Below, piece by piece: positions 1 through 64,000 of a DNA stretch of 64,000 bases. The position numbers and the translations under genes are program-made. Origin of the DNA: Salinirussus salinus (lineage in GTDB: Archaea > Halobacteriota > Halobacteria > Halobacteriales > Haloarculaceae). Below the pieces are notes generated by a model. The model was not told the DNA's origin. It made no database searches and saw only the letters and a program-made list of their open reading frames with translations. Positions within the stretch are counted from its first letter, which is position 1. Every line of letters begins with the position of its first letter. The DNA is taken from NCBI RefSeq assembly GCF_009831455.1, contig NZ_WOWO01000002.1:62001-126000 (forward strand), written 5' to 3'.

Positions 1-1176
1 TCGTTCGACCTCCTCGTCGGAGTAGCCGTGGGCAGCGAGCACGTCGTCGGTGCTCTCACCCAACTCCTGTGGCGGGACCCGGAGGCTCGTCGCCAGGTTC
101 CGGAAGTGGATCGGGTGGTCGATCACCTGGGCGTCCTGGCGCTCGTCGCGTTCGGCGGTCACCTTCAGCCCCCGCTGGGTGACGTGGTCGTCCTCCCAGA
201 CCGACTCCGTGTCGTGGATCGGGCCCGCCGGGACGCCAGCGTCGTGGAGGCGTCCGACCCACTCCTCGACCGTCGCCTCGGCGAGGGACTCCTCGAGCTC
301 GTCGCCGAGCTGGTCGGTGTGCTCGACGCGCCTGTCCCGGTGGTCGAAGCGCTCGTCGGTCAGCAGGTCCTCGCGACCCAGTTCCGCACAGAGTGCCTCC
401 CAGAGGCTGTCCGTGCTCGCCGCGATGACGAGCGAGCCGTCGGCGGCCTCGAAGACGCCGAAGGGGGCCGCGGAGGGGTGGTAGGTGCCGAAACGGGGGA
501 AGGGCTCGCCGGTGCCCCAGGTGTAGCCCGCCCGGGCACAGAGCCAGGAGATGGCGGCGTCGAACATCGGCACCTCGACCCACTCCCCCTCGATCTGTCC
601 GGTCTCGCGGGCGTACAGGGCGGCGAGAACGCTCTGGACGGTGTAGGTCGCCGCCGCGAGGTCGCCGCTGGGCAGCCCGGACCACAGCGGCGGCGTCTCC
701 TCGGTCCCGGTGATCGACATGATCCCGCTCATCGCCTGGACCACCATGTCCCAGGCGGGGACGTCCTCGTAGGGGCTGTCCCGGCCGAAGCCACTGATCG
801 AGCAGTAGACGACCTCCGGGTTGATTTCGCGGACATCCTCGTAGGACAGGCCGAAGTTCTCGACCCGGCCGGGTTTCATGCTCTCGACGAAGACGTCAGC
901 GTCCTCCAGCAGCGTGCGAGCGACCTCCTGGCCCTCCTCGGATTTGAGGTCGAGTGCGACGCTGTGTTTGTTCCGGTTGATGGTGTCGAAGTACTCGGGG
1001 TAGGGGCTGAACTCCCGGGCGCGGTCGCCCCGGCCGATGGCCTCGATCTTCACGACCTCGGCCCCGAGGTCGCCCAGAAGCATCGTGGCGAAGGGGCCGG
1101 CGATCACCTGCGTGAGGTCGACGACCGTGACGTCGGAGAGGGGGAGCTGCTCGGCTGTGGCGTTCGTCAGTGGCAT
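1..1176 (-). CDS. Class III (CaiB/BaiF) CoA-transferase, C-terminus cut by window edge
   Basis: Moves CoA between carboxylic acids; the family includes formyl-CoA:oxalate, carnitine and racemase members. Reading from ATG 1176 leftward gives about 390 residues with no stop before base 1, near full family length. Visible family marks are the N-terminal VVDLTQVIAGPFATM segment, the NRNKHS segment near residues 68-72, and a Gly-Asp pair at 171-172 where Asp172 matches the catalytic Asp169 of Oxalobacter formyl-CoA transferase. It lies 99 nt downstream of the formate dehydrogenase gene on the same strand, so a formyl-CoA or oxalate role is possible but is inference from position. Substrate is not decided by the sequence. 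Family call is firm. Confidence 0.9.
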   Translation of the reverse strand, partial: MPLTNATAEQLPLSDVTVVDLTQVIAGPFATMLLGDLGAEVVKIEAIGRGDRAREFSPYPEYFDTINRNKHSVALDLKSEEGQEVARTLLEDADVFVESMKPGRVENFGLSYEDVREINPEVVYCSISGFGRDSPYEDVPAWDMVVQAMSGIMSITGTEETPPLWSGLPSGDLAAATYTVQSVLAALYARETGQIEGEWVEVPMFDAAISWLCARAGYTWGTGEPFPRFGTYHPSAAPFGVFEAADGSLVIAASTDSLWEALCAELGREDLLTDERFDHRDRRVEHTDQLGDELEESLAEATVEEWVGRLHDAGVPAGPIHDTESVWEDDHVTQRGLKVTAERDERQDAQVIDHPIHFRNLATSLRVPPQELGESTDDVLAAHGYSDEEVER

Positions 1177-1275
1177 CTCCCCTGGGGTACCGCCCCCCGC
1201 GCCTTAGAGGTCGGGGTCCGGGCCGGCCCCGCGGTTCGCGCTGGCCCGGAACCGCTCGGCCGGTCGCGGCGGTGC

Positions 1276-3318
1276 TCACTCGACGGGCTCGACCCGGACG
1301 GCGCTGTGTTTGTACTCGGGGATCTTCGCCTCCGGGTCGAGCGCGTCGCCGGTCAGCGTGTTCACCAGCGGGTCCGCGTAGTGGAAGGTCATGAAGACGG
1401 TTCCCTCGCGGATGCCGGGGGTCACCTCGGCCTCGACGGTGACCGACCCGCGGTCGTTTGCGACCCGGACCTCGTCGCCGTCGGCGACCCCACGCGCGGC
1501 GGCGTCGTCGGGGTGGATCTGCAGGACGTCCTCGCCACGCATGCGCACGAGCGTCCCGGAGCGGCGGGTCAGCGCCCCGCTGTTGAAGTGCTGGAGCACG
1601 CGGCCGGTCGTGAGCACGAGGTCGCCGTCCGCCAGGTCGTCGGCCGGCGGGACGTGGTCGACCGGGACGAGCGGCGCGGTCGGCTCCCCGGCCGCGAACT
1701 CCTCCTCGTGGAGGACGTCCGTCCCCGACTCCGCGCCCTCGGGGAACGGCCACCGGCCGTAGCCGTCGCCGATGGACTCGTAGCTCAACCCCGCGTACAG
1801 CGGGCTCACGCCCGTCAGCTCCTCGAAGACTGCCTCCGGGCCGTCGTACCGGAACGCCTCCGGCCGGTCGGTGACGCGTGCCGCGACCGTCCGGAGGACC
1901 TCGAGGTCCCGGCGGGCCTCGCCCGGTGGCTCGGCGTTGGCGCGCATCCGCATCACGCGGCGGTCGGTGTTGGTTACCGTCCCCGACTTCTCGGCCCAGG
2001 CGCTGCCCGGGAGGACGACGTCGGCGAGTTCGGCGGTCTCGGTCTCGAAGAGGTCGAGCACGACGAGGAAGTCCAGGTCCGCGAAGGCCCTGGCGACCTC
2101 GGAGGCGTTGGGCTCGGTCACCGCGGGGTTCTCGCCGAAGACGAACGCGCCCCGTATCTCCTCGCCGAAGCGGTGGGTCAGCTCGACCTCCGTGAGGCCG
2201 GGCTCGGCGGGCGGCTCGACGCCCCAGGCGTCCGCGACCCGTCGGCGGGCGTCGGCGTCGGTGACCGGCTCGTAGCCCGGGAGCACCGAGGGTAAGGCTC
2301 CCACGTCGCCGGCGCCCTGGACGTTGTTCTGCCCGCGCAGCGGGTTGACGCCGGTGCCCGGCCGGCCGACGTTGCCCGTCAGCAACACGAGATTCAGCAG
2401 CGCGTGGACGTTGTCGGTCCCGCAGTGGTGCTGGCTCATGCCCATGCCCGTGAACGCCGCCGCCCGGTCGGCCGTGGCGAACGTGCGGGCGGCCTCCCGG
2501 AGGTCCGCAGGGTCGACCCCTGCCATCTCGGCGTTCGCGTCCACGTCCACGTCCGCGAGGTGGTCCCGGAGCGCGTCGACCCCCTCGGTCCGCTCGTCGA
2601 CGAACGCCCCGTCGACGAGGCCCTCCTCGAGGACGACCTTGCACATGGCGTTCAGCAGGGGGATGTCGTAGCCCGGGCGGACGGGGAGGTGCAGGTCCGC
2701 GGCGTCGGTCGTGTCGTTCGACCGGGGGTCGACGTGTATCAGGTCCGTCCCCTCCCTGACCGCCGGCAGCAGGTACGACCGGAAGATGATCGGGTGTTGT
2801 TCGGCGGGGTTGGCGCCGGTGACGAGATAACAGTCCGCCTCCGTCAGGTCCTCCAGGGTGTTGGTCATCGCGCCGACGCCGAAGCGGGCGGACATGGCGG
2901 CGACCGTCGAGGAGTGACAGAGTCGCGCGCAGTTGTCGACGTTGTTGGTCCCGAGGACGCGGGCGAGCTTCTGGAAGAGGTAGTTCTCCTCGTTGGTGCA
3001 GTTCGAGGAGGCGAAGAAGGCCAGCGCGTCGGCGCCGTGCTCGTCGACGATGTCGCGCATCGCCGTCTCGACGCGGCCGAGCGCCTCGCCCCAGGGAGCC
3101 GTCACGAGCGTCCCGCTCTCGCGGACCAGCGGCCGCCGCAGGCGGTCGTCGTGGTCGACGACCTCCCACGCGGCCGCGCCCTTCGGGCAGATCTCCCCGC
3201 GGGTGTTCACCGGCGCCTTCCAGCCCGTCGCGCGCCCGTCGCCGGCGTACTCGATACCACAGCCGACCCCACAGTACGGACAGACCGAGTGTCGTGGTTC
3301 GAAGCTACGTTCGCTCAT
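1276..3318 (-). CDS. fdhF: Molybdopterin oxidoreductase, formate dehydrogenase alpha subunit (FdhF type, Cys form)
   Basis: Predicted to oxidise formate to CO2 on a bis-MGD molybdenum or tungsten cofactor, probably in the cytoplasm because no Tat signal is seen. The 680-aa protein starts with a 4Fe-4S site (Cys13, Cys16, Cys20, Cys44). The motif around residues 127-136 (VDNCARLCHS) matches the E. coli FdhH segment that holds selenocysteine, with Cys134 in the Sec place followed by the catalytic-type His135; this favours formate dehydrogenase over nitrate reductase. The C-terminal molydop-binding domain is present. No beta, gamma or maturation genes are adjacent, so the electron acceptor is unknown. 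A 6-bp dyad lies 9 nt upstream of the start codon. Confidence 0.88.
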   Translation of the reverse strand: MSERSFEPRHSVCPYCGVGCGIEYAGDGRATGWKAPVNTRGEICPKGAAAWEVVDHDDRLRRPLVRESGTLVTAPWGEALGRVETAMRDIVDEHGADALAFFASSNCTNEENYLFQKLARVLGTNNVDNCARLCHSSTVAAMSARFGVGAMTNTLEDLTEADCYLVTGANPAEQHPIIFRSYLLPAVREGTDLIHVDPRSNDTTDAADLHLPVRPGYDIPLLNAMCKVVLEEGLVDGAFVDERTEGVDALRDHLADVDVDANAEMAGVDPADLREAARTFATADRAAAFTGMGMSQHHCGTDNVHALLNLVLLTGNVGRPGTGVNPLRGQNNVQGAGDVGALPSVLPGYEPVTDADARRRVADAWGVEPPAEPGLTEVELTHRFGEEIRGAFVFGENPAVTEPNASEVARAFADLDFLVVLDLFETETAELADVVLPGSAWAEKSGTVTNTDRRVMRMRANAEPPGEARRDLEVLRTVAARVTDRPEAFRYDGPEAVFEELTGVSPLYAGLSYESIGDGYGRWPFPEGAESGTDVLHEEEFAAGEPTAPLVPVDHVPPADDLADGDLVLTTGRVLQHFNSGALTRRSGTLVRMRGEDVLQIHPDDAAARGVADGDEVRVANDRGSVTVEAEVTPGIREGTVFMTFHYADPLVNTLTGDALDPEAKIPEYKHSAVRVEPVE

Positions 3319-3326
3319 ACTCTCAG

Positions 3327-3342
3327 TACGACGCGGGTCGTA
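3327..3342. promoter_or_regulatory. Inverted repeat upstream of formate dehydrogenase gene
   Basis: TACGAC and GTCGTA form a perfect 6-bp dyad with a 4-nt spacer, 9 nt upstream of the fdhF start. Position suits an operator or a 5' UTR hairpin. No regulator is identified nearby. Confidence 0.35.
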
Positions 3343-3525
3343 TCAGTGTGTAGGGTGAGTGCCACATCCGCGACATGCCGTCACACGGCGTGTTTTTATG
3401 TCGGGGGCGGCCCGCCTCGGCCGGGGCCCGGTCAGGCCGGTGAGCTGCCCCGGGCCCGGTCCGGCCGGTGGGCGGGCCGCCGTCGTGGCCCCGGGGTCTA
3501 TGTAGCCCGCCCGCCTCGTCCCGGC

Positions 3526-4218
3526 ATGGCAGACAGCTTCGACGCCGACCGCGTGGAGACGGTGATGTTCGACTCCTTCGGCACGCTCGTGGACACGACC
3601 TCCGCTTCGCGGGTGCTGGAGGACCTGGTCGAGGAGCCCGAGACCGTCGCGCGCCGGTGGCGCTCGAACGCGTTGACCTACTCGCTGGTCGCGAACGACC
3701 TCGACCGGTACGAGACCTACTTCGAGCTGCACCGGCTGGGGCTGCGCGACGCGCTGCTGGCGGAGGGCGTCGACCTCGACGACGACCGACTGCACGAGCT
3801 CACCATGGTGTATCACGACCTCGACCCGGTCGAGGGGGTCGCGGAGGGGATCAGGCGGCTCGCGGAGGCCGGCTACCGCCCCTCGGTCTGCTCGAACGGC
3901 AACCCCGAGATGCTCGAGGCGCTCGCGGAGTCTGCGGGCATCGCGGACAGCGTGGCGGAGCTGGTCAGCGCCCACGAGATCCGGCGGCTCAAACCCGCCC
4001 GCGAGCTCTACGAACACGCCGCCGCCCGGGTCGGTTCCCCACCCGGCCGGGTCGCCCACGTCACCGCCCACTGGGTCGACGTCCAGGGCGGGATGAACGC
4101 CGGGATGCAGGGTGTCCACCTCCGGCGGGAGGAGGGCGGCGAGTGGCCCTCCTTCGGCCCCGGCCCGACGCTCACCGTCGACTCCTTCGAGGAGCTGTGT
4201 GACCGGCTCGGGGCATGA
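3526..4218 (+). CDS. HAD-superfamily hydrolase, haloacid dehalogenase type II-like
   Basis: A 230-aa HAD phosphatase/dehalogenase-fold enzyme. Motif I is FDSFGTL with nucleophile Asp16; motif II is the Ser-Asn in VCSNGN (Ser123, Asn124); motif III is Lys156 in RRLKPA; motif IV is around Asp185 in the AHWVDVQGG stretch. The Ser-Asn after motif II and the HxxDxxG style of motif IV resemble L-2-haloacid dehalogenases more than phosphatases. The reading frame stays open far upstream, but ATG 3526 gives the first HAD-like residues and lies about 25 nt after a TATA-like stretch. It is divergent from fdhF. Substrate unknown. Confidence 0.85.
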   Translation: MADSFDADRVETVMFDSFGTLVDTTSASRVLEDLVEEPETVARRWRSNALTYSLVANDLDRYETYFELHRLGLRDALLAEGVDLDDDRLHELTMVYHDLDPVEGVAEGIRRLAEAGYRPSVCSNGNPEMLEALAESAGIADSVAELVSAHEIRRLKPARELYEHAAARVGSPPGRVAHVTAHWVDVQGGMNAGMQGVHLRREEGGEWPSFGPGPTLTVDSFEELCDRLGA

Positions 4219-4266
4219 GAGTTCACACCGGACCGGAGACCGCCACTCCGTGGCCGTGCGGGCCAA

Positions 4267-4274
4267 GCTATAAG
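4267..4274 (+). promoter_or_regulatory. TATA-like box for the PLP-enzyme gene at 4298
   Basis: The box ctataag is centred about 27 nt before ATG 4298, the spacing expected for a leaderless haloarchaeal transcript. It supports ATG 4298 over the GTG at 4289. Confidence 0.5.
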
Positions 4275-4297
4275 CGCCCGACCGGCGAGTGAGTGGC

Positions 4298-5422
4298 ATG
4301 GTCAACCCCACGTTCACCGACATGCGTCCGGAGCTCGGCCAGCCGGTCGAGGATCTGGAGACGCCGGTCGTCGTCGCCGACCTGGACGCCATGGAGCGCA
4401 ACCTCAAGCGCTTCCGCGAACTGGCCGACGAGCACGACGTGGCCGTCCGTTCGCACACCAAGGCCCACAAGACGCCGGCGGTCGCCCGCCGACAGGAGGA
4501 GGCCCTCGAGGGGGGCGTGCTCTGTCAGACGCTGAGCGAGGCGGAAGTGATGGCCCGGTACGGCATCGAGGACGTGCTGCTGGTCTGTCCGGTCGTCAGC
4601 GAGCCGAAACTCGACCGGCTGTGCTGGGTGGCCGACCACGTCGACCGCTTCGCGGTGCTGGCCGACGAGCCGGAACACGTCGCGAGGCTGGGGACCGCCG
4701 CCGGGCGCAACGACACGACGGTCGGGGTCGTCCTCGAGGTCGACGTCGGGCTGGGCCGCCTCGGTGTCGAACCCGGTAAGCCAGCGGTCGACGTCGCCGA
4801 GGCCGTCCGCGAGCAGCCCGGCCTTGCCTTCGACGGCATCCTCGGCCACGACGGTCACGTTCCCTACATCGCGTCCTCGGAGTCGGAACTCGAGGAGCTG
4901 TGCGCGGGCGTCGCTGCGGACCTCGAAGAAACAGTCGAGGCACTCGAAGGGGCCGGAATCGGGGTCGACCGCGTGACCAGCGGCGCGACCGCCACGGCCC
5001 CGCTGATGGCCGCCGAGGACGTCGTCACGGAACTGGACCCCGGCCGGTACATCTTCAACGACGCCGCACTGCTCGAGCAGGGGGCCGTGGACCGCGCGGA
5101 CTGCGGGGCGACGGTGGTGACGACGGTCATCGGGCGGCCGACCGGGGACCGCGCCATCGTCGACGCGGGGTCGAAGACCCTCTCCTACGTCGACGGCCCC
5201 GACCCCGTCCCGGTCGGACGCGACGACGTCTCCTTCTACCGGAAGTCCTCCGAACACGGGTTCGTCGACGTCAGCGAGGCCGACGTCGCGGTCGGCGACC
5301 GCCTGGAGTTCGTCGTGCCGAACCTCTGGGCGGTGGCCAACCTCCACGACACTCTCCCGGCGGTTCGGGACGGGCGCGTCGAGGAGGTCTGGCACGTCGA
5401 GGCCAGAGGCAAGGACACCTGA
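4298..5422 (+). CDS. PLP-dependent D-threonine aldolase/D-serine dehydratase-fold protein
   Basis: A fold-type III (alanine racemase-like) PLP enzyme of 374 aa. The N-terminal barrel begins with ETPVVVADLDAMERN, and the SHTKAHK segment carries Lys55, the predicted PLP lysine. The C-terminal domain keeps HGFVDV. In characterised family members a PNHxC or HxD motif binds Zn or Mn; here the matching place reads PNLWAVANLHD, so the usual His and Cys/Asp ligands are absent. The protein may be a metal-independent or altered member. A racemase or lyase acting on a D-amino acid is the best guess. The next gene converges from the other strand after 25 nt. Confidence 0.8.
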   Translation: MVNPTFTDMRPELGQPVEDLETPVVVADLDAMERNLKRFRELADEHDVAVRSHTKAHKTPAVARRQEEALEGGVLCQTLSEAEVMARYGIEDVLLVCPVVSEPKLDRLCWVADHVDRFAVLADEPEHVARLGTAAGRNDTTVGVVLEVDVGLGRLGVEPGKPAVDVAEAVREQPGLAFDGILGHDGHVPYIASSESELEELCAGVAADLEETVEALEGAGIGVDRVTSGATATAPLMAAEDVVTELDPGRYIFNDAALLEQGAVDRADCGATVVTTVIGRPTGDRAIVDAGSKTLSYVDGPDPVPVGRDDVSFYRKSSEHGFVDVSEADVAVGDRLEFVVPNLWAVANLHDTLPAVRDGRVEEVWHVEARGKDT

Positions 5423-5447
5423 GCGACCCGCGTCGAGGACCGGACGG

Positions 5448-6644
5448 CTACCTCCCGAACAGGTCCCGGACGTAGTCGTTGAGAAAGACGCCGTCGGGGT
5501 CGAGTGACTCCCGGACCGTCTGGAAGTCGTCCCAGCGGGGGTACAGCGACGCCAGGTCCGCGGCCGTTCGGTTGTGGTGTTTCCCCCAGTGAGGGCGCCC
5601 GCCGTAGGAGCGGAATATCTCCTCGGCGCGCTCGAAGAAGTCGGCGTAGGGTTTCTTGTGGTACTTGTGGATGGCGATGAAGACGGTGTCGCGGCCGTGG
5701 GCCGGGCTCAGCAGGATGTCATCGCCCCGGACGTAGCGGTATTCGACGGGGAAGGAGACGTCGTCGCGGCTGGCGACCAGGTCGCTGACCTCGCGCATCG
5801 CGGCGGGACCGTCCTCTGCGGGGACACCGTACTCCATCTCGTTGAACCGGATGTCACGGACGGAGGGGAAGACCTCGTGGCTCGGCCCGGTCTCGGTCTC
5901 CTCGACGGTCGCACCCGGGAGGTCGGGGCCGTGTTCCCGCCCGACCCGGTTGATCGTCTTCACCTTGGCGACGTCCTCGTCGGGATACCAGAAGAACTCC
6001 GCGTGGCGGTTTCGAGCGAGGAGGCCGTCGATCTGCTCCAGCGCGACCTCGAGGTCGACGGCCCGCTTGACCATCTCCACCTCGTAGGCCGGCAGCAGGT
6101 CCAGCGTCACCGCGGAGACGATCCCGAGCGCGCCCAGCGAGACCTGCCCCGCCCCGAACCGGTCGCCGTCGGCGGGCGAGAGGGTCAGGACCTCCCCGTC
6201 GGCGGTCACCAGCCGGAGTTCGGCGACCTGGGTCGCGAGGACGCCGAAGTCCGTTCCGGTGCCGTGCGTGCCGGTGGCCAGCGCGCCGGCGAGCCGCTGC
6301 TGGTCAATGTCGCCCATGTTCTCCATCGCCAGCCCTTCCTCGGCGAGGGCGGCGTTCATCTCCTCCAGACGCGTGCCCGCGCGAACCGTCGCGTACCCGC
6401 CCTCGCCGGCGTCCCCCGCCCCGTGGTCGACGGATTCGACGCCGGTCAGCCCCTCCATCGAGACGAGGATGTCGTCGGTCTCGCCCAGCCGTGTGAACGA
6501 GTGGCCCGCCCCCACTGCGCGGATGGTGTCTTCCGGCGCGTGTCGTTCGACGACCTCGACCAGCTCGGCCTCGGATTGCGGCTCGTAGACGTCCGTGGGC
6601 GCGGCCTCGACGCTTCCGGACCAGTTCTTCCAGTGCTCGCTCAT
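5448..6644 (-). CDS. FAD-linked oxidase, L-gulonolactone/D-arabinono-1,4-lactone oxidase family
   Basis: A 398-aa flavoprotein predicted to oxidise a sugar lactone or related polyol. The N-terminal FAD_binding_4 domain has GAGHSFT near residues 45-51, with His48 in the place of the flavin-linked histidine of aldonolactone oxidases. The C-terminal ALO domain has HWGKHHNR and ends with DPDGVFLNDYVRDL, typical of the family. ATG 6644 was chosen because residues upstream of it show no family similarity, although the frame remains open. It has a divergent promoter region shared with the 48-aa gene at 6787. No partner sugar-pathway genes are adjacent. Confidence 0.87.
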   Translation of the reverse strand: MSEHWKNWSGSVEAAPTDVYEPQSEAELVEVVERHAPEDTIRAVGAGHSFTRLGETDDILVSMEGLTGVESVDHGAGDAGEGGYATVRAGTRLEEMNAALAEEGLAMENMGDIDQQRLAGALATGTHGTGTDFGVLATQVAELRLVTADGEVLTLSPADGDRFGAGQVSLGALGIVSAVTLDLLPAYEVEMVKRAVDLEVALEQIDGLLARNRHAEFFWYPDEDVAKVKTINRVGREHGPDLPGATVEETETGPSHEVFPSVRDIRFNEMEYGVPAEDGPAAMREVSDLVASRDDVSFPVEYRYVRGDDILLSPAHGRDTVFIAIHKYHKKPYADFFERAEEIFRSYGGRPHWGKHHNRTAADLASLYPRWDDFQTVRESLDPDGVFLNDYVRDLFGR

Positions 6645-6786
6645 CCCCGGAGACGAGAACCACCAGCGTGAAAACGGTTGCCACGCCAGGCCCGCGAGCC
6701 GTCCACGTCGCGGCCGTGACACGGCCGGCAACTCGGTTCCCGCCACGACCGCGGCAGTAATCACCACAGCCCGCGTAGCAGGCTCC

Positions 6787-6933
6787 ATGCGCGACGAAGA
6801 AGAGATCCGCGAGCAGTACGAGTTCCTGAAAGCCGAACTGGAGAGCGACCAGATGCGCCACGAGAACATCCGACAGCTGTTCACCTACTACAAGCGCGCG
6901 CTCGGGTGGGTCCTCGAGGAGGAGTACATCTGA
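6787..6933 (+). CDS. Small conserved-looking haloarchaeal protein, 48 aa
   Basis: Function not recognised. The 48 residues are highly charged and predicted alpha-helical, beginning MRDEEEIREQYEFLKAE and ending in GWVLEEEYI. Codon use is strongly G/C-ending like the neighbours, the start is ATG, and the frame is clean to a TGA. It is divergent from the FAD oxidase gene with about 140 nt between the starts. The hydrophobic positions suggest a helical hairpin that may bind another protein. Called as a gene from its codon use and regular composition. Confidence 0.68.
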   Translation: MRDEEEIREQYEFLKAELESDQMRHENIRQLFTYYKRALGWVLEEEYI

Positions 6934-6985
6934 ACCCTCGGCGACAACCCCGTGCCGGGGTCGGGAGTCAACCTCGCCGTCGTCG

Positions 6986-7489
6986 CTAGACGTCCCGAAG
7001 CGTCGCGACCAGTTCGCGGTCCAGCGTGTTCTCGGGCAACCGGTCGACCCACTCGGCGGTCTCGATCCCCTCGCCGTCGAGGCCGGGCTGTGTCGCGACG
7101 TCGGTCGTCACGGGAGTCGCAGTGTAGGTGGCGAACCCGAACTGGGTCTCCCGGTTGCCGTGAACGGCAGTCTGTTCGGTCACCGCACACAGTTCGTCGA
7201 CGGAGACCCGGACGCCAGTCTCCTCGCGCACCTCGCGTCGCAGTGCCTCCTGGAGGCTCTCCCCGGGCTCGACGCCGCCGCCGGGGACCGACCACCGGTC
7301 GCGCTCCCGGATGAGGAGGACCCGCCCGTCGTCGTCGGTCACGACCGCGCCGACGCCCCACTCCAGCCCGTTCCGGACGCGCCGTTGCAGCCTGTCGAAG
7401 ACTTCGCGGTCGAGTGGTCGCGTCTGTTCCCGGTGGCGGACCCCGGCGTGTCGCTCCAAGAGCCCCTCGACCGTGGGTGCCGAAGCCAT
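6986..7489 (-). CDS. Nudix hydrolase
   Basis: A 167-aa Nudix protein that should hydrolyse a nucleoside diphosphate linked to another moiety. The Nudix box is clear: [14 protein letters not shown] followed by [10 protein letters not shown] (about residues 70-93), which binds the catalytic divalent metal. The first 40 or so residues form a charged helical extension before the core. ATG 7489 is preferred; an upstream in-frame ATG-less extension adds only non-conserved residues. It is divergent from the GNAT gene with 124 nt between. Substrate not predictable. Confidence 0.87.
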
Positions 7490-7613
7490 TGCCAGCCCCC
7501 ACCGGGCTGGCGGAAAAATAGCTACCGGAACCGTGTCGGGCCCCCCGGGGCCGGCGACGCGCACGGCCACACCGACACTTACCACCCCGGCGGGAGAAGA
7601 GGTCGCCACGAGG

Positions 7614-8147
7614 ATGTACGGGGGACACTTCCCGCCACAGGGACACGAGGAGATGCTCCGCTCGCCGCCGTTCGCCTTCGTCGACGGCGAGAACCGGGAG
7701 GTGGACGTCCGCGTCTACGGCCACGGACCCGTGGACGCGGAGTTCGAGGCGCTGGTGGAGATGTACCTCGATTTCGACCCGTCCTTTCGCACGCTCGGGA
7801 TCCCGCCGGTCGACGAACCCCGGGTCCGCGAGTGGCTCGAGACGATCCTCGAGGGGTACAGCACGGTCGCCTGGCACGACGACCGGGCCGTCGGCCACGC
7901 CGTGCTGGTCGAGGAGCCCGACGACGGCCACGAACTCGCTATCTTCCTCCACCAGGAGTACCACGGCGCCGGCATCGGAACGCAACTCCTCGAGGCGTTG
8001 CTCACCCACGGCCGCGAGCACGGCGTCGACCATGTCTGGCTGCTCGTCGAGGGGGACAACCGCCCGGCCGTGAACCTCTACAACGACGTCGGGTTCGTGG
8101 TCACCGACAGCTTCCAGGGCGACGTCGAGATGGCGCTGGCGATGTGA
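7614..8147 (+). CDS. GNAT-family N-acetyltransferase
   Basis: A 177-aa single-domain acetyltransferase using acetyl-CoA. The acetyl-CoA-binding motif A appears as [18 protein letters not shown] (R/Q-x-x-G-x-G type), followed by the [13 protein letters not shown] motif B region characteristic of GNAT folds. ATG 7614 is the first start that places residues before the fold; upstream codons belong to the antisense Nudix region and its promoter. Likely acceptor is an amine on a small molecule or protein N-terminus; not determinable here. Confidence 0.87.
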
Positions 8148-8249
8148 CGGCCGGCCGCGCGCCGTCACGGCGCAGCCGGCCTCTCCGGGGTCCACTCCGC
8201 CTCCGACCCGCACGTATCGGCAATCCAAACGTCACCGAGACGCTCGTAC

Positions 8250-8256
8250 GTTTATC
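8250..8256 (+). promoter_or_regulatory. TATA-like box for lipoprotein gene at 8282
   Basis: gtttatc lies about 29 nt before ATG 8282, consistent with leaderless transcription. Confidence 0.45.
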
Positions 8257-8281
8257 AATCGCCGTCGTGTCACTCGATGTG

Positions 8282-8914
8282 ATGTTACGTCGGGAACTTC
8301 TTCGGGCAACTGGGGGACTCGGCGCCGTGGCCGTTGCCGGCTGTAGCGGTGGGGCGGACGGCCCGGCCTTCGAGGAGGGCTTCGAGGACGGGCTGGGTGA
8401 CTGGGAGAGCGGGGCTGCCATCGGTCCGGAGGTCGAACTCGAGGACTTCGAGTGGGAGTTCGGCGTGTCCGGGGCCGAGGCGGCGTCCGGCGAGCGCTCG
8501 CTGCGGATCTGGAACGAGGGGGACCACGACGACGGCGTGACCTGGGGGGTGCATCCGGTCCCCGTCGAACCCGGGAGGGCCTACGAAGTCACGGTCACGG
8601 CCCGGTTCTGGAGCGAATCGGAGTCGTTCAACACCCTCCGGGATGCGGTGATGCGGCTCGGACCGCAACCCCCGGACGCCGAGGAAGATTTCCCGCAGCC
8701 GGGCGTGAATACGACCGCTCTCGGGGAAACACCCTACGGCGGACTCCGGGAACCCCTGTGGCTCGCCGACGGCTGGCGGGAGTACCGGTTCGTCTGGACG
8801 ACGCCCGAACTATCCACCGACACGCTCTACGTCGCGCTCGGCCACGCCGTGATCTGGGAAGGCGACGCGACCCACTACGTCGACGACATCAGCGTCGAGT
8901 TCGAGGAGCGGTGA
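8282..8914 (+). CDS. Predicted Tat lipoprotein with carbohydrate-binding-like fold
   Basis: A 210-aa secreted protein of unknown function. The N-terminus MLRRELLRATGGLGAVAVAG ends in a lipobox-like AVAGC and has a twin-Arg start, the usual haloarchaeal Tat-lipoprotein signal. The rest is one domain of mixed beta strands with the pattern FEEGFEDGLGDWESG near the start and YVDDISVEF at the end, as in jelly-roll carbohydrate-binding modules. It begins the group of lipoproteins between 8.3 and 13.4 kb. The fold call is from pattern only. Confidence 0.75.
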   Translation: MLRRELLRATGGLGAVAVAGCSGGADGPAFEEGFEDGLGDWESGAAIGPEVELEDFEWEFGVSGAEAASGERSLRIWNEGDHDDGVTWGVHPVPVEPGRAYEVTVTARFWSESESFNTLRDAVMRLGPQPPDAEEDFPQPGVNTTALGETPYGGLREPLWLADGWREYRFVWTTPELSTDTLYVALGHAVIWEGDATHYVDDISVEFEER

Positions 8915-9320
8915 TGACGGGCTCGTTTGGGCGTGACCTCTCCGGGAAGAAGTCGCCCGGCGATGACCATCGGTCTGCCTCGGTACAGGGGGGGTCGGTC
9001 CGCGACCAGCAAAAACGTGTGACACCAGGGGGGCTGGTGGTCACGGGGGGTGGGGACAGGGGGGATAGGGCGGCAACGTTCGCCGCCAGCAGAGCGTACG
9101 GTGGGGACATAAAAATGGATGTCGCACGTTTTCAGAGCCAGCAAACCTGGGACGCGCCCGTTCCGTAGCCAGGCAGGCCCGTCGCCGGAGCGGGTGGTGT
9201 GGCCGGACTGGCAGTCACTCTCTCCGTTTCCAAAAATATAAATATATATTCACATCATTCGGATATCGAAGATGTGCGGGAATCAGTACATTTATCCTCT
9301 GGTGGTTTTTCGGCAAGTGT
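8915..9320. other. Gene-poor stretch with G-run cluster and AT-rich promoter
   Basis: No convincing coding region was found. Positions 8988-9070 hold several runs of 4-7 G on the plus strand. Positions 9225-9300 are sharply AT-rich (ataaatatatatt), ending in the promoter of the lipoprotein gene at 9321. Confidence 0.6.
9289..9297 (+). promoter_or_regulatory. TATA-like box for GTG-started lipoprotein gene at 9321
   Basis: acatttatc is about 27 nt upstream of GTG 9321, fitting a leaderless transcript and supporting this non-ATG start. Confidence 0.5.
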
Positions 9321-10571
9321 GTGACAAACCAATACAGTCGACGATCTCTCATTTCTGCCCTCGTGGCGAGTGGTGCAGTGGCAACCGCCGGCTGCAGTTC
9401 GCTGACCGGCGGAGGTGACGGAGGAGAGTCACCGACAGTCGACGACCCGGCCGACGCTGCCACCCCGGGGGAAGCAGATCCGACGGAGACGCCGACTGCG
9501 GAACCGACAGACACAGCAACGGAAACCGAAGAACGAACCCCGACACCCGAACCGACGCCGGCGCTGGAAACACTCGGAGACCGGATATTCGCCCAGGAGG
9601 CTTGGTTCTTCGACGAACAGCCCCGCCAGCGGGCTGTGCTCAACCAGCTTGCCGATGACCTCCTTTCACGGGTTGACGAGTTCCGGGCAGCACCGGCAGA
9701 CGTCACGACCGAGGATGTCGAAACTCTTGTTCGTGATGTCGATAACCTCGCGGACAGATTAAGCGCTGTTGGGACCGAGCACTACACTACTGGCGAGGAT
9801 ATCAGTATCTACGAACGGCCCTTCAAAGAATTCTATGCCGAGAAACGAACTGAGGCTGCTTCAGCTATCAAAGAAGCGATCGAATTCCAAGATACTGATA
9901 CGATCAAGAAAGAGCTGAACGAATTCTGGAGGGGGATTCCGGACCCAGGGTGGAGTACGACCGACTCGGGTGCTGAAACTACGCCAGGGACCGTACTCAA
10001 TATTTACAGCAACGTTCGTAACGACTCATTTGATGACCACCTCTTGGACACCGGCATATTCCGGTTGCCGTACTTGGTGCTCGGGAATCTTGAAGGAAAG
10101 AGTTTTACCGTGACTTGGCCCGATCTGTATTTTCCACGCCGCGACGAACGGTTGACGATCAGCGGAGGATTAAATGATATCGAAACGCTCCGCTCGCGCG
10201 CAGGTCGCTATCGCCAACCCTTCGAGACGGGGGCTGCTGTCGACGAGCTCTTCTGGACGGCGAAGATCACAGGTGACCGCTTCGATAACCGGTTCTCGGA
10301 AGGGCACCTGTATCAGTTCTCGGACGACGCCACAGCCGCAGAGACGTACTCTTCATTCATCGACGCGGTTCCGACTGAGGGGACTGCGGAATTCAAGGTC
10401 GGCACGGCCGACAAGGTTGGCCTCGTCTCGGAGGGTGGCGGCGATACGCTGTATGCCTACAGTATCCAGCGCGGGTCCTACGTGCTCATCTTCAACGGCC
10501 ACGTCCAGCGGTGGGAGGAGCGTGGATTCAAAAACGACATCGGCCTGTGGTCGTACCGTGGTGAGCTCTGA
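9321..10571 (+). CDS. Predicted Tat lipoprotein, unknown function, 416 aa
   Basis: Starts with GTG. The signal reads MTNQYSRRSLISALVASGAV followed by ATAGC, a twin-Arg plus lipobox signal, so the protein is probably lipid-anchored outside the cell. After the Cys comes a Thr/Pro/Glu-rich linker to about residue 80 (PTETPTAEPTDTATETEE), common in haloarchaeal surface lipoproteins. The remaining region has no recognised motif; it begins helical and then becomes mixed alpha/beta. Codon use is noticeably less G/C-biased than in core genes (many A/T-ending codons), consistent with an accessory or recently acquired gene. Confidence 0.75.
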   Translation: MTNQYSRRSLISALVASGAVATAGCSSLTGGGDGGESPTVDDPADAATPGEADPTETPTAEPTDTATETEERTPTPEPTPALETLGDRIFAQEAWFFDEQPRQRAVLNQLADDLLSRVDEFRAAPADVTTEDVETLVRDVDNLADRLSAVGTEHYTTGEDISIYERPFKEFYAEKRTEAASAIKEAIEFQDTDTIKKELNEFWRGIPDPGWSTTDSGAETTPGTVLNIYSNVRNDSFDDHLLDTGIFRLPYLVLGNLEGKSFTVTWPDLYFPRRDERLTISGGLNDIETLRSRAGRYRQPFETGAAVDELFWTAKITGDRFDNRFSEGHLYQFSDDATAAETYSSFIDAVPTEGTAEFKVGTADKVGLVSEGGGDTLYAYSIQRGSYVLIFNGHVQRWEERGFKNDIGLWSYRGEL

Positions 10572-10654
10572 GGAGAAATGAGGCGTACCTTTTGTCGTTC
10601 GAACGCGGGACGCGGACTGCTTGTTCGCGCCGTAACAGATGCAGGTGGCAGTCG

Positions 10655-11179
10655 ATGAACCGTCGAACGTACCTGCAGGCGGTCGTCGCGACGGGTGTAG
10701 GAGCCGGTCTGTCCGGCTGTCTGGATGGCGAGTCCGGACTGGCGGGAAAAGAAATCACGACGCAGACGCCAGTGCCGTTCTCCCCGGCCGACGACCCGTG
10801 GCAAGAGTTGACGGAAAATCGGGACCGGAATTCGATCTCCGCCTCGGGACGGGGGAGGCTACAGCGCGGGGAATACGCCTCGTGGCAATTTCAGACCGGG
10901 CTGAATCCGAGTCTCTCGTACAGCCTGACTGTCGACGGCGAACACTCGCTCGACGTGTTTCCGATGGCAGGCGATGCGTATGGCGTCTACCGGGAGCGGC
11001 GGGAGGCCCGGTTCTACGACAACGTGGTTGCTGTCGGCGCGTCTGATACGACTCGCGGGGGCGAGATCGGGAGAGGTGCAGTCTACCAGCTGGTCTTTGA
11101 CAACACCGAGGTCTTCGGGAGCGCCGCGGAGTCAGCCGTCCCGTTCGAGTTCGAAGCAACGGCAACCTACGAGACGTAA
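10655..11179 (+). CDS. Predicted lipoprotein, unknown function, 174 aa
   Basis: N-terminus MNRRTYLQAVVATGVGAGLS leads to a lipobox-like LSGC, with a twin-Arg at residues 3-4, so a Tat lipoprotein is likely. The mature domain has regular short beta-strand patterns (YASWQFQ, SYSLTVDG, VYQLVFDNTEV) and ends in FEFEATATYET, suggesting a small beta sandwich. It follows the 416-aa lipoprotein by 83 nt on the same strand and may be co-transcribed. ATG 10655 is required to include the signal. No family recognised. Confidence 0.72.
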   Translation: MNRRTYLQAVVATGVGAGLSGCLDGESGLAGKEITTQTPVPFSPADDPWQELTENRDRNSISASGRGRLQRGEYASWQFQTGLNPSLSYSLTVDGEHSLDVFPMAGDAYGVYRERREARFYDNVVAVGASDTTRGGEIGRGAVYQLVFDNTEVFGSAAESAVPFEFEATATYET

Positions 11180-11391
11180 CCTGCCTTCGTATCCGACATC
11201 GCCGCGCTGGCCGGATCGCCAGCAAGCCGGAGGCGAGGAGCACAGGGTAGCACCACTCGCGCGTTTTGTTCGGTACGTCCCGTCGGAGAGCCACGTCGGG
11301 TAACTCGAGGAGTGGCAACGGAACGGGATTGGAAGCATCCCGTCGAGGTCACGGCGGATATCCGCGTGCCAACCGACGGTTCGACTCCCCT

Positions 11392-11772
11392 TCAGGCCAT
11401 GTCCCAAACCTTCCACTGGTCCCCGTCCTTTCGCATCTCCAGTTGGAGGGAGCCAGTCTCGCCGCGCACGGATGCCGTGACCTCGACGATGGCCGAGTCG
11501 TCGTTTTGCTCGACGACCTCCGTTCCCTCGACGCTGACGTCCGCCTCTTCCATCATACCCAGCCCTGACCCGGTGATCTCTCCCCGGACGGGACTCTCGG
11601 GGTGAACGAGCGAGCGGACTTCCTCGGCGTTGCCCTGGTTCGCAGCCTGGATGAAGTTCTCGGCCGCACCGCCTGGCCCACCGCCGCCGACGATCGGGAG
11701 ACTATCTATACACCCTGACATAGCACTCGTTACCACGATCCCGCTAAGGCCCAGGAACTGTCGACGTTCCAT
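11392..11772 (-). CDS. Predicted lipoprotein with NTF2/DUF4878-like domain
   Basis: A 126-aa protein with signal MERRQFLGLSGIVVTSAMSG, twin-Arg followed by lipobox Cys. The domain begins AAENFIQAANQGNAEEVRSL, the usual opening of lumazine-binding-like/NTF2-like secreted domains (DUF4878 style), and ends in strands with GDQWKVWDM, also typical. Such domains occur in envelope lipoproteins of unknown role. It converges on the preceding lipoprotein gene. An AT-rich promoter lies just upstream on the minus strand. Family assignment is by pattern. Confidence 0.75.
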   Translation of the reverse strand: MERRQFLGLSGIVVTSAMSGCIDSLPIVGGGGPGGAAENFIQAANQGNAEEVRSLVHPESPVRGEITGSGLGMMEEADVSVEGTEVVEQNDDSAIVEVTASVRGETGSLQLEMRKDGDQWKVWDMA

Positions 11773-12304
11773 GCCGGGAAAACAAAAAGGAACTAAATAA
11801 ACAAATTCCGGAACGTATCTCGACAGTATCTCTGGGACGGAACAGGTCGGTGGTGGCTCATGAGCGGACCGGTGTACCGGTATAGTGCTCTGCGCCCGAG
11901 CTTCTACCACTTCCCAGTCACACCTCCCCGCAGTGCAACAAACGTCGCCACCCCGTTGGACTTTCTCCGCTCGCGGGTAGGACCGATAGGATAGTGGTGG
12001 TAAAACTCACCAGCAGCGAAAGAAAATATATGAAAGCGACGGGGGAAGCGGACCTTCCCTAAATTTGACCGTTCCTCTTTCGTCCCCTGTGTCCTCGTTT
12101 TCGATGACTTGCGCCTCATACATGCACCACCGCCGACCGGCAAGGAATGCGGTCGTGGTCTTCACCGGGGGCCGGGACTGCTCGTCCGGCACGGCTCGCG
12201 AGGCAGGCTGGGGGACGGCTCCAACGCACCGGTGGTCGGGCGGCCGCGTTCGAAGTGCACCAGTTATTTGTAGACACTGACCAGCACCGTAGCACAACCA
12301 ACGG
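11773..12304. other. 530-nt stretch without a recognised gene
   Basis: Short frames on both strands here have poor codon bias and no recognisable motifs. It holds the minus-strand promoter near 11793, a repeated ACCGGT pair near 11870, an AT-rich spot near 12022-12035 (aaaatatatg), and a TATA-like gttattt at 12263-12269 about 38 nt before the next gene. It may be degraded DNA of an accessory region. Confidence 0.55.
11793..11802 (-). promoter_or_regulatory. TATA-like box for lipoprotein gene at 11772
   Basis: On the minus strand TTTATTTAG is centred about 26 nt before ATG 11772, as for leaderless transcripts. Confidence 0.5.
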
Positions 12305-13435
12305 ATGACCAACGAGCAGTACTCACGACGGGACTGTCTCCTCGCGGCTGGAACAGTCGCTGCAGTCGGCTCAGCTGGCTGCACGAACGCGCTCTCGGGC
12401 GCGACTCAAACACCGCCGATAGAGAGCATCGAGCCGGACTGGACAGTTGATGTTGCCGGATACTTCGAGTCAGACCCGGTCATCGCTGGTGACACACTGT
12501 ACGTCGGGGCAAATGAGCCCGACCGGCCGAGGAATACGCTGTATGCACTCGACCACACGGACGGGTCGGAAACGTGGACAGCGACGGTCGAAGGCGGGCT
12601 TGAGGCACCGCCAACCGTCGCCGATGGAGTCGTGTACGCGGTGACGAATGAGAATCGCGTCTACGCGTTTGACGCCAGCGAGGGCACCGAACAGTGGCAG
12701 TTCAGGCGTACCGCGGGGGACACGCTGCGTGCGGCACCAGCCGTCGCTGGTGACACCGTCTACGTGGGGGCACTGAGCACGACCACGGACGGGAGAGTCG
12801 CCGGGCTGTACGCGCTCAACCGGGCCGACGGGTCACAGCAGTGGATGCAAAAGACACGGGGCGGTGTCGGAGGGGCGCCAGTCGTCGTCGATGACACCAT
12901 CTATTCGGCGACGGTAGATGGCTGGCTGACAGCACGGAACACGTCCGATGGGACCAGACAATGGCGCCAAATCATTGCGAGCGACGCGACGAACGCAGGG
13001 CCAGTGGTCGTTGGCGATACCATCTATGCGGGCGGAGTGAACGGCTTCGACGGGGCGGCTGTCGCGATCGACCGCGCCTCCGGGGACGAACTGTGGCGAG
13101 CCGAGCTCGAGGATTGGCCAGGCGCGTCCGTCGCTGTTGCAGGAGAGACAGTCTACGTCGGGATCGAGGAACCAGCATTAGTCTACGCACTCCGCACTAG
13201 TGATGGGAGTACCCGGTGGTCACACGAACTCGGCGGCCAGATCCACTCCCAGCCCGTCGTCACCGAGAACCACGTTTATGTCGCAGGTGACAACGTCCTC
13301 GCACTCGACAGAGACGGCGGTACACCCCGCCTGCGACTCGAATCCGAGGGATATCACTATCTCTCCACAATCGCAGAGGGAACTCTCTATGTCGTGAATA
13401 GTGAGGGCAGACTCCAGGCGCTCCCGACTGCCTGA
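12305..13435 (+). CDS. PQQ-type beta-propeller (outer-membrane BamB-like repeat) Tat lipoprotein
   Basis: A 376-aa predicted exported protein. The N-terminus has SRRDCLLAAGTVAAVGSAGC, a twin-Arg plus lipobox signal. The body is built of repeated blade units of about 40 residues carrying the pattern xDTLYVG...LYALDxxDGxExW (for example near residues 60-95, 100-135, 140-185, 195-225), the PQQ_2/PQQ-like repeat signature of beta-propellers. Such haloarchaeal proteins are usually surface-attached with unknown ligand; a PQQ enzyme role is not supported because catalytic Ca-binding motifs are not evident. It closes the lipoprotein group before tRNA-Val. Confidence 0.85.
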   Translation: MTNEQYSRRDCLLAAGTVAAVGSAGCTNALSGATQTPPIESIEPDWTVDVAGYFESDPVIAGDTLYVGANEPDRPRNTLYALDHTDGSETWTATVEGGLEAPPTVADGVVYAVTNENRVYAFDASEGTEQWQFRRTAGDTLRAAPAVAGDTVYVGALSTTTDGRVAGLYALNRADGSQQWMQKTRGGVGGAPVVVDDTIYSATVDGWLTARNTSDGTRQWRQIIASDATNAGPVVVGDTIYAGGVNGFDGAAVAIDRASGDELWRAELEDWPGASVAVAGETVYVGIEEPALVYALRTSDGSTRWSHELGGQIHSQPVVTENHVYVAGDNVLALDRDGGTPRLRLESEGYHYLSTIAEGTLYVVNSEGRLQALPTA

Positions 13436-13576
13436 CGTGCTTGGCCGGTGACGATCTGCTGGCAATGTTGCGGTATCGATACCCGTCCTTGACGGCTCAC
13501 CGCCACCATCTACGGAAACCGACAGGTAAGCGGTGGTCAGAATCACCTATGCCCCAAGAAACCGTCTTAAGGGGAT

Positions 13577-13650
13577 GGGTTCGGGCAGATTTGAACTGCC
13601 GGCCTCCTCCATGTCAAGGAGGTGTCATAACCAGCCTAGACCACGAACCC
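13577..13650 (-). tRNA. tRNA-Val (GAC)
   Basis: On the minus strand the acceptor stem GGGTTCG pairs with CGAACCC, the anticodon stem CCTCC/GGAGG encloses loop TTGACAT with anticodon GAC, and the T arm GGCAG-TTCAAAT-CTGCC is perfect. Length 74 nt, no intron and no encoded CCA. It sits at the right edge of the lipoprotein stretch. Confidence 0.95.
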
Positions 13651-13753
13651 TCGGTCTGTTTCAGTGCACTCTCCAGTTCCCCGCAGGGATAATTGAATGT
13701 TTCGAACTCGCGGACGCCGCGACCCCGGCCCGCGGGCGACAGGGTTAAGTTGA

Positions 13754-13789
13754 TGTACGGATTTGTCCACTATAACACGGATACGTACA
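13754..13789 (+). promoter_or_regulatory. trpD promoter with TATA box flanked by TGTACG/CGTACA half-sites
   Basis: A TATA box (ctataac, 13770-13776) lies about 30 nt before ATG 13803, so trpD is probably leaderless. TGTACG (13754-13759) and CGTACA (13784-13789) are exact inverted half-sites that bracket the box. They resemble the TGTACA TRP box bound by TrpY in Methanothermobacter; a repressor role is inference. Confidence 0.5.
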
Positions 13790-13802
13790 CTGGTGACAAC
13801 AC

Positions 13803-14804
13803 ATGCAAGAGTACATCGAACGGGTGACCGAGGGCGACGACCTCACACAGACAGAGGCCCGCGAGGCGGCCACGGCGGTCTTCGAGGGGGCGACGGAGGC
13901 ACAGATCGGCGCGCTGCTGGCCGGGCTCCGCTCCAAGGGCGAGACCGAGACGGAGATCGCGGGCTTCGCCGAGGGGATGCGCGTGGCTGCCCGCACGATC
14001 GACCCCGACCGGGAGACGCTGGTCGACACCTGCGGGACCGGGGGCGACGACCACGACACGATCAACGTCTCGACGACCAGCGCGATGGTCGCTGCCGGAG
14101 CGGGCGTCCCCGTCGCCAAGCACGGCAACTACTCGGTCTCCTCCTCCTCGGGCAGCGCCGACGTGCTCGAGGAGGTCGGCGTGAACGTGGAGGCAGAACC
14201 CCCGGCCGTCGAGAGCCACATCGAACAGGAGGGCGTCGGGTTCATGCTCGCGCCGGTCTTTCACCCGGCGATGAAGGCGGTCATCGGCCCCCGGAAGGAA
14301 CTCGGGATGCGCACCGTCTTCAACGTGCTCGGCCCGCTGACCAATCCCGCCGGCGCGGACGCACAGGTGGTGGGCGTCTACGACCCGGAGCTCGTTCCCG
14401 TGCTCGCCCGCGCGCTCGGCCGGATGGACGTCGAGCGCGCGATGGTCGTCCACGGGTCGGGGCTGGACGAGATCGCCGTCCACGGCGAGACGACCGTCGC
14501 CGAGGTCGACAACGGAGCTGTCTCGGAGTACACGCTTACGCCGGCCGACCTGGGACTGGAGCAACACCCCATCGGGGCCATCGCCGGCGGTACCCCCGAA
14601 GAGAACGCCGCGGACATGCAGGCGATCCTCGACGGCGAGGAGCGGGGCGCAAAACGGGACATCATCCTCGCGAACGCCGGCGCCGCGGTCTACGTTGCCG
14701 GCGCCGCGGGCTCCCTCGAAGCGGGCGTCGACCGCGCGGCGGAGGCCATCGACTCCGGCGCTGCCGCCGCGAAACTCGAGGCCCTGCGGGCGCTGGAGGC
14801 ATGA
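13803..14804 (+). CDS. trpD: Anthranilate phosphoribosyltransferase TrpD
   Basis: Transfers the phosphoribosyl group of PRPP to anthranilate, the second step of the tryptophan branch. The 333-aa protein has the glycosyltransferase family 3 N-terminal helices, the PRPP-binding CGTGGDDHDT loop (about residues 78-87), KHGNYSVSSSSGSAD (about 108-122) and the GPLTNPA motif (about 180). Length matches the family. It is first of four genes trpD-F-E-G whose ends overlap by 4 nt each (ATGA or GTGA), the same order described for the Haloferax trpDFEG cluster. Regulation may act at the promoter half-sites just upstream. Confidence 0.96.
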   Translation: MQEYIERVTEGDDLTQTEAREAATAVFEGATEAQIGALLAGLRSKGETETEIAGFAEGMRVAARTIDPDRETLVDTCGTGGDDHDTINVSTTSAMVAAGAGVPVAKHGNYSVSSSSGSADVLEEVGVNVEAEPPAVESHIEQEGVGFMLAPVFHPAMKAVIGPRKELGMRTVFNVLGPLTNPAGADAQVVGVYDPELVPVLARALGRMDVERAMVVHGSGLDEIAVHGETTVAEVDNGAVSEYTLTPADLGLEQHPIGAIAGGTPEENAADMQAILDGEERGAKRDIILANAGAAVYVAGAAGSLEAGVDRAAEAIDSGAAAAKLEALRALEA

Positions 14805-15433
14805 CCCGCGTGAAAATCTGCGGGGTGACCCGCGAGGCCGACCGTGAGGCTGTCGTCGCGGCAGGGGCCGACGCGGTCGGCGTCATTGCCGACGTGCCTG
14901 TCGACACGCCCCGCGAGGTGACGGCCGAGCGGGCCGGTGACCTCGTGGCCGGCGTCCCGCCGCTCGTGACGAGTGTCCTCGTGACGATGCCCGACAGCGT
15001 CCAGGGCGCCGTCTCCCTCCAGCGCGAGGTGGCCGCCGACGCCCTCCAGGTCCACGCCACACTCCCCCCGGAGAAGGTCGGCGGGCTCCGGGCTCGCGTC
15101 GACGCGAACGTCGTCGCCGCCGTGGACGTCGACGACGACCTCGCGGGCTACGCCGCGGTCGCCGACGCCCTCCTCGTGGACTCGACGGACGAACAGGGTG
15201 GCGGCGGCACCGGCGAGACCGTCGACTGGGAACGGACCCGCGAGCGGGTGGCGGACCTGGAGGTCCCGGTCGTGCTCGCGGGCGGACTCACCCCCGGCAA
15301 CGTCGCGGAGGCCGTCGAGACGGTCGACCCCTTCGCCGTCGACACTGCCACGGGCGTCGAGCGCGAGGGCGGCGTCAAGGACCACGACGCGGTGCGTGCC
15401 TTCGTCGGCGCGGCCGGGAGGGGAGCGGCGTGA
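14801..15433 (+). CDS. trpF: Phosphoribosylanthranilate isomerase TrpF
   Basis: Catalyses the Amadori rearrangement of phosphoribosylanthranilate to CdRP. The 210-aa TIM-barrel protein begins MTRVKICGVTREAD, holding the catalytic Cys of the KICG motif, and has the catalytic Asp in the LLVDST strand and the phosphate-binding LAGGLTPGNV and VDTATGVE loops. The ATG overlaps the trpD stop by 4 nt, indicating translational coupling. Its stop overlaps the GTG of trpE. Confidence 0.95.
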   Translation: MTRVKICGVTREADREAVVAAGADAVGVIADVPVDTPREVTAERAGDLVAGVPPLVTSVLVTMPDSVQGAVSLQREVAADALQVHATLPPEKVGGLRARVDANVVAAVDVDDDLAGYAAVADALLVDSTDEQGGGGTGETVDWERTRERVADLEVPVVLAGGLTPGNVAEAVETVDPFAVDTATGVEREGGVKDHDAVRAFVGAAGRGAA

Positions 15434-17106
15434 CCGACACGGGCGCCGCGGACAGCGGCGAGGGGGCGATGGACTGCTCGCGGGAGGCCTTCGTCGACCG
15501 GGCGGCCGGCGAGCGCCCGGCGGTCGTGCGAGCGACGGCCAGCCTGCCCGACGTGGAGCCGCTTTCGGCCTACGCCGCGCTGACCGGCCGGACGACCGAC
15601 GCCGACGCGAGCGAGTACGCCTTCCTGCTGGAGAGCGCCGAAAAGGTGGCCTCGAGCGACCCCGACGGTGCGTTCGCGCCCGCCCGCGAGGACCGCCACG
15701 CGCGCTTCTCCTTCGTCGGGTACGACCCCGAGGCGGTCGTGACCGTCGACCCGGACGGGGCGGGGGTGGACCTGCTCGCCGACCGCTACGCGGACCTGCT
15801 CTCGCCGGCGGGCGAGGACACGGTCGACCGCCTGCGGGGAGCGCTGCCGGACCTGCCGCTGCGCGGGTTCCCGGACAGCGACCGCCAGCACCTCGAGGGC
15901 GGTCTCGTGGGCTTTCTCTCCTACGACGCCGTCTACGACCTCTGGCTCGACGAGGTCGGGCTCGAGCACCCTACCTCCCGCTTTCCCGACGCGCAGTTCG
16001 TCCTCACGACCCGGACGCTCGTTTTCGACCACGCAGAGGACAGCGTCCAGCTCGTGTTCACGCCGGTCCTCCGCGAGGGCGAGGACGCGGGCGCGTGCTA
16101 CGACCGGCTGGCGGCCGAGGCCGACCGGGTCGCGGGCCTGCTCGAGGGAGCGCGGGCGCCCGAGACCGACGGCTTCCGCCGCGAGCGCGAGGAGGCCGGC
16201 CCGCGCGAGGAGTACGAGGCGGCCGTCGAGCGCGCGAAGGAACACGTCTACAGCGGCGACATCTACCAGGGGGTCATCTCCCGGACCCGGGAACTCTACG
16301 GCGAGGTGGACGCGCTGGGCTTCTACGAGGCGCTGCGCTCGGTCAATCCCTCGCCGTACATGTACCTGCTGGGCTACGACGACCTCCAAGTGGTGGGCGC
16401 GAGCCCGGAGACGCTGGTCTCGGTCAGCGGGGACGAGGTGATGTCCAACCCGATCGCGGGAACCTGTCCGCGCGGGACGAGCCCGGTCGAGGACCGCCGG
16501 CTGGCCGGCGAGATGCTCGCCGACGACAAGGAACGGGCCGAGCACACGATGCTGGTCGACCTGGCGCGCAACGACGTCCGCCGGGTCGCAGAGGCCGGCA
16601 GCGTCCGCGTCGAGGAGTTCATGAACGTGCTCAAGTACTCCCACGTCCAGCACATCGAGTCGACGGTCACGGGGACGCTTTCGGCCGACTGTGACGCCTT
16701 CGACGCCGTCCGCGCCTCGTTCCCCGCGGGGACGCTCTCGGGCGCCCCGAAGATCCGGGCGATGGAGATCATCGACGACCTCGAGCGCACACCGCGGGGT
16801 CCCTACGGGGGCGGCGTCGGCTACGTCTCCTGGCAGGACGACGCCGACTTCGCGATCGTGATCCGGTCGGCGACGGTCGAAGCACTGGACGAGGACGAGC
16901 GCGAGCACGAGGGCGAGCGCCAGCGCGTCACCGTCCAGGCCGGCGCCGGGATCGTCGCCGACAGTGACCCCGCCGCGGAGTTCGACGAGACCGAACAGAA
17001 GATGGACGGCGTGCTGGCGGCCCTCGAGCGGATCGAGCGCGAGGACGCCGACGCCGGAACCGGGGAGGGGGCCGAGCCTGGCCCCGAACCGGAGGTGGAC
17101 GGATGA
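15430..17106 (+). CDS. trpE: Anthranilate synthase component I TrpE
   Basis: Converts chorismate plus ammonia (from TrpG) to anthranilate. The 558-aa protein begins at GTG 15430, overlapping the trpF stop. It has the N-terminal Anth_synt_I_N domain and a C-terminal chorismate-binding domain with YSGDIYQGVISR, NPSPYMYLL, the IAGTCPRG motif, EHTMLVDLARND, and SFPAGTLSGAPKIRAMEII, all standard for TrpE. The last 30 residues are an acidic, low-complexity tail. PabB is the main alternative, but the trpDFEG context decides for TrpE. Confidence 0.95.
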   Translation: MTDTGAADSGEGAMDCSREAFVDRAAGERPAVVRATASLPDVEPLSAYAALTGRTTDADASEYAFLLESAEKVASSDPDGAFAPAREDRHARFSFVGYDPEAVVTVDPDGAGVDLLADRYADLLSPAGEDTVDRLRGALPDLPLRGFPDSDRQHLEGGLVGFLSYDAVYDLWLDEVGLEHPTSRFPDAQFVLTTRTLVFDHAEDSVQLVFTPVLREGEDAGACYDRLAAEADRVAGLLEGARAPETDGFRREREEAGPREEYEAAVERAKEHVYSGDIYQGVISRTRELYGEVDALGFYEALRSVNPSPYMYLLGYDDLQVVGASPETLVSVSGDEVMSNPIAGTCPRGTSPVEDRRLAGEMLADDKERAEHTMLVDLARNDVRRVAEAGSVRVEEFMNVLKYSHVQHIESTVTGTLSADCDAFDAVRASFPAGTLSGAPKIRAMEIIDDLERTPRGPYGGGVGYVSWQDDADFAIVIRSATVEALDEDEREHEGERQRVTVQAGAGIVADSDPAAEFDETEQKMDGVLAALERIEREDADAGTGEGAEPGPEPEVDG

Positions 17107-17717
17107 GCGCAGAGAGCGCCAGTGCGAGCGGGGGTACGACTCCCCGCGTTCTCTTCATCGACAACTTCGACTCCTTCACCTACAATCTCGTCGAGTACGT
17201 CAGCGAGCACGCCGAGACGACCGTCCGCCGGAACACGACGAGCCTGGAGGAAGTCCGGCAGGTCGACCCGGACGCCATCGTCGTCTCGCCGGGGCCGGGC
17301 CACCCGAAAAACGAGCGCGACGTCGGCGTCACGAACGACCTTCTGCGGGAGGTCAGCCCCGAGGTGCCCACGCTGGGGGTCTGTCTGGGGCTGGAGGCGG
17401 CCGTCCACGCCTACGGGGGCGAGGTCGGGCGCGCGCCCGAACCGGTCCACGGGAAGGCGGTCCCGATCCACCACGACGGGCGGGGCGTCTACGCGGGGCT
17501 CGACCAGGGCTTCCAGGGCGGCCGGTACCACTCGCTGGTCGCCGTCGAGGTGCCGGACTCCTTCGAGGTGACGGCGACGACCGAGGCCGACGGCGAGGAG
17601 CTGGTGATGGGTGTGCGCCACCGCGAGCACCCCATCGAGGCCGTCCAGTTTCACCCGGAATCGGTGCTGACGGCGGTCGGTCACGACGTGATCCGCAACT
17701 TCCTGGACGGCGTCTGA
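17103..17717 (+). CDS. trpG: Anthranilate synthase component II TrpG (glutamine amidotransferase)
   Basis: Supplies ammonia from glutamine to TrpE. The 204-aa class I amidotransferase has FIDNFDSFTYNL near residue 18, SPGPGHP near 62, nucleophile Cys94 in LGVCLGLEAA, and the His184/Glu186 pair in QFHPESV. The usual GHQ after the nucleophile elbow is GLE here; the catalytic triad itself is intact. ATG 17103 overlaps the trpE stop by 4 nt. It ends the operon. Confidence 0.94.
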   Translation: MSAESASASGGTTPRVLFIDNFDSFTYNLVEYVSEHAETTVRRNTTSLEEVRQVDPDAIVVSPGPGHPKNERDVGVTNDLLREVSPEVPTLGVCLGLEAAVHAYGGEVGRAPEPVHGKAVPIHHDGRGVYAGLDQGFQGGRYHSLVAVEVPDSFEVTATTEADGEELVMGVRHREHPIEAVQFHPESVLTAVGHDVIRNFLDGV

Positions 17718-17756
17718 ACCGTCGCCCGGCGCCGGTCCCCGCTCACCGGCCGCCGC

Positions 17757-17951
17757 TCAGAACACGCCGGTCTCGAAGCCCAGGCCGGCGAGCACCCAGA
17801 GGGCGACCGCGACCGCGAGCGCGATGAGCACCAGCCGCCACGCCACCGCGAGCACGACCCGGCCGATGAGGACGATAGCTGCCAGGACCACGAGCGCGAC
17901 CAGCAGCGCCGGTGGCGACCCGAGCGGCCCGAACTGGAGGACCCAGAACAT
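17757..17951 (-). CDS. Small predicted membrane protein, 64 aa
   Basis: Unknown function. ATG 17951 gives a protein that is almost entirely hydrophobic: two membrane segments (about residues 14-33 and 37-56) joined by a short basic turn (WRL). A TATA-like box on the minus strand about 25 nt upstream of the ATG supports this start and a leaderless transcript. It converges on trpG with 39 nt between stops. Confidence 0.65.
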   Translation of the reverse strand: MFWVLQFGPLGSPPALLVALVVLAAIVLIGRVVLAVAWRLVLIALAVAVALWVLAGLGFETGVF

Positions 17952-18313
17952 AGCCGAACTGGTCGCCGAAGAGGTATAAGTCAGGTGGCCGACCGTCCGT
18001 CCAGATCTCCACCCGAAACCCCCTTCCGGTTCCACTGCGGACCCCGCGCTGTCCCCGATTCCTTCCCGGCCAGTTTCAGTTTCACTCCGGTCGCGTCACC
18101 ATTAAGAGGAGCCAACCACTTGATGAACTCCGTAGCACCCACCCCGGTCGGACGGGCGAATCGGGGAAACACAACAGCATAGTGACAACGATATCGAAAG
18201 GGCAGAACCACCGGAGGGAAACCTTATTCCCCCCGGAGACCGATCCAACATTCGCTACAAATGAAACACGAGGGGACACACGCACGACGCCGCATCGCAC
18301 GAGGTGAGCAGGG
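17952..18313. other. Region between small membrane gene and nrdJ
   Basis: Contains the minus-strand TATA (17973-17980) for the small membrane gene and a plus-strand TATA-like cttattc at 18223-18229. An 18-codon ORF (18261-18317) starts after it and overlaps the nrdJ ATG. No cobalamin riboswitch was recognised. Confidence 0.5.
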
Positions 18314-21300
18314 ATGAGCGCGCCCGGCGCCGACGAGCTGACGCTACCGATCAAGCGCACGGAGGGGAACACACTCGAGGAGCGGCTGACGGACAACGCC
18401 TACCACAACATCCTGCCGGCGCGGTATCTCCGCAAGGACGCCAACGGCGACCTGGTCGAGGACCAGGAGGACCTCTTCGAGCGGGTCGCGAAGAACATCG
18501 CGCTGGCGGAGGCCGTCTTCGAGGCCGACAACCGCGGCGTGGAGGTAACGGTCACACCCGGTCAGCTCAAGCCCGACCACCCGCGGCGGGACGAGCTCGC
18601 CGAGGAAGTCTTCGGGAAGGGAGTTTCGGCAGACGACGACGTCGAGACGGCCCTGACGGAGTACAACGTCAACAAGTTCGCCTACGAGACGGTCGTTCCG
18701 GAGCTTCCCGCCGAGGTCCGCGAGCACGTCGAGTCCGTGGCCGCGGAGTTCCAGGGGGCGATGGAGGACCTCTCCTTCATGCCGAACTCGCCGACGCTGA
18801 TGAACGCGGGCGACGAGCTCCAGCAGCTCTCGGCGTGTTTCGTGGACTCCCCCGAGGACGACATCGACGACATCCACCAGACCGCAAAGGAGGCCGCCCA
18901 GGTCTTCCAGAGCGGCGGCGGGATGGGGTATGCCTTCTGGCGGCTCCGGCCCTACGGCGACCCCGTCGGTTCGACTGGAGGTATCGCCTCCGGCCCCATC
19001 ACGTTCATGCGGACCTACGACCAGATGTGCGAGACCATCGCCCAGGGCGGCGCCCGGCGGGGCGCCCAGATGGGCGTGATGCGGGTCTCTCACCCGGACG
19101 TCATCCAGTTCATCCACGCCAAGAACAAGGACGTCTCGCTGGCCCACACGCTGCGGCTGAACGACCCCGACGACTTCACGCACAACTCCTTCGCCGAGGC
19201 GCTGGAGGAAGCCCGCGAGCTGATCGATGACGAGGGCCGCGTGCCCGAGCACCTCCGGAACGCCGTCGAGGGACACCTCTCGAATTTCAACATCTCCGTC
19301 GGCATCACCGACGACTTCATGGACGCCGTCAAGGCGGGCGAGGAGTTCACCTTCACCAATCCCCGGACCGGCGACCCCCACGTCGCCACCCCCCAGACCA
19401 AGGAACTGTACGAGATGTTCGACCTCGGCGAGCACGTCGAGGTCGGCGAGGAACTGTCCGTTCCCGCGGAACTCGTCTGGGAGCGCATCGTCGAGGGCGC
19501 CCACGAGAACGGCGAGCCCGGCGTCGTCTACCTCGAGCGGATCAACAAACAGCACTCCTTCGACGTCGAGGAGCATCCCGACCACCGCATCCTCGCGACA
19601 AATCCCTGTGGCGAGCAGCCGCTGGAGGAGTACGAGGCCTGCAACCTCGGGCACATCAACCTCTCCACGCTCGCCGCGGAGGACGCCCCCGACTGGCGAG
19701 TCTGGTCGGACCGGCACGCCGACGCCTACGACACGGAGGCCGAAGCGGTCGGCGCCTTCCTCGAGGAGGCCGTCGACTGGGAGGAGTTCGACAGGCGGGT
19801 CGAACTCGGGACGCGCTTCCTCGAGAACGTGGTAACGATGTCCGACTTCCCGGTCCCGGAGATCGAGCAGAAGGTCCGGGAGATGCGGAAGATCGGGCTG
19901 GGGATCATGGGCCTGGCCCAGCTGTACATCCAGCTCGGCATGAAGTACGGCAGCGACGCCTCCAACGAGGTCGCCCGCCAGCTGATGGTCCACATCAACC
20001 ACGGCTCCAAGCGGGCCAGTCACGACCTCGCGGAGGAGCGGGGCTCCTTCGAGGAGTGGGACAGCTCGAAGTTCGCCGACCCCACCGCGTATCCGGAGTG
20101 GTTCGAGCACCACACCGGCGAGGACGCCGACGAGTGGGCCGACGGCTACCCCATCAGGAACCACAACACGACGACCATCGCACCGACCGGTACCACCTCG
20201 ATGGTCGGCAACACGACGGGCGGCTGCGAGCCCATCTACAACGTCGCCTACTACAAGAACGTCTCCGACGACGTCCAGGGCGACGAGATGCTCGTGGAGT
20301 TCGACGACTACTTCCTGCGGGTGCTCGAGGAGAACGGGATCGACGTCGACGCCGTCAAACAGGAGGCCCAGGAACAGATGGCCGACAACGCCTTCGACGG
20401 CGTGTCCGGCCTGGAGACGGTGCCGGACGCCGTCGGCGAGCTGTTCGTGACGACGGGCGACCTCTCCGCCAAGGACCACGCCGGCGTCCAGGTCGCCTGC
20501 CAGGCGGGCGTCGATTCGGCCATCTCGAAGACGGTGAACGCGCCCAACGACTCCACCGTCGAGGACGCCAAAGAGGTCTTCCAGTACATCTACGACCACG
20601 GCGGCAAGGGAGTCACCTACTACCGCGACGGGACCCGCTCGAAGCAGGTGCTCACGACCCGCGCGAAGAACACCGAGTTCGCCGACGAGAGCGAGGCAGC
20701 GGAGGCGCTGGTCGAGCAGATCGAGGAGGTCTTCGGCGGGATCGAGGCCTTCGTCGGGAGCGAGGAGGTCCAGGCGGTCATCGACGACCAGGTTGAGGAG
20801 CTGTTGAGCGCGGCCGACCGCGCCGAGGAGTTCGCCCAGAAGCAGGACCGGCCGGACGTCCTCCACGGCGTGACCCAGCGCATCGACACCGGCTACGGGA
20901 AGCTCTACGTCAACATCAACGAGGACCCCGAGGCCGACCGTCCCTTCGAGCTGTTCGCGAACATCGGCAACTCCGGGGGCTTCACGGCCTCCTTCACCGA
21001 GGCGCTCGCGAAGACCATCTCGACGGCGCTCCGGGCGGGTGTCGACCCCTGGGAGATCGCCGAGGAGCTCCAGGGCATCCGCTCGCCGAAGGTCGCCTGG
21101 GACAAGGGCGAACAGATCCAGTCGATCCCCGACGCCATCGGGACGGCGATGCGCCGCTATCTGGAGGGCGACGTCGAGCGAGCCTACCCCCAGCAGCAGA
21201 CGCTGGAGGAGACGGCCGGGGAGACCGGAGCCGACGCGCCCGGTGACGCCGACACGGCCCAGCCCGGCCCGATGACCGGCCCCGAGCCCGACGGGGGCGT

Positions 21301-21475
21301 GGCCAGCGAGGCCGGCACGGCGCCGGCCACCGAGGCGGCGGCCGAGGACATGGGCGACGACCAGGCGCTGATCGACGCCGGCGAGAGTCCGGAGTGTCCG
21401 GAGTGTGGCTCGATGTCGCTGTACTACGCGGAGGGCTGCAAGACCTGCGAGTCCTGTGGCTGGTCGGAGTGCTGA
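18314..21475 (+). CDS. nrdJ: Adenosylcobalamin-dependent ribonucleotide reductase (class II)
   Basis: Makes deoxyribonucleotides using AdoCbl to form the thiyl radical. The 1053-aa protein has [12 protein letters not shown] near residue 155, an [20 protein letters not shown] stretch near 435 that carries the active-site Asn, Cys and Glu, a [18 protein letters not shown] loop near 625, and [13 protein letters not shown] near 765. A TSCPD-type domain follows ([12 protein letters not shown] near 880), then a low-complexity acidic/Ala linker and a C-terminal CPECG...CKTCESCG metal- or redox-type Cys cluster. No intein is visible. Upstream is an 18-codon ORF overlapping the start. Confidence 0.94.
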
Positions 21476-22121
21476 GCCCGGCCCGTCGGTCGCCGACGGG
21501 CTCGCCTGGCTCGCCGGCAAGCGTGTGACACTCGGGGCCGTCGCGCTCGTCGTCGCGGTTTTCGCGGTTCAGACCTTCGTTAGCGTCGCCTACGGCCTCG
21601 GTGGCTGGGCGTACATCTTCGTCGCCGGGCCCGACCCCTCACCGGGGTGGGTGCTCGCACCGTTCTCCCACCGTGGTCTGCCACACCTGCTGTCGACGCT
21701 CGCTGTCCTCGTCGTCTACGGCGCCCTCGCGGAGACGGCGCTGTCCGAGACGCGGTATTTCCTGTTCTGTCTCGGGGCAGCCTACGCCTCGACGGCGGCC
21801 CAGGTGGCGAGCTACGCGGCCGGCGCGCCCGGCCTGGGGACGCTCGGAGCCAGCGGGGTCGCGCTCGGCGCGGTCGCCTACGTCACGATGCGCACGCTCC
21901 TCGGCGGCGGGCTCCTCGAGCCGGCGACGGAGGTGGACTGGGTGTTCGCGCTCTCGGGGGCCTTCATCGTCGGCTACCACCTCGCCAACGACTTCCTGCC
22001 GGGCTTTACGCCGCTGTCCGGGACGGCGCCCTACGGCCACGCGGCGGGCATCATGGTCGGGCTGGCGGTGGCGCTGTGGGAACTCGGCCGGACAGAAGGC
22101 ACAAGCCCGAGGGCGCCGTGA
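21456..22121 (+). CDS. Rhomboid-family intramembrane protease-like protein
   Basis: A 221-aa membrane protein with about six hydrophobic segments. The loop/helix [11 protein letters not shown] resembles the rhomboid HxxxxHLxxN region (Asn replaced by Thr/Ser). [11 protein letters not shown] carries the GxSG serine motif, and [10 protein letters not shown] carries the second catalytic His, so an active Ser-His dyad is plausible. The start is uncertain: GTG 21456 overlaps the end of nrdJ by 20 nt, and GTG 21525 is the other candidate, directly before the first membrane segment. Substrate unknown. Confidence 0.75.
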
Positions 22122-22129
22122 CCCCTCCC

Positions 22130-22312
22130 ATGGACGACGCAAGCACGGGGACGGCGGACCGCGAGCGGGAGGGGCAGGGCGGCCCGGACGCGTCGGACGG
22201 CCAGGGCGGACGCCCGTGTCCGGCCTGCGGGCGCGCGATGTACCGCCGGCACTGCAAGTACGTCTGCCCCAGCCACGGCGTCGTCTTCGACTGTTCGGAC
22301 ACGTTCTACTGA
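22130..22312 (+). CDS. Small CPxC zinc-finger protein, 60 aa
   Basis: Unknown function. After a polar Gly/Asp/Arg-rich N-terminal half it has a compact Cys-rich segment CPACGRAMYRRHCKYVC followed by PSHGVVFDC, with Cys and His spaced for binding one zinc. Haloarchaea encode many such short zinc proteins, mostly without known role. It begins 8 nt after the rhomboid-like gene stop and is probably co-transcribed with it. Confidence 0.72.
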   Translation: MDDASTGTADREREGQGGPDASDGQGGRPCPACGRAMYRRHCKYVCPSHGVVFDCSDTFY

Positions 22313-22327
22313 CTGCCGGCGGACGGG

Positions 22328-22996
22328 CTACTGACCGCCCGAAGAGCGCCCGCTCGGCCCGGCGAGGTGGCTGTACACCGGCCCCGCGAGGACGAGCAGC
22401 GACAGGCCGGCGGCGGCGGCCACGAGCTCTATGGAGGGCGCGAGCGACGACAGCGAGAGGCGGCGCATCGAGTCACCGGTCAGGACGGCGACGGTCGCCC
22501 AGGGCACCTCGCCGACGACTGTCCCGACCAGAAAGCTCCCCGTCGAGATCCCCGACAGGCCGGCGCCGTAGGAGACCGCATCGCCGGGCAGCGGGAGCAG
22601 CCGGGCCGCGAGCACGCCGCGGACCTCCCCGACGGCCCCGACCAGCCGGTCGCCGGCCGCCCCGAAGGGCGCGAGCAGCCCCGCCTCCGCGTCCGCGCGG
22701 CGGGCGATGAGAAAGGGCGGGAGGTTCGAGAGCCCCGTGCCCGCGAGTGCCACCGGAATCCCGACTGCGGGGCCGTAGAGGTAGCCGACCAGGACCGCAA
22801 GCGCCGTCACCGGCCACAGCAGGAACGGCCGGGCCAGGTAGACCGCGCCGAGCACGGCGACGAAGGCGACGGGGTCGGCGGTCAGGCCGGCCAGCCGGTC
22901 GACCAGCGCCCGCGGCGAGAGCGTCAGGGCAGCCAGCAGGGCGACCGCTGCGAGCCCCGCGACCCCCAGCGCCTGTCGCCGTGCTGCCCGGTTCAT
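22328..22996 (-). CDS. TVP38/TMEM64 (VTT/SNARE-associated) family membrane protein
   Basis: A 222-aa integral membrane protein with a central VTT domain. Recognisable parts are PFLLWPVTALAVLVGYLYGP, the re-entrant loop region GLSNLPPFLIARR, and RLLPLPGDAVSYGAGLSGI with a conserved GEVPW. Such proteins of the DedA-like superfamily act in lipid or ion transport across membranes, but the substrate is unknown. ATG 22996 begins with MNRAARRQALG before the first membrane helix. It converges on the zinc-finger gene with 15 nt between stops. Confidence 0.82.
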   Translation of the reverse strand: MNRAARRQALGVAGLAAVALLAALTLSPRALVDRLAGLTADPVAFVAVLGAVYLARPFLLWPVTALAVLVGYLYGPAVGIPVALAGTGLSNLPPFLIARRADAEAGLLAPFGAAGDRLVGAVGEVRGVLAARLLPLPGDAVSYGAGLSGISTGSFLVGTVVGEVPWATVAVLTGDSMRRLSLSSLAPSIELVAAAAGLSLLVLAGPVYSHLAGPSGRSSGGQ

Positions 22997-23054
22997 ACAC
23001 TTCCGGCCGGCCGGCCCGGACAAACGCTTTGTGGTGGGCGGGCCAACCCCCGCC

Positions 23055-23420
23055 GTGGAGCGTTCCGACCACGAGACCGTCGAGCTCGGGGTGGAGCTGC
23101 TGGCCCATCTTGAACACGCCGAACTCGACCTGGCGGAGGCGGTCGACCGGGTCGAGACCGTCACGACCGACCCCCACCTCACCCGCGAGATCCTCGACAC
23201 CGCCGAGCTCCGCGGGGTCATCGACCGCGAGGAGGGGATCGTCCGGCCACGGAGCGGCGAGTACGTCAGCTTCGAGGCCGACGTCGTGGCTCGCGAGGGC
23301 GAGTTCACCTGCCGGCGCTGTGGCGCGAGCATCTCGACCGGCCACTTCGTCCAGTTCGAGGCCGGGGAACACGGCCCCTTCGGCTCCTCGTGTATCAGGA
23401 AGGTGACCGGCCGGGAGTGA
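23055..23420 (+). CDS. Conserved haloarchaeal protein, possibly DUF5830
   Basis: Function unknown. The 121-aa protein starts at GTG 23055 (an upstream GTG at 23031 is possible) with VELGVELLAHLEHAELDLAE, a helical region with a winged-helix-like ILDTAELRGVIDREEG, then a zinc-type segment CRRCGASISTGHF and a final SSCIRKV. The pattern of one CxxC plus a later His/Cys suggests one zinc site. The family name is from memory of similar haloarchaeal proteins and is not certain. It is divergent from the VTT protein. Confidence 0.72.
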   Translation: MERSDHETVELGVELLAHLEHAELDLAEAVDRVETVTTDPHLTREILDTAELRGVIDREEGIVRPRSGEYVSFEADVVAREGEFTCRRCGASISTGHFVQFEAGEHGPFGSSCIRKVTGRE

Positions 23421-23453
23421 CGCGACCGGGCGGGAGTAACAGAACGGGGGCCG

Positions 23454-24668
23454 TCAGCGTCCCTGCCGGAGTTCCTCGATCAGTTGCTCGACGGTCTCGC
23501 CCTGCTTCTGGACGGCCTGGCGCTGGCGGTCGACCGTCTCCTGGTACCCTTCGAGGATCTCGTTTTGCCGCTTGACCGCCTGCGTCAGGCGGTCGACCTG
23601 TGCTTTCAGTTCCTCGAACTCCTCCCGGTCGACGGTCCCCTCGGTCGCGGTTCCGGCTCCCGGCTCCGCGTTCGCGCCCGTCGCCGACTCCGCACGGCTG
23701 TCGGGCGTCGGTGTCACCGTCGCGTCCGTGGGGTCGTCGTCGGACCCGGACGGGCGGTCGCTCTCGGCGGGCGTCCGGCCCGGCTCGGCCGCCGTCGTCC
23801 GCTCCTCGTCGCCGGACTGGGTCGTTCCGGCGCCCGGTCCACCGGCCGTGTTACGCCCGGCACCGGAGCGGCCGCCGGCGTCCGCGGCCGGTTCCGAACC
23901 GCCACCCGCGTCGGCGTCCCGCCCGGCCCCGGCGTCGAGCCCCGCGTCCGACCCCTCCCCGACCAGCGGCGAGATGCCGTCGCTGAAGCCGATGTCGTCC
24001 CCGCCGGACCGGTCAGCCTCGTCGTCCTCGTCCTCGCCGACGGCCGCGTTCAACGCCTCCAGGGAGTCGACGTCGTGGTACGCGAACAGCGCCTCCTGGA
24101 GGGTCTCCCGGACCATCCGCGCCTCGTCGTTGGGCGCTTTGATGCGCTCGGGTCGCCCGCCGACCGCGAGGACGACCTGGGTCGCGACGCTCCCCTCCTC
24201 GAAGGAGAGTCCCGTCACATCCGCGAACGGGTACACCTCGAAGTCCTCGTCCCAGACGGGCGTCCCGACGTGTTTGACCAGCCGGGCCTCGGTGACCACC
24301 AGCGAGAGTTCGCTGAACCGGAAGACGCCGGCGATCGACTCGGTCGGTTCGATGACGCCGGCCGTGGTGAGGACCCCGTCGAGGAGGCGCTCGAGGACCG
24401 CCTCGCGCCGCTTCCCGGGGACGGTAAAGGAGTCGGTCCCGTCGACGTAGCCCAGGACGAACTTCGTCTTCCGGCGCCCCTCCGAGACCTCCAGCGTCTC
24501 GACGTCGTGGGAGAAGACCTCGACGCCCTCGTCGCTCAACAGCCCCTCGCCGCGGTACAGCAACGTCCGGGACTGGGTGAAACAGACCACGTCCTCGTCG
24601 CCGAGGCTCACGGCCGTCTCGATGTCCTCGTCACCGAGGCGGTTCCTGACGAGGCTCGGTATCTCCAT
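23454..24668 (-). CDS. Haloarchaeal PH-like domain protein with disordered linker and coiled coil
   Basis: A 404-aa protein of unknown role in three parts. Residues 1-200 look like two tandem PH-like beta domains (repeated pattern VVCFTQSRTLLYRGEG and SELSLVVTEARLVKHVG). Residues 210-335 are low-complexity Gly/Ala/Ser/Asp-rich and surely disordered. Residues 340-404 form a coiled coil beginning DREEFEELKAQVDRL. No signal peptide or membrane segment. Such layout suggests a self-associating scaffold or membrane-binding protein; this is inference. Convergent with the preceding gene. Confidence 0.75.
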   Translation of the reverse strand: MEIPSLVRNRLGDEDIETAVSLGDEDVVCFTQSRTLLYRGEGLLSDEGVEVFSHDVETLEVSEGRRKTKFVLGYVDGTDSFTVPGKRREAVLERLLDGVLTTAGVIEPTESIAGVFRFSELSLVVTEARLVKHVGTPVWDEDFEVYPFADVTGLSFEEGSVATQVVLAVGGRPERIKAPNDEARMVRETLQEALFAYHDVDSLEALNAAVGEDEDDEADRSGGDDIGFSDGISPLVGEGSDAGLDAGAGRDADAGGGSEPAADAGGRSGAGRNTAGGPGAGTTQSGDEERTTAAEPGRTPAESDRPSGSDDDPTDATVTPTPDSRAESATGANAEPGAGTATEGTVDREEFEELKAQVDRLTQAVKRQNEILEGYQETVDRQRQAVQKQGETVEQLIEELRQGR

Positions 24669-24767
24669 GGGGGAGTGTACCTGTCGTCGGATATAAAACC
24701 GGGGGTGGGAGTGTCCGCGATCCCATCCCCGCGGCGTGCAGCAGCCGGCGGTCGCGGGGAAGCCGTT

Positions 24768-24774
24768 TTTATAC
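24768..24774 (+). promoter_or_regulatory. TATA-like box for small membrane gene at 24798
   Basis: tttatac is centred 27 nt before ATG 24798, the expected spacing for a leaderless transcript. Confidence 0.55.
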
Positions 24775-24797
24775 GCCCAGCGGGCATACGCCCGGGT

Positions 24798-25037
24798 ATG
24801 ACCCCCCGATCCGGCGTCCGGGCGCCCACCGACGAGCTCCTGCTGGGGATCCTCCTGGCGGTCGGTGGCGTCGCGGTCGGCAGTGGCCTGAACACCGAGC
24901 TCGGAACCGCCCTCGCCCTCCTCGGCCTGCTCGTCGGCGTCGGCGCCTATCTCGTGACCGCCCTCTCCGCCGTCGGGGACCCGCCAGCCGACCGGGAGGC
25001 CTCGGCCGCCGACCGCGACGCCCCCGGCGACCAGTGA
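24798..25037 (+). CDS. Small predicted membrane protein, 79 aa
   Basis: Unknown function. Two hydrophobic segments (about residues 13-30 and 34-57) follow a short polar N-terminus MTPRSGVRAPTDELL; the C-terminal 20 residues are charged and Ala/Asp-rich. The well-placed TATA box supports the start. Its stop codon abuts the purL stop on the other strand with no base between them. Confidence 0.65.
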   Translation: MTPRSGVRAPTDELLLGILLAVGGVAVGSGLNTELGTALALLGLLVGVGAYLVTALSAVGDPPADREASAADRDAPGDQ

Positions 25038-27299
25038 TCAGTCCAGTGCCCGCTCGATTGTCCCGCGCCACTCCGTCACGGTCGCGGCGTCGACCGACAG
25101 CTCCGTCCCGCCGACCGAGAGCGACAGCGTCCCGGAGCCGTCGGCGGTCCCGAGGTCTGCGACCGGCGCGACGCCGTCGAAGGCCTCGCGGACGCCCCCA
25201 GGGTCGGTCGTCTCCACCACGACCCGCCCCGGCTGCTCGTGGAAGAGGTGACCGGCCGAGGGGAGCGAGGCGTCGGCACCGGCACCCTCGTGGACCATCT
25301 CCGCCAGCGTCACCGCCAGCCCGCCGTGACTGGCGTCGTGGGTGGCCAGCGTCGTCTCGCGGTTCGCCACCTCGGCTACCGTCTCGACCAGCTCAGCGGG
25401 CCGCTCGGGGAGGACGGGGTACCGGTCGCTCCCGCCGAACTGGGCGAGGTACTCCGAGCCGCCCAGCCGCGGGTCCGCGCTCGTCGCCGCGTCCCCCGCG
25501 TCGCCGGCCCCGCCAGTGAGCGTCCGGTCCCCGACCACGAGCAGGTCGCCCCGACCCTCCAAGTCCAGCGGCGGCGCGGCGTAGCCCTCCTTCGTCCCGA
25601 CCATCGCGAGCGTCGGCGTCGGCGGGACCGGGCCGGCCGGCGAGTCGTTGTAGAGGGAGACGTTGCCCCCGACGACCGGCACGGAGAGGTCGGCGCACAT
25701 CTCCGCGAGCCCGTCGACGATCCCCGTGAAGCCGCCGTAGACCTCGGGTTTCTCGGGGTTGCCGCCGTTGAGACAGTCGACCGCCGCCAGCGGCGTCGCC
25801 CCCTTCGCCGCGATGTTGGTCGCGTTCTCCAGAGCGACGCCGCGGGCTCCGTCGTAGGGCGCCGCGGCGGTCCAGTTGGGGTCGGCACCCGCCGAGAAGG
25901 CAAGCCCGACACCGCCACCGGCGTCGCCTCCGCTGGTCGCGCCGGCACCTCCATCCCCTCCCGCGGCCTCTCGGATTGCGAGGATGGCTGCGTCGTCGCC
26001 GGGCCGGCGCGCGGTGCGGACGCCGACCTCGTGGTCGTACTGGCGGTAGACCCACCGCTTGGAGGCGGTGTTCGGGCTCGCGACCACGGCCTCCAGGGCC
26101 CCCGCGAGGTCGACCGCGGGCAGGTCCCGGTCGGGCGTCGGCGGCTCCTCGCTCGGCAGGTCGTTCATCGGCGCGCCCTCGCCGAGGAAGTGGGCGTCGA
26201 CCTCGACGACCGTCTCCCGCTCGCCGTCCTCCCCCGCGAAGGTACAGACGTAGTCGCCGCTGGTGACCTCACCCACCACCGACGCGCCCAGGTCGTACCG
26301 CTCGGCGATTGCCCGGACGCGGTCGACGTTCTCAGGGCGGACCTCGTAGAGCATCCGCTCCTGGGATTCGGAAAGCAGGACCTCGAGGGCGTTCATGTTC
26401 GGCTCGCGCTGGTGGACGGCGTCGAGGTCGACCCGCGCGCCGAGCCCGCCCTTGGCGACGAGTTCGCTGGAGGCTCCGCCCAGCCCCGCGGCACCGAGGT
26501 CCCGGGCAGACTCGACCAGCTCCTCGTCGAGCAACTGCTCGTTGGCCTCGATGAGCAGCTTCTCGGTGTAGGGGTCGCCGACCTGGACCGCGGGTCGGTC
26601 CTCGGTCTCGGCGTCTTCCGAGAGGTCCTCGCTGGCGAAGGAGGCCCCGCCCAGCCCGTCCCGGCCGGTCGCGTTCCCGACGAGCACGAGTTTGTTGCCG
26701 GGCTGCTGGGCCTCGGCAGTGACCATGCGTTCGGGGTCGTCGATCAGCCCGATGCAGGCGACGTTCACCAGCGGGTTACCCTCGTAGCCGTCGTGGAAGG
26801 CGACGCTCCCGGCGACTGTGGGGACGCCGATGCAGTTGCCGTAGTGGCTGATCCCCTCGACGACCCCCTCGAAGAGATAGCGGGCGTGTTCGTCCTCGAA
26901 GTCGCCGAAGTACAGCGAGTCGGCAAGCGCGATGGGGTAGGCCCCCATCGAGAGGGTGTCCCGGACGATGCCGCCGACGCCGGTCGCCGCGCCGTCGAAC
27001 GGGTCGACGTAGGAGGGGTGATTGTGGCTCTCGATACCCATCGTGATGTAGGTCTCTCCAGCCTCCTCCCCGTCACCGTTCTCCCCGTCTCCCGCCGGGA
27101 GGGCGACGACGGCGGCGTCGTCTCCGGGGCCGACGACGACCCCCTCGCCCTCCGAGTCAAAGGCCGACAGCAGCGGCCGCGAGGAGCGGTACGCGCAGTG
27201 CTCGCTCCAGAGGTTCTCGAAGAGTGCCGCCTCGGCCGGCGTGGGCTCGCGCCCGAGTTCCTCGACGACGAGCTCCCGGTCCGAATCGGCCAGAGTCAT
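25038..27299 (-). CDS. purL: Phosphoribosylformylglycinamidine synthase subunit PurL
   Basis: Catalyses the ATP-dependent amidation of FGAR in purine synthesis, with PurQ and PurS. The 753-aa protein has the [19 protein letters not shown] motif (about residue 100), [13 protein letters not shown], the [18 protein letters not shown] segment, and the C-terminal AIRS-type domain with [11 protein letters not shown]. It is somewhat longer than the usual 710-720 residues because of low-complexity inserts near residue 85 (Gly/Glu) and near residue 450 (Gly/Ala rich). purQ and purS are not in the window. Start ATG 27299 precedes the conserved [19 protein letters not shown] opening. Confidence 0.95.
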
Positions 27300-27460
27300 T
27301 ACCGCCCCGTTGCCGCAGGCCGGCTAAATCCCTTTCCATGCACCGACGGCTGGCGGAGCCGTTCGACCGGGTGCAGATTCTCCCGGGTACGAATCCGGTA
27401 CGCATGTCGCCATACTCGTTTATGCTCTCAGCTGTCATCTCTCCAGTCGGTGAACGTACC

Positions 27461-27748
27461 ATGGAGAGAAACGTCGGTGGCTACGACCGCATCGCCCGCT
27501 TCATCCTCGGCCCGCTGCTCGTCATCGTCGCGGCGGCCGGCTTCGCCGGCTACGTGACGGTCGCGTCGGGGCTTCTCGGAGCCGCGGTGCTCTGGGCTGC
27601 CCTGCTCGTCGGCGCCGTCTTCCTCGTCACGGCGACGACGCAGAAGTGCCCGCTCAACAGGGTGCTGGGACTCGACACCTTCCGGGGCGGCCGCGAGGGA
27701 CCCGGCGACGAACCGGACTCCGCACCCCGCGGCGACCGACCGGCGTAG
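27461..27748 (+). CDS. DUF2892 (YgaP-like) small membrane protein
   Basis: A 95-aa protein that begins MERNVGGYDRIARFILGPLL, the signature start of DUF2892 proteins, followed by two membrane segments and the typical KCPLNRVLGLDT ending of the domain (CPLxxxLG). The remaining tail is polar. Members are common as single small membrane proteins or fused to rhodaneses; function not established. It is divergent from purL with a TATA-like tcgtttatg about 40 nt before the ATG. Confidence 0.85.
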   Translation: MERNVGGYDRIARFILGPLLVIVAAAGFAGYVTVASGLLGAAVLWAALLVGAVFLVTATTQKCPLNRVLGLDTFRGGREGPGDEPDSAPRGDRPA

Positions 27749-27786
27749 AACGACCGCTCCTTTTTCCGGCGCTCCGGCCCGACAGC

Positions 27787-28125
27787 TCAGTCCACGACGT
27801 ACGACTGCAGCTCCCCGCGAGCCCCTACATCGACGAACCGGTAGCGGTCCCCGCCCGCCAGGTCGCCCGCGAAGGCGGGCCCCTCGGCGCCCACGTCGTG
27901 GACCTCGTTGTACCCACGCAGGCCGTGCTCGCGGAGCCGCTCTTCGACCGCTGCGGGCAGGTCTTCCCCGGCGCCGGCTTCGACCACGAACAGCCGGTCG
28001 GTGAAGCTCTTGGCCGTCCAGGCGTCAGCCACGTCCTCGCGCGCCGCCAGGTCCGCCGCCAGCGCGCGAAGCTGTTCGCCCCGGTCCGTCGCGTCGCCCC
28101 GGTCCGCCGCGTCTCCCCCGTCCAT
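27787..28125 (-). CDS. Conserved-looking haloarchaeal protein, unknown, 112 aa
   Basis: No family recognised. After a charged start (MDGGDAADRGDATDRGEQL) the protein reads as a compact alpha/beta unit: helix LRALAADLAARE, strand TDRLFVVEAG, helix LPAAVEERLREHGL, strands YRFVDVGA and SYVVD. ATG 28125 is chosen because GGAGGAGGAG lies just upstream as a ribosome-binding site; a GTG at 28158 is the alternative. Convergent with the DUF2892 gene and divergent from the cupin gene. Confidence 0.65.
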   Translation of the reverse strand: MDGGDAADRGDATDRGEQLRALAADLAAREDVADAWTAKSFTDRLFVVEAGAGEDLPAAVEERLREHGLRGYNEVHDVGAEGPAFAGDLAGGDRYRFVDVGARGELQSYVVD

Positions 28126-28213
28126 CGGCTCCTCCTCCGAGCGCGGCCCGGTTGTCACCTCCCCCGAACATCTCCGGGACAGCCGACTCCGGGCCGGGGC
28201 GCACAGTTCGTGT

Positions 28214-28582
28214 ATGGTCGCGACCAGCCTCGACGCCGAGCGCAGCTACGGCGACCAGTTCACCGCGCGGACTGTCCACGAGACCAAGCGTCAGAAAGTC
28301 GTCTGTGGGTACTTCGAGCCCGGACAGTTCATTCCCGTCCACGCTCCCGACAGCGACGTGGCTATCACCGTCCTCGAGGGTGGGGGAGTCGTCCGCGACG
28401 GCGACCGCGAGCACGAGGTCGAGCCGGGGGACGTGGTCGCCGTTCCCGCCGGCGAGAACAGAGGGGTCAGAGCCACCGGGGGACGGCTCGAGGCGACGCT
28501 CGTGACCGCGCCGCCGCCGACCGACGCCGAACACGAGCCGGTCCGGCGTGGGCTCCGCCGCGGCGAGTTCGACCCCGAGTGA
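28214..28582 (+). CDS. Cupin-domain protein
   Basis: A 122-aa single-cupin protein. It shows the paired beta-barrel motifs: CGYFEPGQFIPVHAPDSD (motif 1, with only one His) and GDVVAVPAGENRGVRA (motif 2, lacking the usual final His). The metal site is therefore incomplete, so a binding or sensory role is as likely as catalysis. It is followed 77 nt downstream by a DUF2249 gene, a pairing that may be meaningful. Confidence 0.82.
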   Translation: MVATSLDAERSYGDQFTARTVHETKRQKVVCGYFEPGQFIPVHAPDSDVAITVLEGGGVVRDGDREHEVEPGDVVAVPAGENRGVRATGGRLEATLVTAPPPTDAEHEPVRRGLRRGEFDPE

Positions 28583-28659
28583 CGCTCGCCTGTTCCCCGC
28601 TCCGGAGGCGAACGTATTCGGGACAACGACCTCACCGTGGCTTCGCGTACCGACGGTGT

Positions 28660-28893
28660 ATGCCAGCCGAGACACTCGACCTGCGCGACGTGCCCCCGCC
28701 GCGCCGCCACGGCAAGATCCACGACGCCTTCGCGGCCCTGGCTCCGGGCGAGACGCTGCGCATCGTCAACGACCACGAGCCCCGCCCGCTGTACTACGAG
28801 ATGAAAGCCGAGGTGGAGGCGTTCGACGCCGAGGGCTATGAGGTCGAGAAACGCGGCGACGAGGAGTTCGTCGCCGACCTGCCCAAGGAGTAA
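28660..28893 (+). CDS. DUF2249-type protein, 77 aa
   Basis: Starts MPAETLDLRDVPPPRRHGKI, which fits the DUF2249 opening LDxRxxPPxxRHxxI, followed by FAALAPGETLRIVNDHEPRP (PGExLxlVNDHxPxPL) and a closing LYYEM segment. DUF2249 has a TusA/SirA-like fold and often accompanies iron-sulfur or nitrogen-oxide metabolism in haloarchaea; its reaction is not established. It is convergent with a second DUF2249-like gene just downstream. Confidence 0.85.
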   Translation: MPAETLDLRDVPPPRRHGKIHDAFAALAPGETLRIVNDHEPRPLYYEMKAEVEAFDAEGYEVEKRGDEEFVADLPKE

Positions 28894-28939
28894 CGACTCG
28901 CGACCGCGCCCGTCCCTCCGTTTGATTGCGTGTCCTCGG

Positions 28940-29209
28940 TCACGGACACCATACCGCGGTCAGCACCCCGTCATCTCCCTCTCCGGTCGCGTACTCGTAC
29001 CCCCGGTCCTCGAGCTTCGGATAGAGGTGCTGTGGCGCGCGGTCGTTGACCTGCAACAGAAGTGTCTCCCCGTCCAGCTCCACCAGCGTCTCCAGTGTCT
29101 CCTTCAGCGGTGCTGGCGGCCCCATCTCGCGGACGTCCAGCCGCTCGACCGGGCGGTCCGCGGGCGCGTCGAGCTGTTCCACCAGCCGTCCCGGGTCCTG
29201 TGTCGCCAT
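28940..29209 (-). CDS. DUF2249-like protein, 89 aa
   Basis: Second, more divergent copy: RPVERLDVREMGPPAPLKET opens the domain and LLLQVNDRAPQHLYPKL matches the VNDHxPxxLY segment with Arg in place of His. It has 15 or so extra residues at the N-terminus. It converges on the first copy with 46 nt between stops, and tRNA-Glu lies just upstream on the same strand. The paralogue pair may form a heteromer; that is inference. Confidence 0.78.
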   Translation of the reverse strand: MATQDPGRLVEQLDAPADRPVERLDVREMGPPAPLKETLETLVELDGETLLLQVNDRAPQHLYPKLEDRGYEYATGEGDDGVLTAVWCP

Positions 29210-29295
29210 ATCCGGGGGTTCCGGCGAGACGGCCCCAACGGTTGCGCCGAACGTGTTCGCCGTACCCAGCGGTTGTCGGCTTGTCCCGTGTAGAA

Positions 29296-29370
29296 TGCTC
29301 GGTCGGGGATTTGAACCCCGGTCTTCGGCTCGAAAGGCCAAAATGATTGGCCGGACTACACCAACCGAGC
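29296..29370 (-). tRNA. tRNA-Glu (UUC)
   Basis: On the minus strand the acceptor GCTCGGT pairs with ACCGAGC, the anticodon loop CTTTCGA gives anticodon TTC, and the T arm CCGGG-TTCAAAT-CCCCG is present (one G-C shift). Length about 75 nt including the discriminator A. No intron and no encoded CCA. Confidence 0.93.
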
Positions 29371-29453
29371 GCGTTCGACGGTCGGAGGCTGCTGGACATA
29401 AAGCCTGCCTTTCCGACCGACGGTACTCTATTCCGGCCCGCGTCGGGTCGTCG

Positions 29454-31466
29454 CTACTTCCCCTCGAACTCGGGCTCTTCGTCACTGCCCATCTTCGAGA
29501 CCCCTTCGAGGAAGTCCTCGCTGGTGACGACGTGGCCGAAGGCCTGGGCCTCGACCTCGAGGCCAGCGTCGGTGTCATCCCGGCCCGCGAGGAACGCGCG
29601 CTTGATGTACTCCTGGGCCAGCGGCGGCCCCGCGGCCAGGTCCTCGGCCAGGTCGAGTGCCGTCTCCATCAGGTCGTCGGCGGGGACGACCTCGTTGACG
29701 AAGCCGTAGTCGGCCATCGTCTCCGGGTCGTAGTGGTCGCCGGTCAGGACGATCTCGCGGGCCCGACCCTCGCCGATGATGGGGCTCAGCCGCTGGGTAC
29801 CGCCCCAGCCGGGGAGGATGCCCAGGTCGCGCTCGGGCTGGCCGAAGGTCGAGCGCTCGCTTGCCACCCGCACGTCCGCACACGCCGCCAGTTCCATCCC
29901 GCCGCCGAGCGCGAAGCCGTCGACCGCCGCCACGACGGGGACGGCGAGTTCCTCCAGCCGACCCCACGCCTCCTGTCCCTTCCGGGAGAGTTCGACGGCG
30001 CGGGCGCTGTCTGCGTCGCCGGCCATCCCGGCGGCGTCGGCCCCCGCCGAGAAGGCCCGGTCGCCCTCGCCGGCCACGACCAGCGCGCGCACCTCGTCGT
30101 CGGCCTCGACACGGTCGAGTGCGGCCTCGAATTCCTCCAGGACTTCGGGCGTGACCGTGTTGAGCTGGTGTGGCCGGTCGAGGACGACCCGAGCGACACG
30201 GTCGCTGGGATACTCGAGGCGGACGGTTTCGAACGCCGCGTCGTCCGCATCGTTCCCGTCCTCTCCGCCGTAGAAGCCACCCTCCGCGGCGGCCGCCTGG
30301 AGTCCCGCGGAGACCTCGTAGCGGGCGCCGCCGGTCTCGTCGTGGGCCGCTTCGAGGGCCTCGACGAGCGAGCCGAGGCCCGCGTCGTCGGCCATCCGGG
30401 CCGGGCCGTCCGGGAAGCCGCCGCCGAGCTTGACCGCGCGGTCGACCTCCTCGACCGGTGCGATCTCCTTCTGGAGGAGCTTGCCGACCTCGTTGGCCAT
30501 GACCGCGAGCAGGCGCGCCTCGACGTCGTCGCGACCCTCGTCGGGCGGCACGTCGACGCCGCCGTCCTCGTAGTCGTAGAAGCCCTCGCCGGTCTTGCGT
30601 CCGAGCCGCTCTTCTTCGACTACCTCCACGAGCATCGGCGCGGGCTCGTAGGCCTCCCCCAGCACCTCCTCCATGTACCGGAGCACGTGCAGGATGACGT
30701 CGTTGCCGACCTGGTCGCCGAGTTCGAACGCGCCCATCGGGATGTTGAGGCCGTACTTCGCGGTCGAGTCGACCTCGGCGATGGTGGCCTCACCCTCGCC
30801 GACGAGCCAGCAGGCCTCGTTCATCAGCGGAACGAGCACGCGGTTGACGACGAAGCCGGGCTCGTCCTTCCGGACGCGCACGGGGGTCTTCCCGAGATCC
30901 TCGGCCAGCCCCTCCACGGCTTCCAGCGTCTCGTCGCTGGTGTGACCGCCGCGGATGACCTCGACCAGTTCCATCCGCACCGGCGGGTTGAAGAAGTGCA
31001 TCCCGCAGAACTGCTCGGCCCGGTCGGTCGTCTCCGAGAGCTCCGTGACCGACAGCGAGGACGTGTTCGAGGCGAAGATCGTCCGCTCGGGCGCGAGGTC
31101 GTCGAGTTCCCCGTACACCTGCTTTTTGATGTCCATGTCTTCGACGATCGCCTCGATGACGACATCGGCGTCCTCGACGGCGGTCTCGAGGTCGACGACC
31201 GGGTGGACCCGATCGAGTGCGGCCTCGTGGTCGTCCTCGCCGATGGCGCCGTTCTCGGCCAGCTTCTCGAGACTCCACGCGATCTGGTCGTAGCCCTCCT
31301 CGACGAGCTCCTCCTCGATGTCACGGAGGTAGACCTCGTACCCGGCCAGCGCTGCGACTTCCGCGATCCCGTGGCCCATGGTGCCCGCGCCGAGCACCGC
31401 GAGCGTCTCGATCTCTTCGGTCTCCATGTCTCCGACCGCGGGCGCGGCGGGCTTCAGCGTTGCCAT
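29454..31466 (-). CDS. Fused 3-hydroxyacyl-CoA dehydrogenase / enoyl-CoA hydratase
   Basis: A 670-aa beta-oxidation enzyme with two activities. The N-terminal half is an NAD-binding 3-hydroxyacyl-CoA dehydrogenase (LGAGTMGHGIAEVAALAGY near residue 25; FFNPPVRMELVEVI near 155; C-terminal domain with GLNIPMGAFELGDQVG). The C-terminal quarter is a crotonase with AFSAGADAAGMAG (oxyanion hole) and GGGMELAACADVRVA. This order, dehydrogenase first, is the reverse of E. coli FadB. ATG 31427 is an alternative start. Encoded on its own; thiolase and ligase genes are not nearby. Confidence 0.93.
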   Translation of the reverse strand: MATLKPAAPAVGDMETEEIETLAVLGAGTMGHGIAEVAALAGYEVYLRDIEEELVEEGYDQIAWSLEKLAENGAIGEDDHEAALDRVHPVVDLETAVEDADVVIEAIVEDMDIKKQVYGELDDLAPERTIFASNTSSLSVTELSETTDRAEQFCGMHFFNPPVRMELVEVIRGGHTSDETLEAVEGLAEDLGKTPVRVRKDEPGFVVNRVLVPLMNEACWLVGEGEATIAEVDSTAKYGLNIPMGAFELGDQVGNDVILHVLRYMEEVLGEAYEPAPMLVEVVEEERLGRKTGEGFYDYEDGGVDVPPDEGRDDVEARLLAVMANEVGKLLQKEIAPVEEVDRAVKLGGGFPDGPARMADDAGLGSLVEALEAAHDETGGARYEVSAGLQAAAAEGGFYGGEDGNDADDAAFETVRLEYPSDRVARVVLDRPHQLNTVTPEVLEEFEAALDRVEADDEVRALVVAGEGDRAFSAGADAAGMAGDADSARAVELSRKGQEAWGRLEELAVPVVAAVDGFALGGGMELAACADVRVASERSTFGQPERDLGILPGWGGTQRLSPIIGEGRAREIVLTGDHYDPETMADYGFVNEVVPADDLMETALDLAEDLAAGPPLAQEYIKRAFLAGRDDTDAGLEVEAQAFGHVVTSEDFLEGVSKMGSDEEPEFEGK

Positions 31467-31715
31467 CGCCGGGCAGCGAAGACGCGACGCCCCGTCGCCG
31501 GCGACTTAAAACGCCCCACAGTTTTCCCGCGGAAGTCAGGGCCGTCCGCCCGATACGTCCGCTTGCCGGGAGAGATACACCCGGCACTCACCCACCGGTC
31601 GCCAGGCACGTCGGGTCGCCTCGCCACCGACCCACGTCTCTACTCTCTCGCGGTCTCGGAACGACTCACACATCGTACCGCAACCGTGCGGTCGGCGTGC
31701 GATGACCTTCGAGAC

Positions 31716-33842
31716 CTACTCCACCATGCGGCTTCCGCCCGGCGGCAGGAACTCCTGGATCCTGTCCGGGCTCGCCACCTTCCTGACGAAGGCGTCGTCG
31801 GCAAACCGGTCGCGGAACTCCCGGTAGAGCCGTTTCGCGATGTCGTTCTGTGCGTACCGGCCGGGCTCGACCGCGACCGCGGTCTCCGCACGCTCGCGGA
31901 CGGGCTCGGGCGGCCCGCCGATGACGCGGGTCTCCGGCTCGCAGGTGATCCCCACCGCCACCCCCACCGGAACGTCCCGGAAGTAGGTACGCTCGCCCCG
32001 GATCGCGAACCCGCCCTTCTCGAGGTACTCGCCGCTCTCGGGTGTCTTGCTCACCTGGTCGGGGCCGACCATGTAGGCGTCGCCCGCGAAGCGGCCGTCC
32101 TTCCAGACCGAGGAGTAGGAGACGGCAAACCGGGCGGCCTGCTCCTTCGATCGGTCGGGCACCTCGATATCGGGGTCGGCGGGCTCGCTGGGGCCGGTCG
32201 TCTTCAGCACCGTCGCCGGCCCGCCGTGGGCCTGAGCGTGAAAGAAAAGATCCCCGGCGTCGAGGTACTTTTTGACCAGCGCCTCGTTGTCGTCGGCGTC
32301 CCGGCCGCCGATCACGAGAAAGCCGTCGCTCGTGTGGAACCACCGGAACTGCTCGTACCACTGCTCGGAGCTCCTGACCGGGATCGAGGCCCGGGAGAGC
32401 CAGTCGACCTCCTCTTCTTCGTCCCCGCCATCCCCGTCGTCGCCAGCCTCCCCCGCCTCGCCCGCTTCCCACTGCTCGCGCCGCTCCCGGAGCCGCTCCA
32501 GTTCCGCCCGCGTCTCCGCGACGGCCTCCTCGGCGCCCTCCTTTTTCCCCTCGACCTCCTTGGCCTCCCGGTAGAGCCGGTCGGCGTTCTTCTCGACGCC
32601 GTCCTTGACCCGCAGCGTCGCCTCGTGGTCGCCGACGGCGACGGTGACGGTCCCCTCGCTGCCGTCGACCTGCCTGACGGCCTCGGCTGCGGGGATCCCC
32701 TGCTCTCTCCCCTCCTCGAAGCGCGCCTCGATCTCCTCCCAGGGGACCTCCTCGGCGCGGGCCTCCCGGACCGTGGTGAGCAACTCGTCGACGAGGTCGT
32801 AGTTGGCGTACAGCGCCTCCGCGCGCTCGCGGTGGGCCCGGGCTTCTTCTTCGAAATTCTCGATGGCTCCCTCCTGCTGGTCGATGATCCGCTGCTGTTT
32901 CTCGATCTCGGCCTCGAAGTCCGGGCGGTCCCGGCCGCCGCTCTCGGCCTCCTCGCCTCCCGGCTCGTCCTCGGTCGCCAGCGCGTGGAAGTACTCGTCG
33001 AGCGCCTCTGTGAAGCGGTCGAAGGGCTCGACCGCCCAGTCCTCGGCCTCGTACTCGGCCATCGGCACCGGCGTCACGTCGGCGACCCGGTCGTCATCGC
33101 GGTAGAGCCGCGGGTCCAAATCGCCCGCCTGGAGCCGCTCGGCCAGGTCTCCGACCGTGCTGTACAGCGTCCGGTAGACCTCGTCGTCGGCCTCATCGAT
33201 CGGGAGGGTCTTCTCGACGCCGGCGCGGGTACAGAGCTCCTCGGCCCAGGTGCCACCGAAGTTCAGCTGGGTGGCGATGGTCTGAACGACATCGGTGTCG
33301 GACTGTTCGAACCGCGCCCGGAAGCCCTCGAAGTCCACGGAGAGGGGGTTGAAGCGGGCGTCTGGGTACTCGTACTGCGCGCCGGGCGCGACGGTCCGGG
33401 ACTTGAGCCGGACGGTGTCGAGACAGTCGACCACCTCGCCGGCCCCGTCCAGGACGGCGATGTTGCCGTCCCCGAACAGCTCGGCGACGACCGTCGTGGA
33501 GTCGTCCTCGCGCTCGAAGCGCAGCCGGAGGATGCGGTCGAACTCGAACTGCTCGACCGCGGCGAGTTCCGCGCCGGCCAGCCGGTTGCGCAGCATCATC
33601 GCGAAGTTGGGCGGGCGCTCGGGCGCCGGCGGAACCCGGTCCGGACTGGCGACCCGGGCGTGTTTGGTCTCGCCGGTGTCGACTAGAAGCTCCACCCGGC
33701 CGCGCTCGTAGTGGCGCAGCTTCAGCCGCAACAGGCCGTCCTCGTAGAGGTAGGCCTTGCCGAAGCCGGCCCCCTCGTAGGCCCCCAGCTCGCCGACCAG
33801 CGCGGCGATGTCGACGCTCGTCAGCTCCCGCTTGCGGTCCAT
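31716..33842 (-). CDS. rqcH: Ribosome quality-control protein RqcH (NFACT family)
   Basis: A 708-aa Rqc2/NEMF/FbpA-type protein that binds obstructed large ribosomal subunits and recruits tRNA to add C-terminal tails. NFACT-N begins MDRKRELTSVDIAALVGEL with FAMMLRNRLAGA near residue 80; a helix-hairpin-helix and long coiled coil (QQRIIDQQEGAIENFEEEA) follow; an acidic linker near 480 precedes the NFACT-R (DUF814) domain with RWFHTSDGFLVIGGRDADDN and DLFFHAQAHGGP. Archaeal members usually lack the C-terminal NFACT-C domain, as here. ATG start at 33842. Confidence 0.93.
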   Translation of the reverse strand: MDRKRELTSVDIAALVGELGAYEGAGFGKAYLYEDGLLRLKLRHYERGRVELLVDTGETKHARVASPDRVPPAPERPPNFAMMLRNRLAGAELAAVEQFEFDRILRLRFEREDDSTTVVAELFGDGNIAVLDGAGEVVDCLDTVRLKSRTVAPGAQYEYPDARFNPLSVDFEGFRARFEQSDTDVVQTIATQLNFGGTWAEELCTRAGVEKTLPIDEADDEVYRTLYSTVGDLAERLQAGDLDPRLYRDDDRVADVTPVPMAEYEAEDWAVEPFDRFTEALDEYFHALATEDEPGGEEAESGGRDRPDFEAEIEKQQRIIDQQEGAIENFEEEARAHRERAEALYANYDLVDELLTTVREARAEEVPWEEIEARFEEGREQGIPAAEAVRQVDGSEGTVTVAVGDHEATLRVKDGVEKNADRLYREAKEVEGKKEGAEEAVAETRAELERLRERREQWEAGEAGEAGDDGDGGDEEEEVDWLSRASIPVRSSEQWYEQFRWFHTSDGFLVIGGRDADDNEALVKKYLDAGDLFFHAQAHGGPATVLKTTGPSEPADPDIEVPDRSKEQAARFAVSYSSVWKDGRFAGDAYMVGPDQVSKTPESGEYLEKGGFAIRGERTYFRDVPVGVAVGITCEPETRVIGGPPEPVRERAETAVAVEPGRYAQNDIAKRLYREFRDRFADDAFVRKVASPDRIQEFLPPGGSRMVE

Positions 33843-33982
33843 ACGCCCCGTTCCGCCGGCTGCGGCAAAGGGGTGTCGTTGCCCCGTCGACCGGGCGGGG
33901 AGCGACCGGAGCCGCCCGGAGCAGAGGGGTCGCCCCGACCGGGTCGTAAAGAGTTTTGCACCTCCACCCTGCAGAGGGACAC

Positions 33983-35356
33983 ATGACAGCTACGGTCGGC
34001 GAGTACGATGTCGCCGTCGTCGGGGCGGGGACCGCGGGGTGTTACGCGGCGGCGACGCTCGCCCGCGCCGGGTACGACGCCGTCGTCGCCGAGCGCAAGT
34101 CCGAGCAGGAGGCGGGCCACATCGCCTGCGGGGACGCGCTCAAGGGCGCGAGCACGTTCCCCGAGGCGATCCCCAAATCCCGGATCGAGCCCGCCTTCAC
34201 CAACACCGGCGTCGACCACGGGCGCTTCGAGATCCCCCAGCTCGAGACGGAGGTCGACATCCCCGTCCCCGGCGAGCTCGCGGTCATCGACCGCTGGGAG
34301 TACGGCCGCCGGCTCATCGGGGGAGCCGAGGACGCTGGCGCCGACTTCCACTACGACACCGTCGTCCGGGACGTCATCCAGAAAGAGGGTCGCGTCGAGG
34401 GCTTGCGGGCGGTCCGGGCGGGCGACTCGCTCGAGTACGACGTCGACCTCGTGGTCGACGCGGCGGGCGCGCTCTCGATCCTGCAGGACAAGACCGACTT
34501 CTCCGGCGCCACGTTCGACACCAACGTCACCTACTCGCAGTTCTGCTCGGCCTACCGGGAGATCGTCCACGTCGACGAGCCCGTCGAGTGGTCCGACGCG
34601 CTGGTCTTCAAGCCGACCGAGCGCGCCGCGGGCTACCTCTGGTACTTCCCGCGGACCGAGACGGAGATCAACGCCGGGCTGGGCTTCCAGATGACCGAGG
34701 AGCCGATGCAGCTTGTCGACGACCTCAAGGCCGACCTCCGCGGGCGCCCGGAGTTCGAGGGCGCGGAGGTCGAGGACAAGCTCGGGGCCGCCCTCCCCAC
34801 GCGCCGGCCCTACGACTCGGCGGTCGCGCCCGGGTTCGTGGCGGTGGGGGACGCGGCCGGCCACGTCAATCCCACCACCGGTGGCGGCATCGCCGGCGCG
34901 GCATACGCGGGCACCTACGCCGCCGAGGAAGCGATCGAGGCGCTGGACGACGGGACCGTCGACGAGGGCGCCCTCTGGGAGTACAACAGCCGCGTGATGG
35001 ACCACTTCGGCGCCCGCTACGCCGCGCTCGACGTCTACAACATCTTCACCACCGCCTACGACGTCGACGACCTGATGGGCCTCCTGGCGGCCCTCCCCGT
35101 GCGAAAACTCTCGGAGGCGCTATACTCCGGGTCGACGGACCTGGGCTGGTGGCTGAAGGCAAAAACCGCCGTGAAGTCCGTCGGCCACTGGGGGACCATC
35201 TACGACCTCTACCAGACGAAGTCCGTCGCCGACCGCCTGCTCGCGCACTACGAGGACTACCCCGACTCCCCGGACGGGTTCGACGCCTGGCAGGCCGACC
35301 GCGACGCGCTGATGGAGGAAGTCTACGAGATCACCGGCGCGGACGCGAAGTACTGA
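33983..35356 (+). CDS. Geranylgeranyl reductase-family FAD protein
   Basis: A 457-aa flavoprotein predicted to reduce isoprenoid double bonds, for example in archaeal membrane lipids. The N-terminal FAD site reads VVGAGTAGCYAAATLA (about residues 12-27). A second FAD motif VAVGDAAGHVNPTTGGGI appears near residue 290, followed by a GAAYAGTYAAEEAIE helix, typical of digeranylgeranylglycerophospholipid reductase relatives. ATG 33983 is preferred over upstream ATG 33956. It is divergent from rqcH. Exact substrate (lipid or quinone tail) is not decided. Confidence 0.88.
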   Translation: MTATVGEYDVAVVGAGTAGCYAAATLARAGYDAVVAERKSEQEAGHIACGDALKGASTFPEAIPKSRIEPAFTNTGVDHGRFEIPQLETEVDIPVPGELAVIDRWEYGRRLIGGAEDAGADFHYDTVVRDVIQKEGRVEGLRAVRAGDSLEYDVDLVVDAAGALSILQDKTDFSGATFDTNVTYSQFCSAYREIVHVDEPVEWSDALVFKPTERAAGYLWYFPRTETEINAGLGFQMTEEPMQLVDDLKADLRGRPEFEGAEVEDKLGAALPTRRPYDSAVAPGFVAVGDAAGHVNPTTGGGIAGAAYAGTYAAEEAIEALDDGTVDEGALWEYNSRVMDHFGARYAALDVYNIFTTAYDVDDLMGLLAALPVRKLSEALYSGSTDLGWWLKAKTAVKSVGHWGTIYDLYQTKSVADRLLAHYEDYPDSPDGFDAWQADRDALMEEVYEITGADAKY

Positions 35357-35386
35357 CCGGGGCTGTTCTGACGCCGGCAGTCGCGC

Positions 35387-36679
35387 TCACTTCGCCTTCG
35401 CGATGTCCAGCACCGACTCGGTGAGCACCTCGACGCCGATAGCCAGCGAGTCCTCGTCGACGTCGAAGGTCGCGGTGTGGTGGCCGCCGGGGTGGTCGGT
35501 GCCGATGCAGACGTAGGCCGCCTCGCCGCCCTGTTCCTGCACGCGGTGCATCAGGTAGGTGGCGTCCTCGCTGCCGCCGAGCTCGTCCCGTTCGAGGACG
35601 CTACTCACCCGGCCGGAGCGCTCGGCGACGGCCTTGACGCGGTCGACGACGGACTGGTCGCTGGTGGCACTGGGTGCCTCGCCGTCGAACTCCACCTCGA
35701 CCGAGCAGTTGTGCATCTCCGCGGCGCTCTCGATGACCTCCCGCGAGCGCTCGCGCATGTACTCCATCAGCTCGGTGGTCTCGCCCCGGACTTCCCCCTC
35801 GATGAAGGCCTCTTCGGGGATGATGTTGGTCGCGCTTCCGCCGCCGACGTGGCCGGCGTTGACCCGGGTGGCGCCGTCCTCGTGGCGCGCGATGCCGTAG
35901 AGATTCTGGACAGCGGTGGCCATCGCCTGGACGGCGTTGTCCCCCTGGTTGGGCTGGCCGCCGGCGTGGGCGGGTTCGCCCTCGAACTCGGCGTCGATGT
36001 GCGTCACAGCCAGGAAGCCGTCGACGCCCGCGACCACCTCTCCGGTCGGGTGGTCCAGGCCGACGTGGACAGCCAGGAGAGTGTCAACGTCGTCGAGCAG
36101 CCCGCTCTCGGCGACGGGTTTGCCGCCGGCGATCATCTCCTCGCTGGGCTGGAAGAGCACCTTGAAGGTGCCCTGGAAGTCGCTGTCCATCACCGCCTTC
36201 AGGACGCCCAGCCCGATGGTCGCGTGGGCGTCGTGGCCGCAGGCGTGCATCGCGCCCTCGTGCAGCGAGCGAAAGCCCTCCTGTACGGGGTGGTGGTCCT
36301 CGCTCTCGGACTCGGCGCGGGGGAGCCCGTCGATGTCCACCCGCAGGGCGATGGTGGGCCCCTCGCCGCGTTCGACGGTGGCGAGCGCGCCGGTGTATCC
36401 TCCCTTCATCCGCTCCAGGAGGTCGGGGTCGGCGCCGGCCTCGCGGGCCTGCTCGTACCACTCCGCGAGCACGTCGTCGTCGGGCAGTGCCGAGCGCTCG
36501 CCGTCGGCGAGGATCTCCGGGCCGACGAGCACGTCGTCGACGCCCATCGATTCCAGTTCCTCGACGACCCGGGCGGTCGTCCAGAACTCCCGCCAGGCGG
36601 GTTCCGGGCGCCGGTGGAACTCCCGGCGCAGCGAGCGCAGCCAGTCCTCGTCGAGACGAACCGTTGAGTCGGTTGCCAT
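35387..36679 (-). CDS. M20-family amidohydrolase (AbgA/HipO-like)
   Basis: A 430-aa zinc-dependent amidohydrolase of the M20D group. Metal-binding motifs are MHACGHDAHAT (Cys/His/His around residue 145), LFQPSEEM and the final HHTA region. A dimerisation domain with HAGGQPNQGDNAVQAMAT sits in the middle. Closest characterised types are p-aminobenzoyl-glutamate hydrolase subunit A and N-acyl amino acid hydrolases; the extra N-terminal residues before the active-site domain resemble AbgA. It is convergent with the reductase gene. Confidence 0.9.
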   Translation of the reverse strand: MATDSTVRLDEDWLRSLRREFHRRPEPAWREFWTTARVVEELESMGVDDVLVGPEILADGERSALPDDDVLAEWYEQAREAGADPDLLERMKGGYTGALATVERGEGPTIALRVDIDGLPRAESESEDHHPVQEGFRSLHEGAMHACGHDAHATIGLGVLKAVMDSDFQGTFKVLFQPSEEMIAGGKPVAESGLLDDVDTLLAVHVGLDHPTGEVVAGVDGFLAVTHIDAEFEGEPAHAGGQPNQGDNAVQAMATAVQNLYGIARHEDGATRVNAGHVGGGSATNIIPEEAFIEGEVRGETTELMEYMRERSREVIESAAEMHNCSVEVEFDGEAPSATSDQSVVDRVKAVAERSGRVSSVLERDELGGSEDATYLMHRVQEQGGEAAYVCIGTDHPGGHHTATFDVDEDSLAIGVEVLTESVLDIAKAK

Positions 36680-36733
36680 ACCGGAACGTGGACGGCGGGG
36701 ACTAATTATCCGTCGGCTATCCGCGCTGACGCC

Positions 36734-37057
36734 TTACTGACCCTGTCCGCGGACCTGTTCGACCTCGGCGGCGAGGTGGACGCTGTCGGGATACGCGCGG
36801 CCGGCGACCGAGCGGGCGAACTCGTCGTGGCCGACGATCTCGATGGTCCGGGTGTAGACGGTGTAGTGCCAGGGGTCGAACTCCCCGCCGCCCTCGACGC
36901 GCTTGTGCTGGGGGACGCGGAGCTCGGTCGGGGGCTTGGGGTGGGGACCTTTCAGCTCCGCGCCCTTGCGCTCGGCGCGGCGTTTGATGTCGCCGACGAC
37001 GGACTCCAGGGTCTCCCGGTCCCCGCTCTGGAGCCGCAGTTTCGTCACGAAGGGCAT
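36734..37057 (-). CDS. uS10/mL48-like ribosomal-fold protein outside a ribosomal operon
   Basis: A 107-aa protein that matches the uS10 fold: MPFVTKLRLQSGDRETLESV, then RRAERKGAELKGPHPKPPTE and VPQHKRVEGG..., the last fitting the S10 tRNA-proximal loop with PxP motif. It is encoded alone rather than with tuf or other ribosomal genes, so it is probably a paralogue of the main S10 gene. Such haloarchaeal copies are annotated as uS10/mL48 family; role unknown. The C-terminal part (VHLAAEVEQVRGQGQ) is not S10-like. Confidence 0.78.
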   Translation of the reverse strand: MPFVTKLRLQSGDRETLESVVGDIKRRAERKGAELKGPHPKPPTELRVPQHKRVEGGGEFDPWHYTVYTRTIEIVGHDEFARSVAGRAYPDSVHLAAEVEQVRGQGQ

Positions 37058-37174
37058 ACCACTGGATGGTCGCGGCGGGCTCAAAACCACTTCGCTTCCG
37101 CCGTCGCCGCGCCGGCGCGGTGCGGGCCACCCGACGGCCCGTCCGCTCGCCTCCCCCGACCCGCTCCGATATCC

Positions 37175-37180
37175 TCTTAA
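37175..37180 (+). promoter_or_regulatory. TATA-like box for Nudix gene at 37205
   Basis: tcttaa lies 25-30 nt before ATG 37205, consistent with a leaderless transcript. Confidence 0.45.
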
Positions 37181-37204
37181 CGGCGGCCCCAATACACACC
37201 GGTA

Positions 37205-37642
37205 ATGATAGAGGCCACGAGCGCGGGAGCCATCCTCTTTCGCGACACGCGTGGCCGGCGGGAGTACCTCCTGCTGAAGAGTCGCCCCGGCGACTGGGAG
37301 TTCCCCAAGGGCGGCGTCGAGGGGGAGGAGGAGCTCCAGCAGACCGCCATACGCGAGGTGAAAGAGGAGGCCGGGATCGAGGACTTCCGGCTGCTCGACG
37401 GCTTCCGCAAGGACTACGACTACGTGTTCGAGGCGGGCGGTGACACCATCCACAAGACCGTCCACCTCTTCGTCGCCCGCTCCTTCGAGGCGTCGGCGGA
37501 GCTGAGCGAGGAGCACCGCGACATGCAGTGGCGCGACTACGAACAGGCCGTCAACACGGTCACCCAGGACGGCCCCCGCGAGATACTCAAAGACGCCCAC
37601 GAGTTCCTCGACGAGAAGCTGGAGGACGACGACGAGGAGTGA
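37205..37642 (+). CDS. Nudix hydrolase, bis(5'-nucleosyl)-tetraphosphatase-like
   Basis: A 145-aa Nudix protein. The opening EATSAGAILFR is typical of the Ap4A hydrolase (NUDT2-like) group, followed by the Nudix box KGGVEGEEELQQTAIREV with EEAGI completing it. It probably cleaves dinucleoside polyphosphates. The C-terminus is acidic. It is divergent from the uS10-like gene. Confidence 0.88.
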   Translation: MIEATSAGAILFRDTRGRREYLLLKSRPGDWEFPKGGVEGEEELQQTAIREVKEEAGIEDFRLLDGFRKDYDYVFEAGGDTIHKTVHLFVARSFEASAELSEEHRDMQWRDYEQAVNTVTQDGPREILKDAHEFLDEKLEDDDEE

Positions 37643-37747
37643 GCCGGCCACGCCCCGCTTTCCCCGGCTGCCGGCCCCGGCGTCTCCGGCCGACGGCTCC
37701 GGCGTGTTCCACCACCCTTTAGCGGTCTCACCGCCTATCGCCCGTGA

Positions 37748-38239
37748 ATGGTCTCCGACGCGGCTATCGCGACCGTCGTCTTCGTCGCCGTGACGCTGAG
37801 CTTTCCCTGCTTTCTGTACGGTGCGTGGATCGTCATCGACAACGACCCCATCACCTGGGACGTACTCACCTCGCACCTGAAGTTCATCGTCACCGGCCTG
37901 GCGCTGACGACCATCCCGATGCTCCTGTGGATGGTTCCCCGGTTGTTCGAGCAGTTCCAGGGGACAGCCCTGGTGCATGCCTTCCTCGGGTTGCAGGCCT
38001 ACGCCATGCTCGTGTTCGCCGGGACCGGCATCGTCCGCATCTTCCGGGCCAAGCGCCGCCACGACCTCTATCACGACTACGACGAGGACGTCCTGCTCGA
38101 CGAGATCGGCGACGAGAACATGCAGTTCTGGCGCCGCCGACTCCGGGTCGGCGTCTTCGGCTACGTCTTCTTCTGGCTGCTCGCCTACCTCGTCGGCGTC
38201 GTCAGGTATCTCTCCCGGTACGCCCTGCTGCCGTTCTGA
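37748..38239 (+). CDS. Predicted four-helix membrane protein, 163 aa
   Basis: Function not recognised. Hydrophobic segments near residues 5-28, 43-64, 78-97 and 133-155 suggest four transmembrane helices, with a charged cytoplasmic loop RAKRRHDLYHDYDEDVLLDE between helices 3 and 4. Good codon bias and a conserved-looking composition support a real gene. It follows the Nudix gene by 105 nt; no shared role is evident. Confidence 0.75.
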   Translation: MVSDAAIATVVFVAVTLSFPCFLYGAWIVIDNDPITWDVLTSHLKFIVTGLALTTIPMLLWMVPRLFEQFQGTALVHAFLGLQAYAMLVFAGTGIVRIFRAKRRHDLYHDYDEDVLLDEIGDENMQFWRRRLRVGVFGYVFFWLLAYLVGVVRYLSRYALLPF

Positions 38240-38310
38240 GCGCCCGGCGGTGGGCCCGCAGCTCACGCCAGCCTCGCCTGCGCCGTTCTACCCCGACCCC
38301 GACGGTGCCG

Positions 38311-38709
38311 TTATGCGCCGGCCTCGCCCGTGTCGCCCTCGCTGTCGACCCAGGAGACCAGGTCGTCGGCCCCGACGAACCCCTCCGAGCGCCGCGCCAC
38401 GGGCTCGCCGTCCACGAATAGCACCAGCGTCGGCACGCTCCGCACGTCGAACCGGTCGACGAGAACCGGGTCGTCCCGCGGGTTGACGAGCCCGACCGCC
38501 GCCCCGCTCGCCCGGGCGACGTTGCCAAGCACCGGCTCCATGCTCGCACACACGCCACATCCCTCGGTGTAGAACTCGACGAGCGCGACCGGGTTGGCCC
38601 CGACGAATTCGTCGAGCTCCGCCTCGTCGTCCAGGTCGACCGGTCGCTCGGTCTCGGCTTCGGCCTCCGGTTCCGCCGGCCGCTCGGGCTCGCTGTCTGC
38701 GGTGTCCAT
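38311..38709 (-). CDS. Thioredoxin-fold protein with CGVC motif
   Basis: A 132-aa thioredoxin-like protein. After an acidic/Pro-rich extension of about 25 residues the domain shows VALVEFYTEGCGVCASMEPV, with redox Cys pair CGVC, and VRSVPTLVLFVDGEP with the cis-Pro. Differs from classical CGPC thioredoxin by Val. Likely a disulfide reductase of the cytosol. Encoded on the minus strand just after endonuclease III gene in transcription order. Confidence 0.88.
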   Translation of the reverse strand: MDTADSEPERPAEPEAEAETERPVDLDDEAELDEFVGANPVALVEFYTEGCGVCASMEPVLGNVARASGAAVGLVNPRDDPVLVDRFDVRSVPTLVLFVDGEPVARRSEGFVGADDLVSWVDSEGDTGEAGA

Positions 38710-38769
38710 GCCCCCGTTACGTCGTCGAGGGCCCTAAGCCATCCGGCGTCCGCTCGGCCACCGGGCCGG

Positions 38770-39456
38770 TCAGGCCCAGGCCTCGCCGCTCGCCAGGTCG
38801 ACCTCGCCGTCCAGCTTCGAGGACGGACAGATGTCCTCGAGCACACAGTCCTCGCAGTCGGGGTTGCGCGCCGTGCAGACCGCCCGGCCGTGGCTGATAC
38901 AGAGGTGGGTAAACTCCTGCCACTCCGCCTCCGGGAGCAGGTCCATCAGCTCCTGTTCGATGGCCCCGGGGCGCTCCTCCTCGGTGACCCCGAGCCGTCG
39001 AGTCAGCCGCTGGACGTGCGTGTCCACGACCACGCCCTCGACGACGTCGTGGCCGTGCTGGAGGACGACGTTCGCGGTCTTTCGGCCCACGCCCTTGAGG
39101 TCGGTCAGCTCGGCCATCGTGTCGGGCACCTCCCCGTCGTGCTCCTCGAGGATCTGCCGGCAGGCCGACCGGATGTACTCGGCCTTGTTGTTGTAGTAGG
39201 TGACGGAGTTCAGGTCCTCGGCGAGTTCCTCCTGGTCGGCCGCGGCGTAGTCCTCCACGCTCGGGTACTTCTCGAAGAGGTCGTCGGTCACGCTGTTGAC
39301 TCGCTCGTCGGTGCACTGCGCGGAGAGGATGACCGCGACCAGAAGCTCCAGCCGGGTCGAAAACTCCAGCGAGATGGTGGTGTCGGGGTACTCCTCGTGG
39401 AGGCGCTCGGTCACCGCCGCCGCCTGTGCGGCCGGGTCGTCGTGTGGCGTGCCCAT
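38770..39456 (-). CDS. nth: Endonuclease III, base-excision DNA glycosylase/AP lyase
   Basis: Removes oxidised pyrimidines from DNA. The 228-aa protein has the HhH motif LKGVGRKTA (residues 120-128) with catalytic Lys126, the catalytic Asp145 in VVVDTHV, and the 4Fe-4S site C-x6-C-x2-C-x5-C (Cys194, 201, 204, 210). The start at ATG 39456 follows from the absence of similarity in the upstream open frame. The stop of the TrmB gene is 25 nt upstream. Confidence 0.95.
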   Translation of the reverse strand: MGTPHDDPAAQAAAVTERLHEEYPDTTISLEFSTRLELLVAVILSAQCTDERVNSVTDDLFEKYPSVEDYAAADQEELAEDLNSVTYYNNKAEYIRSACRQILEEHDGEVPDTMAELTDLKGVGRKTANVVLQHGHDVVEGVVVDTHVQRLTRRLGVTEEERPGAIEQELMDLLPEAEWQEFTHLCISHGRAVCTARNPDCEDCVLEDICPSSKLDGEVDLASGEAWA

Positions 39457-39481
39457 ACTCCGGCGTCGGCCGCGACCGGCT

Positions 39482-40261
39482 TCAGTCCCGCGGGTCCGGG
39501 CCGGCGTCGAACGGGCCCGCCAGCTGTCCCCCGGTGAGTTCGACGAGGACGGTCGCGAAGGTCGACCCCTCGCTCCAGAAGGCCATCTCCTCGATCCCGT
39601 TTCCACCCGCGGCCGTCGAGAAGACGCTCAACAGGATCGTGTCGTCGTCGACGAGCAGAACCCGTCCGACCGGCAGGTCCGGGTCCTGGTCCTCGGGGAC
39701 GGCGTGGGTCACGACCGGCTGCTCGACCGCCCCGCGGACGGCCCCGTCGGCGCTCGCGACGACTGCAGTCAGCCCGCGCTCGGCGGCCTCCCGCAGTGCG
39801 TCCACGACGGGCGCGTCGAGCATCCCGGGGTCGTCGACGCCGTAGACGACCCGCTCGTCGGCCTCGCCGACGAGTTCGGCCGCCCGCGAGACGACTGCCT
39901 CGGTGCCGTGAACCAGCCAGATGTCCTCGCTGTGCTCCCCGTCGCCCGCCGACCCCTTGACGCCCTCCAGGTAGTCGAAGGCCTCCGCGCCGGTCTCGGC
40001 GAGCTGGTCGAGCAGCCGCGTCCGCGCCACGTCGGGTTCGGCCGGGCGGTACACCGTGGGCGTGGACTGGCGGGTCTCGACCAGCCCCCGCTCCTCCAGC
40101 CCCTCGGCCGCGCCGTACACCTGGGAGCGTGGCACCTCCGAGATGTCGGCGACGTCGCTCGCGGTCCCGCTGCCCAGCCGCTGGAGGGCGACGAACACCC
40201 GCGCCTCGTAGGTCGTCAGTCCGAGCCGCGTCAGCCCCTCGATAGCGTCCTCGTCGTCCAT
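39482..40261 (-). CDS. TrmB-family transcriptional regulator
   Basis: A 259-aa DNA-binding regulator. The winged-helix domain at residues 5-80 reads LTTYEARVFVALQRLGSGTA with recognition helix VPRSQVYGAAEGLEERGLVE, the TrmB signature. The C-terminal half has an HGTEAVVSRAAELVGEA segment and shows a phospholipase D-like sensor region, shorter than full TrmB sugar-binding domains. It probably senses a small ligand and controls metabolic genes; target genes are not evident. It is divergent from the RIO-like kinase gene. Confidence 0.87.
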   Translation of the reverse strand: MDDEDAIEGLTRLGLTTYEARVFVALQRLGSGTASDVADISEVPRSQVYGAAEGLEERGLVETRQSTPTVYRPAEPDVARTRLLDQLAETGAEAFDYLEGVKGSAGDGEHSEDIWLVHGTEAVVSRAAELVGEADERVVYGVDDPGMLDAPVVDALREAAERGLTAVVASADGAVRGAVEQPVVTHAVPEDQDPDLPVGRVLLVDDDTILLSVFSTAAGGNGIEEMAFWSEGSTFATVLVELTGGQLAGPFDAGPDPRD

Positions 40262-40318
40262 CGCGTTCTCAGTTCTGGAGCCCGAAACGGCTACAGCCTT
40301 TCGGTGTGAAGGGGTGCC

Positions 40319-41113
40319 GTGTTCCGCCGACTCCTCCGGGGTTCGGTCTCCGAGCCTACCCTCTCGCGGCTCGGGACTGCCGTCGCCGAGCGCAACGGCG
40401 AGCCCCTGGAGTCGGTCCGCCCCCTGGAGGCCGACAACTGGCTGTCGACGCCCTGCGTGGTCAACGACCGGTACTTCCTGAAGGTGATCACCGGGCAGAA
40501 CTCCCTGGTCCACGCGCTGTTGACCGTCGGCCGGAACCTCGGCGCGTTCTCCAGCGGCCGGGCGGGGTTTTTCGACCACGTCGCCACGCCCCTCGAGATG
40601 GCCGAGCGCGAACTCGCGGCCACGCGGGAGATGCGCGCGCTCGGCGTGAACGCCCCCGAACCGCTCGAGGCCTTCGAGTTCGAGGGCCACGGCGTGCTCG
40701 TCCTCGAGTACCTGCCGGCCTTCCGCACGCTCGACTCGCTCTCGGAGCCGGAGGCGGCCGCCTTCGTCCCCGACCTGTTCGCCGCGCTCGCGGCCCTGCA
40801 CGACAACGGCCTCGCACACGGCGACCTCCGGGCGGAGAACGTCCTGGTCGCCGCCGGTGACCTGTACTTCATCGACGCGACGACCGTCAGCGCCGACGCG
40901 GTCGCGGACGCGCGGGCCTACGACCTCGCCTGCGCGCTCGCGGCTCTGGAGCCGCTGGTGGGTGCTCGCGCGGCCGTCGGGGCGGCCGCCGACGCCTACG
41001 ACGCCGACGCGCTGCGCGCGGCCGTTCGGTTTCTCCCCTTCGTCGCCGTCCGCCCGGACCACGACTTCGACGCCATCGCACTCCGCGGGGAACTCGACAA
41101 GGAGCTGGGGTGA
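40319..41113 (+). CDS. RIO-like atypical serine/threonine kinase
   Basis: A 264-aa protein beginning with GTG 40319. It has an N-lobe with RYFLKVITGQ (probable ATP-lysine in FLKV), and a C-lobe with AHGDLRAENVLV (catalytic loop HGDLxxxNxL) and LYFIDATTV (metal-binding IDx in place of DFG), the RIO/KdkA style. It probably phosphorylates proteins or itself; the substrate is unknown. It is divergent from the TrmB gene and convergent with the SRPBCC gene. Confidence 0.78.
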   Translation: MFRRLLRGSVSEPTLSRLGTAVAERNGEPLESVRPLEADNWLSTPCVVNDRYFLKVITGQNSLVHALLTVGRNLGAFSSGRAGFFDHVATPLEMAERELAATREMRALGVNAPEPLEAFEFEGHGVLVLEYLPAFRTLDSLSEPEAAAFVPDLFAALAALHDNGLAHGDLRAENVLVAAGDLYFIDATTVSADAVADARAYDLACALAALEPLVGARAAVGAAADAYDADALRAAVRFLPFVAVRPDHDFDAIALRGELDKELG

Positions 41114-41138
41114 CTCCCGGACGGCCCGCCCTGTCGGC

Positions 41139-41621
41139 TCAACCCTCCAGCAGTTCCCTCGTCCGGCGGTGGCGGTACCGGAACATCGGCTCGAGGCCGA
41201 CCCGCGCCAGCGGGCCGACCGCATCGCCCAGCGCGCCGAAGGGCAGGGCGTACTCCACGCGGTCCCGGACCACCGTCGCGCCGTCGTCGGCGTAGAACAT
41301 GTGGGTGTGGGTCCACTCCCGGAAGGGCCCGTCGCTCATTACGTCCCGGAAGTACGCCGACCCGCCCTCGTGCTCGCGGGCGACGATGTCGGAGACCCAG
41401 GCCTGGCGGGGCCCGACCCCGAAGGGTCGGACCGACGACTCCACCACCGACCCCGCCTCCAGCACGTCGGGGTCGGGATCGCCGTCGGGCCCGCGGACCG
41501 CGTCGATCCGGATGTTCATCCACCCCGGCGTGAGCGCGACCAGCCCCTCTTCGGTCGAGTGGAAATCCCAGACCTCTGCGAAGGGAGCCTCCACCCGCAC
41601 CGACCGCTCGTACGTTGGCAT
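41139..41621 (-). CDS. SRPBCC (START-like) ligand-binding protein
   Basis: A 160-aa protein of the SRPBCC/CoxG-like group: MPTYERSVRVEAPFAEVWDF opening strand and helix, then GSVVESSVRPFGVGPRQAWV and a closing helix GLEPMFRYRHRRTRELLEG, as in polyketide cyclase/dehydrase-like proteins that bind hydrophobic ligands. No enzyme role can be named. Convergent with the kinase gene. Confidence 0.85.
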   Translation of the reverse strand: MPTYERSVRVEAPFAEVWDFHSTEEGLVALTPGWMNIRIDAVRGPDGDPDPDVLEAGSVVESSVRPFGVGPRQAWVSDIVAREHEGGSAYFRDVMSDGPFREWTHTHMFYADDGATVVRDRVEYALPFGALGDAVGPLARVGLEPMFRYRHRRTRELLEG

Positions 41622-41712
41622 ACCCGGGCTTGGGGCGAGAGCGGCAAAAGGGAGGCGGTCCGGCGGTCGGTGTGGCAGTCACGGGTTACGCACCCGACGG
41701 TGCAAACGGTAC

Positions 41713-42966
41713 TCAGGGCCAGACGCCGGACTGCTCGGCGGCCCGGCGCACCCGCTGGAGGGCGACGACGTACATCGCCTCGCGGAAGGTGCCGAGTTCG
41801 CGCTCCTCGAAGGTGTCGACCAGTTCGTCGAAGGCCTCGGTGACGACCCGTTCGAGTTCGTCGTTGACCCGCTGTTCGGTCCACTGGAACCGCTGGCGAT
41901 TTTGAACCCACTCGAAATAGGAGACCGTCACCCCGCCGGCGTTGGCGAGGATGTCCGGCACGACGAGCACGTCCCGCTCTTCGAGGATGTCGTCGGCGTC
42001 GGGGGTCAGCGGACCGTTGGCGGCCTCGACGATGATGTCGGCGGAGACGTCGGCGGCGATGTCGGCGTCGATGGCGTTCTCGAGCGCGGCGGGCACGAGC
42101 AGGTCCACGTCGGCGGTGAGCAGGTCCCGGTTCGTCCAGGCCCCGGCGCCCTCGAAGCCGGCCACGCTGCCGGTGTCGCGCTTGTGGTCTTTGACGGCGA
42201 CGGGGTCGAGCCCGTCGGGGTCGTGGATGGCGCCGCTGGAGTCGCTGACGGCGACGACGGTCGCGCCCATGTCTTCGAGCAGGTCCGCCGCGACCCAGCC
42301 GGCGTTGCCGTAGCCCTGGACGGCGACGGTCGCGTCGGCGACGTCCCCGCCGCGGTAGTCGAACGCCTCGCGGGAGACGATGGCGACCGACCGCCCCGTC
42401 GCCTCCACCCGGCCCTCGCTGCCGCCGCTCTCGACGGCCTTGCCCGTGACGACGCCCGGTTCGGTCGTGTTCTCGAGGCTCTCGTAGGTGTCCTTGACCC
42501 AGTTCATCTCCCGCTGGCCGGTGTTGACGTCCGGTGCGGGGATGTCGCGGTCCTCGCCGATCAGCGGCCGGAGTTCCTCCGTGTACGCGCGGGTGACCCG
42601 CTCGAGTTCGTCCGCCGAGTACCCGGACGGGTCCAGCGCGATACCGCCTTTGCCGCCGCCGAAGGGGATGTCCACCGCGGCGCACTTGTAGACCATCCAC
42701 CCCGACAGCGCCTTCACCTCGTCGCGGTTCACGCCGGGGTGGTACCTGATCCCTCCCTTGTAGGGGCCGCGGTCGCCGTTGAACTGCGAGCGGTACGCCC
42801 GGAACGTCTCGATGGCGCCGTCGTCCATCTCGACCGACAGCGTCGTCTCCAGCACCCGCTCGGGGTTCTTGAGCCGTTCGAGCACACCCGGGTCGATGTC
42901 GAGGTGTACCGCGGCGTCGTCGATCTGCTCCTGCATACTCTCGAACGGGTTGACCTCCTCGCTCAT
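41713..42966 (-). CDS. gdhB: Glutamate dehydrogenase (Glu/Leu/Phe/Val dehydrogenase family)
   Basis: Interconverts glutamate and 2-oxoglutarate with ammonia and NAD(P)H. The 417-aa protein has the substrate-binding [12 protein letters not shown] and the catalytic-Lys motif [15 protein letters not shown] (about residues 90-110), DIPAPDVNT, and the nucleotide-binding [18 protein letters not shown]-terminus [16 protein letters not shown] is typical. Haloarchaea have several such paralogues; which cofactor is used here is not decided. Symbol given by similarity to haloarchaeal GdhB. Confidence 0.93.
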
Positions 42967-43074
42967 GGCTCACTCTACCCGAGTAGGTGGGAAATAAATG
43001 ACGCACACGCGCGTAACCGCTGGCTACCCCCGCGGGGACGGGTACTTCCCGCACGGCCGCCGGTCCGGACCGTC

Positions 43075-43986
43075 TCAGGAGAGGGCTGCCTCCAGCCGCC
43101 CGACCAGCCCCTCGCTGCCGACGAACACCGGCGAGCGCTCGTGGAGTTCAGCGGGCGTCTTCGCGAGCAGCGACTCCCCGCCGTCGGAGGAGGCCCCACC
43201 CGCGGCCTCAAGGACGGCAGCCATCGGGTGCCCCTCGAACTGCAGCCGGAGTTTCCCCTCGGGGGCGTCGGTGAGCATCGGGTAGCCGAACAGGCCGCCG
43301 TAGGTCAGCACCTGGTTCACGTCGGCGACCATCGCGCCGCCGTAGCGGAGTTTCAGGCGGTCGGCCTCGACCGCCTCGACGAACGCCGCGAAGTCCGCCG
43401 GCCAGTCCGGCGCCCGGCCGCCGAAGCCGTAGACCGTCGGCTCCGCCGGGAGGGTCACGTCCTCGGTGAGCACCTCCCTGTCGCCGTCCTCCAGGAGGTA
43501 CTCCGTCACGGTCTCCCCCCCGGTCCAGACCATCGTCGTGATGGGGCCGTAGAGGACGTAGCCCGCGGCCAGAAGCGCGTCCCCGCCCGCGGGAAGGGAG
43601 TCGTCGTAGACGCCGACGATGGTCCCCATGCCGTTGTTCGAGCGGAGGTTCGAGGAGCCATCAAGCGGGTCACAGGCGACGTAGACCCCCCCGCTCCCGC
43701 CGCCATCCCCGTCGGCGGTCACCACGCCCTCCCGTTCCTCGCTGGCGTAGCCGGCGACGCCCTCGACACCGAGCAGCCGCTCCTCCAGCAGCCGGTCGGC
43801 GTAGACGTCGGCGGCGAGCTGGCGGTCGCCGCTGGGGTTCTCGGCCGCCTCGTAGGAGCGCCGTTCCGCCAGCGCCCCACGAACGTCGGCAGCCGTGTCG
43901 GCGACGACATCGACGACGGCCTCGACGGTGTCGTCGGTTCCGGCGGCGTCGGCGGTGCGGTCGTCCCCGTCGCCGTTGCCGCCCAT
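43075..43986 (-). CDS. fbp: Fructose-1,6-bisphosphatase, class I-like
   Basis: Hydrolyses fructose-1,6-bisphosphate in gluconeogenesis. The 303-aa protein has the metal-binding CDPLDGSSNL motif (about residue 103) and the upstream acidic ASEE segment. The C-terminal PEGKLRLQFEGHPMAAVLEAAGG fits the FBPase substrate-binding helix. The ATG at 43986 lies 1 nt after the TGA of the aldolase gene, so the two genes form an operon. The inositol monophosphatase family is an alternative, but length and context favour FBPase. Confidence 0.9.
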   Translation of the reverse strand: MGGNGDGDDRTADAAGTDDTVEAVVDVVADTAADVRGALAERRSYEAAENPSGDRQLAADVYADRLLEERLLGVEGVAGYASEEREGVVTADGDGGGSGGVYVACDPLDGSSNLRSNNGMGTIVGVYDDSLPAGGDALLAAGYVLYGPITTMVWTGGETVTEYLLEDGDREVLTEDVTLPAEPTVYGFGGRAPDWPADFAAFVEAVEADRLKLRYGGAMVADVNQVLTYGGLFGYPMLTDAPEGKLRLQFEGHPMAAVLEAAGGASSDGGESLLAKTPAELHERSPVFVGSEGLVGRLEAALS

Positions 43987-43987
43987 C

Positions 43988-44788
43988 TCACTCCCCGGCG
44001 GCCGCCAGGGCGGTGTCGACCGAACTCTCCTCGTAGATGACCTTCTCCAGCGCGTCGAGGATGCGGGTTGGGTTCTCCCGCTGGAAGACGTTCCGGCCGA
44101 CCGCCAGCCCCGCGCCGCCGGCGTCAATGACCGCCTTCACGCTCTCCAAGAAGTCCCGGTCCGACGTTTTGGAGCCGCCGGACATCACCACTTTGGTCCG
44201 GCCGGCCATCCGGACCGCCTGCTCCATGGCCTCTCTGCTGCCGGGATATTTGACCTTCGCGACGTCGGCGCCGAGTTCGTGGGCCTGGCGGGCGGCGTAG
44301 GCGATGGTGTCGGGTTTCTTGTCGTTTTTCAGCCCCTGGCCGCGGGGGTACGACCACATCACGACCGGGAGGTCGTACTCGCGGGCCGTCTCCTGGGCCT
44401 CGCGGAACTCCTCGGCCATCTCGATCTCGTTGTTCGAGCCGCCATACAGGGTGAAACCGACCGCGTCCGCGCCGAGCTCTTCGGCGGCGTACTCCACCGA
44501 GCAGTTGACCGCCGAGTCCGGCTCGCCCATCCAGAGGTTCGAGGTGCCATTTAATTTCGCCAGCAGGTCCACGTCGTCCTCGTAGGAGGGGTAGTAGGCC
44601 TCGGCGACCCCTTTCTGGACCGCCAGCGTGGTGACGGCGTCGTGGGTCGCCACCTCGAAGACCCGCTCGGGGTTCGCGCTCTCGGGGACCTCCTCGAAGT
44701 CGACGGGGCCGTGTTCCAGCCCGTGGTCGTAGGCGAGGATGAGCACCTTTCCGTCTCTAGCCAGTGGCGTGTCGTCGAACGGTCGCAT
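43988..44788 (-). CDS. fba: Archaeal class I fructose-bisphosphate aldolase
   Basis: Condenses or splits fructose-1,6-bisphosphate. The 266-aa DhnA-type TIM barrel has LILAYDHGLEHGP near residue 15, the ALYGGSNNEIEM-like loop, MWSYPRGQG, and AKVKYPG near residue 180 with the Schiff-base Lys. This is the archaeal type found in Thermoproteus and haloarchaea. It directly precedes fbp in the same operon, making a two-step unit of gluconeogenesis. Confidence 0.93.
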   Translation of the reverse strand: MRPFDDTPLARDGKVLILAYDHGLEHGPVDFEEVPESANPERVFEVATHDAVTTLAVQKGVAEAYYPSYEDDVDLLAKLNGTSNLWMGEPDSAVNCSVEYAAEELGADAVGFTLYGGSNNEIEMAEEFREAQETAREYDLPVVMWSYPRGQGLKNDKKPDTIAYAARQAHELGADVAKVKYPGSREAMEQAVRMAGRTKVVMSGGSKTSDRDFLESVKAVIDAGGAGLAVGRNVFQRENPTRILDALEKVIYEESSVDTALAAAGE

Positions 44789-44872
44789 GGGCTGAGATGT
44801 GGCGACTGCGAGTAAAGTTCTTTTGGGGTGCAGTCGGCTCCGGGACGCCTCGGAGCGCGCGGCCCCGCTCGC

Positions 44873-45310
44873 TCAGCTGGTGTCACCGTCGATGTGGACG
44901 ACGAAGACCGGCACGCGGGCGTTCTCGACGACCCGCTGCGCGACGCTGCCGAGGCGGACGTACCGCTCGTGGTCGCTTCGGCCGTGGGTCCCGATGACGA
45001 TGACGTCGACGTCTTCGGCGTAGTCGAGGACCCGCTCGGCGGGTGCCCCCTCCCGGACTGCCGTCCGGACCGGAACGTCGCCCTCCTCGGCACGCATCGC
45101 TACCTCGTCGACCGCCCGCTCGGCCCGCCGGTGCATCGTCTCCATGGCCTCGTCCCGGCGCTCCTCCGGGAGGCTCCGGGCCTTCCGTTCGTCGACGACC
45201 GCGAGCGCGTGCAGCGTCGCGTCGTGGTTCCCCGCGAGTTCGACCGCGTGCCGCAGGGTCTCCGCCGTCCCCTCGCTGCCGTCTGTCGGAACGAGTACGT
45301 CGTCGTACAT
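44873..45310 (-). CDS. Universal stress protein (UspA family)
   Basis: A 145-aa UspA-fold protein: YDDVLVPTDGSEGTAETLRH at the N-terminus and an ATP-binding GTHGRSDHERYVRLGSVAQR (G-x2-G-x9-GS) at about residues 113-132. The intact motif suggests it binds ATP. Haloarchaea carry many paralogues with unknown individual roles. Start ATG 45310. Confidence 0.92.
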   Translation of the reverse strand: MYDDVLVPTDGSEGTAETLRHAVELAGNHDATLHALAVVDERKARSLPEERRDEAMETMHRRAERAVDEVAMRAEEGDVPVRTAVREGAPAERVLDYAEDVDVIVIGTHGRSDHERYVRLGSVAQRVVENARVPVFVVHIDGDTS

Positions 45311-45411
45311 ACGAACAGGTCCCCACCACGGGCACAAGAACGGCGCGGGGATTCCTACACCGTGGGACCGCCCCGGTAAGACGAGCCGGCTCGCGCCGCT
45401 CGGCGGAGTGG

Positions 45412-45726
45412 CTACCGGGACGAGTCCGACCCGGTCCGGGCCCCGTCCGTCGCTGCGTCGCCCAGCTGTTCGCCGAGCCAGTCGTAGTGCTCGCGCAGCC
45501 GTCGCTCGCCCGCGTCCGTGAGCGCGTACACGTCGTGGATCCCCTCGGCCCGGGTCTCGACGAACCCTTGCTCCTCCAGTGTCTCCAGCGCACCGTAGAA
45601 GGAACGGGGCTCGATGCGCTCGTCGTAGTGCGATTCCAGCCTGGACTTCAGCGCCTGGGCCTGCAGGGCCTCGCCGGCCAGCAGCGCACACATGTCCCGG
45701 CGTCGCCCGCTCTGGAGGAATTTCAT
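45412..45726 (-). CDS. PadR-family transcriptional regulator
   Basis: A 104-aa winged-helix protein: LAGEALQAQALKSRLESHYD, then IEPRSFYGALETLEEQGFVE and HDVYALTDAGERRLREHYD, the recognition helix and wing of PadR regulators. The final 15 residues are polar. It probably represses its own or nearby genes; the divergently placed gene at 45808 is a natural candidate target. Confidence 0.83.
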   Translation of the reverse strand: MKFLQSGRRRDMCALLAGEALQAQALKSRLESHYDERIEPRSFYGALETLEEQGFVETRAEGIHDVYALTDAGERRLREHYDWLGEQLGDAATDGARTGSDSSR

Positions 45727-45807
45727 GTCCCACCCACGCCCGGCTCCGACTCGGGGCTTTCGGCTCCGGACCGGTACGTTTGCCTGCCTCCAGCCCGACA
45801 CCCGGAT

Positions 45808-46134
45808 ATGAGCGACGGGACGGCCGACGAGGCTGAGGGCGCCGGCGGGACCGACAGCGGGCCCGGGGAGACTGCCGAGGCGAACGGTATCGTGGCCCGG
45901 TACCGCGAGACCGGAACGGAGCGACTGCTCACCTTCGAGCGCGACGGCCGGACTGCGGCGGTCGCTCAAAACGTCGAGGGCTACGCCATGCTGAAAGTCC
46001 GGACGGGCGCCGACGGCGACGAACTCGAGCGCTACTACGGGTTCGACATGGCCCTCGACCACGCCGCCGAGCTGCTTGGGGTCTCCCGACACGACCTGCC
46101 GGTTCCCGACGCGGCCGAAGACATGGGGATGTGA
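45808..46134 (+). CDS. Conserved-looking haloarchaeal protein, unknown, 108 aa
   Basis: No family recognised. A 25-residue acidic Gly/Glu-rich N-terminal region is followed by a compact domain IVARYRETGTERLLTFERDG, TAAVAQNVEGYAMLKVRTG and a helix LDHAAELLGVSRHDLPV. No signal or membrane segment. It is divergent from the PadR gene and followed by a perfect 13-bp hairpin. Confidence 0.7.
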   Translation: MSDGTADEAEGAGGTDSGPGETAEANGIVARYRETGTERLLTFERDGRTAAVAQNVEGYAMLKVRTGADGDELERYYGFDMALDHAAELLGVSRHDLPVPDAAEDMGM

Positions 46135-46145
46135 CACTGCTTTGT

Positions 46146-46173
46146 ACGCCCGAGCGGGACCCCGCTCGGGCGT
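46146..46173. repeat. Perfect 13-bp inverted repeat after the gene ending at 46134
   Basis: ACGCCCGAGCGGG pairs exactly with CCCGCTCGGGCGT around a 2-nt centre, followed by an A/T-rich run (aaataataaaaa). It starts 12 nt after a stop codon, so a transcript-end or RNA-stability role is plausible, but the plus strand lacks the U-run of archaeal terminators. Confidence 0.7.
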
Positions 46174-46268
46174 AAATAATAAAAACCGCCCGCCGCCCGA
46201 CCCCCGCGGTCTCGTTGCGAGTGACCGCTTGGCTCGCCCCGGGACCATCGGCACTCCCGCCATCAGAC

Positions 46269-46338
46269 GGAGCCTTGCGCTCCGGTGTCGACGAAGCCTG
46301 GCGCTTCCGGTATCCAGTGAAGTCTGACGCTCCTGTTG
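46269..46338. repeat. Three tandem imperfect dyad repeats
   Basis: Units GGAGCCTTGCGCTCCGGT (from 46269), GAAGCCTGGCGCTTCCGGT (from 46293) and GAAGTCTGACGCTCCTGTT (from 46319) recur at 24- and 26-nt spacing. Each is itself a short dyad. They lie 60-130 nt before the methyltransferase start. Confidence 0.6.
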
Positions 46339-46368
46339 TTCGCATATCGGTACCACGGTTGAATTCGA

Positions 46369-46375
46369 TTTATTA
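46369..46375 (+). promoter_or_regulatory. TATA-like box for methyltransferase gene at 46399
   Basis: tttatta is centred 27 nt before ATG 46399, consistent with a leaderless transcript. Confidence 0.5.
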
Positions 46376-46398
46376 CGGACGCCGCCGGAGCAGGGGCC

Positions 46399-47112
46399 AT
46401 GTCCGACCCCTTCGACCGGGCGGTTCGGGACCACCACCGCGGCGAGCGCGAGGCGCCGCTGCTCCAGCGCGACGGCGACCGCGTTCTGGAACACCCCATC
46501 GAGGAGTTCTACTTCACAGCACCCGCCGGCGAGGGGCTAGAGTGGCTGGAGGCACACCTCGACGGCCCGCTACTCGACCTCGGAGCGGGCGCCGGGCGAC
46601 ACGCCCTGGTCTTCCAGGAGCGCGCCGAGACGGTCGCCGTCGAGGTGAGCGACCACCTCGTCGCGACCATGCGGGACCGCGGGGTCGAGGACGCGCGCCG
46701 CGGCGACATGTTCGACCTCCGGAGCACCTTCGAGCGGGACCGATTCCGGTCCGTGCTCGCCATCGGAACCCAGACCGGGCTGGCAGGCTCGATGCGGGGG
46801 CTGCGCGAGCTGCTGGGCGACCTGGCGTTCGTCACGACACCCGACGGGACGGCCGTGCTCGACTGTTACGACCCGACAGTCGAGGCCACCGCCGACCTGC
46901 TCGGCTACCGGGCCGACCCGACACCCGGACTCGCCCACCGGGTGATGTACTTCGAGTACGAGGGAGAGACCGGCGACGTCCTCAACTTCCGGCTGTTCAG
47001 TCCCGACAGGCTGCGGGAAGCGGCTGCCGGAACCGGCTGGACGGTCACAGCGGTCCGGCGGTCGGACGACGAGAACGGCCGGTACTACCGGGCCGCGCTG
47101 GAGAAGTGGTGA
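46399..47112 (+). CDS. Class I SAM-dependent methyltransferase
   Basis: A 237-aa methyltransferase. The SAM-binding motif I is LLDLGAGAGRHALVFQERA (about residues 55-73), motif II near VAVEVSDHLVATM, and an acidic RRGDMFDLRS motif follows. The substrate-recognition part after residue 120 gives no clue to the acceptor. It has its own leaderless-type promoter and is preceded by dyad repeats that could be regulatory. Confidence 0.88.
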   Translation: MSDPFDRAVRDHHRGEREAPLLQRDGDRVLEHPIEEFYFTAPAGEGLEWLEAHLDGPLLDLGAGAGRHALVFQERAETVAVEVSDHLVATMRDRGVEDARRGDMFDLRSTFERDRFRSVLAIGTQTGLAGSMRGLRELLGDLAFVTTPDGTAVLDCYDPTVEATADLLGYRADPTPGLAHRVMYFEYEGETGDVLNFRLFSPDRLREAAAGTGWTVTAVRRSDDENGRYYRAALEKW

Positions 47113-47145
47113 CCGGGGTCCCGTGGACAGGTCGGCCCGAATCGC

Positions 47146-47544
47146 TCAGTGACCGTCGACGTCTTCCTTCCAGACCAGCCCCTCGATGGTCGCGGTCAGC
47201 ACCGTCTTGTCGTCCCTGTTCTTGCAGACCACCTCCGAGGTGACGTCGTAGCGGTCCTCGCGTTCGACGACGGCCTCGGTCCGGGACTCGCAGGTGACCG
47301 GCTCGCCGGTGTAGACCGGACGGTGGAACTCGAAGTCCATCCGCCGGGCCAGCACCTCGTTGTCACCGCCGAGTTTCGTCGGCATCGTCGCCGTCAGGAG
47401 CCCCTGGACCATCACCCGGCCATTCTCGTCGGGTTCGGTGTGCCGGGGCTGGTCGTCGCCGGTCAGCTCCCCGAACTGCCGGACCTCATCGACGGTGAAG
47501 GTTCGCTCGTAGCTGCTTGTCTCGCCTTCGACGGGTCTGTCCAT
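47146..47544 (-). CDS. MaoC-like hot-dog-fold hydratase
   Basis: A 132-aa hot-dog protein related to (R)-specific enoyl-CoA hydratases. FTVDEVRQFGELTGDDQPRH contains the active-site Asp and His of the hydratase 2 motif (D-x-N-P-x-H, with Gln for Asn), followed by VMVQGLLTATMPTKLGG. Start ATG 47544; an in-frame upstream extension lacks similarity. Substrate not predictable. Confidence 0.85.
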   Translation of the reverse strand: MDRPVEGETSSYERTFTVDEVRQFGELTGDDQPRHTEPDENGRVMVQGLLTATMPTKLGGDNEVLARRMDFEFHRPVYTGEPVTCESRTEAVVEREDRYDVTSEVVCKNRDDKTVLTATIEGLVWKEDVDGH

Positions 47545-47619
47545 GCGCGAGTGGACGGCCGAACTGGACAAAAACTGCGCGGCTGCGGTGCTCGGGCGGT
47601 AGTGGACCAGAGACAAGTA

Positions 47620-47737
47620 CCGGACGCGAGCGCAGCGAGCGTCCGGCTTTATGTTTTTTGCGCCGAGCGAGTTGCGGGCCGCAGGCCCGCAACTACGTGC
47701 CGTGACGGCGAAGCCGCCACGCGGTGGCCGAAGGCCA
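47620..47737. repeat. Cluster of four hairpins between MaoC-like gene and pan
   Basis: Stems: CCGGACGC/GCGTCCGG (47620-47627/47639-47646), GTTGCGGGCC/GGCCCGCAAC (47671-47680/47684-47693, 3-nt loop), GTGaCGGC/GCCGcCAC (47703-47720, one mismatch), TGGCC/GGCCA (47725-47737). They lie downstream of pan on the minus strand after a T6 tract and may form one structured RNA or attenuator. Confidence 0.65.
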
Positions 47738-47747
47738 TCCGAGGCGG

Positions 47748-47753
47748 AAAAAA
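47748..47753 (-). terminator. U-tract after pan stop codon
   Basis: On the minus strand a T6 run begins 4 nt after the pan stop codon, the simple U-rich signal used by archaeal RNA polymerase. Hairpins follow just downstream. Confidence 0.5.
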
Positions 47754-47757
47754 GTAG

Positions 47758-48969
47758 CTACGCGAACGTGCGGGAGACGTCCTCGTCGGTCTCCTCGTTC
47801 TGGATCTTCTCGTAGGCGTCCTCGAAGTCCTGCATCCGGACTGTGGTGCGCTCGTCGCGGATGGCGAACATCCCTGCCTCGGTGCAGATGGCCTTGATGT
47901 CCGCGCCGGAGGCGTCGTCGGCCACGTCGGCCAGGCTGGCGTAGTCTAGGTCGTCGTCGATGTTCATGTCGCGGGTGTGGATCCGGAAGATCTGCTCGCG
48001 GCCGCGCTCGTCGGGTTTGGGCACTTCGATGAGGCGGTCGAAGCGGCCGGGGCGGAGGATCGCGCGGTCGAGCATGTCGAACCGGTTCGTGGCGGCGATG
48101 ATGCGGATCTCCCCGCGCTCCTCGAAGCCGTCCATCTCCGAGAGGAGTTGCATCATGGTGCGCTGGACCTCGGCGTCGCCGGAGGTCTTGGACTCGGTGC
48201 GCTTGGCGGCGATGGCGTCGATCTCGTCGATGAAGATCACGGCGGGCTCGCGCTCGCGGGCCAGGTCGAACAGGTCCCGGACGAGCTTGGCACCCTCGCC
48301 GATGAACTTGTGGACGAGCTCGGAGCCGGCCATCTTGATGAAGGTGGCGTCGGTCTGGTTGGCGACGGCCTTGGCGAGCATCGTCTTCCCGGTGCCCGGC
48401 GGGCCGTGCAGGAGCACACCCGACGGCGGCTCGATCCCGACGTCCTCGAACATGCCGGGGTTTTTGAGGGGCATCTCGACGGTCTCGCGGACCTCCTCGA
48501 CCTGCTCCTCGATGCCACCGATGTCCTGGTAGGTGACTTGCGGGGACTCGTTGACCTCCATCACCCGAGCCCGGACGTCGGTTTCGTCGTCCAGCGTCTT
48601 GACCACAGAGAGGGAGTTGTTGACTGCGACCCGCGAGTCCGGCTCGAGGTCGTCGCGCATCTCCTCGGTCACCTCGGTCAGCGCCTCCTGGTTGTTGCCG
48701 TGCTGCTTGATGATGACGCCGTCGTCGTTGACCTCCTGGACGGTCGCCACGAACAGCGGGGACTGCTTGAGCTTCTTGTTCTCGTGGGTCAGCCGCTCCA
48801 GCTTCTGCTGGTACTTGTTGTTCTCTGCGTTGGCGTCGAGCAGCTTGTCCCGCATCTCCTCGTTTTGGGACTCGAGCACCTCGAGGCGCTCCTCCAGGGA
48901 CTCGATTTTCTCCTGCTTTGAGGCCCCTTCGTCGTAGGGCCACTCGACGTCGTCCACGGTGTCGGTCAT
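47758..48969 (-). CDS. pan: Proteasome-activating nucleotidase (PAN)
   Basis: AAA ATPase that unfolds substrates for the 20S proteasome. The 403-aa protein has the N-terminal coiled coil ([20 protein letters not shown], about residues 18-60), an OB domain ([20 protein letters not shown]), Walker A GPPGTGKT, Walker [13 protein letters not shown], the second region of homology with [20 protein letters not shown], and a helical C-domain. The final three residues are Thr-Phe-Ala, not the hydrophobic-Tyr-any HbYX used by many PANs to open the 20S gate. A TATA-like box about 27 nt upstream of the ATG suggests a leaderless transcript. Confidence 0.94.
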
Positions 48970-48993
48970 TCGGCGCTAGTTACGCCCCGGCGC

Positions 48994-49001
48994 ATTAAGA
49001 G
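48994..49001 (-). promoter_or_regulatory. TATA-like box for pan
   Basis: On the minus strand tcttaatg is about 27 nt upstream of ATG 48969. The 138-nt gap to the winged-helix gene also carries that gene's AT-rich promoter. Confidence 0.45.
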
Positions 49002-49107
49002 GGTTCGGGTCACCTGCCTCCCCGCGGATTCTCTCCACCCGCAAATTTTCAGTGGTAATCAACAGAATCGAAGATATTATTCGTTTGCATTGGATAGGGG
49101 GGTCACG

Positions 49108-49365
49108 ATGAGCACGTCCGACGCTCGACACGAGGCCGAAGAGGACCGGTGGGAGGCGGTGCGGGACCTCCCGCCGAGCGCGAAGCTGGTGGCGAAGGAA
49201 CTGGAGTACGGGGGGCCGTCGACACAGCAGGCGCTCGCCGGGGAGACGCTCCTTCCCGCGCGAACGGTCCGGTACGCGCTGACCCGGCTGGAAGAGGTCG
49301 GCGCCGTCGATTCGCGGTTCTCCTTCACCGACGCCCGCAAACGAGTCTACGAACTGACCGTCTGA
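49108..49365 (+). CDS. Winged-helix DNA-binding protein, MarR-like, 85 aa
   Basis: Single winged-helix domain: LPPSAKLVAKELEYGGPSTQ, then QQALAGETLLPARTVRYALT (recognition helix) and LEEVGAVDSRFSFTDARKRV (wing). No ligand domain. An upstream TTG start is possible but ATG 49108 is the better one. It is divergent from pan, across an AT-rich shared promoter, so pan could be a target; inference only. Confidence 0.82.
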   Translation: MSTSDARHEAEEDRWEAVRDLPPSAKLVAKELEYGGPSTQQALAGETLLPARTVRYALTRLEEVGAVDSRFSFTDARKRVYELTV

Positions 49366-49473
49366 ACCCGGGGCTGTCGGCTGACCGGTCGATTCGGGGC
49401 TGGACCCGGCCCCGGCCTCCAGTTTCACCTCGGTCCGGGAACCCATTTATCCGGGGGTGTCCTAGAGCTTCCA

Positions 49474-50781
49474 ATGACGCGGGTGATACACACCGGGGAC
49501 ACCCATCTCGGCTACCAGCAGTACCACCTCCCCCAGCGGCGGGAGGACTTTCTCGACGCCTTCCGGCGGGTGGCTGCCGACGCCGTCGAGGAGGAGGTCG
49601 ATGCGGTCGTCCACGCCGGCGACCTCTTCCACGACCGGCGCCCGACCCTGCCCGACATCATGGGCGCGCTGTCGGTGCTCCGGGAACTGGACGGCGCCGA
49701 CATTCCATTTCTCGCCGTCGTGGGCAACCACGAATCCAAGCGGGACGCCCAGTGGCTCGACCTCTTCGAGTCGCTGGGGCTGGCGACCCGGCTCGGCGAC
49801 GAGCCCGTGACGGTCGGGGACGTCGCCGTCTACGGGCTGGACTTCGTGGCCCGCGCCGAGCGCGAGGACCTCGACTACGACTTTTCGTCCCACGGCTGCG
49901 ACTACGCCGCCCTGGTCTCCCACGGCCTCTTCCAGCCCTTCGAGCACGGCGACTGGGACATCCGGGAGGTGCTCGCCGGCTCGCCGGTCAGGTTCGACGC
50001 CGCACTGCTCGGTGACGACCACACGCCCCAGACCAGACGCATCGAGGACCCACACGACGCGTGGCTGACCTACTGTGGGTCGACCGAGCGCGCGAGCGCG
50101 GACGAGCGGGAGAACCGCGGCTACAACCTCGTCGTCTTCGAGGACGACCCCCCGGACTCCCCTGCCGACGGGGTCGACATCCGCCGGCGGGCACTCGACA
50201 CCCGCGACTTCGTCTTCGTCGACGTCGAACTCGGGCCCGGCGAGGGGGTCGAGCGGGTCCGCGAGCGGGTCACCCAGGAGGAGCTGACCGACGCGGTGGT
50301 CGTGGTCTCGATAGCGGGGGAGGGAGAGCCGGTCACGCCCGCGACTGTCGAGGAGGCCGCAGCCGAGGCCGGCGCGCTCACGACACGGGTGACCGACCAC
50401 CGGGAGCTCGCCGACGAGCGCGACGTCGAGGTGAGTTTCGCCGACCCCGACGAGGCGGTCCGCGAGCGCGTCCGGGAACTCGGGCTGAGCCCGGCCGCCC
50501 GCGAGGTCGACGAGACCGTCCGGGCGAGCAAGGTCGCCGACTCCAACGTCGCAAGCGAGGTCGAGCGCCGCGTTCGCGAGCTGGTCGAGGACGACGAGAC
50601 CGGCGCCTTCCGGCCCGCCGAGGGCGGGGAAGCGGAGGATGCCGAAGACGCGCAAGGGGAGAACTCGGCGGGGAGTGAGGGAGCCGAGGCCGACGCCGAG
50701 GTCGTGGATCCGGGACGCGCGGAGGCGGAGCCCGGAGAGGAAGGGACTGACAGCCAGGTCACCATGGAGGACTACCTGTGA
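49474..50781 (+). CDS. mre11: DNA double-strand break repair nuclease Mre11
   Basis: Phosphodiesterase-type nuclease that with Rad50 processes DNA ends. The 435-aa protein has the motifs [38 protein letters not shown], and LVSHGLF. The fourth metal motif, GHxH in many Mre11 proteins, reads GDDH here ([13 protein letters not shown]). The last 60 residues are acidic and low-complexity. The TGA overlaps the GTG of rad50, so the two are one translational unit. Confidence 0.95.
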
Positions 50782-53459
50782 GGTTCGACCGGGTCCGCCT
50801 GGAGGGGTTCAAGTGCTTCGAGGAGGCCGACCTCCGGCTCGAGGCGGGGGTGACGGTCATCCACGGTCTGAATGGCAGCGGCAAGTCCTCGCTGCTTGAG
50901 GCCTGTTTCTTCGCGCTCTACGGCGCGAAGGCGCTGGAGCGGACCCTCGACGAGGTCGTCACTATCGGCGCCGAGGAGACGACCGTCGAGCTGTGGTTCA
51001 CCCACGCCGGCGGGAGCTACCACGTCAAGCGGCGGGTCCGGGTGCGTGACGAGCGGGCCACGACCGTCGAGTGCGTCCTGGAGGGGCCCGACGCCACCTA
51101 CGAGGGTGCCCGGGACGTCCGCGCCCGGGTGACCGAACTACTCCGGATGGACCAGGACGCGTTCGTCAACTGCGCGTACGTCCGGCAGGGCGAGGTGAAC
51201 AAGCTGATCAACGCCTCGCCGGGCGAGCGCCAGGACATGCTCGACGACCTGCTCCAGCTCGGCAAGCTCGAGGAGTACCGCGAGCGCGCCAGCGAGGCCC
51301 GCCTGGGGGTCAAACACGTCCGCGACGACAAGCAGGGCGCGCTCTCGCAGGTCGAGTCCCAGCTCGAGGCCAAAGACGAGGAGAAGCTCCACGCCCGCCT
51401 GAACGGGCTCAGGGAGGAGCGTTCGGAAGTCGACGAGGAGGTCGACCGCTTCGAGACCAACCGCGAGCAGGCCAAGGAGACTCTCGCCGACGCAGAGAGC
51501 GTGCTCGAGGAGTACCGCGAGCGCCAGGCGGAACTGGCCGAGGTCGAGGAGGACGTCGAGGCCCTCCAGGAGCGCATCGAGGCCACCGAGCGGGAGCGCG
51601 AAGAGCTGGCCGAGGCGATAGAGAGCACTCGCGAGCGGCTGGCCGAGGCCCGGGAGACCCGCGACGAGCTCCTCGCCGACAGCGACCTCGAGGCGGTCGA
51701 GCCCGAGCAAATCCGCGAGCGGGTCGCGGAGCTTGAGGACGAGGCCGAGGCCATTACCGAACGTATCACGGAGCTGAGCGCGGAGAAGCGCCAGCACGAC
51801 ACCGAGGCCGAGAGCCTCGAGGAACGGGCCGAGGAGCTGGAAGACGAGGCCGAACAGCGCCGGGAGGAGGCCGGCGACCTGGAGGCGGAGGTCGAAGAGG
51901 GCGAGGACCTCCTCGCGGAGAAGCGGTCGGAACTCGAGGATCTGGAGGCGGAGGCACAGTCCCACCGCGAGGCCTTCGAGGACGCGCCGGTCGACCCCGG
52001 CGGTGCTGCGGAGTTCCGCGAGTCCGTCGCAGAGGAGCTCTCGGACGTCCGCGAGGAGCGTGCGGCGGCAGAGGAGACGCTCGCGAACGCCGAGGAGCGG
52101 CTCGCGGAGGCCGAGCGGCTCCGCGAGGCCGGGAAGTGTCCGGAGTGTGGTCAGCCGGTCGAGGGCTCGCCCCACGTCGAGGCCATCGACGAGCGCCGCG
52201 AGCGGGTGGCGGAGCTCGAGGGGAAGGTAGAGAGCCTCCGCGAGCGGGAGTCGGAGCTGGCCGAGAAACGCGACCGCGCCGAGCGGCTCGAGGAGCGCGC
52301 GAGCGAGCTCCAGCGGCTCGAGACCGAACGCGAGAACGCCGAACAGCTCGTCAACCAGAAGGAAACACAGCTGGAGGAGAAGGCCGCCGAGGCCGAGCGC
52401 AAGCGCGAGGAGGCCGACGACCTGGAGGGGGACGCCGCGGAGAAGCGTGAGGCGGCCGCGGAGGCTCGGGAGCAGGCCACGGCGTGCCAGGAGGCGATCG
52501 CCGAGTGCAACGGGGAGAAAGCCGAGCTGACCGAGCGGGTCGACCGGCTGGACCGGCTCGCGGAGGCCGCCGAGAGGGTCGCCGACCTCGAGGAAGACGT
52601 CGAGGACTACCGCGAGCAGCGGGCGGGGAAGGCCGACCTGAACGAGGAGCGGCGGGAACGACTCGCCGAGAAGCGCGAGCGACGGGACGAACTGCGCGAG
52701 GAGTTCGACGAGGAGCGGGTCGCCGAGGCCCGCGAGGAGAAGGAACGGGCAGAGGACTACCTCGAGAAGGTCGAGCCCAAGCTGGAGGAGCTTCGCGAGC
52801 GACGGGACGAGCTGAACGAGGCGGTCGGTGGCGTCGAGGCCGAACTCGACGAGCTGGACTCGTTGCGCGACCGGCGCGAGGAGCTGGCCGCGACCGTCGA
52901 GCGGCTGGACTCGCTGTACGAGGAGGCCGAACAGCTAGAGGAGATGTACGCCGGGCTGCGCGCGCAGTTGCGGCGGCGCAACGTCGAGACCCTGGAGCGG
53001 ATGCTCAACGAGACCTTCGAGCTGGTCTACGAGAACGACACCTACTCGCGGATCGAACTCGACGCCGACTACGAGCTGACGGTCTACCAGAAGGACGGCG
53101 AGACGCTCGACCCCGACCAGCTCTCCGGCGGCGAGCGCGCGCTGTTCAACCTCAGCCTCCGGTGTGCCATCTACCGGCTGCTCGCCGAGGGGATCGAGGG
53201 GGCCGCGCCGATGCCGCCGCTGGTGCTCGACGAGCCGACGGTTTTCCTGGATTCGGGGCACGTCTCACAGCTCGTCGAACTCGTGGGGGCGATGCGCGAG
53301 CACGGGGTCGAGCAGATCCTGGTCGTCAGCCACGACGAGGAGCTCGTGGCGGCTGCCGACGACCTCGTCCGCGTGCGGACGGACCCGCGGACCAACCGCT
53401 CGACGGTCGAGCGCACCTCATCGGTCGACGCCGACCTGCTCGCCGAGGCCGGCGACTGA
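50778..53459 (+). CDS. rad50: DNA double-strand break repair ATPase Rad50
   Basis: SMC-like ATPase partner of Mre11, 893 aa, GTG start overlapping the mre11 stop. Walker A is GLNGSGKSS (about residues 30-38); long coiled coils follow, broken at residues 454-457 by the zinc-hook CPECGQ; the ABC signature [10 protein letters not shown] and Walker [15 protein letters not shown] lie in the last 150 residues. Intact motifs indicate a functional protein. Confidence 0.96.
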
Positions 53460-53515
53460 CCGGCCGCCCGCACAACAGTTCGCCTGCCCGGCCGACACAC
53501 CCGGGGCGTGCCGGG

Positions 53516-53932
53516 TCAGCGCAGGCGGGCCAGCCCCTCGCTGGCCCGTTCGGTCGTCTCGTACCCCCGCTCGCCGGCGACCTCCGTCTCGGTCACGAGC
53601 CCGGCCGCCCGGAACTCCGCCAGCAGGCCGTGGAGGTCACTCTCGCAGAGGTCGTACTCCAGCAGCGCGCGAACGCCGAGGGGGCCACGCTCCTCGAGTT
53701 CCAGCAGGAGGCCCAGCGCCCGCTCGTCGGGGACGGCCGTCAGAAGCGTCCGGACGGACGCCGGGACCGCACCGGCGGCGGTCGACAGCGGCGACTCCCC
53801 CGCCACCGGCTCCAGGGCCTCGTTGGCGATGTGGCGACGCTCGCCCGACTCGGGGTCCCGGACGAGACTCGACTCGCCCGACTCCTTCAGAAGGATGTAC
53901 CGGTCGCCGGCGTCGTCCTCGACGGTCCGCAT
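53516..53932 (-). CDS. Conserved-looking haloarchaeal protein, unknown, 138 aa
   Basis: No family recognised. It begins with a beta-rich unit RTVEDDAGDRYILLKESGES with a SLVRDPESGERRHI hairpin, and continues with helices and a winged-helix-like part: VPDERALGLLLELEERGPLG, VRALLEYDLCESDLHGLLAE and FRAAGLVTETEVAG. This suggests a small DNA-binding protein. It lies on the strand opposite to rad50 and polB, just after rad50. Confidence 0.7.
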   Translation of the reverse strand: MRTVEDDAGDRYILLKESGESSLVRDPESGERRHIANEALEPVAGESPLSTAAGAVPASVRTLLTAVPDERALGLLLELEERGPLGVRALLEYDLCESDLHGLLAEFRAAGLVTETEVAGERGYETTERASEGLARLR

Positions 53933-53956
53933 ACCCGCGGTAGCGGCCAGCCGCTG

Positions 53957-54364
53957 TTAGCCGTTCCGGTCGCTCCCCTCGCTCTCGCCTTGCTCCTCTT
54001 CACCCTTTTCGGCGAGGACGGCCTTGGTCTGCCGGTAGCGGTAGTAGCCGAACCCGAAGAGCGCGAGGCCGGCGAGTGTCAGCTGTCCGCCGAGCTCCCA
54101 TTCGCCCTGGAAGGCGACGAACATCACGCCCACGCTCGCCGCCAGGAGGGCGACGTTGAACACCATCACGAGCGCCCAGAAGCGGTACCGGACCTCGGAG
54201 CTGGCTTCGACCTCCGTCAGGTCCGGCGCCTCGGGGATCTCCGGGCCGAGGTTGCCGGGCTCGAACTCCTCGGGGTCGGGTTCGGCGTCGTACCGCTGCT
54301 CGACCGCCTGCCAGTCGCCGGGCGAGCCCTCTTCCTCGCCGTCGGTTCCCTCGTCGTCCGGCAC
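53957..54364 (-). CDS. Predicted two-helix membrane protein, 135 aa
   Basis: Unknown function. GTG start at 54364 is supported by a TATA-like tctatacc about 26 nt upstream. The first 55 residues are acidic and Pro/Glu-rich (PDPEEFEPGNLGPEIPEAPD), then two membrane segments near residues 62-84 and 90-108 with a short loop between, and an acidic tail. It is divergent from polB. Why it sits between rad50 and polB is unclear. Confidence 0.7.
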   Translation of the reverse strand: MPDDEGTDGEEEGSPGDWQAVEQRYDAEPDPEEFEPGNLGPEIPEAPDLTEVEASSEVRYRFWALVMVFNVALLAASVGVMFVAFQGEWELGGQLTLAGLALFGFGYYRYRQTKAVLAEKGEEEQGESEGSDRNG

Positions 54365-54463
54365 GGGCGCGGGTTTGCCGCGGGCGGGTATAGACCGTTC
54401 GGTCCTCGCGGAGCTGCCGAGCCCCGCGGGCTACAGGCGGCCGCCGGGAGGGGTACCGCGGGG

Positions 54464-54470
54464 ATTTTAG
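54464..54470 (+). promoter_or_regulatory. TATA-like box for polB
   Basis: attttag lies about 30 nt before ATG 54497, consistent with leaderless transcription. Confidence 0.4.
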
Positions 54471-54496
54471 TCGGGGCACGCAAAGAGGGTGTATCG

Positions 54497-57400
54497 ATGG
54501 ACCAGTCCGACCTCACCTCGTGGGAGGACGGCGAGCGGCCGGCCGCCGAGGCCGAGGCTGTCGCCGGTAACGGGGGGACCGACGCCGACCTGGTCGACAC
54601 CGCCGAGCACCGCTATCCCGACGCCGACGGCACTGTGGAGTTCGCGGTCGCACAGGTCGACTACACCGTCGAGGGCCGCGGCGACGACGAGTACCCCGTG
54701 ATGCACGTCTTCGGGCGGACCGCCGACCTGGACCCGGTCCACGTCCAGGTCGAGGAGTTCCGCCCCTACTTCTACGCGCCGGTCGACTCCGTCACGGAAG
54801 GCGAGCTCCGCCAGTACGACCGCATCACCGGGTGGGAGTACGAGGACGACGACGGCGACCCCTACGAATCCATTCGGGGGGAGAAACTCGTGAAGGTCTT
54901 CGGCCAGACGCCGCGGGACGTCGGCCAGATGCGCGACGACTTCGAGCACTACGAGGCGGACATCCTCTTTCCCAACCGGTTTCTGATAGACAAGGACATC
55001 ACCAGCGGCGTCCGGGTCCCCCGCCGCGAGGACGGCGACCGGCTCCGGGTCCACCACGAGGAGGTCGAGCCCGTGGAGGTCGACGCCGAACCCCGGGTCA
55101 ACACCTTCGACATCGAGGTCGACGACCGCTCGGGGTTCCCGGAGGACGGCGAGGAGCCGATCATCTGTCTCACCTCGCACGACTCCTACGACGACGAGTA
55201 CATCGTCTGGCTCTACCAGTCGCCGGAGGGCGTCGACGGGCCGGAGGCACTCGAGGGGTACGACCCCATCGAGGGCGACTTCGAGGCCGACGTCCGCACC
55301 TTCGGGACGGAGGAGGCGATGCTCGGCTCCTTCCTGAACTACATCGAGGGGACGGACCCGGACATCCTGACGGGGTGGAACTTCACCGACTTCGACGCCC
55401 CCTACCTCATCGACCGGCTGGACGTCCTGGCCGACCGGAACGACACGGACCACGACCTCTCCTACGACCGCCTCTCCCGGGTCGACGAGGTGTGGCGGAG
55501 CGACTGGCAGGGCCCCGATGTCAAGGGTCGGGTCGTCTTCGACCTCCTCTATGCCTACCAGCGCACGAAGTTCACGGAACTGGACTCCTACCGGCTGGAC
55601 GACGTCGGTGAGCGCGAACTCGGCGTCGGCAAGGAGCGGTACGCCGGCGACATCGGCGACCTCTGGGAGCAGGAGCCCGAGCGGCTGCTGGAGTACAACC
55701 TCCGCGACGTGGAGCTGTGTGTCGAACTGGACCGCGACCAGGACATCGTCGCCTTCTGGAACGAGGTCCGCCAGTTCGTCGGCTGCAAGCTCGAGGACGC
55801 CACCACCCCAGGCGACGCTGTCGACATGTACGTGCTGCACAAACTGCACGACGAGTACGCCCTCCCCTCGAAAGGGCAACAGGACAGCGAGGACTACGAG
55901 GGCGGCGCGGTCTTCGACCCGATCACCGGCGTGCGCGAGAACGTCACCGTGCTCGACCTGAAATGTTTCAGTAGCGACACTGAGGTGCTGACTCCGGAGG
56001 GTCCACGCGACATTACTGACATCCAGGTCGGAGACCCGGTCTACACGCTCAACCCGGACACCTTCGAGTGCGAGGTGAAACCCGTCGCCGAGACGCACGA
56101 GTACGAGAACGAATTCGGTGAGCTTCACCACCTCTCGGGCAACACACACGACTTGAAGATCACCGAGAATCATCGGTTCCTCGTTTCCAGCCAGCGCGGG
56201 TGGGACGAGCAGTCACCCGGCGACTTCGAGTTCGCGGAGTACCGGAACATTCCGGAGTACGAGCGCTTCGCGTTCCCACAGCACGAGCCGATGGATGGCC
56301 GTCGTCCGGAGACATTTGATTTCGTCAGCCGGGTTGAGGAGGGACAGGTCGTCGCCTATTCCGACGACGACTTGCGCCGGTTCAGAAACCGGATGCCCGA
56401 GTCAGTTACCGAGTCGCTGGACCTCGCACACGGTACGTCGGAAGCGGCCGGACTGCAGCAGAAAGTCGGAAAGTATCTCATTCCCCTGTCAGTCTACCGT
56501 TCCAACCGCGAGGTCATCGACGAACACGCCGACGACGTGTTTCTCAAATACGACAGACAGCACCGCGAGACTCCACTTGCGTTCGAGATGGAGAACTGGC
56601 TTGCGTTTCTCGGCTGGTTCGTTACGGAGGGCAGTACCGATGCCGACAACGGGCGACTGACGCTGCATCAGAGGGACCCCGATGGCCGGGAGGTGATCCG
56701 GTCGTTGCTCGACCGGATGGGCATCAACTACAGCACCGACGACCGAGGGATCAACGTCTCGAACCAGCTCCTGGTCGACTGGCTCGAAAATAACTGCGGC
56801 GACGGATACGCGGAGAAACGCCTCCCGGACTGGCTGTTCGACCTCGACGGCGAACTGCTGTCGGTCCTGCTCGAAACGGTGGTTGACGGAGACGGCAGTC
56901 GGACGGACTCCGGGCTCCGGAAATTCTGGACCAAAAGCGACGTGCTCAAGGACGATATCGTCGATATTTCCGTGCGTTGTGGGCACAAACCGACCGTCAC
57001 GAAGGAGTCCGACGGCACGTGGTACGTCTCCATCGGCAAGCGCGGTTCGTTCAAAAAAGAGACGAACGCGACGGTCGAAGAACACGACGGGACGGTTCAC
57101 TGCATCACCGCTGAGGACAACCACGTCGTCATGGCCGGTCGGAATGGCCACTTCCAGTGGGTCGGCCAGTCGCTGTACCCCATGTGCATGGTGACGACCA
57201 ACGCCAGCCCGGAGACGAAAGTCGACCCCGACTCCTACGACGGCGAGACATACCGCGCACCCAACGGGACACACTTCCGGAAGGAACCGGACGGCGCCAT
57301 CCGGGAGATGGTCGACGAACTGCTGGCCGAGCGCGACGAGAAAAAGTCCCTGCGGGACGACCACGACCCCGAGGACCCTGCCTACGAGCAGTACGACCGG

Positions 57401-59716
57401 CAGCAGGCGGCGGTGAAGGTCATCATGAACTGCTTCACGCCGGATACGGAAGTCCTGACGCCAGAGGGTGTCCGGAACATCCGGGCTCTCGACGTCGGGG
57501 ACGAGGTGTACTCGCTTGATCCGGAGACGATGGAGATGGAGGTGAAGCCGGTCGTCGAGACCCACGCCTACCCCGACTACGACGGGGAACTGGTCGATAT
57601 CGAGACCAGCAAGATCGACTTCAGCGTGACCCCGAACCACCGGATGCTCGTCCGTAAAAACGAGACGAACGGCGTCACCGAGGACAGGTACCGGTTCGTC
57701 GAAGCGGGGGAGTTGGACGACACGACGAACTACGAACTCCCACACGACTGGGACGGGCCGGACGGCGAACGCCTAGAAGCGGTCGACTTTACTGACTACG
57801 CCAGCGAGTACGAGGTCTGGGTCCGGCCGTCTGTACATGGCCATACCTTCGCTGCGGAGCTGGGGTACTACCCGGACAAAGTTCTGAAAAACGATATCGG
57901 CGAGGAGGGGTACGTGTTTGGACCCGAGGAGTTCGAGGAGCACAGACCGTACATCGAGGAGATAGCCGAGCGGACGTACGTTCACGCGGAATCGGGCCGC
58001 AAGTGGGTTCCGCGGACGTTCGATGCCGACGATTTCCTCGACCTGCTCGCGTGGTACATCACCGAAGGGAACGTCTACACGTCCGAGACGAGGGAGTTCG
58101 GCGAGAAGACGCGCGGCTCGGCGACGACGGTCAAGATTGCACAGAACACCCCCGAAACGAACATCGCTGCCGACGGAGGCAGCCACGCAGAGATCGGTGC
58201 GCTGCTCGACCGCATGGGGTTCGACTACTACGTCGACGACCGGAGCTACCAGTTCACCTCGAAACTCGTGGGTGACCTGCTCCGTGACCTGTGTGGTGAC
58301 GGAAGTCACGAGAAGCGTGTTCCGGAGTTCGTGTTCGACTTGTGCCGGTCCCAGAAGCGCCGGTTTCTGGAGACGCTCATCGACGGTGACGGGGACCGCC
58401 AGCCGAACTCCTGGCGGTACACGACGGCGAGCGACCAGTTGCGCGACGACGTCCTCCGGCTCTGTGCACACCTCGGTCTGACCGCGAACTACAACCGGGA
58501 CAGCGGGACGTGGCGGATCTACGTCACGGAAGACAGCAAGAACACGCTCCGGATGCACCGGAGTGCCGACCGGAGCAAGGCGGCAGACGGTGTTTACTGT
58601 GTGACCGTCGAGGACAACCACACGCTTCTGGCCGGCCGAAACGGCAAATTCCAGTTCGTCGGCCAGTCGCTCTACGGCGTTCTCGGGTGGGACCGGTTCC
58701 GGCTCTACGACAAGGAGATGGGTGCTGCTGTCACTGCTACGGGTCGTGAGGTGATCGAGTACACCGACGAAGTCGTCGCAAACGAGGGGTACGAAGTCGT
58801 CTACGGTGACACCGACAGCGTTATGTTACAGTTGGGCGACATTTCTGTCGAGGACGTTGACGGCCCGGTCGAAGTTACCGATGAGATGCGGGAGAAACAT
58901 CCTGAGATGGCCGAGGAGGAACTCGAAACCATTGCCGCAACCATCCGAAAGGGGTTCGAACTCGAGGATGTGATCAACAGTTCCTACGACGAGTTCGCCC
59001 TCGAGCGGCTGAACGCCGAGAGCCACCGCTTCGAGATCGAGTTCGAGAAGCTCTACCGGCGGTTCTTCCAGGCGGGGAAGAAGAAGCGGTACGCCGGCCA
59101 CATCGTCTGGAAGGAGGGCAAAGACGTCGACGACATCGACATCACGGGCTTCGAATATCAACGGTCGGACATCGCGCCCATCACCAAGGAAGTCCAGAAG
59201 GGGGTCATCGACATGATCGTGATGGGCGAGGACCCGGAGGCGGTCAAATCGTACCTCCACGACGTGATCCAGGACTTCCGGGCGGGGAACGTCGACCTCG
59301 ACGACGTGGGCATCCCGGGCGGGATCGGCAAGCGGCTGGACAACTACGACACCGACACCGCGCAGGTCCGGGGCGCGAAGTACGCCAACGCCGTGCTGGG
59401 GACGAACTTCCAGCGCGGCTCCAAGCCCAAACGCCTCTACCTCGACCGTGTCCACTCCGATTTCTGGGAGCGCATCGAGCGCGAGGAGGGGCTGGACCCC
59501 TCGACGGACCCGGTGTACGGTGCCTTCCGGCGGGACCCCGACGTCATCTGTTTCGAGTACCCGGACCAGATCCCCGAGGAGTTCGAGGTCGACTGGGACA
59601 AGATGCTCGACAAGACGCTCAAGGGGCCGATCGAGCGGATCATCGAGGCTCTGGGCATCTCCTGGGAGGAGGTCAAGACCGGCCAGGAACAGACCGGGCT
59701 CGGCTCGTTCATGTAA
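54497..59716 (+). CDS. polB: Family B DNA polymerase precursor with two inteins
   Basis: Main replicative polymerase candidate with 3'-5' exonuclease. The precursor is 1739 aa; removing the two inteins (402 and 412 aa) leaves 925 aa, a normal archaeal PolB size. Exonuclease motifs are FDIEVDD (Asp205, Glu207), GWNFTDFDAP (Asn295, Asp300) and YNLRD (Tyr400, Asp404). The polymerase SLYP motif is interrupted after DLK by intein 1 and NSxYG by intein 2; the YGDTDS motif (58802-58819) is intact. ATG 54497 is chosen because the open frame runs far upstream into rad50. A tract of 3' extein just after intein 2 has unusual codon use. Confidence 0.96.
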   Translation: MDQSDLTSWEDGERPAAEAEAVAGNGGTDADLVDTAEHRYPDADGTVEFAVAQVDYTVEGRGDDEYPVMHVFGRTADLDPVHVQVEEFRPYFYAPVDSVTEGELRQYDRITGWEYEDDDGDPYESIRGEKLVKVFGQTPRDVGQMRDDFEHYEADILFPNRFLIDKDITSGVRVPRREDGDRLRVHHEEVEPVEVDAEPRVNTFDIEVDDRSGFPEDGEEPIICLTSHDSYDDEYIVWLYQSPEGVDGPEALEGYDPIEGDFEADVRTFGTEEAMLGSFLNYIEGTDPDILTGWNFTDFDAPYLIDRLDVLADRNDTDHDLSYDRLSRVDEVWRSDWQGPDVKGRVVFDLLYAYQRTKFTELDSYRLDDVGERELGVGKERYAGDIGDLWEQEPERLLEYNLRDVELCVELDRDQDIVAFWNEVRQFVGCKLEDATTPGDAVDMYVLHKLHDEYALPSKGQQDSEDYEGGAVFDPITGVRENVTVLDLKCFSSDTEVLTPEGPRDITDIQVGDPVYTLNPDTFECEVKPVAETHEYENEFGELHHLSGNTHDLKITENHRFLVSSQRGWDEQSPGDFEFAEYRNIPEYERFAFPQHEPMDGRRPETFDFVSRVEEGQVVAYSDDDLRRFRNRMPESVTESLDLAHGTSEAAGLQQKVGKYLIPLSVYRSNREVIDEHADDVFLKYDRQHRETPLAFEMENWLAFLGWFVTEGSTDADNGRLTLHQRDPDGREVIRSLLDRMGINYSTDDRGINVSNQLLVDWLENNCGDGYAEKRLPDWLFDLDGELLSVLLETVVDGDGSRTDSGLRKFWTKSDVLKDDIVDISVRCGHKPTVTKESDGTWYVSIGKRGSFKKETNATVEEHDGTVHCITAEDNHVVMAGRNGHFQWVGQSLYPMCMVTTNASPETKVDPDSYDGETYRAPNGTHFRKEPDGAIREMVDELLAERDEKKSLRDDHDPEDPAYEQYDRQQAAVKVIMNCFTPDTEVLTPEGVRNIRALDVGDEVYSLDPETMEMEVKPVVETHAYPDYDGELVDIETSKIDFSVTPNHRMLVRKNETNGVTEDRYRFVEAGELDDTTNYELPHDWDGPDGERLEAVDFTDYASEYEVWVRPSVHGHTFAAELGYYPDKVLKNDIGEEGYVFGPEEFEEHRPYIEEIAERTYVHAESGRKWVPRTFDADDFLDLLAWYITEGNVYTSETREFGEKTRGSATTVKIAQNTPETNIAADGGSHAEIGALLDRMGFDYYVDDRSYQFTSKLVGDLLRDLCGDGSHEKRVPEFVFDLCRSQKRRFLETLIDGDGDRQPNSWRYTTASDQLRDDVLRLCAHLGLTANYNRDSGTWRIYVTEDSKNTLRMHRSADRSKAADGVYCVTVEDNHTLLAGRNGKFQFVGQSLYGVLGWDRFRLYDKEMGAAVTATGREVIEYTDEVVANEGYEVVYGDTDSVMLQLGDISVEDVDGPVEVTDEMREKHPEMAEEELETIAATIRKGFELEDVINSSYDEFALERLNAESHRFEIEFEKLYRRFFQAGKKKRYAGHIVWKEGKDVDDIDITGFEYQRSDIAPITKEVQKGVIDMIVMGEDPEAVKSYLHDVIQDFRAGNVDLDDVGIPGGIGKRLDNYDTDTAQVRGAKYANAVLGTNFQRGSKPKRLYLDRVHSDFWERIEREEGLDPSTDPVYGAFRRDPDVICFEYPDQIPEEFEVDWDKMLDKTLKGPIERIIEALGISWEEVKTGQEQTGLGSFM
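55964..57169 (+). other. Intein 1 in PolB, at the DxxSLYP motif (pol-a site)
   Basis: Residues 490-891 of the precursor, 402 aa. It begins with Cys in LK|CFSSDTEVLTPEG (splicing block A) and has block B NTHDLKITENHRFLV with the conserved His. Two LAGLIDADG-type motifs, LAFLGWFVTEGS (with Glu) and LLETVVDGDG (with Asp), mark a homing endonuclease that looks intact. Block F/G is HVVMAGRNGHFQWVGQ, followed by extein Ser of SLYP. The C-terminal residue is Gln with penultimate Gly, instead of the usual Asn with His. Codon use is less G/C-biased than the flanking extein. Confidence 0.94.
57431..58666 (+). other. Intein 2 in PolB, at the KxxxNSxYG motif (pol-b site)
   Basis: Residues 979-1390 of the precursor, 412 aa. 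It begins MN|CFTPDTEVLTPEGVRNI and has block B IDFSVTPNHRMLV. Endonuclease motifs are LLAWYITEGN (about 58044-58073) and FLETLIDGDG (about 58363-58395). It ends CVTVEDNHTLLAGRNG then KFQFVGQ, followed by extein SLYG, again with C-terminal Gly-Gln. The strong likeness of both ends to intein 1 suggests the two are related by descent. Relaxed codon use continues past its end into the extein. Confidence 0.94.
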
Positions 59717-59803
59717 CCCTGACGGGACGGCCGGGGTGCTCGCGATTTTGGGAACCGAAAACAAAGTTTGACATCCGGAAATTTCGTCCCGGAAGTCCGA
59801 AAG

Positions 59804-59841
59804 CATTATGGGTGAGTCTCCCCACTTTTCGGTTGACCTAA
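59804..59841 (+). promoter_or_regulatory. Predicted sufC promoter with dyad TTCGGT-TG-ACCTAA
   Basis: A TATA-like cattatg (59804-59810) is followed by the imperfect 14-bp dyad TTCGGTTGACCTAA (59828-59841), about where transcription should start and 6 nt before the ATG. Its spacing and TTAGGT-type half-site (minus strand) recall DtxR/IdeR-family operators, which would suit iron control. Inference. Confidence 0.45.
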
Positions 59842-59847
59842 GAAGCC

Positions 59848-60774
59848 ATGGCAACACTCGAAATCGACAATCTGCACGCGGAAGTCGCCGAGGAGGGTGG
59901 CGAGACGATCCTCCGTGGTGTCGAGCTGGAAGTCGGGAGCAACGAGATCCACGCCCTGATGGGCCCCAACGGCAGCGGGAAGTCGACGCTGGCGAAAGTG
60001 ATCGCCGGCCACCCCGCCTACGAGGTGACCGAGGGGGCGGTCCGCCTGCACCTCGACGGCGACGAGTTCGAGGAGCTGGCCGAGGCCGACGAAGACGAGC
60101 TCTCGTGGAACCTGCTCGACCTCGAACCGAACGAGCGTGCGGCGCTGGGCATCTTCCTCGGATTCCAGTACCCCGCAGAGATCGAGGGCGTGACGATGGT
60201 GAACTTCCTCCGGACGGCGCTCAACGCCAAACTCGAGGAGCGCGAGGAGCTGTTCGAGGACGAGGAGGATGAGGAGGAGGAAACCGACGCCACCAACGAG
60301 GACGCCGCCGGCTACGACACCTCCCCGATGGAGGGCCCCGCCGACGAGGGCGACGTCGGCGTCGCCGAGTTCCAGCAGATCCTCCAGGAGAAGATGGAGC
60401 AACTCGACATGGACGAGTCCTTCGCGAGCCGGTATCTGAACGCCGGCTTCTCCGGCGGCGAGAAGAAACAGAACGAGGTGCTCCAGGCTGCGGTGCTGGA
60501 GCCCGAGATCGCGGTGCTGGACGAGATCGACTCGGGGCTGGACATCGACCGGCTCCAGGACGTCTCCAACGGGATCAACGCCCTGCGCGACGAGCAGGGC
60601 GCCGGCATCCTCCAGATCACCCACTACCAGCGGATCCTCGACTACGTCGAGCCCGACCACGTCCACGTGATGCTCGACGGGCAGGTCGCAACGAGCGGCG
60701 GTCCGGAGCTGGCCGAGAAGCTCGAGGACGAGGGGTACGACTGGGTCCGCGAGGAGGCCGTCGAGGCCGCATGA
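59848..60774 (+). CDS. sufC: Fe-S assembly ATPase SufC
   Basis: ABC-type ATPase that partners SufB and SufD. The 308-aa protein has Walker [10 protein letters not shown] (residues 40-47), signature [20 protein letters not shown], and D-loop/Walker [10 protein letters not shown]. An acidic insert of about 40 residues (roughly 134-172, running from [14 protein letters not shown] to GPADEGDVG) makes it longer than the 248-aa E. coli protein. It opens the operon sufC-B-D, with 52 nt to sufB. Confidence 0.95.
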
Positions 60775-60826
60775 GCCGGACGGACTGCGCGACAGACACA
60801 TACGCACACGACCCCCACACAGACAC

Positions 60827-62251
60827 ATGAGTTCAGAGGACCTACAGGACACCAACACCGAGAAGCGGTTCGAGTTTAAGAAGGAGGAGAAGTCCGCCTT
60901 CGAAGCCGAGAAGGGGCTGACCGAGGAGACGATCCGGGTCATCTCCGAGGACAAGGACGAGCCGGAGTGGATGCTCGAGCGTCGCCTTCGCGCGCTCGAG
61001 CAGTTCAAGGAGATGCCGATGCCCGACGACTGGCCGGCCGCGCCCGACCTCTCGGAAGTCGACGTCGACCAGATCGTCCCCTACATCCGCCCGGACATCG
61101 AGACCCGCGGCGGCGTAGACGACTGGAACGACCTCCCCGAGGAGATCCAGGACACCTTCGACAAGCTGGGCATCCCCGAGGCCGAGAAGAACGCCCTCTC
61201 CGGTGTGGGTGCACAGTACGAGTCGGAGATCGTCTACCAGAACATGCAGGAGCGCTGGGAGGAGAAGGGCGTCATCTTCTGTGACATGGACAAGGCCGTC
61301 CAGGAGCACCCGGAGATCGTTCGGGAGTACTTCATGACGAAGGCCGTGCCCCCGAGCGACAACAAGTTCGCGGCGCTGCACGGCGCCATCTGGTCGGGCG
61401 GCTCCTTCGTCTACGTCCCCGAGGACACCACCGTCGACATGCCCGTCCAGGCGTACTTCCGGATGAACTCAGACGGGATGGGCCAGTTCGAGCACACGCT
61501 GATCGTCGCCGAGGAAGGCTCCGAGGTCCACTACATCGAGGGCTGTTCGGCCCCGAAGTACTCGGAGTTCAACCTCCACTCCGGCGGCGTCGAGGTGTTC
61601 GTCAAGGAGGGTGCTCACGTCCAGTACTCCACCGTGCAGAACTGGTCGAAGAACACCTACAACCTCAACACGAAGCGGGCCATCGCCGAGGCCGACGCGA
61701 CGATGGAGTGGGTCTCGGGCTCGATGGGCTCGAAGGCCACGATGCTGTACCCCTCCACCGTCCTCAAGGGCCCGGGCGCGACGGACAACCACATCACCAT
61801 CGCCTTCGCCGGCGAGGGCCAGGACATCGACACCGGCGCGAAGGTCTACCACAACGCGCCCGACACGAAGTCGACCATCGAGTCCAAGTCCATCTCCAAG
61901 GACGGCGGCCGGACCAACTACCGCGGGCTGGTCCACATGGCCGACGGCGCGACGGACTCCTCGACGAGTGTGGAGTGTGACGCGCTGATGTTCGACAACG
62001 ACTCGACGTCGGACACGATGCCGTACATGGAGATCCAGGAGCAGAACGTCGACGTCGCTCACGAGGCAACCGTCGGCAAGATCGGCGACGAGGACGTCTT
62101 CTACCTCCAGTCACGCGGGCTGGACGACGACGACGCAAAGCAGATGATCGTCGCCGGCTTCATCGAGCCGATCACGGAGGAACTGCCCATCGAGTACGCG
62201 GTCGAACTCAACCGCCTCATCGAACTCGAGATGGAGGGCTCGCTCGGATAA
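60827..62251 (+). CDS. sufB: Fe-S cluster scaffold SufB
   Basis: Core scaffold of the SUF system, 474 aa. The family is clear from FEFKKEEKSAFEAEKGLTEE, YEVGCSAPKYSEFNLHSG-like (here YIEGCSAPKYSEFNLHSGG), VQNWSKNTYNLNTKRAIAEA and the C-terminal GDEDVFYLQSRGLDDDDAKQ followed by MIVAGFIEPI. It forms a complex with SufC and SufD and assembles clusters on its beta-helix. Tight spacing to sufC and sufD shows co-transcription. Confidence 0.96.
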   Translation: MSSEDLQDTNTEKRFEFKKEEKSAFEAEKGLTEETIRVISEDKDEPEWMLERRLRALEQFKEMPMPDDWPAAPDLSEVDVDQIVPYIRPDIETRGGVDDWNDLPEEIQDTFDKLGIPEAEKNALSGVGAQYESEIVYQNMQERWEEKGVIFCDMDKAVQEHPEIVREYFMTKAVPPSDNKFAALHGAIWSGGSFVYVPEDTTVDMPVQAYFRMNSDGMGQFEHTLIVAEEGSEVHYIEGCSAPKYSEFNLHSGGVEVFVKEGAHVQYSTVQNWSKNTYNLNTKRAIAEADATMEWVSGSMGSKATMLYPSTVLKGPGATDNHITIAFAGEGQDIDTGAKVYHNAPDTKSTIESKSISKDGGRTNYRGLVHMADGATDSSTSVECDALMFDNDSTSDTMPYMEIQEQNVDVAHEATVGKIGDEDVFYLQSRGLDDDDAKQMIVAGFIEPITEELPIEYAVELNRLIELEMEGSLG

Positions 62252-62276
62252 CTCCCCCCGGAGTGTCCACACAACC

Positions 62277-63488
62277 ATGAGTACGCAGGTACACGCAAAC
62301 CTCACAGAGGAGCAGGTAACGGAGATAAGCGACCAGCTCGGCGAGCCCGAGTGGCTGCTGGAGACGCGTCTCGAGGCCCTCGACGCTCTCGGGGACCTGG
62401 ACATGCCCGAGGTCATCCGGACGCCCGGGCGCGACTGGACGAACCTCGACGCCCTGGACTACGAGTCCTTCGTCGACCCGCTGGAGTTCGCCCAGGAGAA
62501 AGACCGCGTCGACGCGGAGGGCGTCGACGTGCTGGCCTGGACGGAGGCACTGGAGGCACACGGCGACCTCATCGAGGAGCAGTTCGGCGCGGTCGTCGAC
62601 CCCCAGCGGGACTACCTGACGGCGCTGTCGACGGCGCTCTTTTCGGCGGGGACCGTCGTCTACGTTCCCGAAGGCGTCGTCGCCGACGAGGTCACCATCC
62701 GCACGCGGATGAACTCCCGGGCGCTCTTTAATTACACGCTGGTCGTCGCCGAGGACAACGCCTCGGTGACGATCCTGGAGCGGCAGTCGACCGGCGACGA
62801 CGTGGCGGGCGAGCGCTACTACAGCGGGGTCGTCGAGGCGACCGCCGGCGAGAACGCCAGCGTCCAGTACGGCACGCTGCAGGACCTCTCGGAGGAGACC
62901 TACAACTACCAGGTCAAGCGCGGTCACGCCGGCCGATACGGGACGGTCAACTGGATCGAGGGGAACCTCGGCTCCCGGCTGACCAAGACGGCCGTGGAGA
63001 CGCGGCTGGTCGGCGAGTCCTCCGAGTCGAAGATCGTCGGCGCCTTCTTCGGGCACGGCGACCAGCACTTCGACCTGGCGAGCCGGGTCTGGCACGAGAA
63101 CGAACACACGACCGCGGACCTCGTTACCCGGGGCGTGCTCGACGACAGCGCCCGCTCGGTCTACGAGGGCGTTCAGAACGTCGGCCGGGAGGCCTGGGAC
63201 ACCAACTCCTACCAGCGCGAGAACACCCTCATGCTGTCCGACGACAGCGAGGCAGACGCCTCCCCGAAGCTGATCATCAACAACCACGACACGGAGGCCA
63301 GCCACTCCGCCACCGTGGGCCAGGTCGACAAGGAGGACCTGTTCTACATGACCTCCCGGTCGGTCCCGCCACAGCAGGCGACGAACATGCTCGTCGAGGG
63401 CTTTTTCGTCCCCGTCCTCGAGGAGATCGAGGTCGAGGAGTTCCGCGAGGACCTGGAGGGCCGGGTCGCAGAGCGGCTCCGGCAGTAG
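62277..63488 (+). CDS. sufD: Fe-S cluster assembly protein SufD
   Basis: Partner of SufB, 403 aa, with the same beta-helix and C-terminal domain pattern: TVVYVPEGVVADEVTIRTRM, GTLQDLSEETYNYQ, WIEGNLGSRLTKTAVETRLV, KLIINNHDTEASHSATVGQV and EDLFYMTSRSVPPQQATNML. No recognisable catalytic Cys set is required in SufD. It begins 25 nt after sufB. The third gene of the operon. Confidence 0.94.
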   Translation: MSTQVHANLTEEQVTEISDQLGEPEWLLETRLEALDALGDLDMPEVIRTPGRDWTNLDALDYESFVDPLEFAQEKDRVDAEGVDVLAWTEALEAHGDLIEEQFGAVVDPQRDYLTALSTALFSAGTVVYVPEGVVADEVTIRTRMNSRALFNYTLVVAEDNASVTILERQSTGDDVAGERYYSGVVEATAGENASVQYGTLQDLSEETYNYQVKRGHAGRYGTVNWIEGNLGSRLTKTAVETRLVGESSESKIVGAFFGHGDQHFDLASRVWHENEHTTADLVTRGVLDDSARSVYEGVQNVGREAWDTNSYQRENTLMLSDDSEADASPKLIINNHDTEASHSATVGQVDKEDLFYMTSRSVPPQQATNMLVEGFFVPVLEEIEVEEFREDLEGRVAERLRQ

Positions 63489-63569
63489 AGCCCGTTTCTG
63501 CTCGATTCGATTTCTCCGAGCCTGCCGCACAGGGAACCGCTTAAGTTCGCGTACCACCGACGCTTGCGC

Positions 63570-63617
63570 ATGAGACTGCTGGAACCGGCCACACACGGGA
63601 GCGGGGGGTGTCCATGA
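63570..63617 (+). other. 15-codon ORF overlapping the start of the ferritin-like gene
   Basis: ATG 63570 opens MRLLEPATHGSGGCP and its TGA overlaps the next ATG (ATGA). A TATA-like cttaag at about 63539-63545 is about 27 nt before it, so it may be translated as a leaderless leader peptide. Could equally be chance. Confidence 0.4.
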
Positions 63618-64000
63618 GCGTCCAGGCGGTGGACTCCGACCACCAGCTCGCCCGGTTGCTCCAGATCGGCGTCGTGCTGGAGGAGGTCGTGGAGGCCCGC
63701 GCCGCGAAGCACGCCGACACGGCCGACCTGGACGACGAGGTCCGGGCCTTCCTCCGGGAGGCGGCCGCGGAGTCGGCGACCCACCGCGACCGGCTCGACG
63801 AGCTGGTCGCCGAACTCGAGGCCGACACCGTCGCCTTCGACGAGGTCAAACAGCTTGTGGAGGCCCGCTACGAGTCGGGCGAGGACTTCGACGGCGTGCT
63901 CTACGACCAGCTCTGTAACGAGGAGACCGCCTACAAGTTCTACGCGGACCTGATCGAGGCCATCGAACAGTCCGAGGCGACCTTCACCATCGACCGCGAG
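63614..64000 (+). CDS. Ferritin-like/rubrerythrin-type protein, C-terminus cut by window edge
   Basis: The first 129 residues form the helices of a ferritin-like domain: LARLLQIGVVLEEVVEARAA, HRDRLDELVAELEADT and NEETAYKFYADLIEAIEQSE, the last with the E-x2-A/F-YK pattern of iron-binding ferritin-like proteins. It follows sufD, consistent with iron supply or storage for Fe-S assembly. GGGGGGTG just before ATG 63614 fits a ribosome-binding site. It is cut at base 64000. Confidence 0.8.
   Translation, partial: MSVQAVDSDHQLARLLQIGVVLEEVVEARAAKHADTADLDDEVRAFLREAAAESATHRDRLDELVAELEADTVAFDEVKQLVEARYESGEDFDGVLYDQLCNEETAYKFYADLIEAIEQSEATFTIDRE

Follow-up and report, generated by a model that had tools for sequence, protein, structure and literature searches.

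The nearest known case to the one described here is the group I intron of plant mitochondrial cox1, whose co-conversion tract has, in one recorded instance, been retained after loss of the intron (PMC3192709). As in that system, synonymous changes lie beside the site of a homing element, mainly downstream of it. The cox1 tracts are short and made up of fixed diagnostic haplotypes, whereas the codon halos described below are diverse, AT-ending, class-wide, found at several sites in two unrelated genes, and common at empty sites. In haloarchaea, co-conversion of an adjacent extein residue is reported for the MCM-d intein (PMC10643990), which likewise indicates that haloarchaeal inteins carry flanking extein sequence along; the accessible part of that report concerns splice-junction codons, and neither a codon-usage halo nor a scar at an empty site is described there. 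Homing of the Haloferax volcanii polB intein, by endonuclease cleavage and homologous recombination or gene conversion, has been demonstrated (PMC3024317), and this intein is the polB-c intein according to PMC10643990. That system resembles ours in being intein homing into a haloarchaeal polB, but flank conversion and codon use are not reported for H. volcanii in the accessible text of PMC3024317. We found no account of how codons are used near intein sites in the openly licensed literature, nor, in the searchable literature, of intein-site halos that occur in two replication genes and persist without inteins.

The window is a stretch of 64,000 nucleotides from Salinirussus salinus and contains, on the forward (+) strand, a polB gene (54497-59716; PF00136, PF03104) encoding a family-B DNA polymerase with an extein of 925 aa and two inteins; all features of this gene given below lie on the same strand. 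Intein 1 (55964-57169, 402 aa) occupies the pol-a site at DLK/SLYP, where the slash marks the insertion point. Its boundaries (C...GQ/S) were taken from the sequence, and it gives partial profile matches to Hint_2, Intein_splicing and LAGLIDADG_3. Intein 2 (57431-58666, 412 aa) occupies the pol-b site at MN/SLYG, contains a LAGLIDADG-like domain (Hint_2, LAGLIDADG_3), and is 83% identical to the closest pol-b inteins (L043, L188). The pol-c site is empty: the YGDTDS motif (58802-58819) runs uninterrupted across the junction 58810/58811 (YGD/TDS), the point at which pol-c is occupied in L053, L060, L061, L194, and L204.

The run of AT-rich codons at 58667-58984 is a genuine anomaly. The sequence-only reading had counted about 30 A/T-ending codons among the first 105 extein codons after intein 2 and about eight among the 87 between the inteins; a recount gives 31 of 106 and 8 of 87, set against 29 of 489 in the extein before intein 1, 84 of 402 inside intein 1, and 68 of 412 inside intein 2. 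That reading also correctly had the tract spanning YGDTDS and its empty pol-c site, and placed the return to G/C-ending codons near 58985, where we find a sharp end at about 58984 followed by 13 A/T-ending codons in 242. The top-scoring extein segment is 58712-58981 (30 of 90 codons A/T-ending), with a likelihood ratio of 25.3, while the maximum over 2000 shuffles was 11.9, less than half that value. Amino-acid composition is rejected as the cause, since extein codons 592-683 (58715 to about 58990) contain 30 A/T-ending codons against 5.9 expected after correction for amino acid and gene. Around pol-c itself, codons 612-635 contain 7 against 1.3 expected. What does not hold is that the tract starts directly at intein 2: the adjoining 17 codons (58667-58717, 51 bp) form a clean, GC-ending flank with a single A/T-ending codon (GTT), and the excess sets in at 58721. 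The first AT-rich codons (58718-58759, extein codons 592-606) are then followed by an AT-rich segment at 58760-58984.

Across 464 kb of the same genome (313 predicted genes), sampled in regions chosen so as to include MCM and the large subunit of PolD (DP2), the strongest internal islands of A/T-ending codons are those in MCM and polB; ORF 5' ends, out-of-frame ORFs, and one island inside the DP2 intein were set aside. DP2 was rejected as an extein codon island because its island sits inside the intein. The DP2 gene (L344, C3:101146-106311) contains an intein of 517 aa, and the extein downstream of it begins with 15 clean codons followed by 6 A/T-ending codons against 0.9 expected at +15 to +30, repeating the arrangement that follows intein 2 in polB.

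A survey of 111 haloarchaeal polB genes from across Halobacteria, scored for A/T-ending codons with correction for amino acid, places the anomaly in a wider pattern. The highest 15-codon windows in the whole gene are codons 619-633 (3.2x) and 567-581 (3.0x), with values elsewhere of at most 1.7x. These two peaks, of about 3x, lie at the pol-c and pol-b intein sites and are about equally high in intein-free genes; in intein-free polB the anomaly at pol-c, again about 3x, is centred on the empty site. A circular shift test on the 87 intein-free genes gives p = 0.0012. Each halo reaches about 15 codons to either side of its site. Synonymous divergence between congeners, corrected for amino acid and balanced over genera, also tops at pol-b and pol-c, exceeding 1 in 13 of 13 genera at pol-c and in 11-12 of 13 at pol-b. 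No peak is present at pol-a or pol-d, both of which are flat in the 111 genes; pol-a is occupied in 13 of 155 genes. The conserved codons 716-770 of polB likewise have no halo (0.6-0.8x).

A comparable pattern was found in a second replication gene. In 60 MCM genes of Haloarculaceae, A/T-ending codons peak at intein site 331 (3.5x in intein-free copies) and in the region of site 411 (shift p = 0.0017, intein-free copies), and synonymous divergence is raised in 10 of 10 genera at the top windows. The MCM excess is broad over the AAA+ core (codons 300-430), where sites 358 and 397 are not cleanly separable. The MCM gene of the window's own genome (L277:715-2808, C4:181698-183791) is intein-free, yet has 13 A/T-ending codons against 1.4 expected at codons 316-345 and 12 against 1.5 at codons 400-424, with 36 against 35.3 in the rest of the outer gene. 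These two islands coincide with positions 331 and 411, where MCM inteins are known to insert. A conserved motif as the cause of the halos is rejected by two controls: Walker A motifs of 102 other genes show no A/T excess (0.83x), and none is seen in 18 MCM paralogues that share the motifs of MCM but lack inteins (0.90x at one site, 0.65x at the other), in which the A/T-ending background is higher (0.32) and the ratios are thus compressed. Both polB and MCM thus have halos at their intein sites, and equivalent motifs without inteins have none. The MCM gene of the congener (L313, G001 contig C205) has two inteins, at 331 and 411, and that of the window's genome none, the opposite of the situation in polB.

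The sequence-only reading was right in that intein sites are involved, and exchange of flanks beside pol-b inteins can be seen in close pairs. In Natronomonas, the synonymous differences between an allele with a pol-b intein (L160) and an empty one (L164) start exactly at the insertion site (codon 576) and end near codon 638, about 62 codons downstream. Two Halomicrobium species (L047, G060; L206, G061), both with pol-b inteins, have identical polB from about codon 560 to at least codon 760, with inteins 99.1% identical, against about 9% differing synonymous codons over the comparison regions; this is apparently the outcome of recent homing that left a long tract downstream. Between genera, near-identical pol-b flanks occur in 63 of 3692 intein-free pairs and in none of 5393 pairs with an occupied allele. 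Pristine flanks are present in 3 of 80 occupied alleles versus 47 of 244 empty ones (Fisher p = 0.0005, without phylogenetic correction). At pol-b, the number of A/T-ending codons is overdispersed about 5x, compared with about 1x in controls, suggesting that some alleles are pristine and others scarred. In phylogenetically independent pairs, halo strength at pol-b shows no link to present occupancy (3.8 same versus 4.1 opposite), and the pol-c halo is no stronger in occupied alleles than in empty ones. A common consensus sought for the flanks of pol-b inteins was not found, occupied flanks being no closer to one. The pol-b flank of the present gene is occupied yet clean.

The only other genome of the genus compared is the metagenome-assembled Salinirussus sp. 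LUM.44 (L038/L125; 78% complete), whose polB has no intein. Outside the tract, the two polB genes share about 90% DNA identity. They are 93% identical over 58718-58759, and the AT-rich codons at 58721-58759 are nearly the same in the congener; the sequences then diverge abruptly from 58760 and rejoin at 58985. The distance from TDS to EFEK is 80 residues in the window's long allele versus 53 in the short allele of the congener, a difference of 27 codons, of which alignment gaps place 21 at approximately 58841-58903 and the remaining six at approximately 58922-58939. The long allele is closest to that of Salinibaculum (L039) in both tract and backbone (0.86 each), in agreement with the backbone tree, and it has 16 A/T-ending codons in common with the g20 relative L045 against 7.3 expected. 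The congener's short allele is closest to those of Natronocalculus, Natronomonas, and Haladaptatus, all distant in backbone. We infer that it is more probably the congener, rather than the window, that carries an imported allele, and put this no more strongly because long alleles are similar everywhere and the backbone tree has 13 switches between the long and the short form.

Within the set of long alleles, similarity of the tract goes with the backbone (r 0.84) and has no significant relation to the intein (partial r 0.13, p 0.16). The presence of the long allele nevertheless goes with that of the pol-b intein, in about 7.8 same versus 0.3 opposite of 12 independent pairs (median p 0.016, range 0.004-0.125), and outside Haloarcula 17 long alleles have the intein and three do not (two partial MAG ORFs and XH8). 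From this association on independent pairs, the long allele has probably hitch-hiked with the pol-b intein in other genera, for example in Haloferax (larsenii, elongans). A pol-c intein is absent from the congener (L038) and from the nearest relatives (L039, L045), and present in the wider clade in L053 (G098). Outside sources for the tract were rejected. A search of 2.9 million viral contigs gave no relative of it, identity to haloviral PolB proteins over the C-extein does not exceed 35%, and the closest plasmid PolB is 57% identical. A recent donor is rejected on a best DNA match of 79% among 392 genomes of the order.

The sequence-only reading had offered two origins for the tract, co-conversion during homing of intein 2 and a relic of a former pol-c intein. 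According to the former, intein 2 on homing into pol-b copied donor DNA downstream of itself. The Natronomonas pair is a real tract of such geometry, and the association of long allele and pol-b intein also speaks for it. In the present gene, however, tract and intein lie 17 clean codons apart. That reading had named as contrary evidence the same codons in intein-free relatives and a tract phylogeny matching the species tree, and both were found: 58721-58759 is shared with the intein-free congener, and the nearest relatives of 58760-58984 agree with the rest of the gene, Salinibaculum being equally close in tract and backbone. Fresh co-conversion by intein 2 is therefore not supported, and with similarity following the backbone instead of the intein, and no donor above 79% DNA identity in the order, we consider it quite unlikely here. 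Alternatively, the segment, a variable palm-domain loop, may have been exchanged by ordinary homologous recombination, with the inteins irrelevant. The 13 changes between long and short form and the apparently imported allele of the congener agree with this, but it leaves unaccounted for the second peak at pol-b, the replication of the pattern in MCM, and the tendency of long alleles to occur together with pol-b inteins, and is in our view very improbable.

Two further explanations address the halos as such. Hosts may have been selected for silent changes in the target of the homing endonuclease, with codons drifting away from the preferred ones. The peaks are narrow and their codons diverse, and in this genome recoding is seen at the empty pol-c site and the two empty MCM sites but not in the flanks of the occupied pol-a and pol-b sites, which are clean; these points speak for such escape. 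Class-wide, the prediction fails, occupied alleles being the least often pristine; moreover, halos of about 15 codons each way exceed a target of 14-40 bp, and single synonymous changes are reportedly tolerated by the endonucleases (PMC3024317). Escape predicts pristine occupied sites, so the near-identical intein-free flanks, the rarity of pristine occupied flanks, and the overdispersion favour a scar of invasion over silent escape, which we regard as unlikely. Finally, active-site motifs might need non-preferred codons for reasons of translation or RNA, with inteins merely inserting there too. Intein-free alleles do carry halos about as strong as those of occupied ones, yet none is seen at motif A (pol-a), at codons 716-770, at the 102 Walker A motifs, or in the 18 MCM paralogues, and many alleles are pristine; such an intrinsic property is a very improbable cause.

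The tract is thus probably an old scar rather than the fresh mark of the neighbouring intein. We lean, if only slightly, towards reading it as an inherited, lineage-modified form of the codon halo of intein sites, left by past intein gain, conversion, and loss. Over recurring rounds of homing, with short flanking stretches co-converted and the intein later lost precisely, the codons beside the site would have been exchanged and become diverse, leaving a scar that would persist longer than the intein. In this gene it would chiefly be the scar of the empty pol-c site and the surrounding long allele, and not of recent homing by intein 2. Points against this reading are the independence of halo strength at pol-b and pol-c from present occupancy, the lack of a shared consensus in occupied flanks, the flat pol-a site, the clean though occupied pol-b flank of this gene, and the breadth of the MCM excess. 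A relic of pol-c is accordingly the better of the two origins proposed earlier because similar halos are present at empty intein sites class-wide and in the intein-free MCM of the same genome; the former pol-c intein of this lineage is itself putative. Candidate sources of the AT-ending bias are a relaxation of codon selection where homing sweeps recur, mutagenic repair of breaks, and AT-richer donors. Donors in the class are mostly GC3-rich, and import alone therefore cannot account for it.

More tentatively, halos at heavily used intein sites in essential genes of GC-rich haloarchaea may be durable scars, consisting of about 15 relaxed, AT-ending, fast-changing codons on each side and outlasting the intein, from which past invasions could be mapped in intein-free genomes; selfish homing might then measurably lower codon optimisation in the replisome of the host. 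Estimates of intein gain and loss commonly rely on presence or absence alone. Should empty sites retain scars, past invasions would become recognisable and countable in intein-free genomes, and the homing-cycle model would become directly testable. A selfish element would also, if this is true, leave a lasting mark on essential replication genes, in their codon use as well as in their protein alleles, accompanied in several genera by the 27-residue PolB loop.

Salinibaculum sp. KK48 (G144) has further forms of polB. A plasmid of this strain (NZ_CP129994, contig C3) encodes a second, AT-richer polB (L059) with an extein 61% identical and a long loop like that of the long allele. Elsewhere in the same genome, polB is present as two ORFs (L058:866-4710) with an ORF of 291 aa between them, whose NUMOD3 motif (PF07460) suggests that a homing endonuclease of the free-standing kind has inserted behind KKKRYAG. 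In G105, G108, G110, G121, and G199, polB is also broken at about this position.
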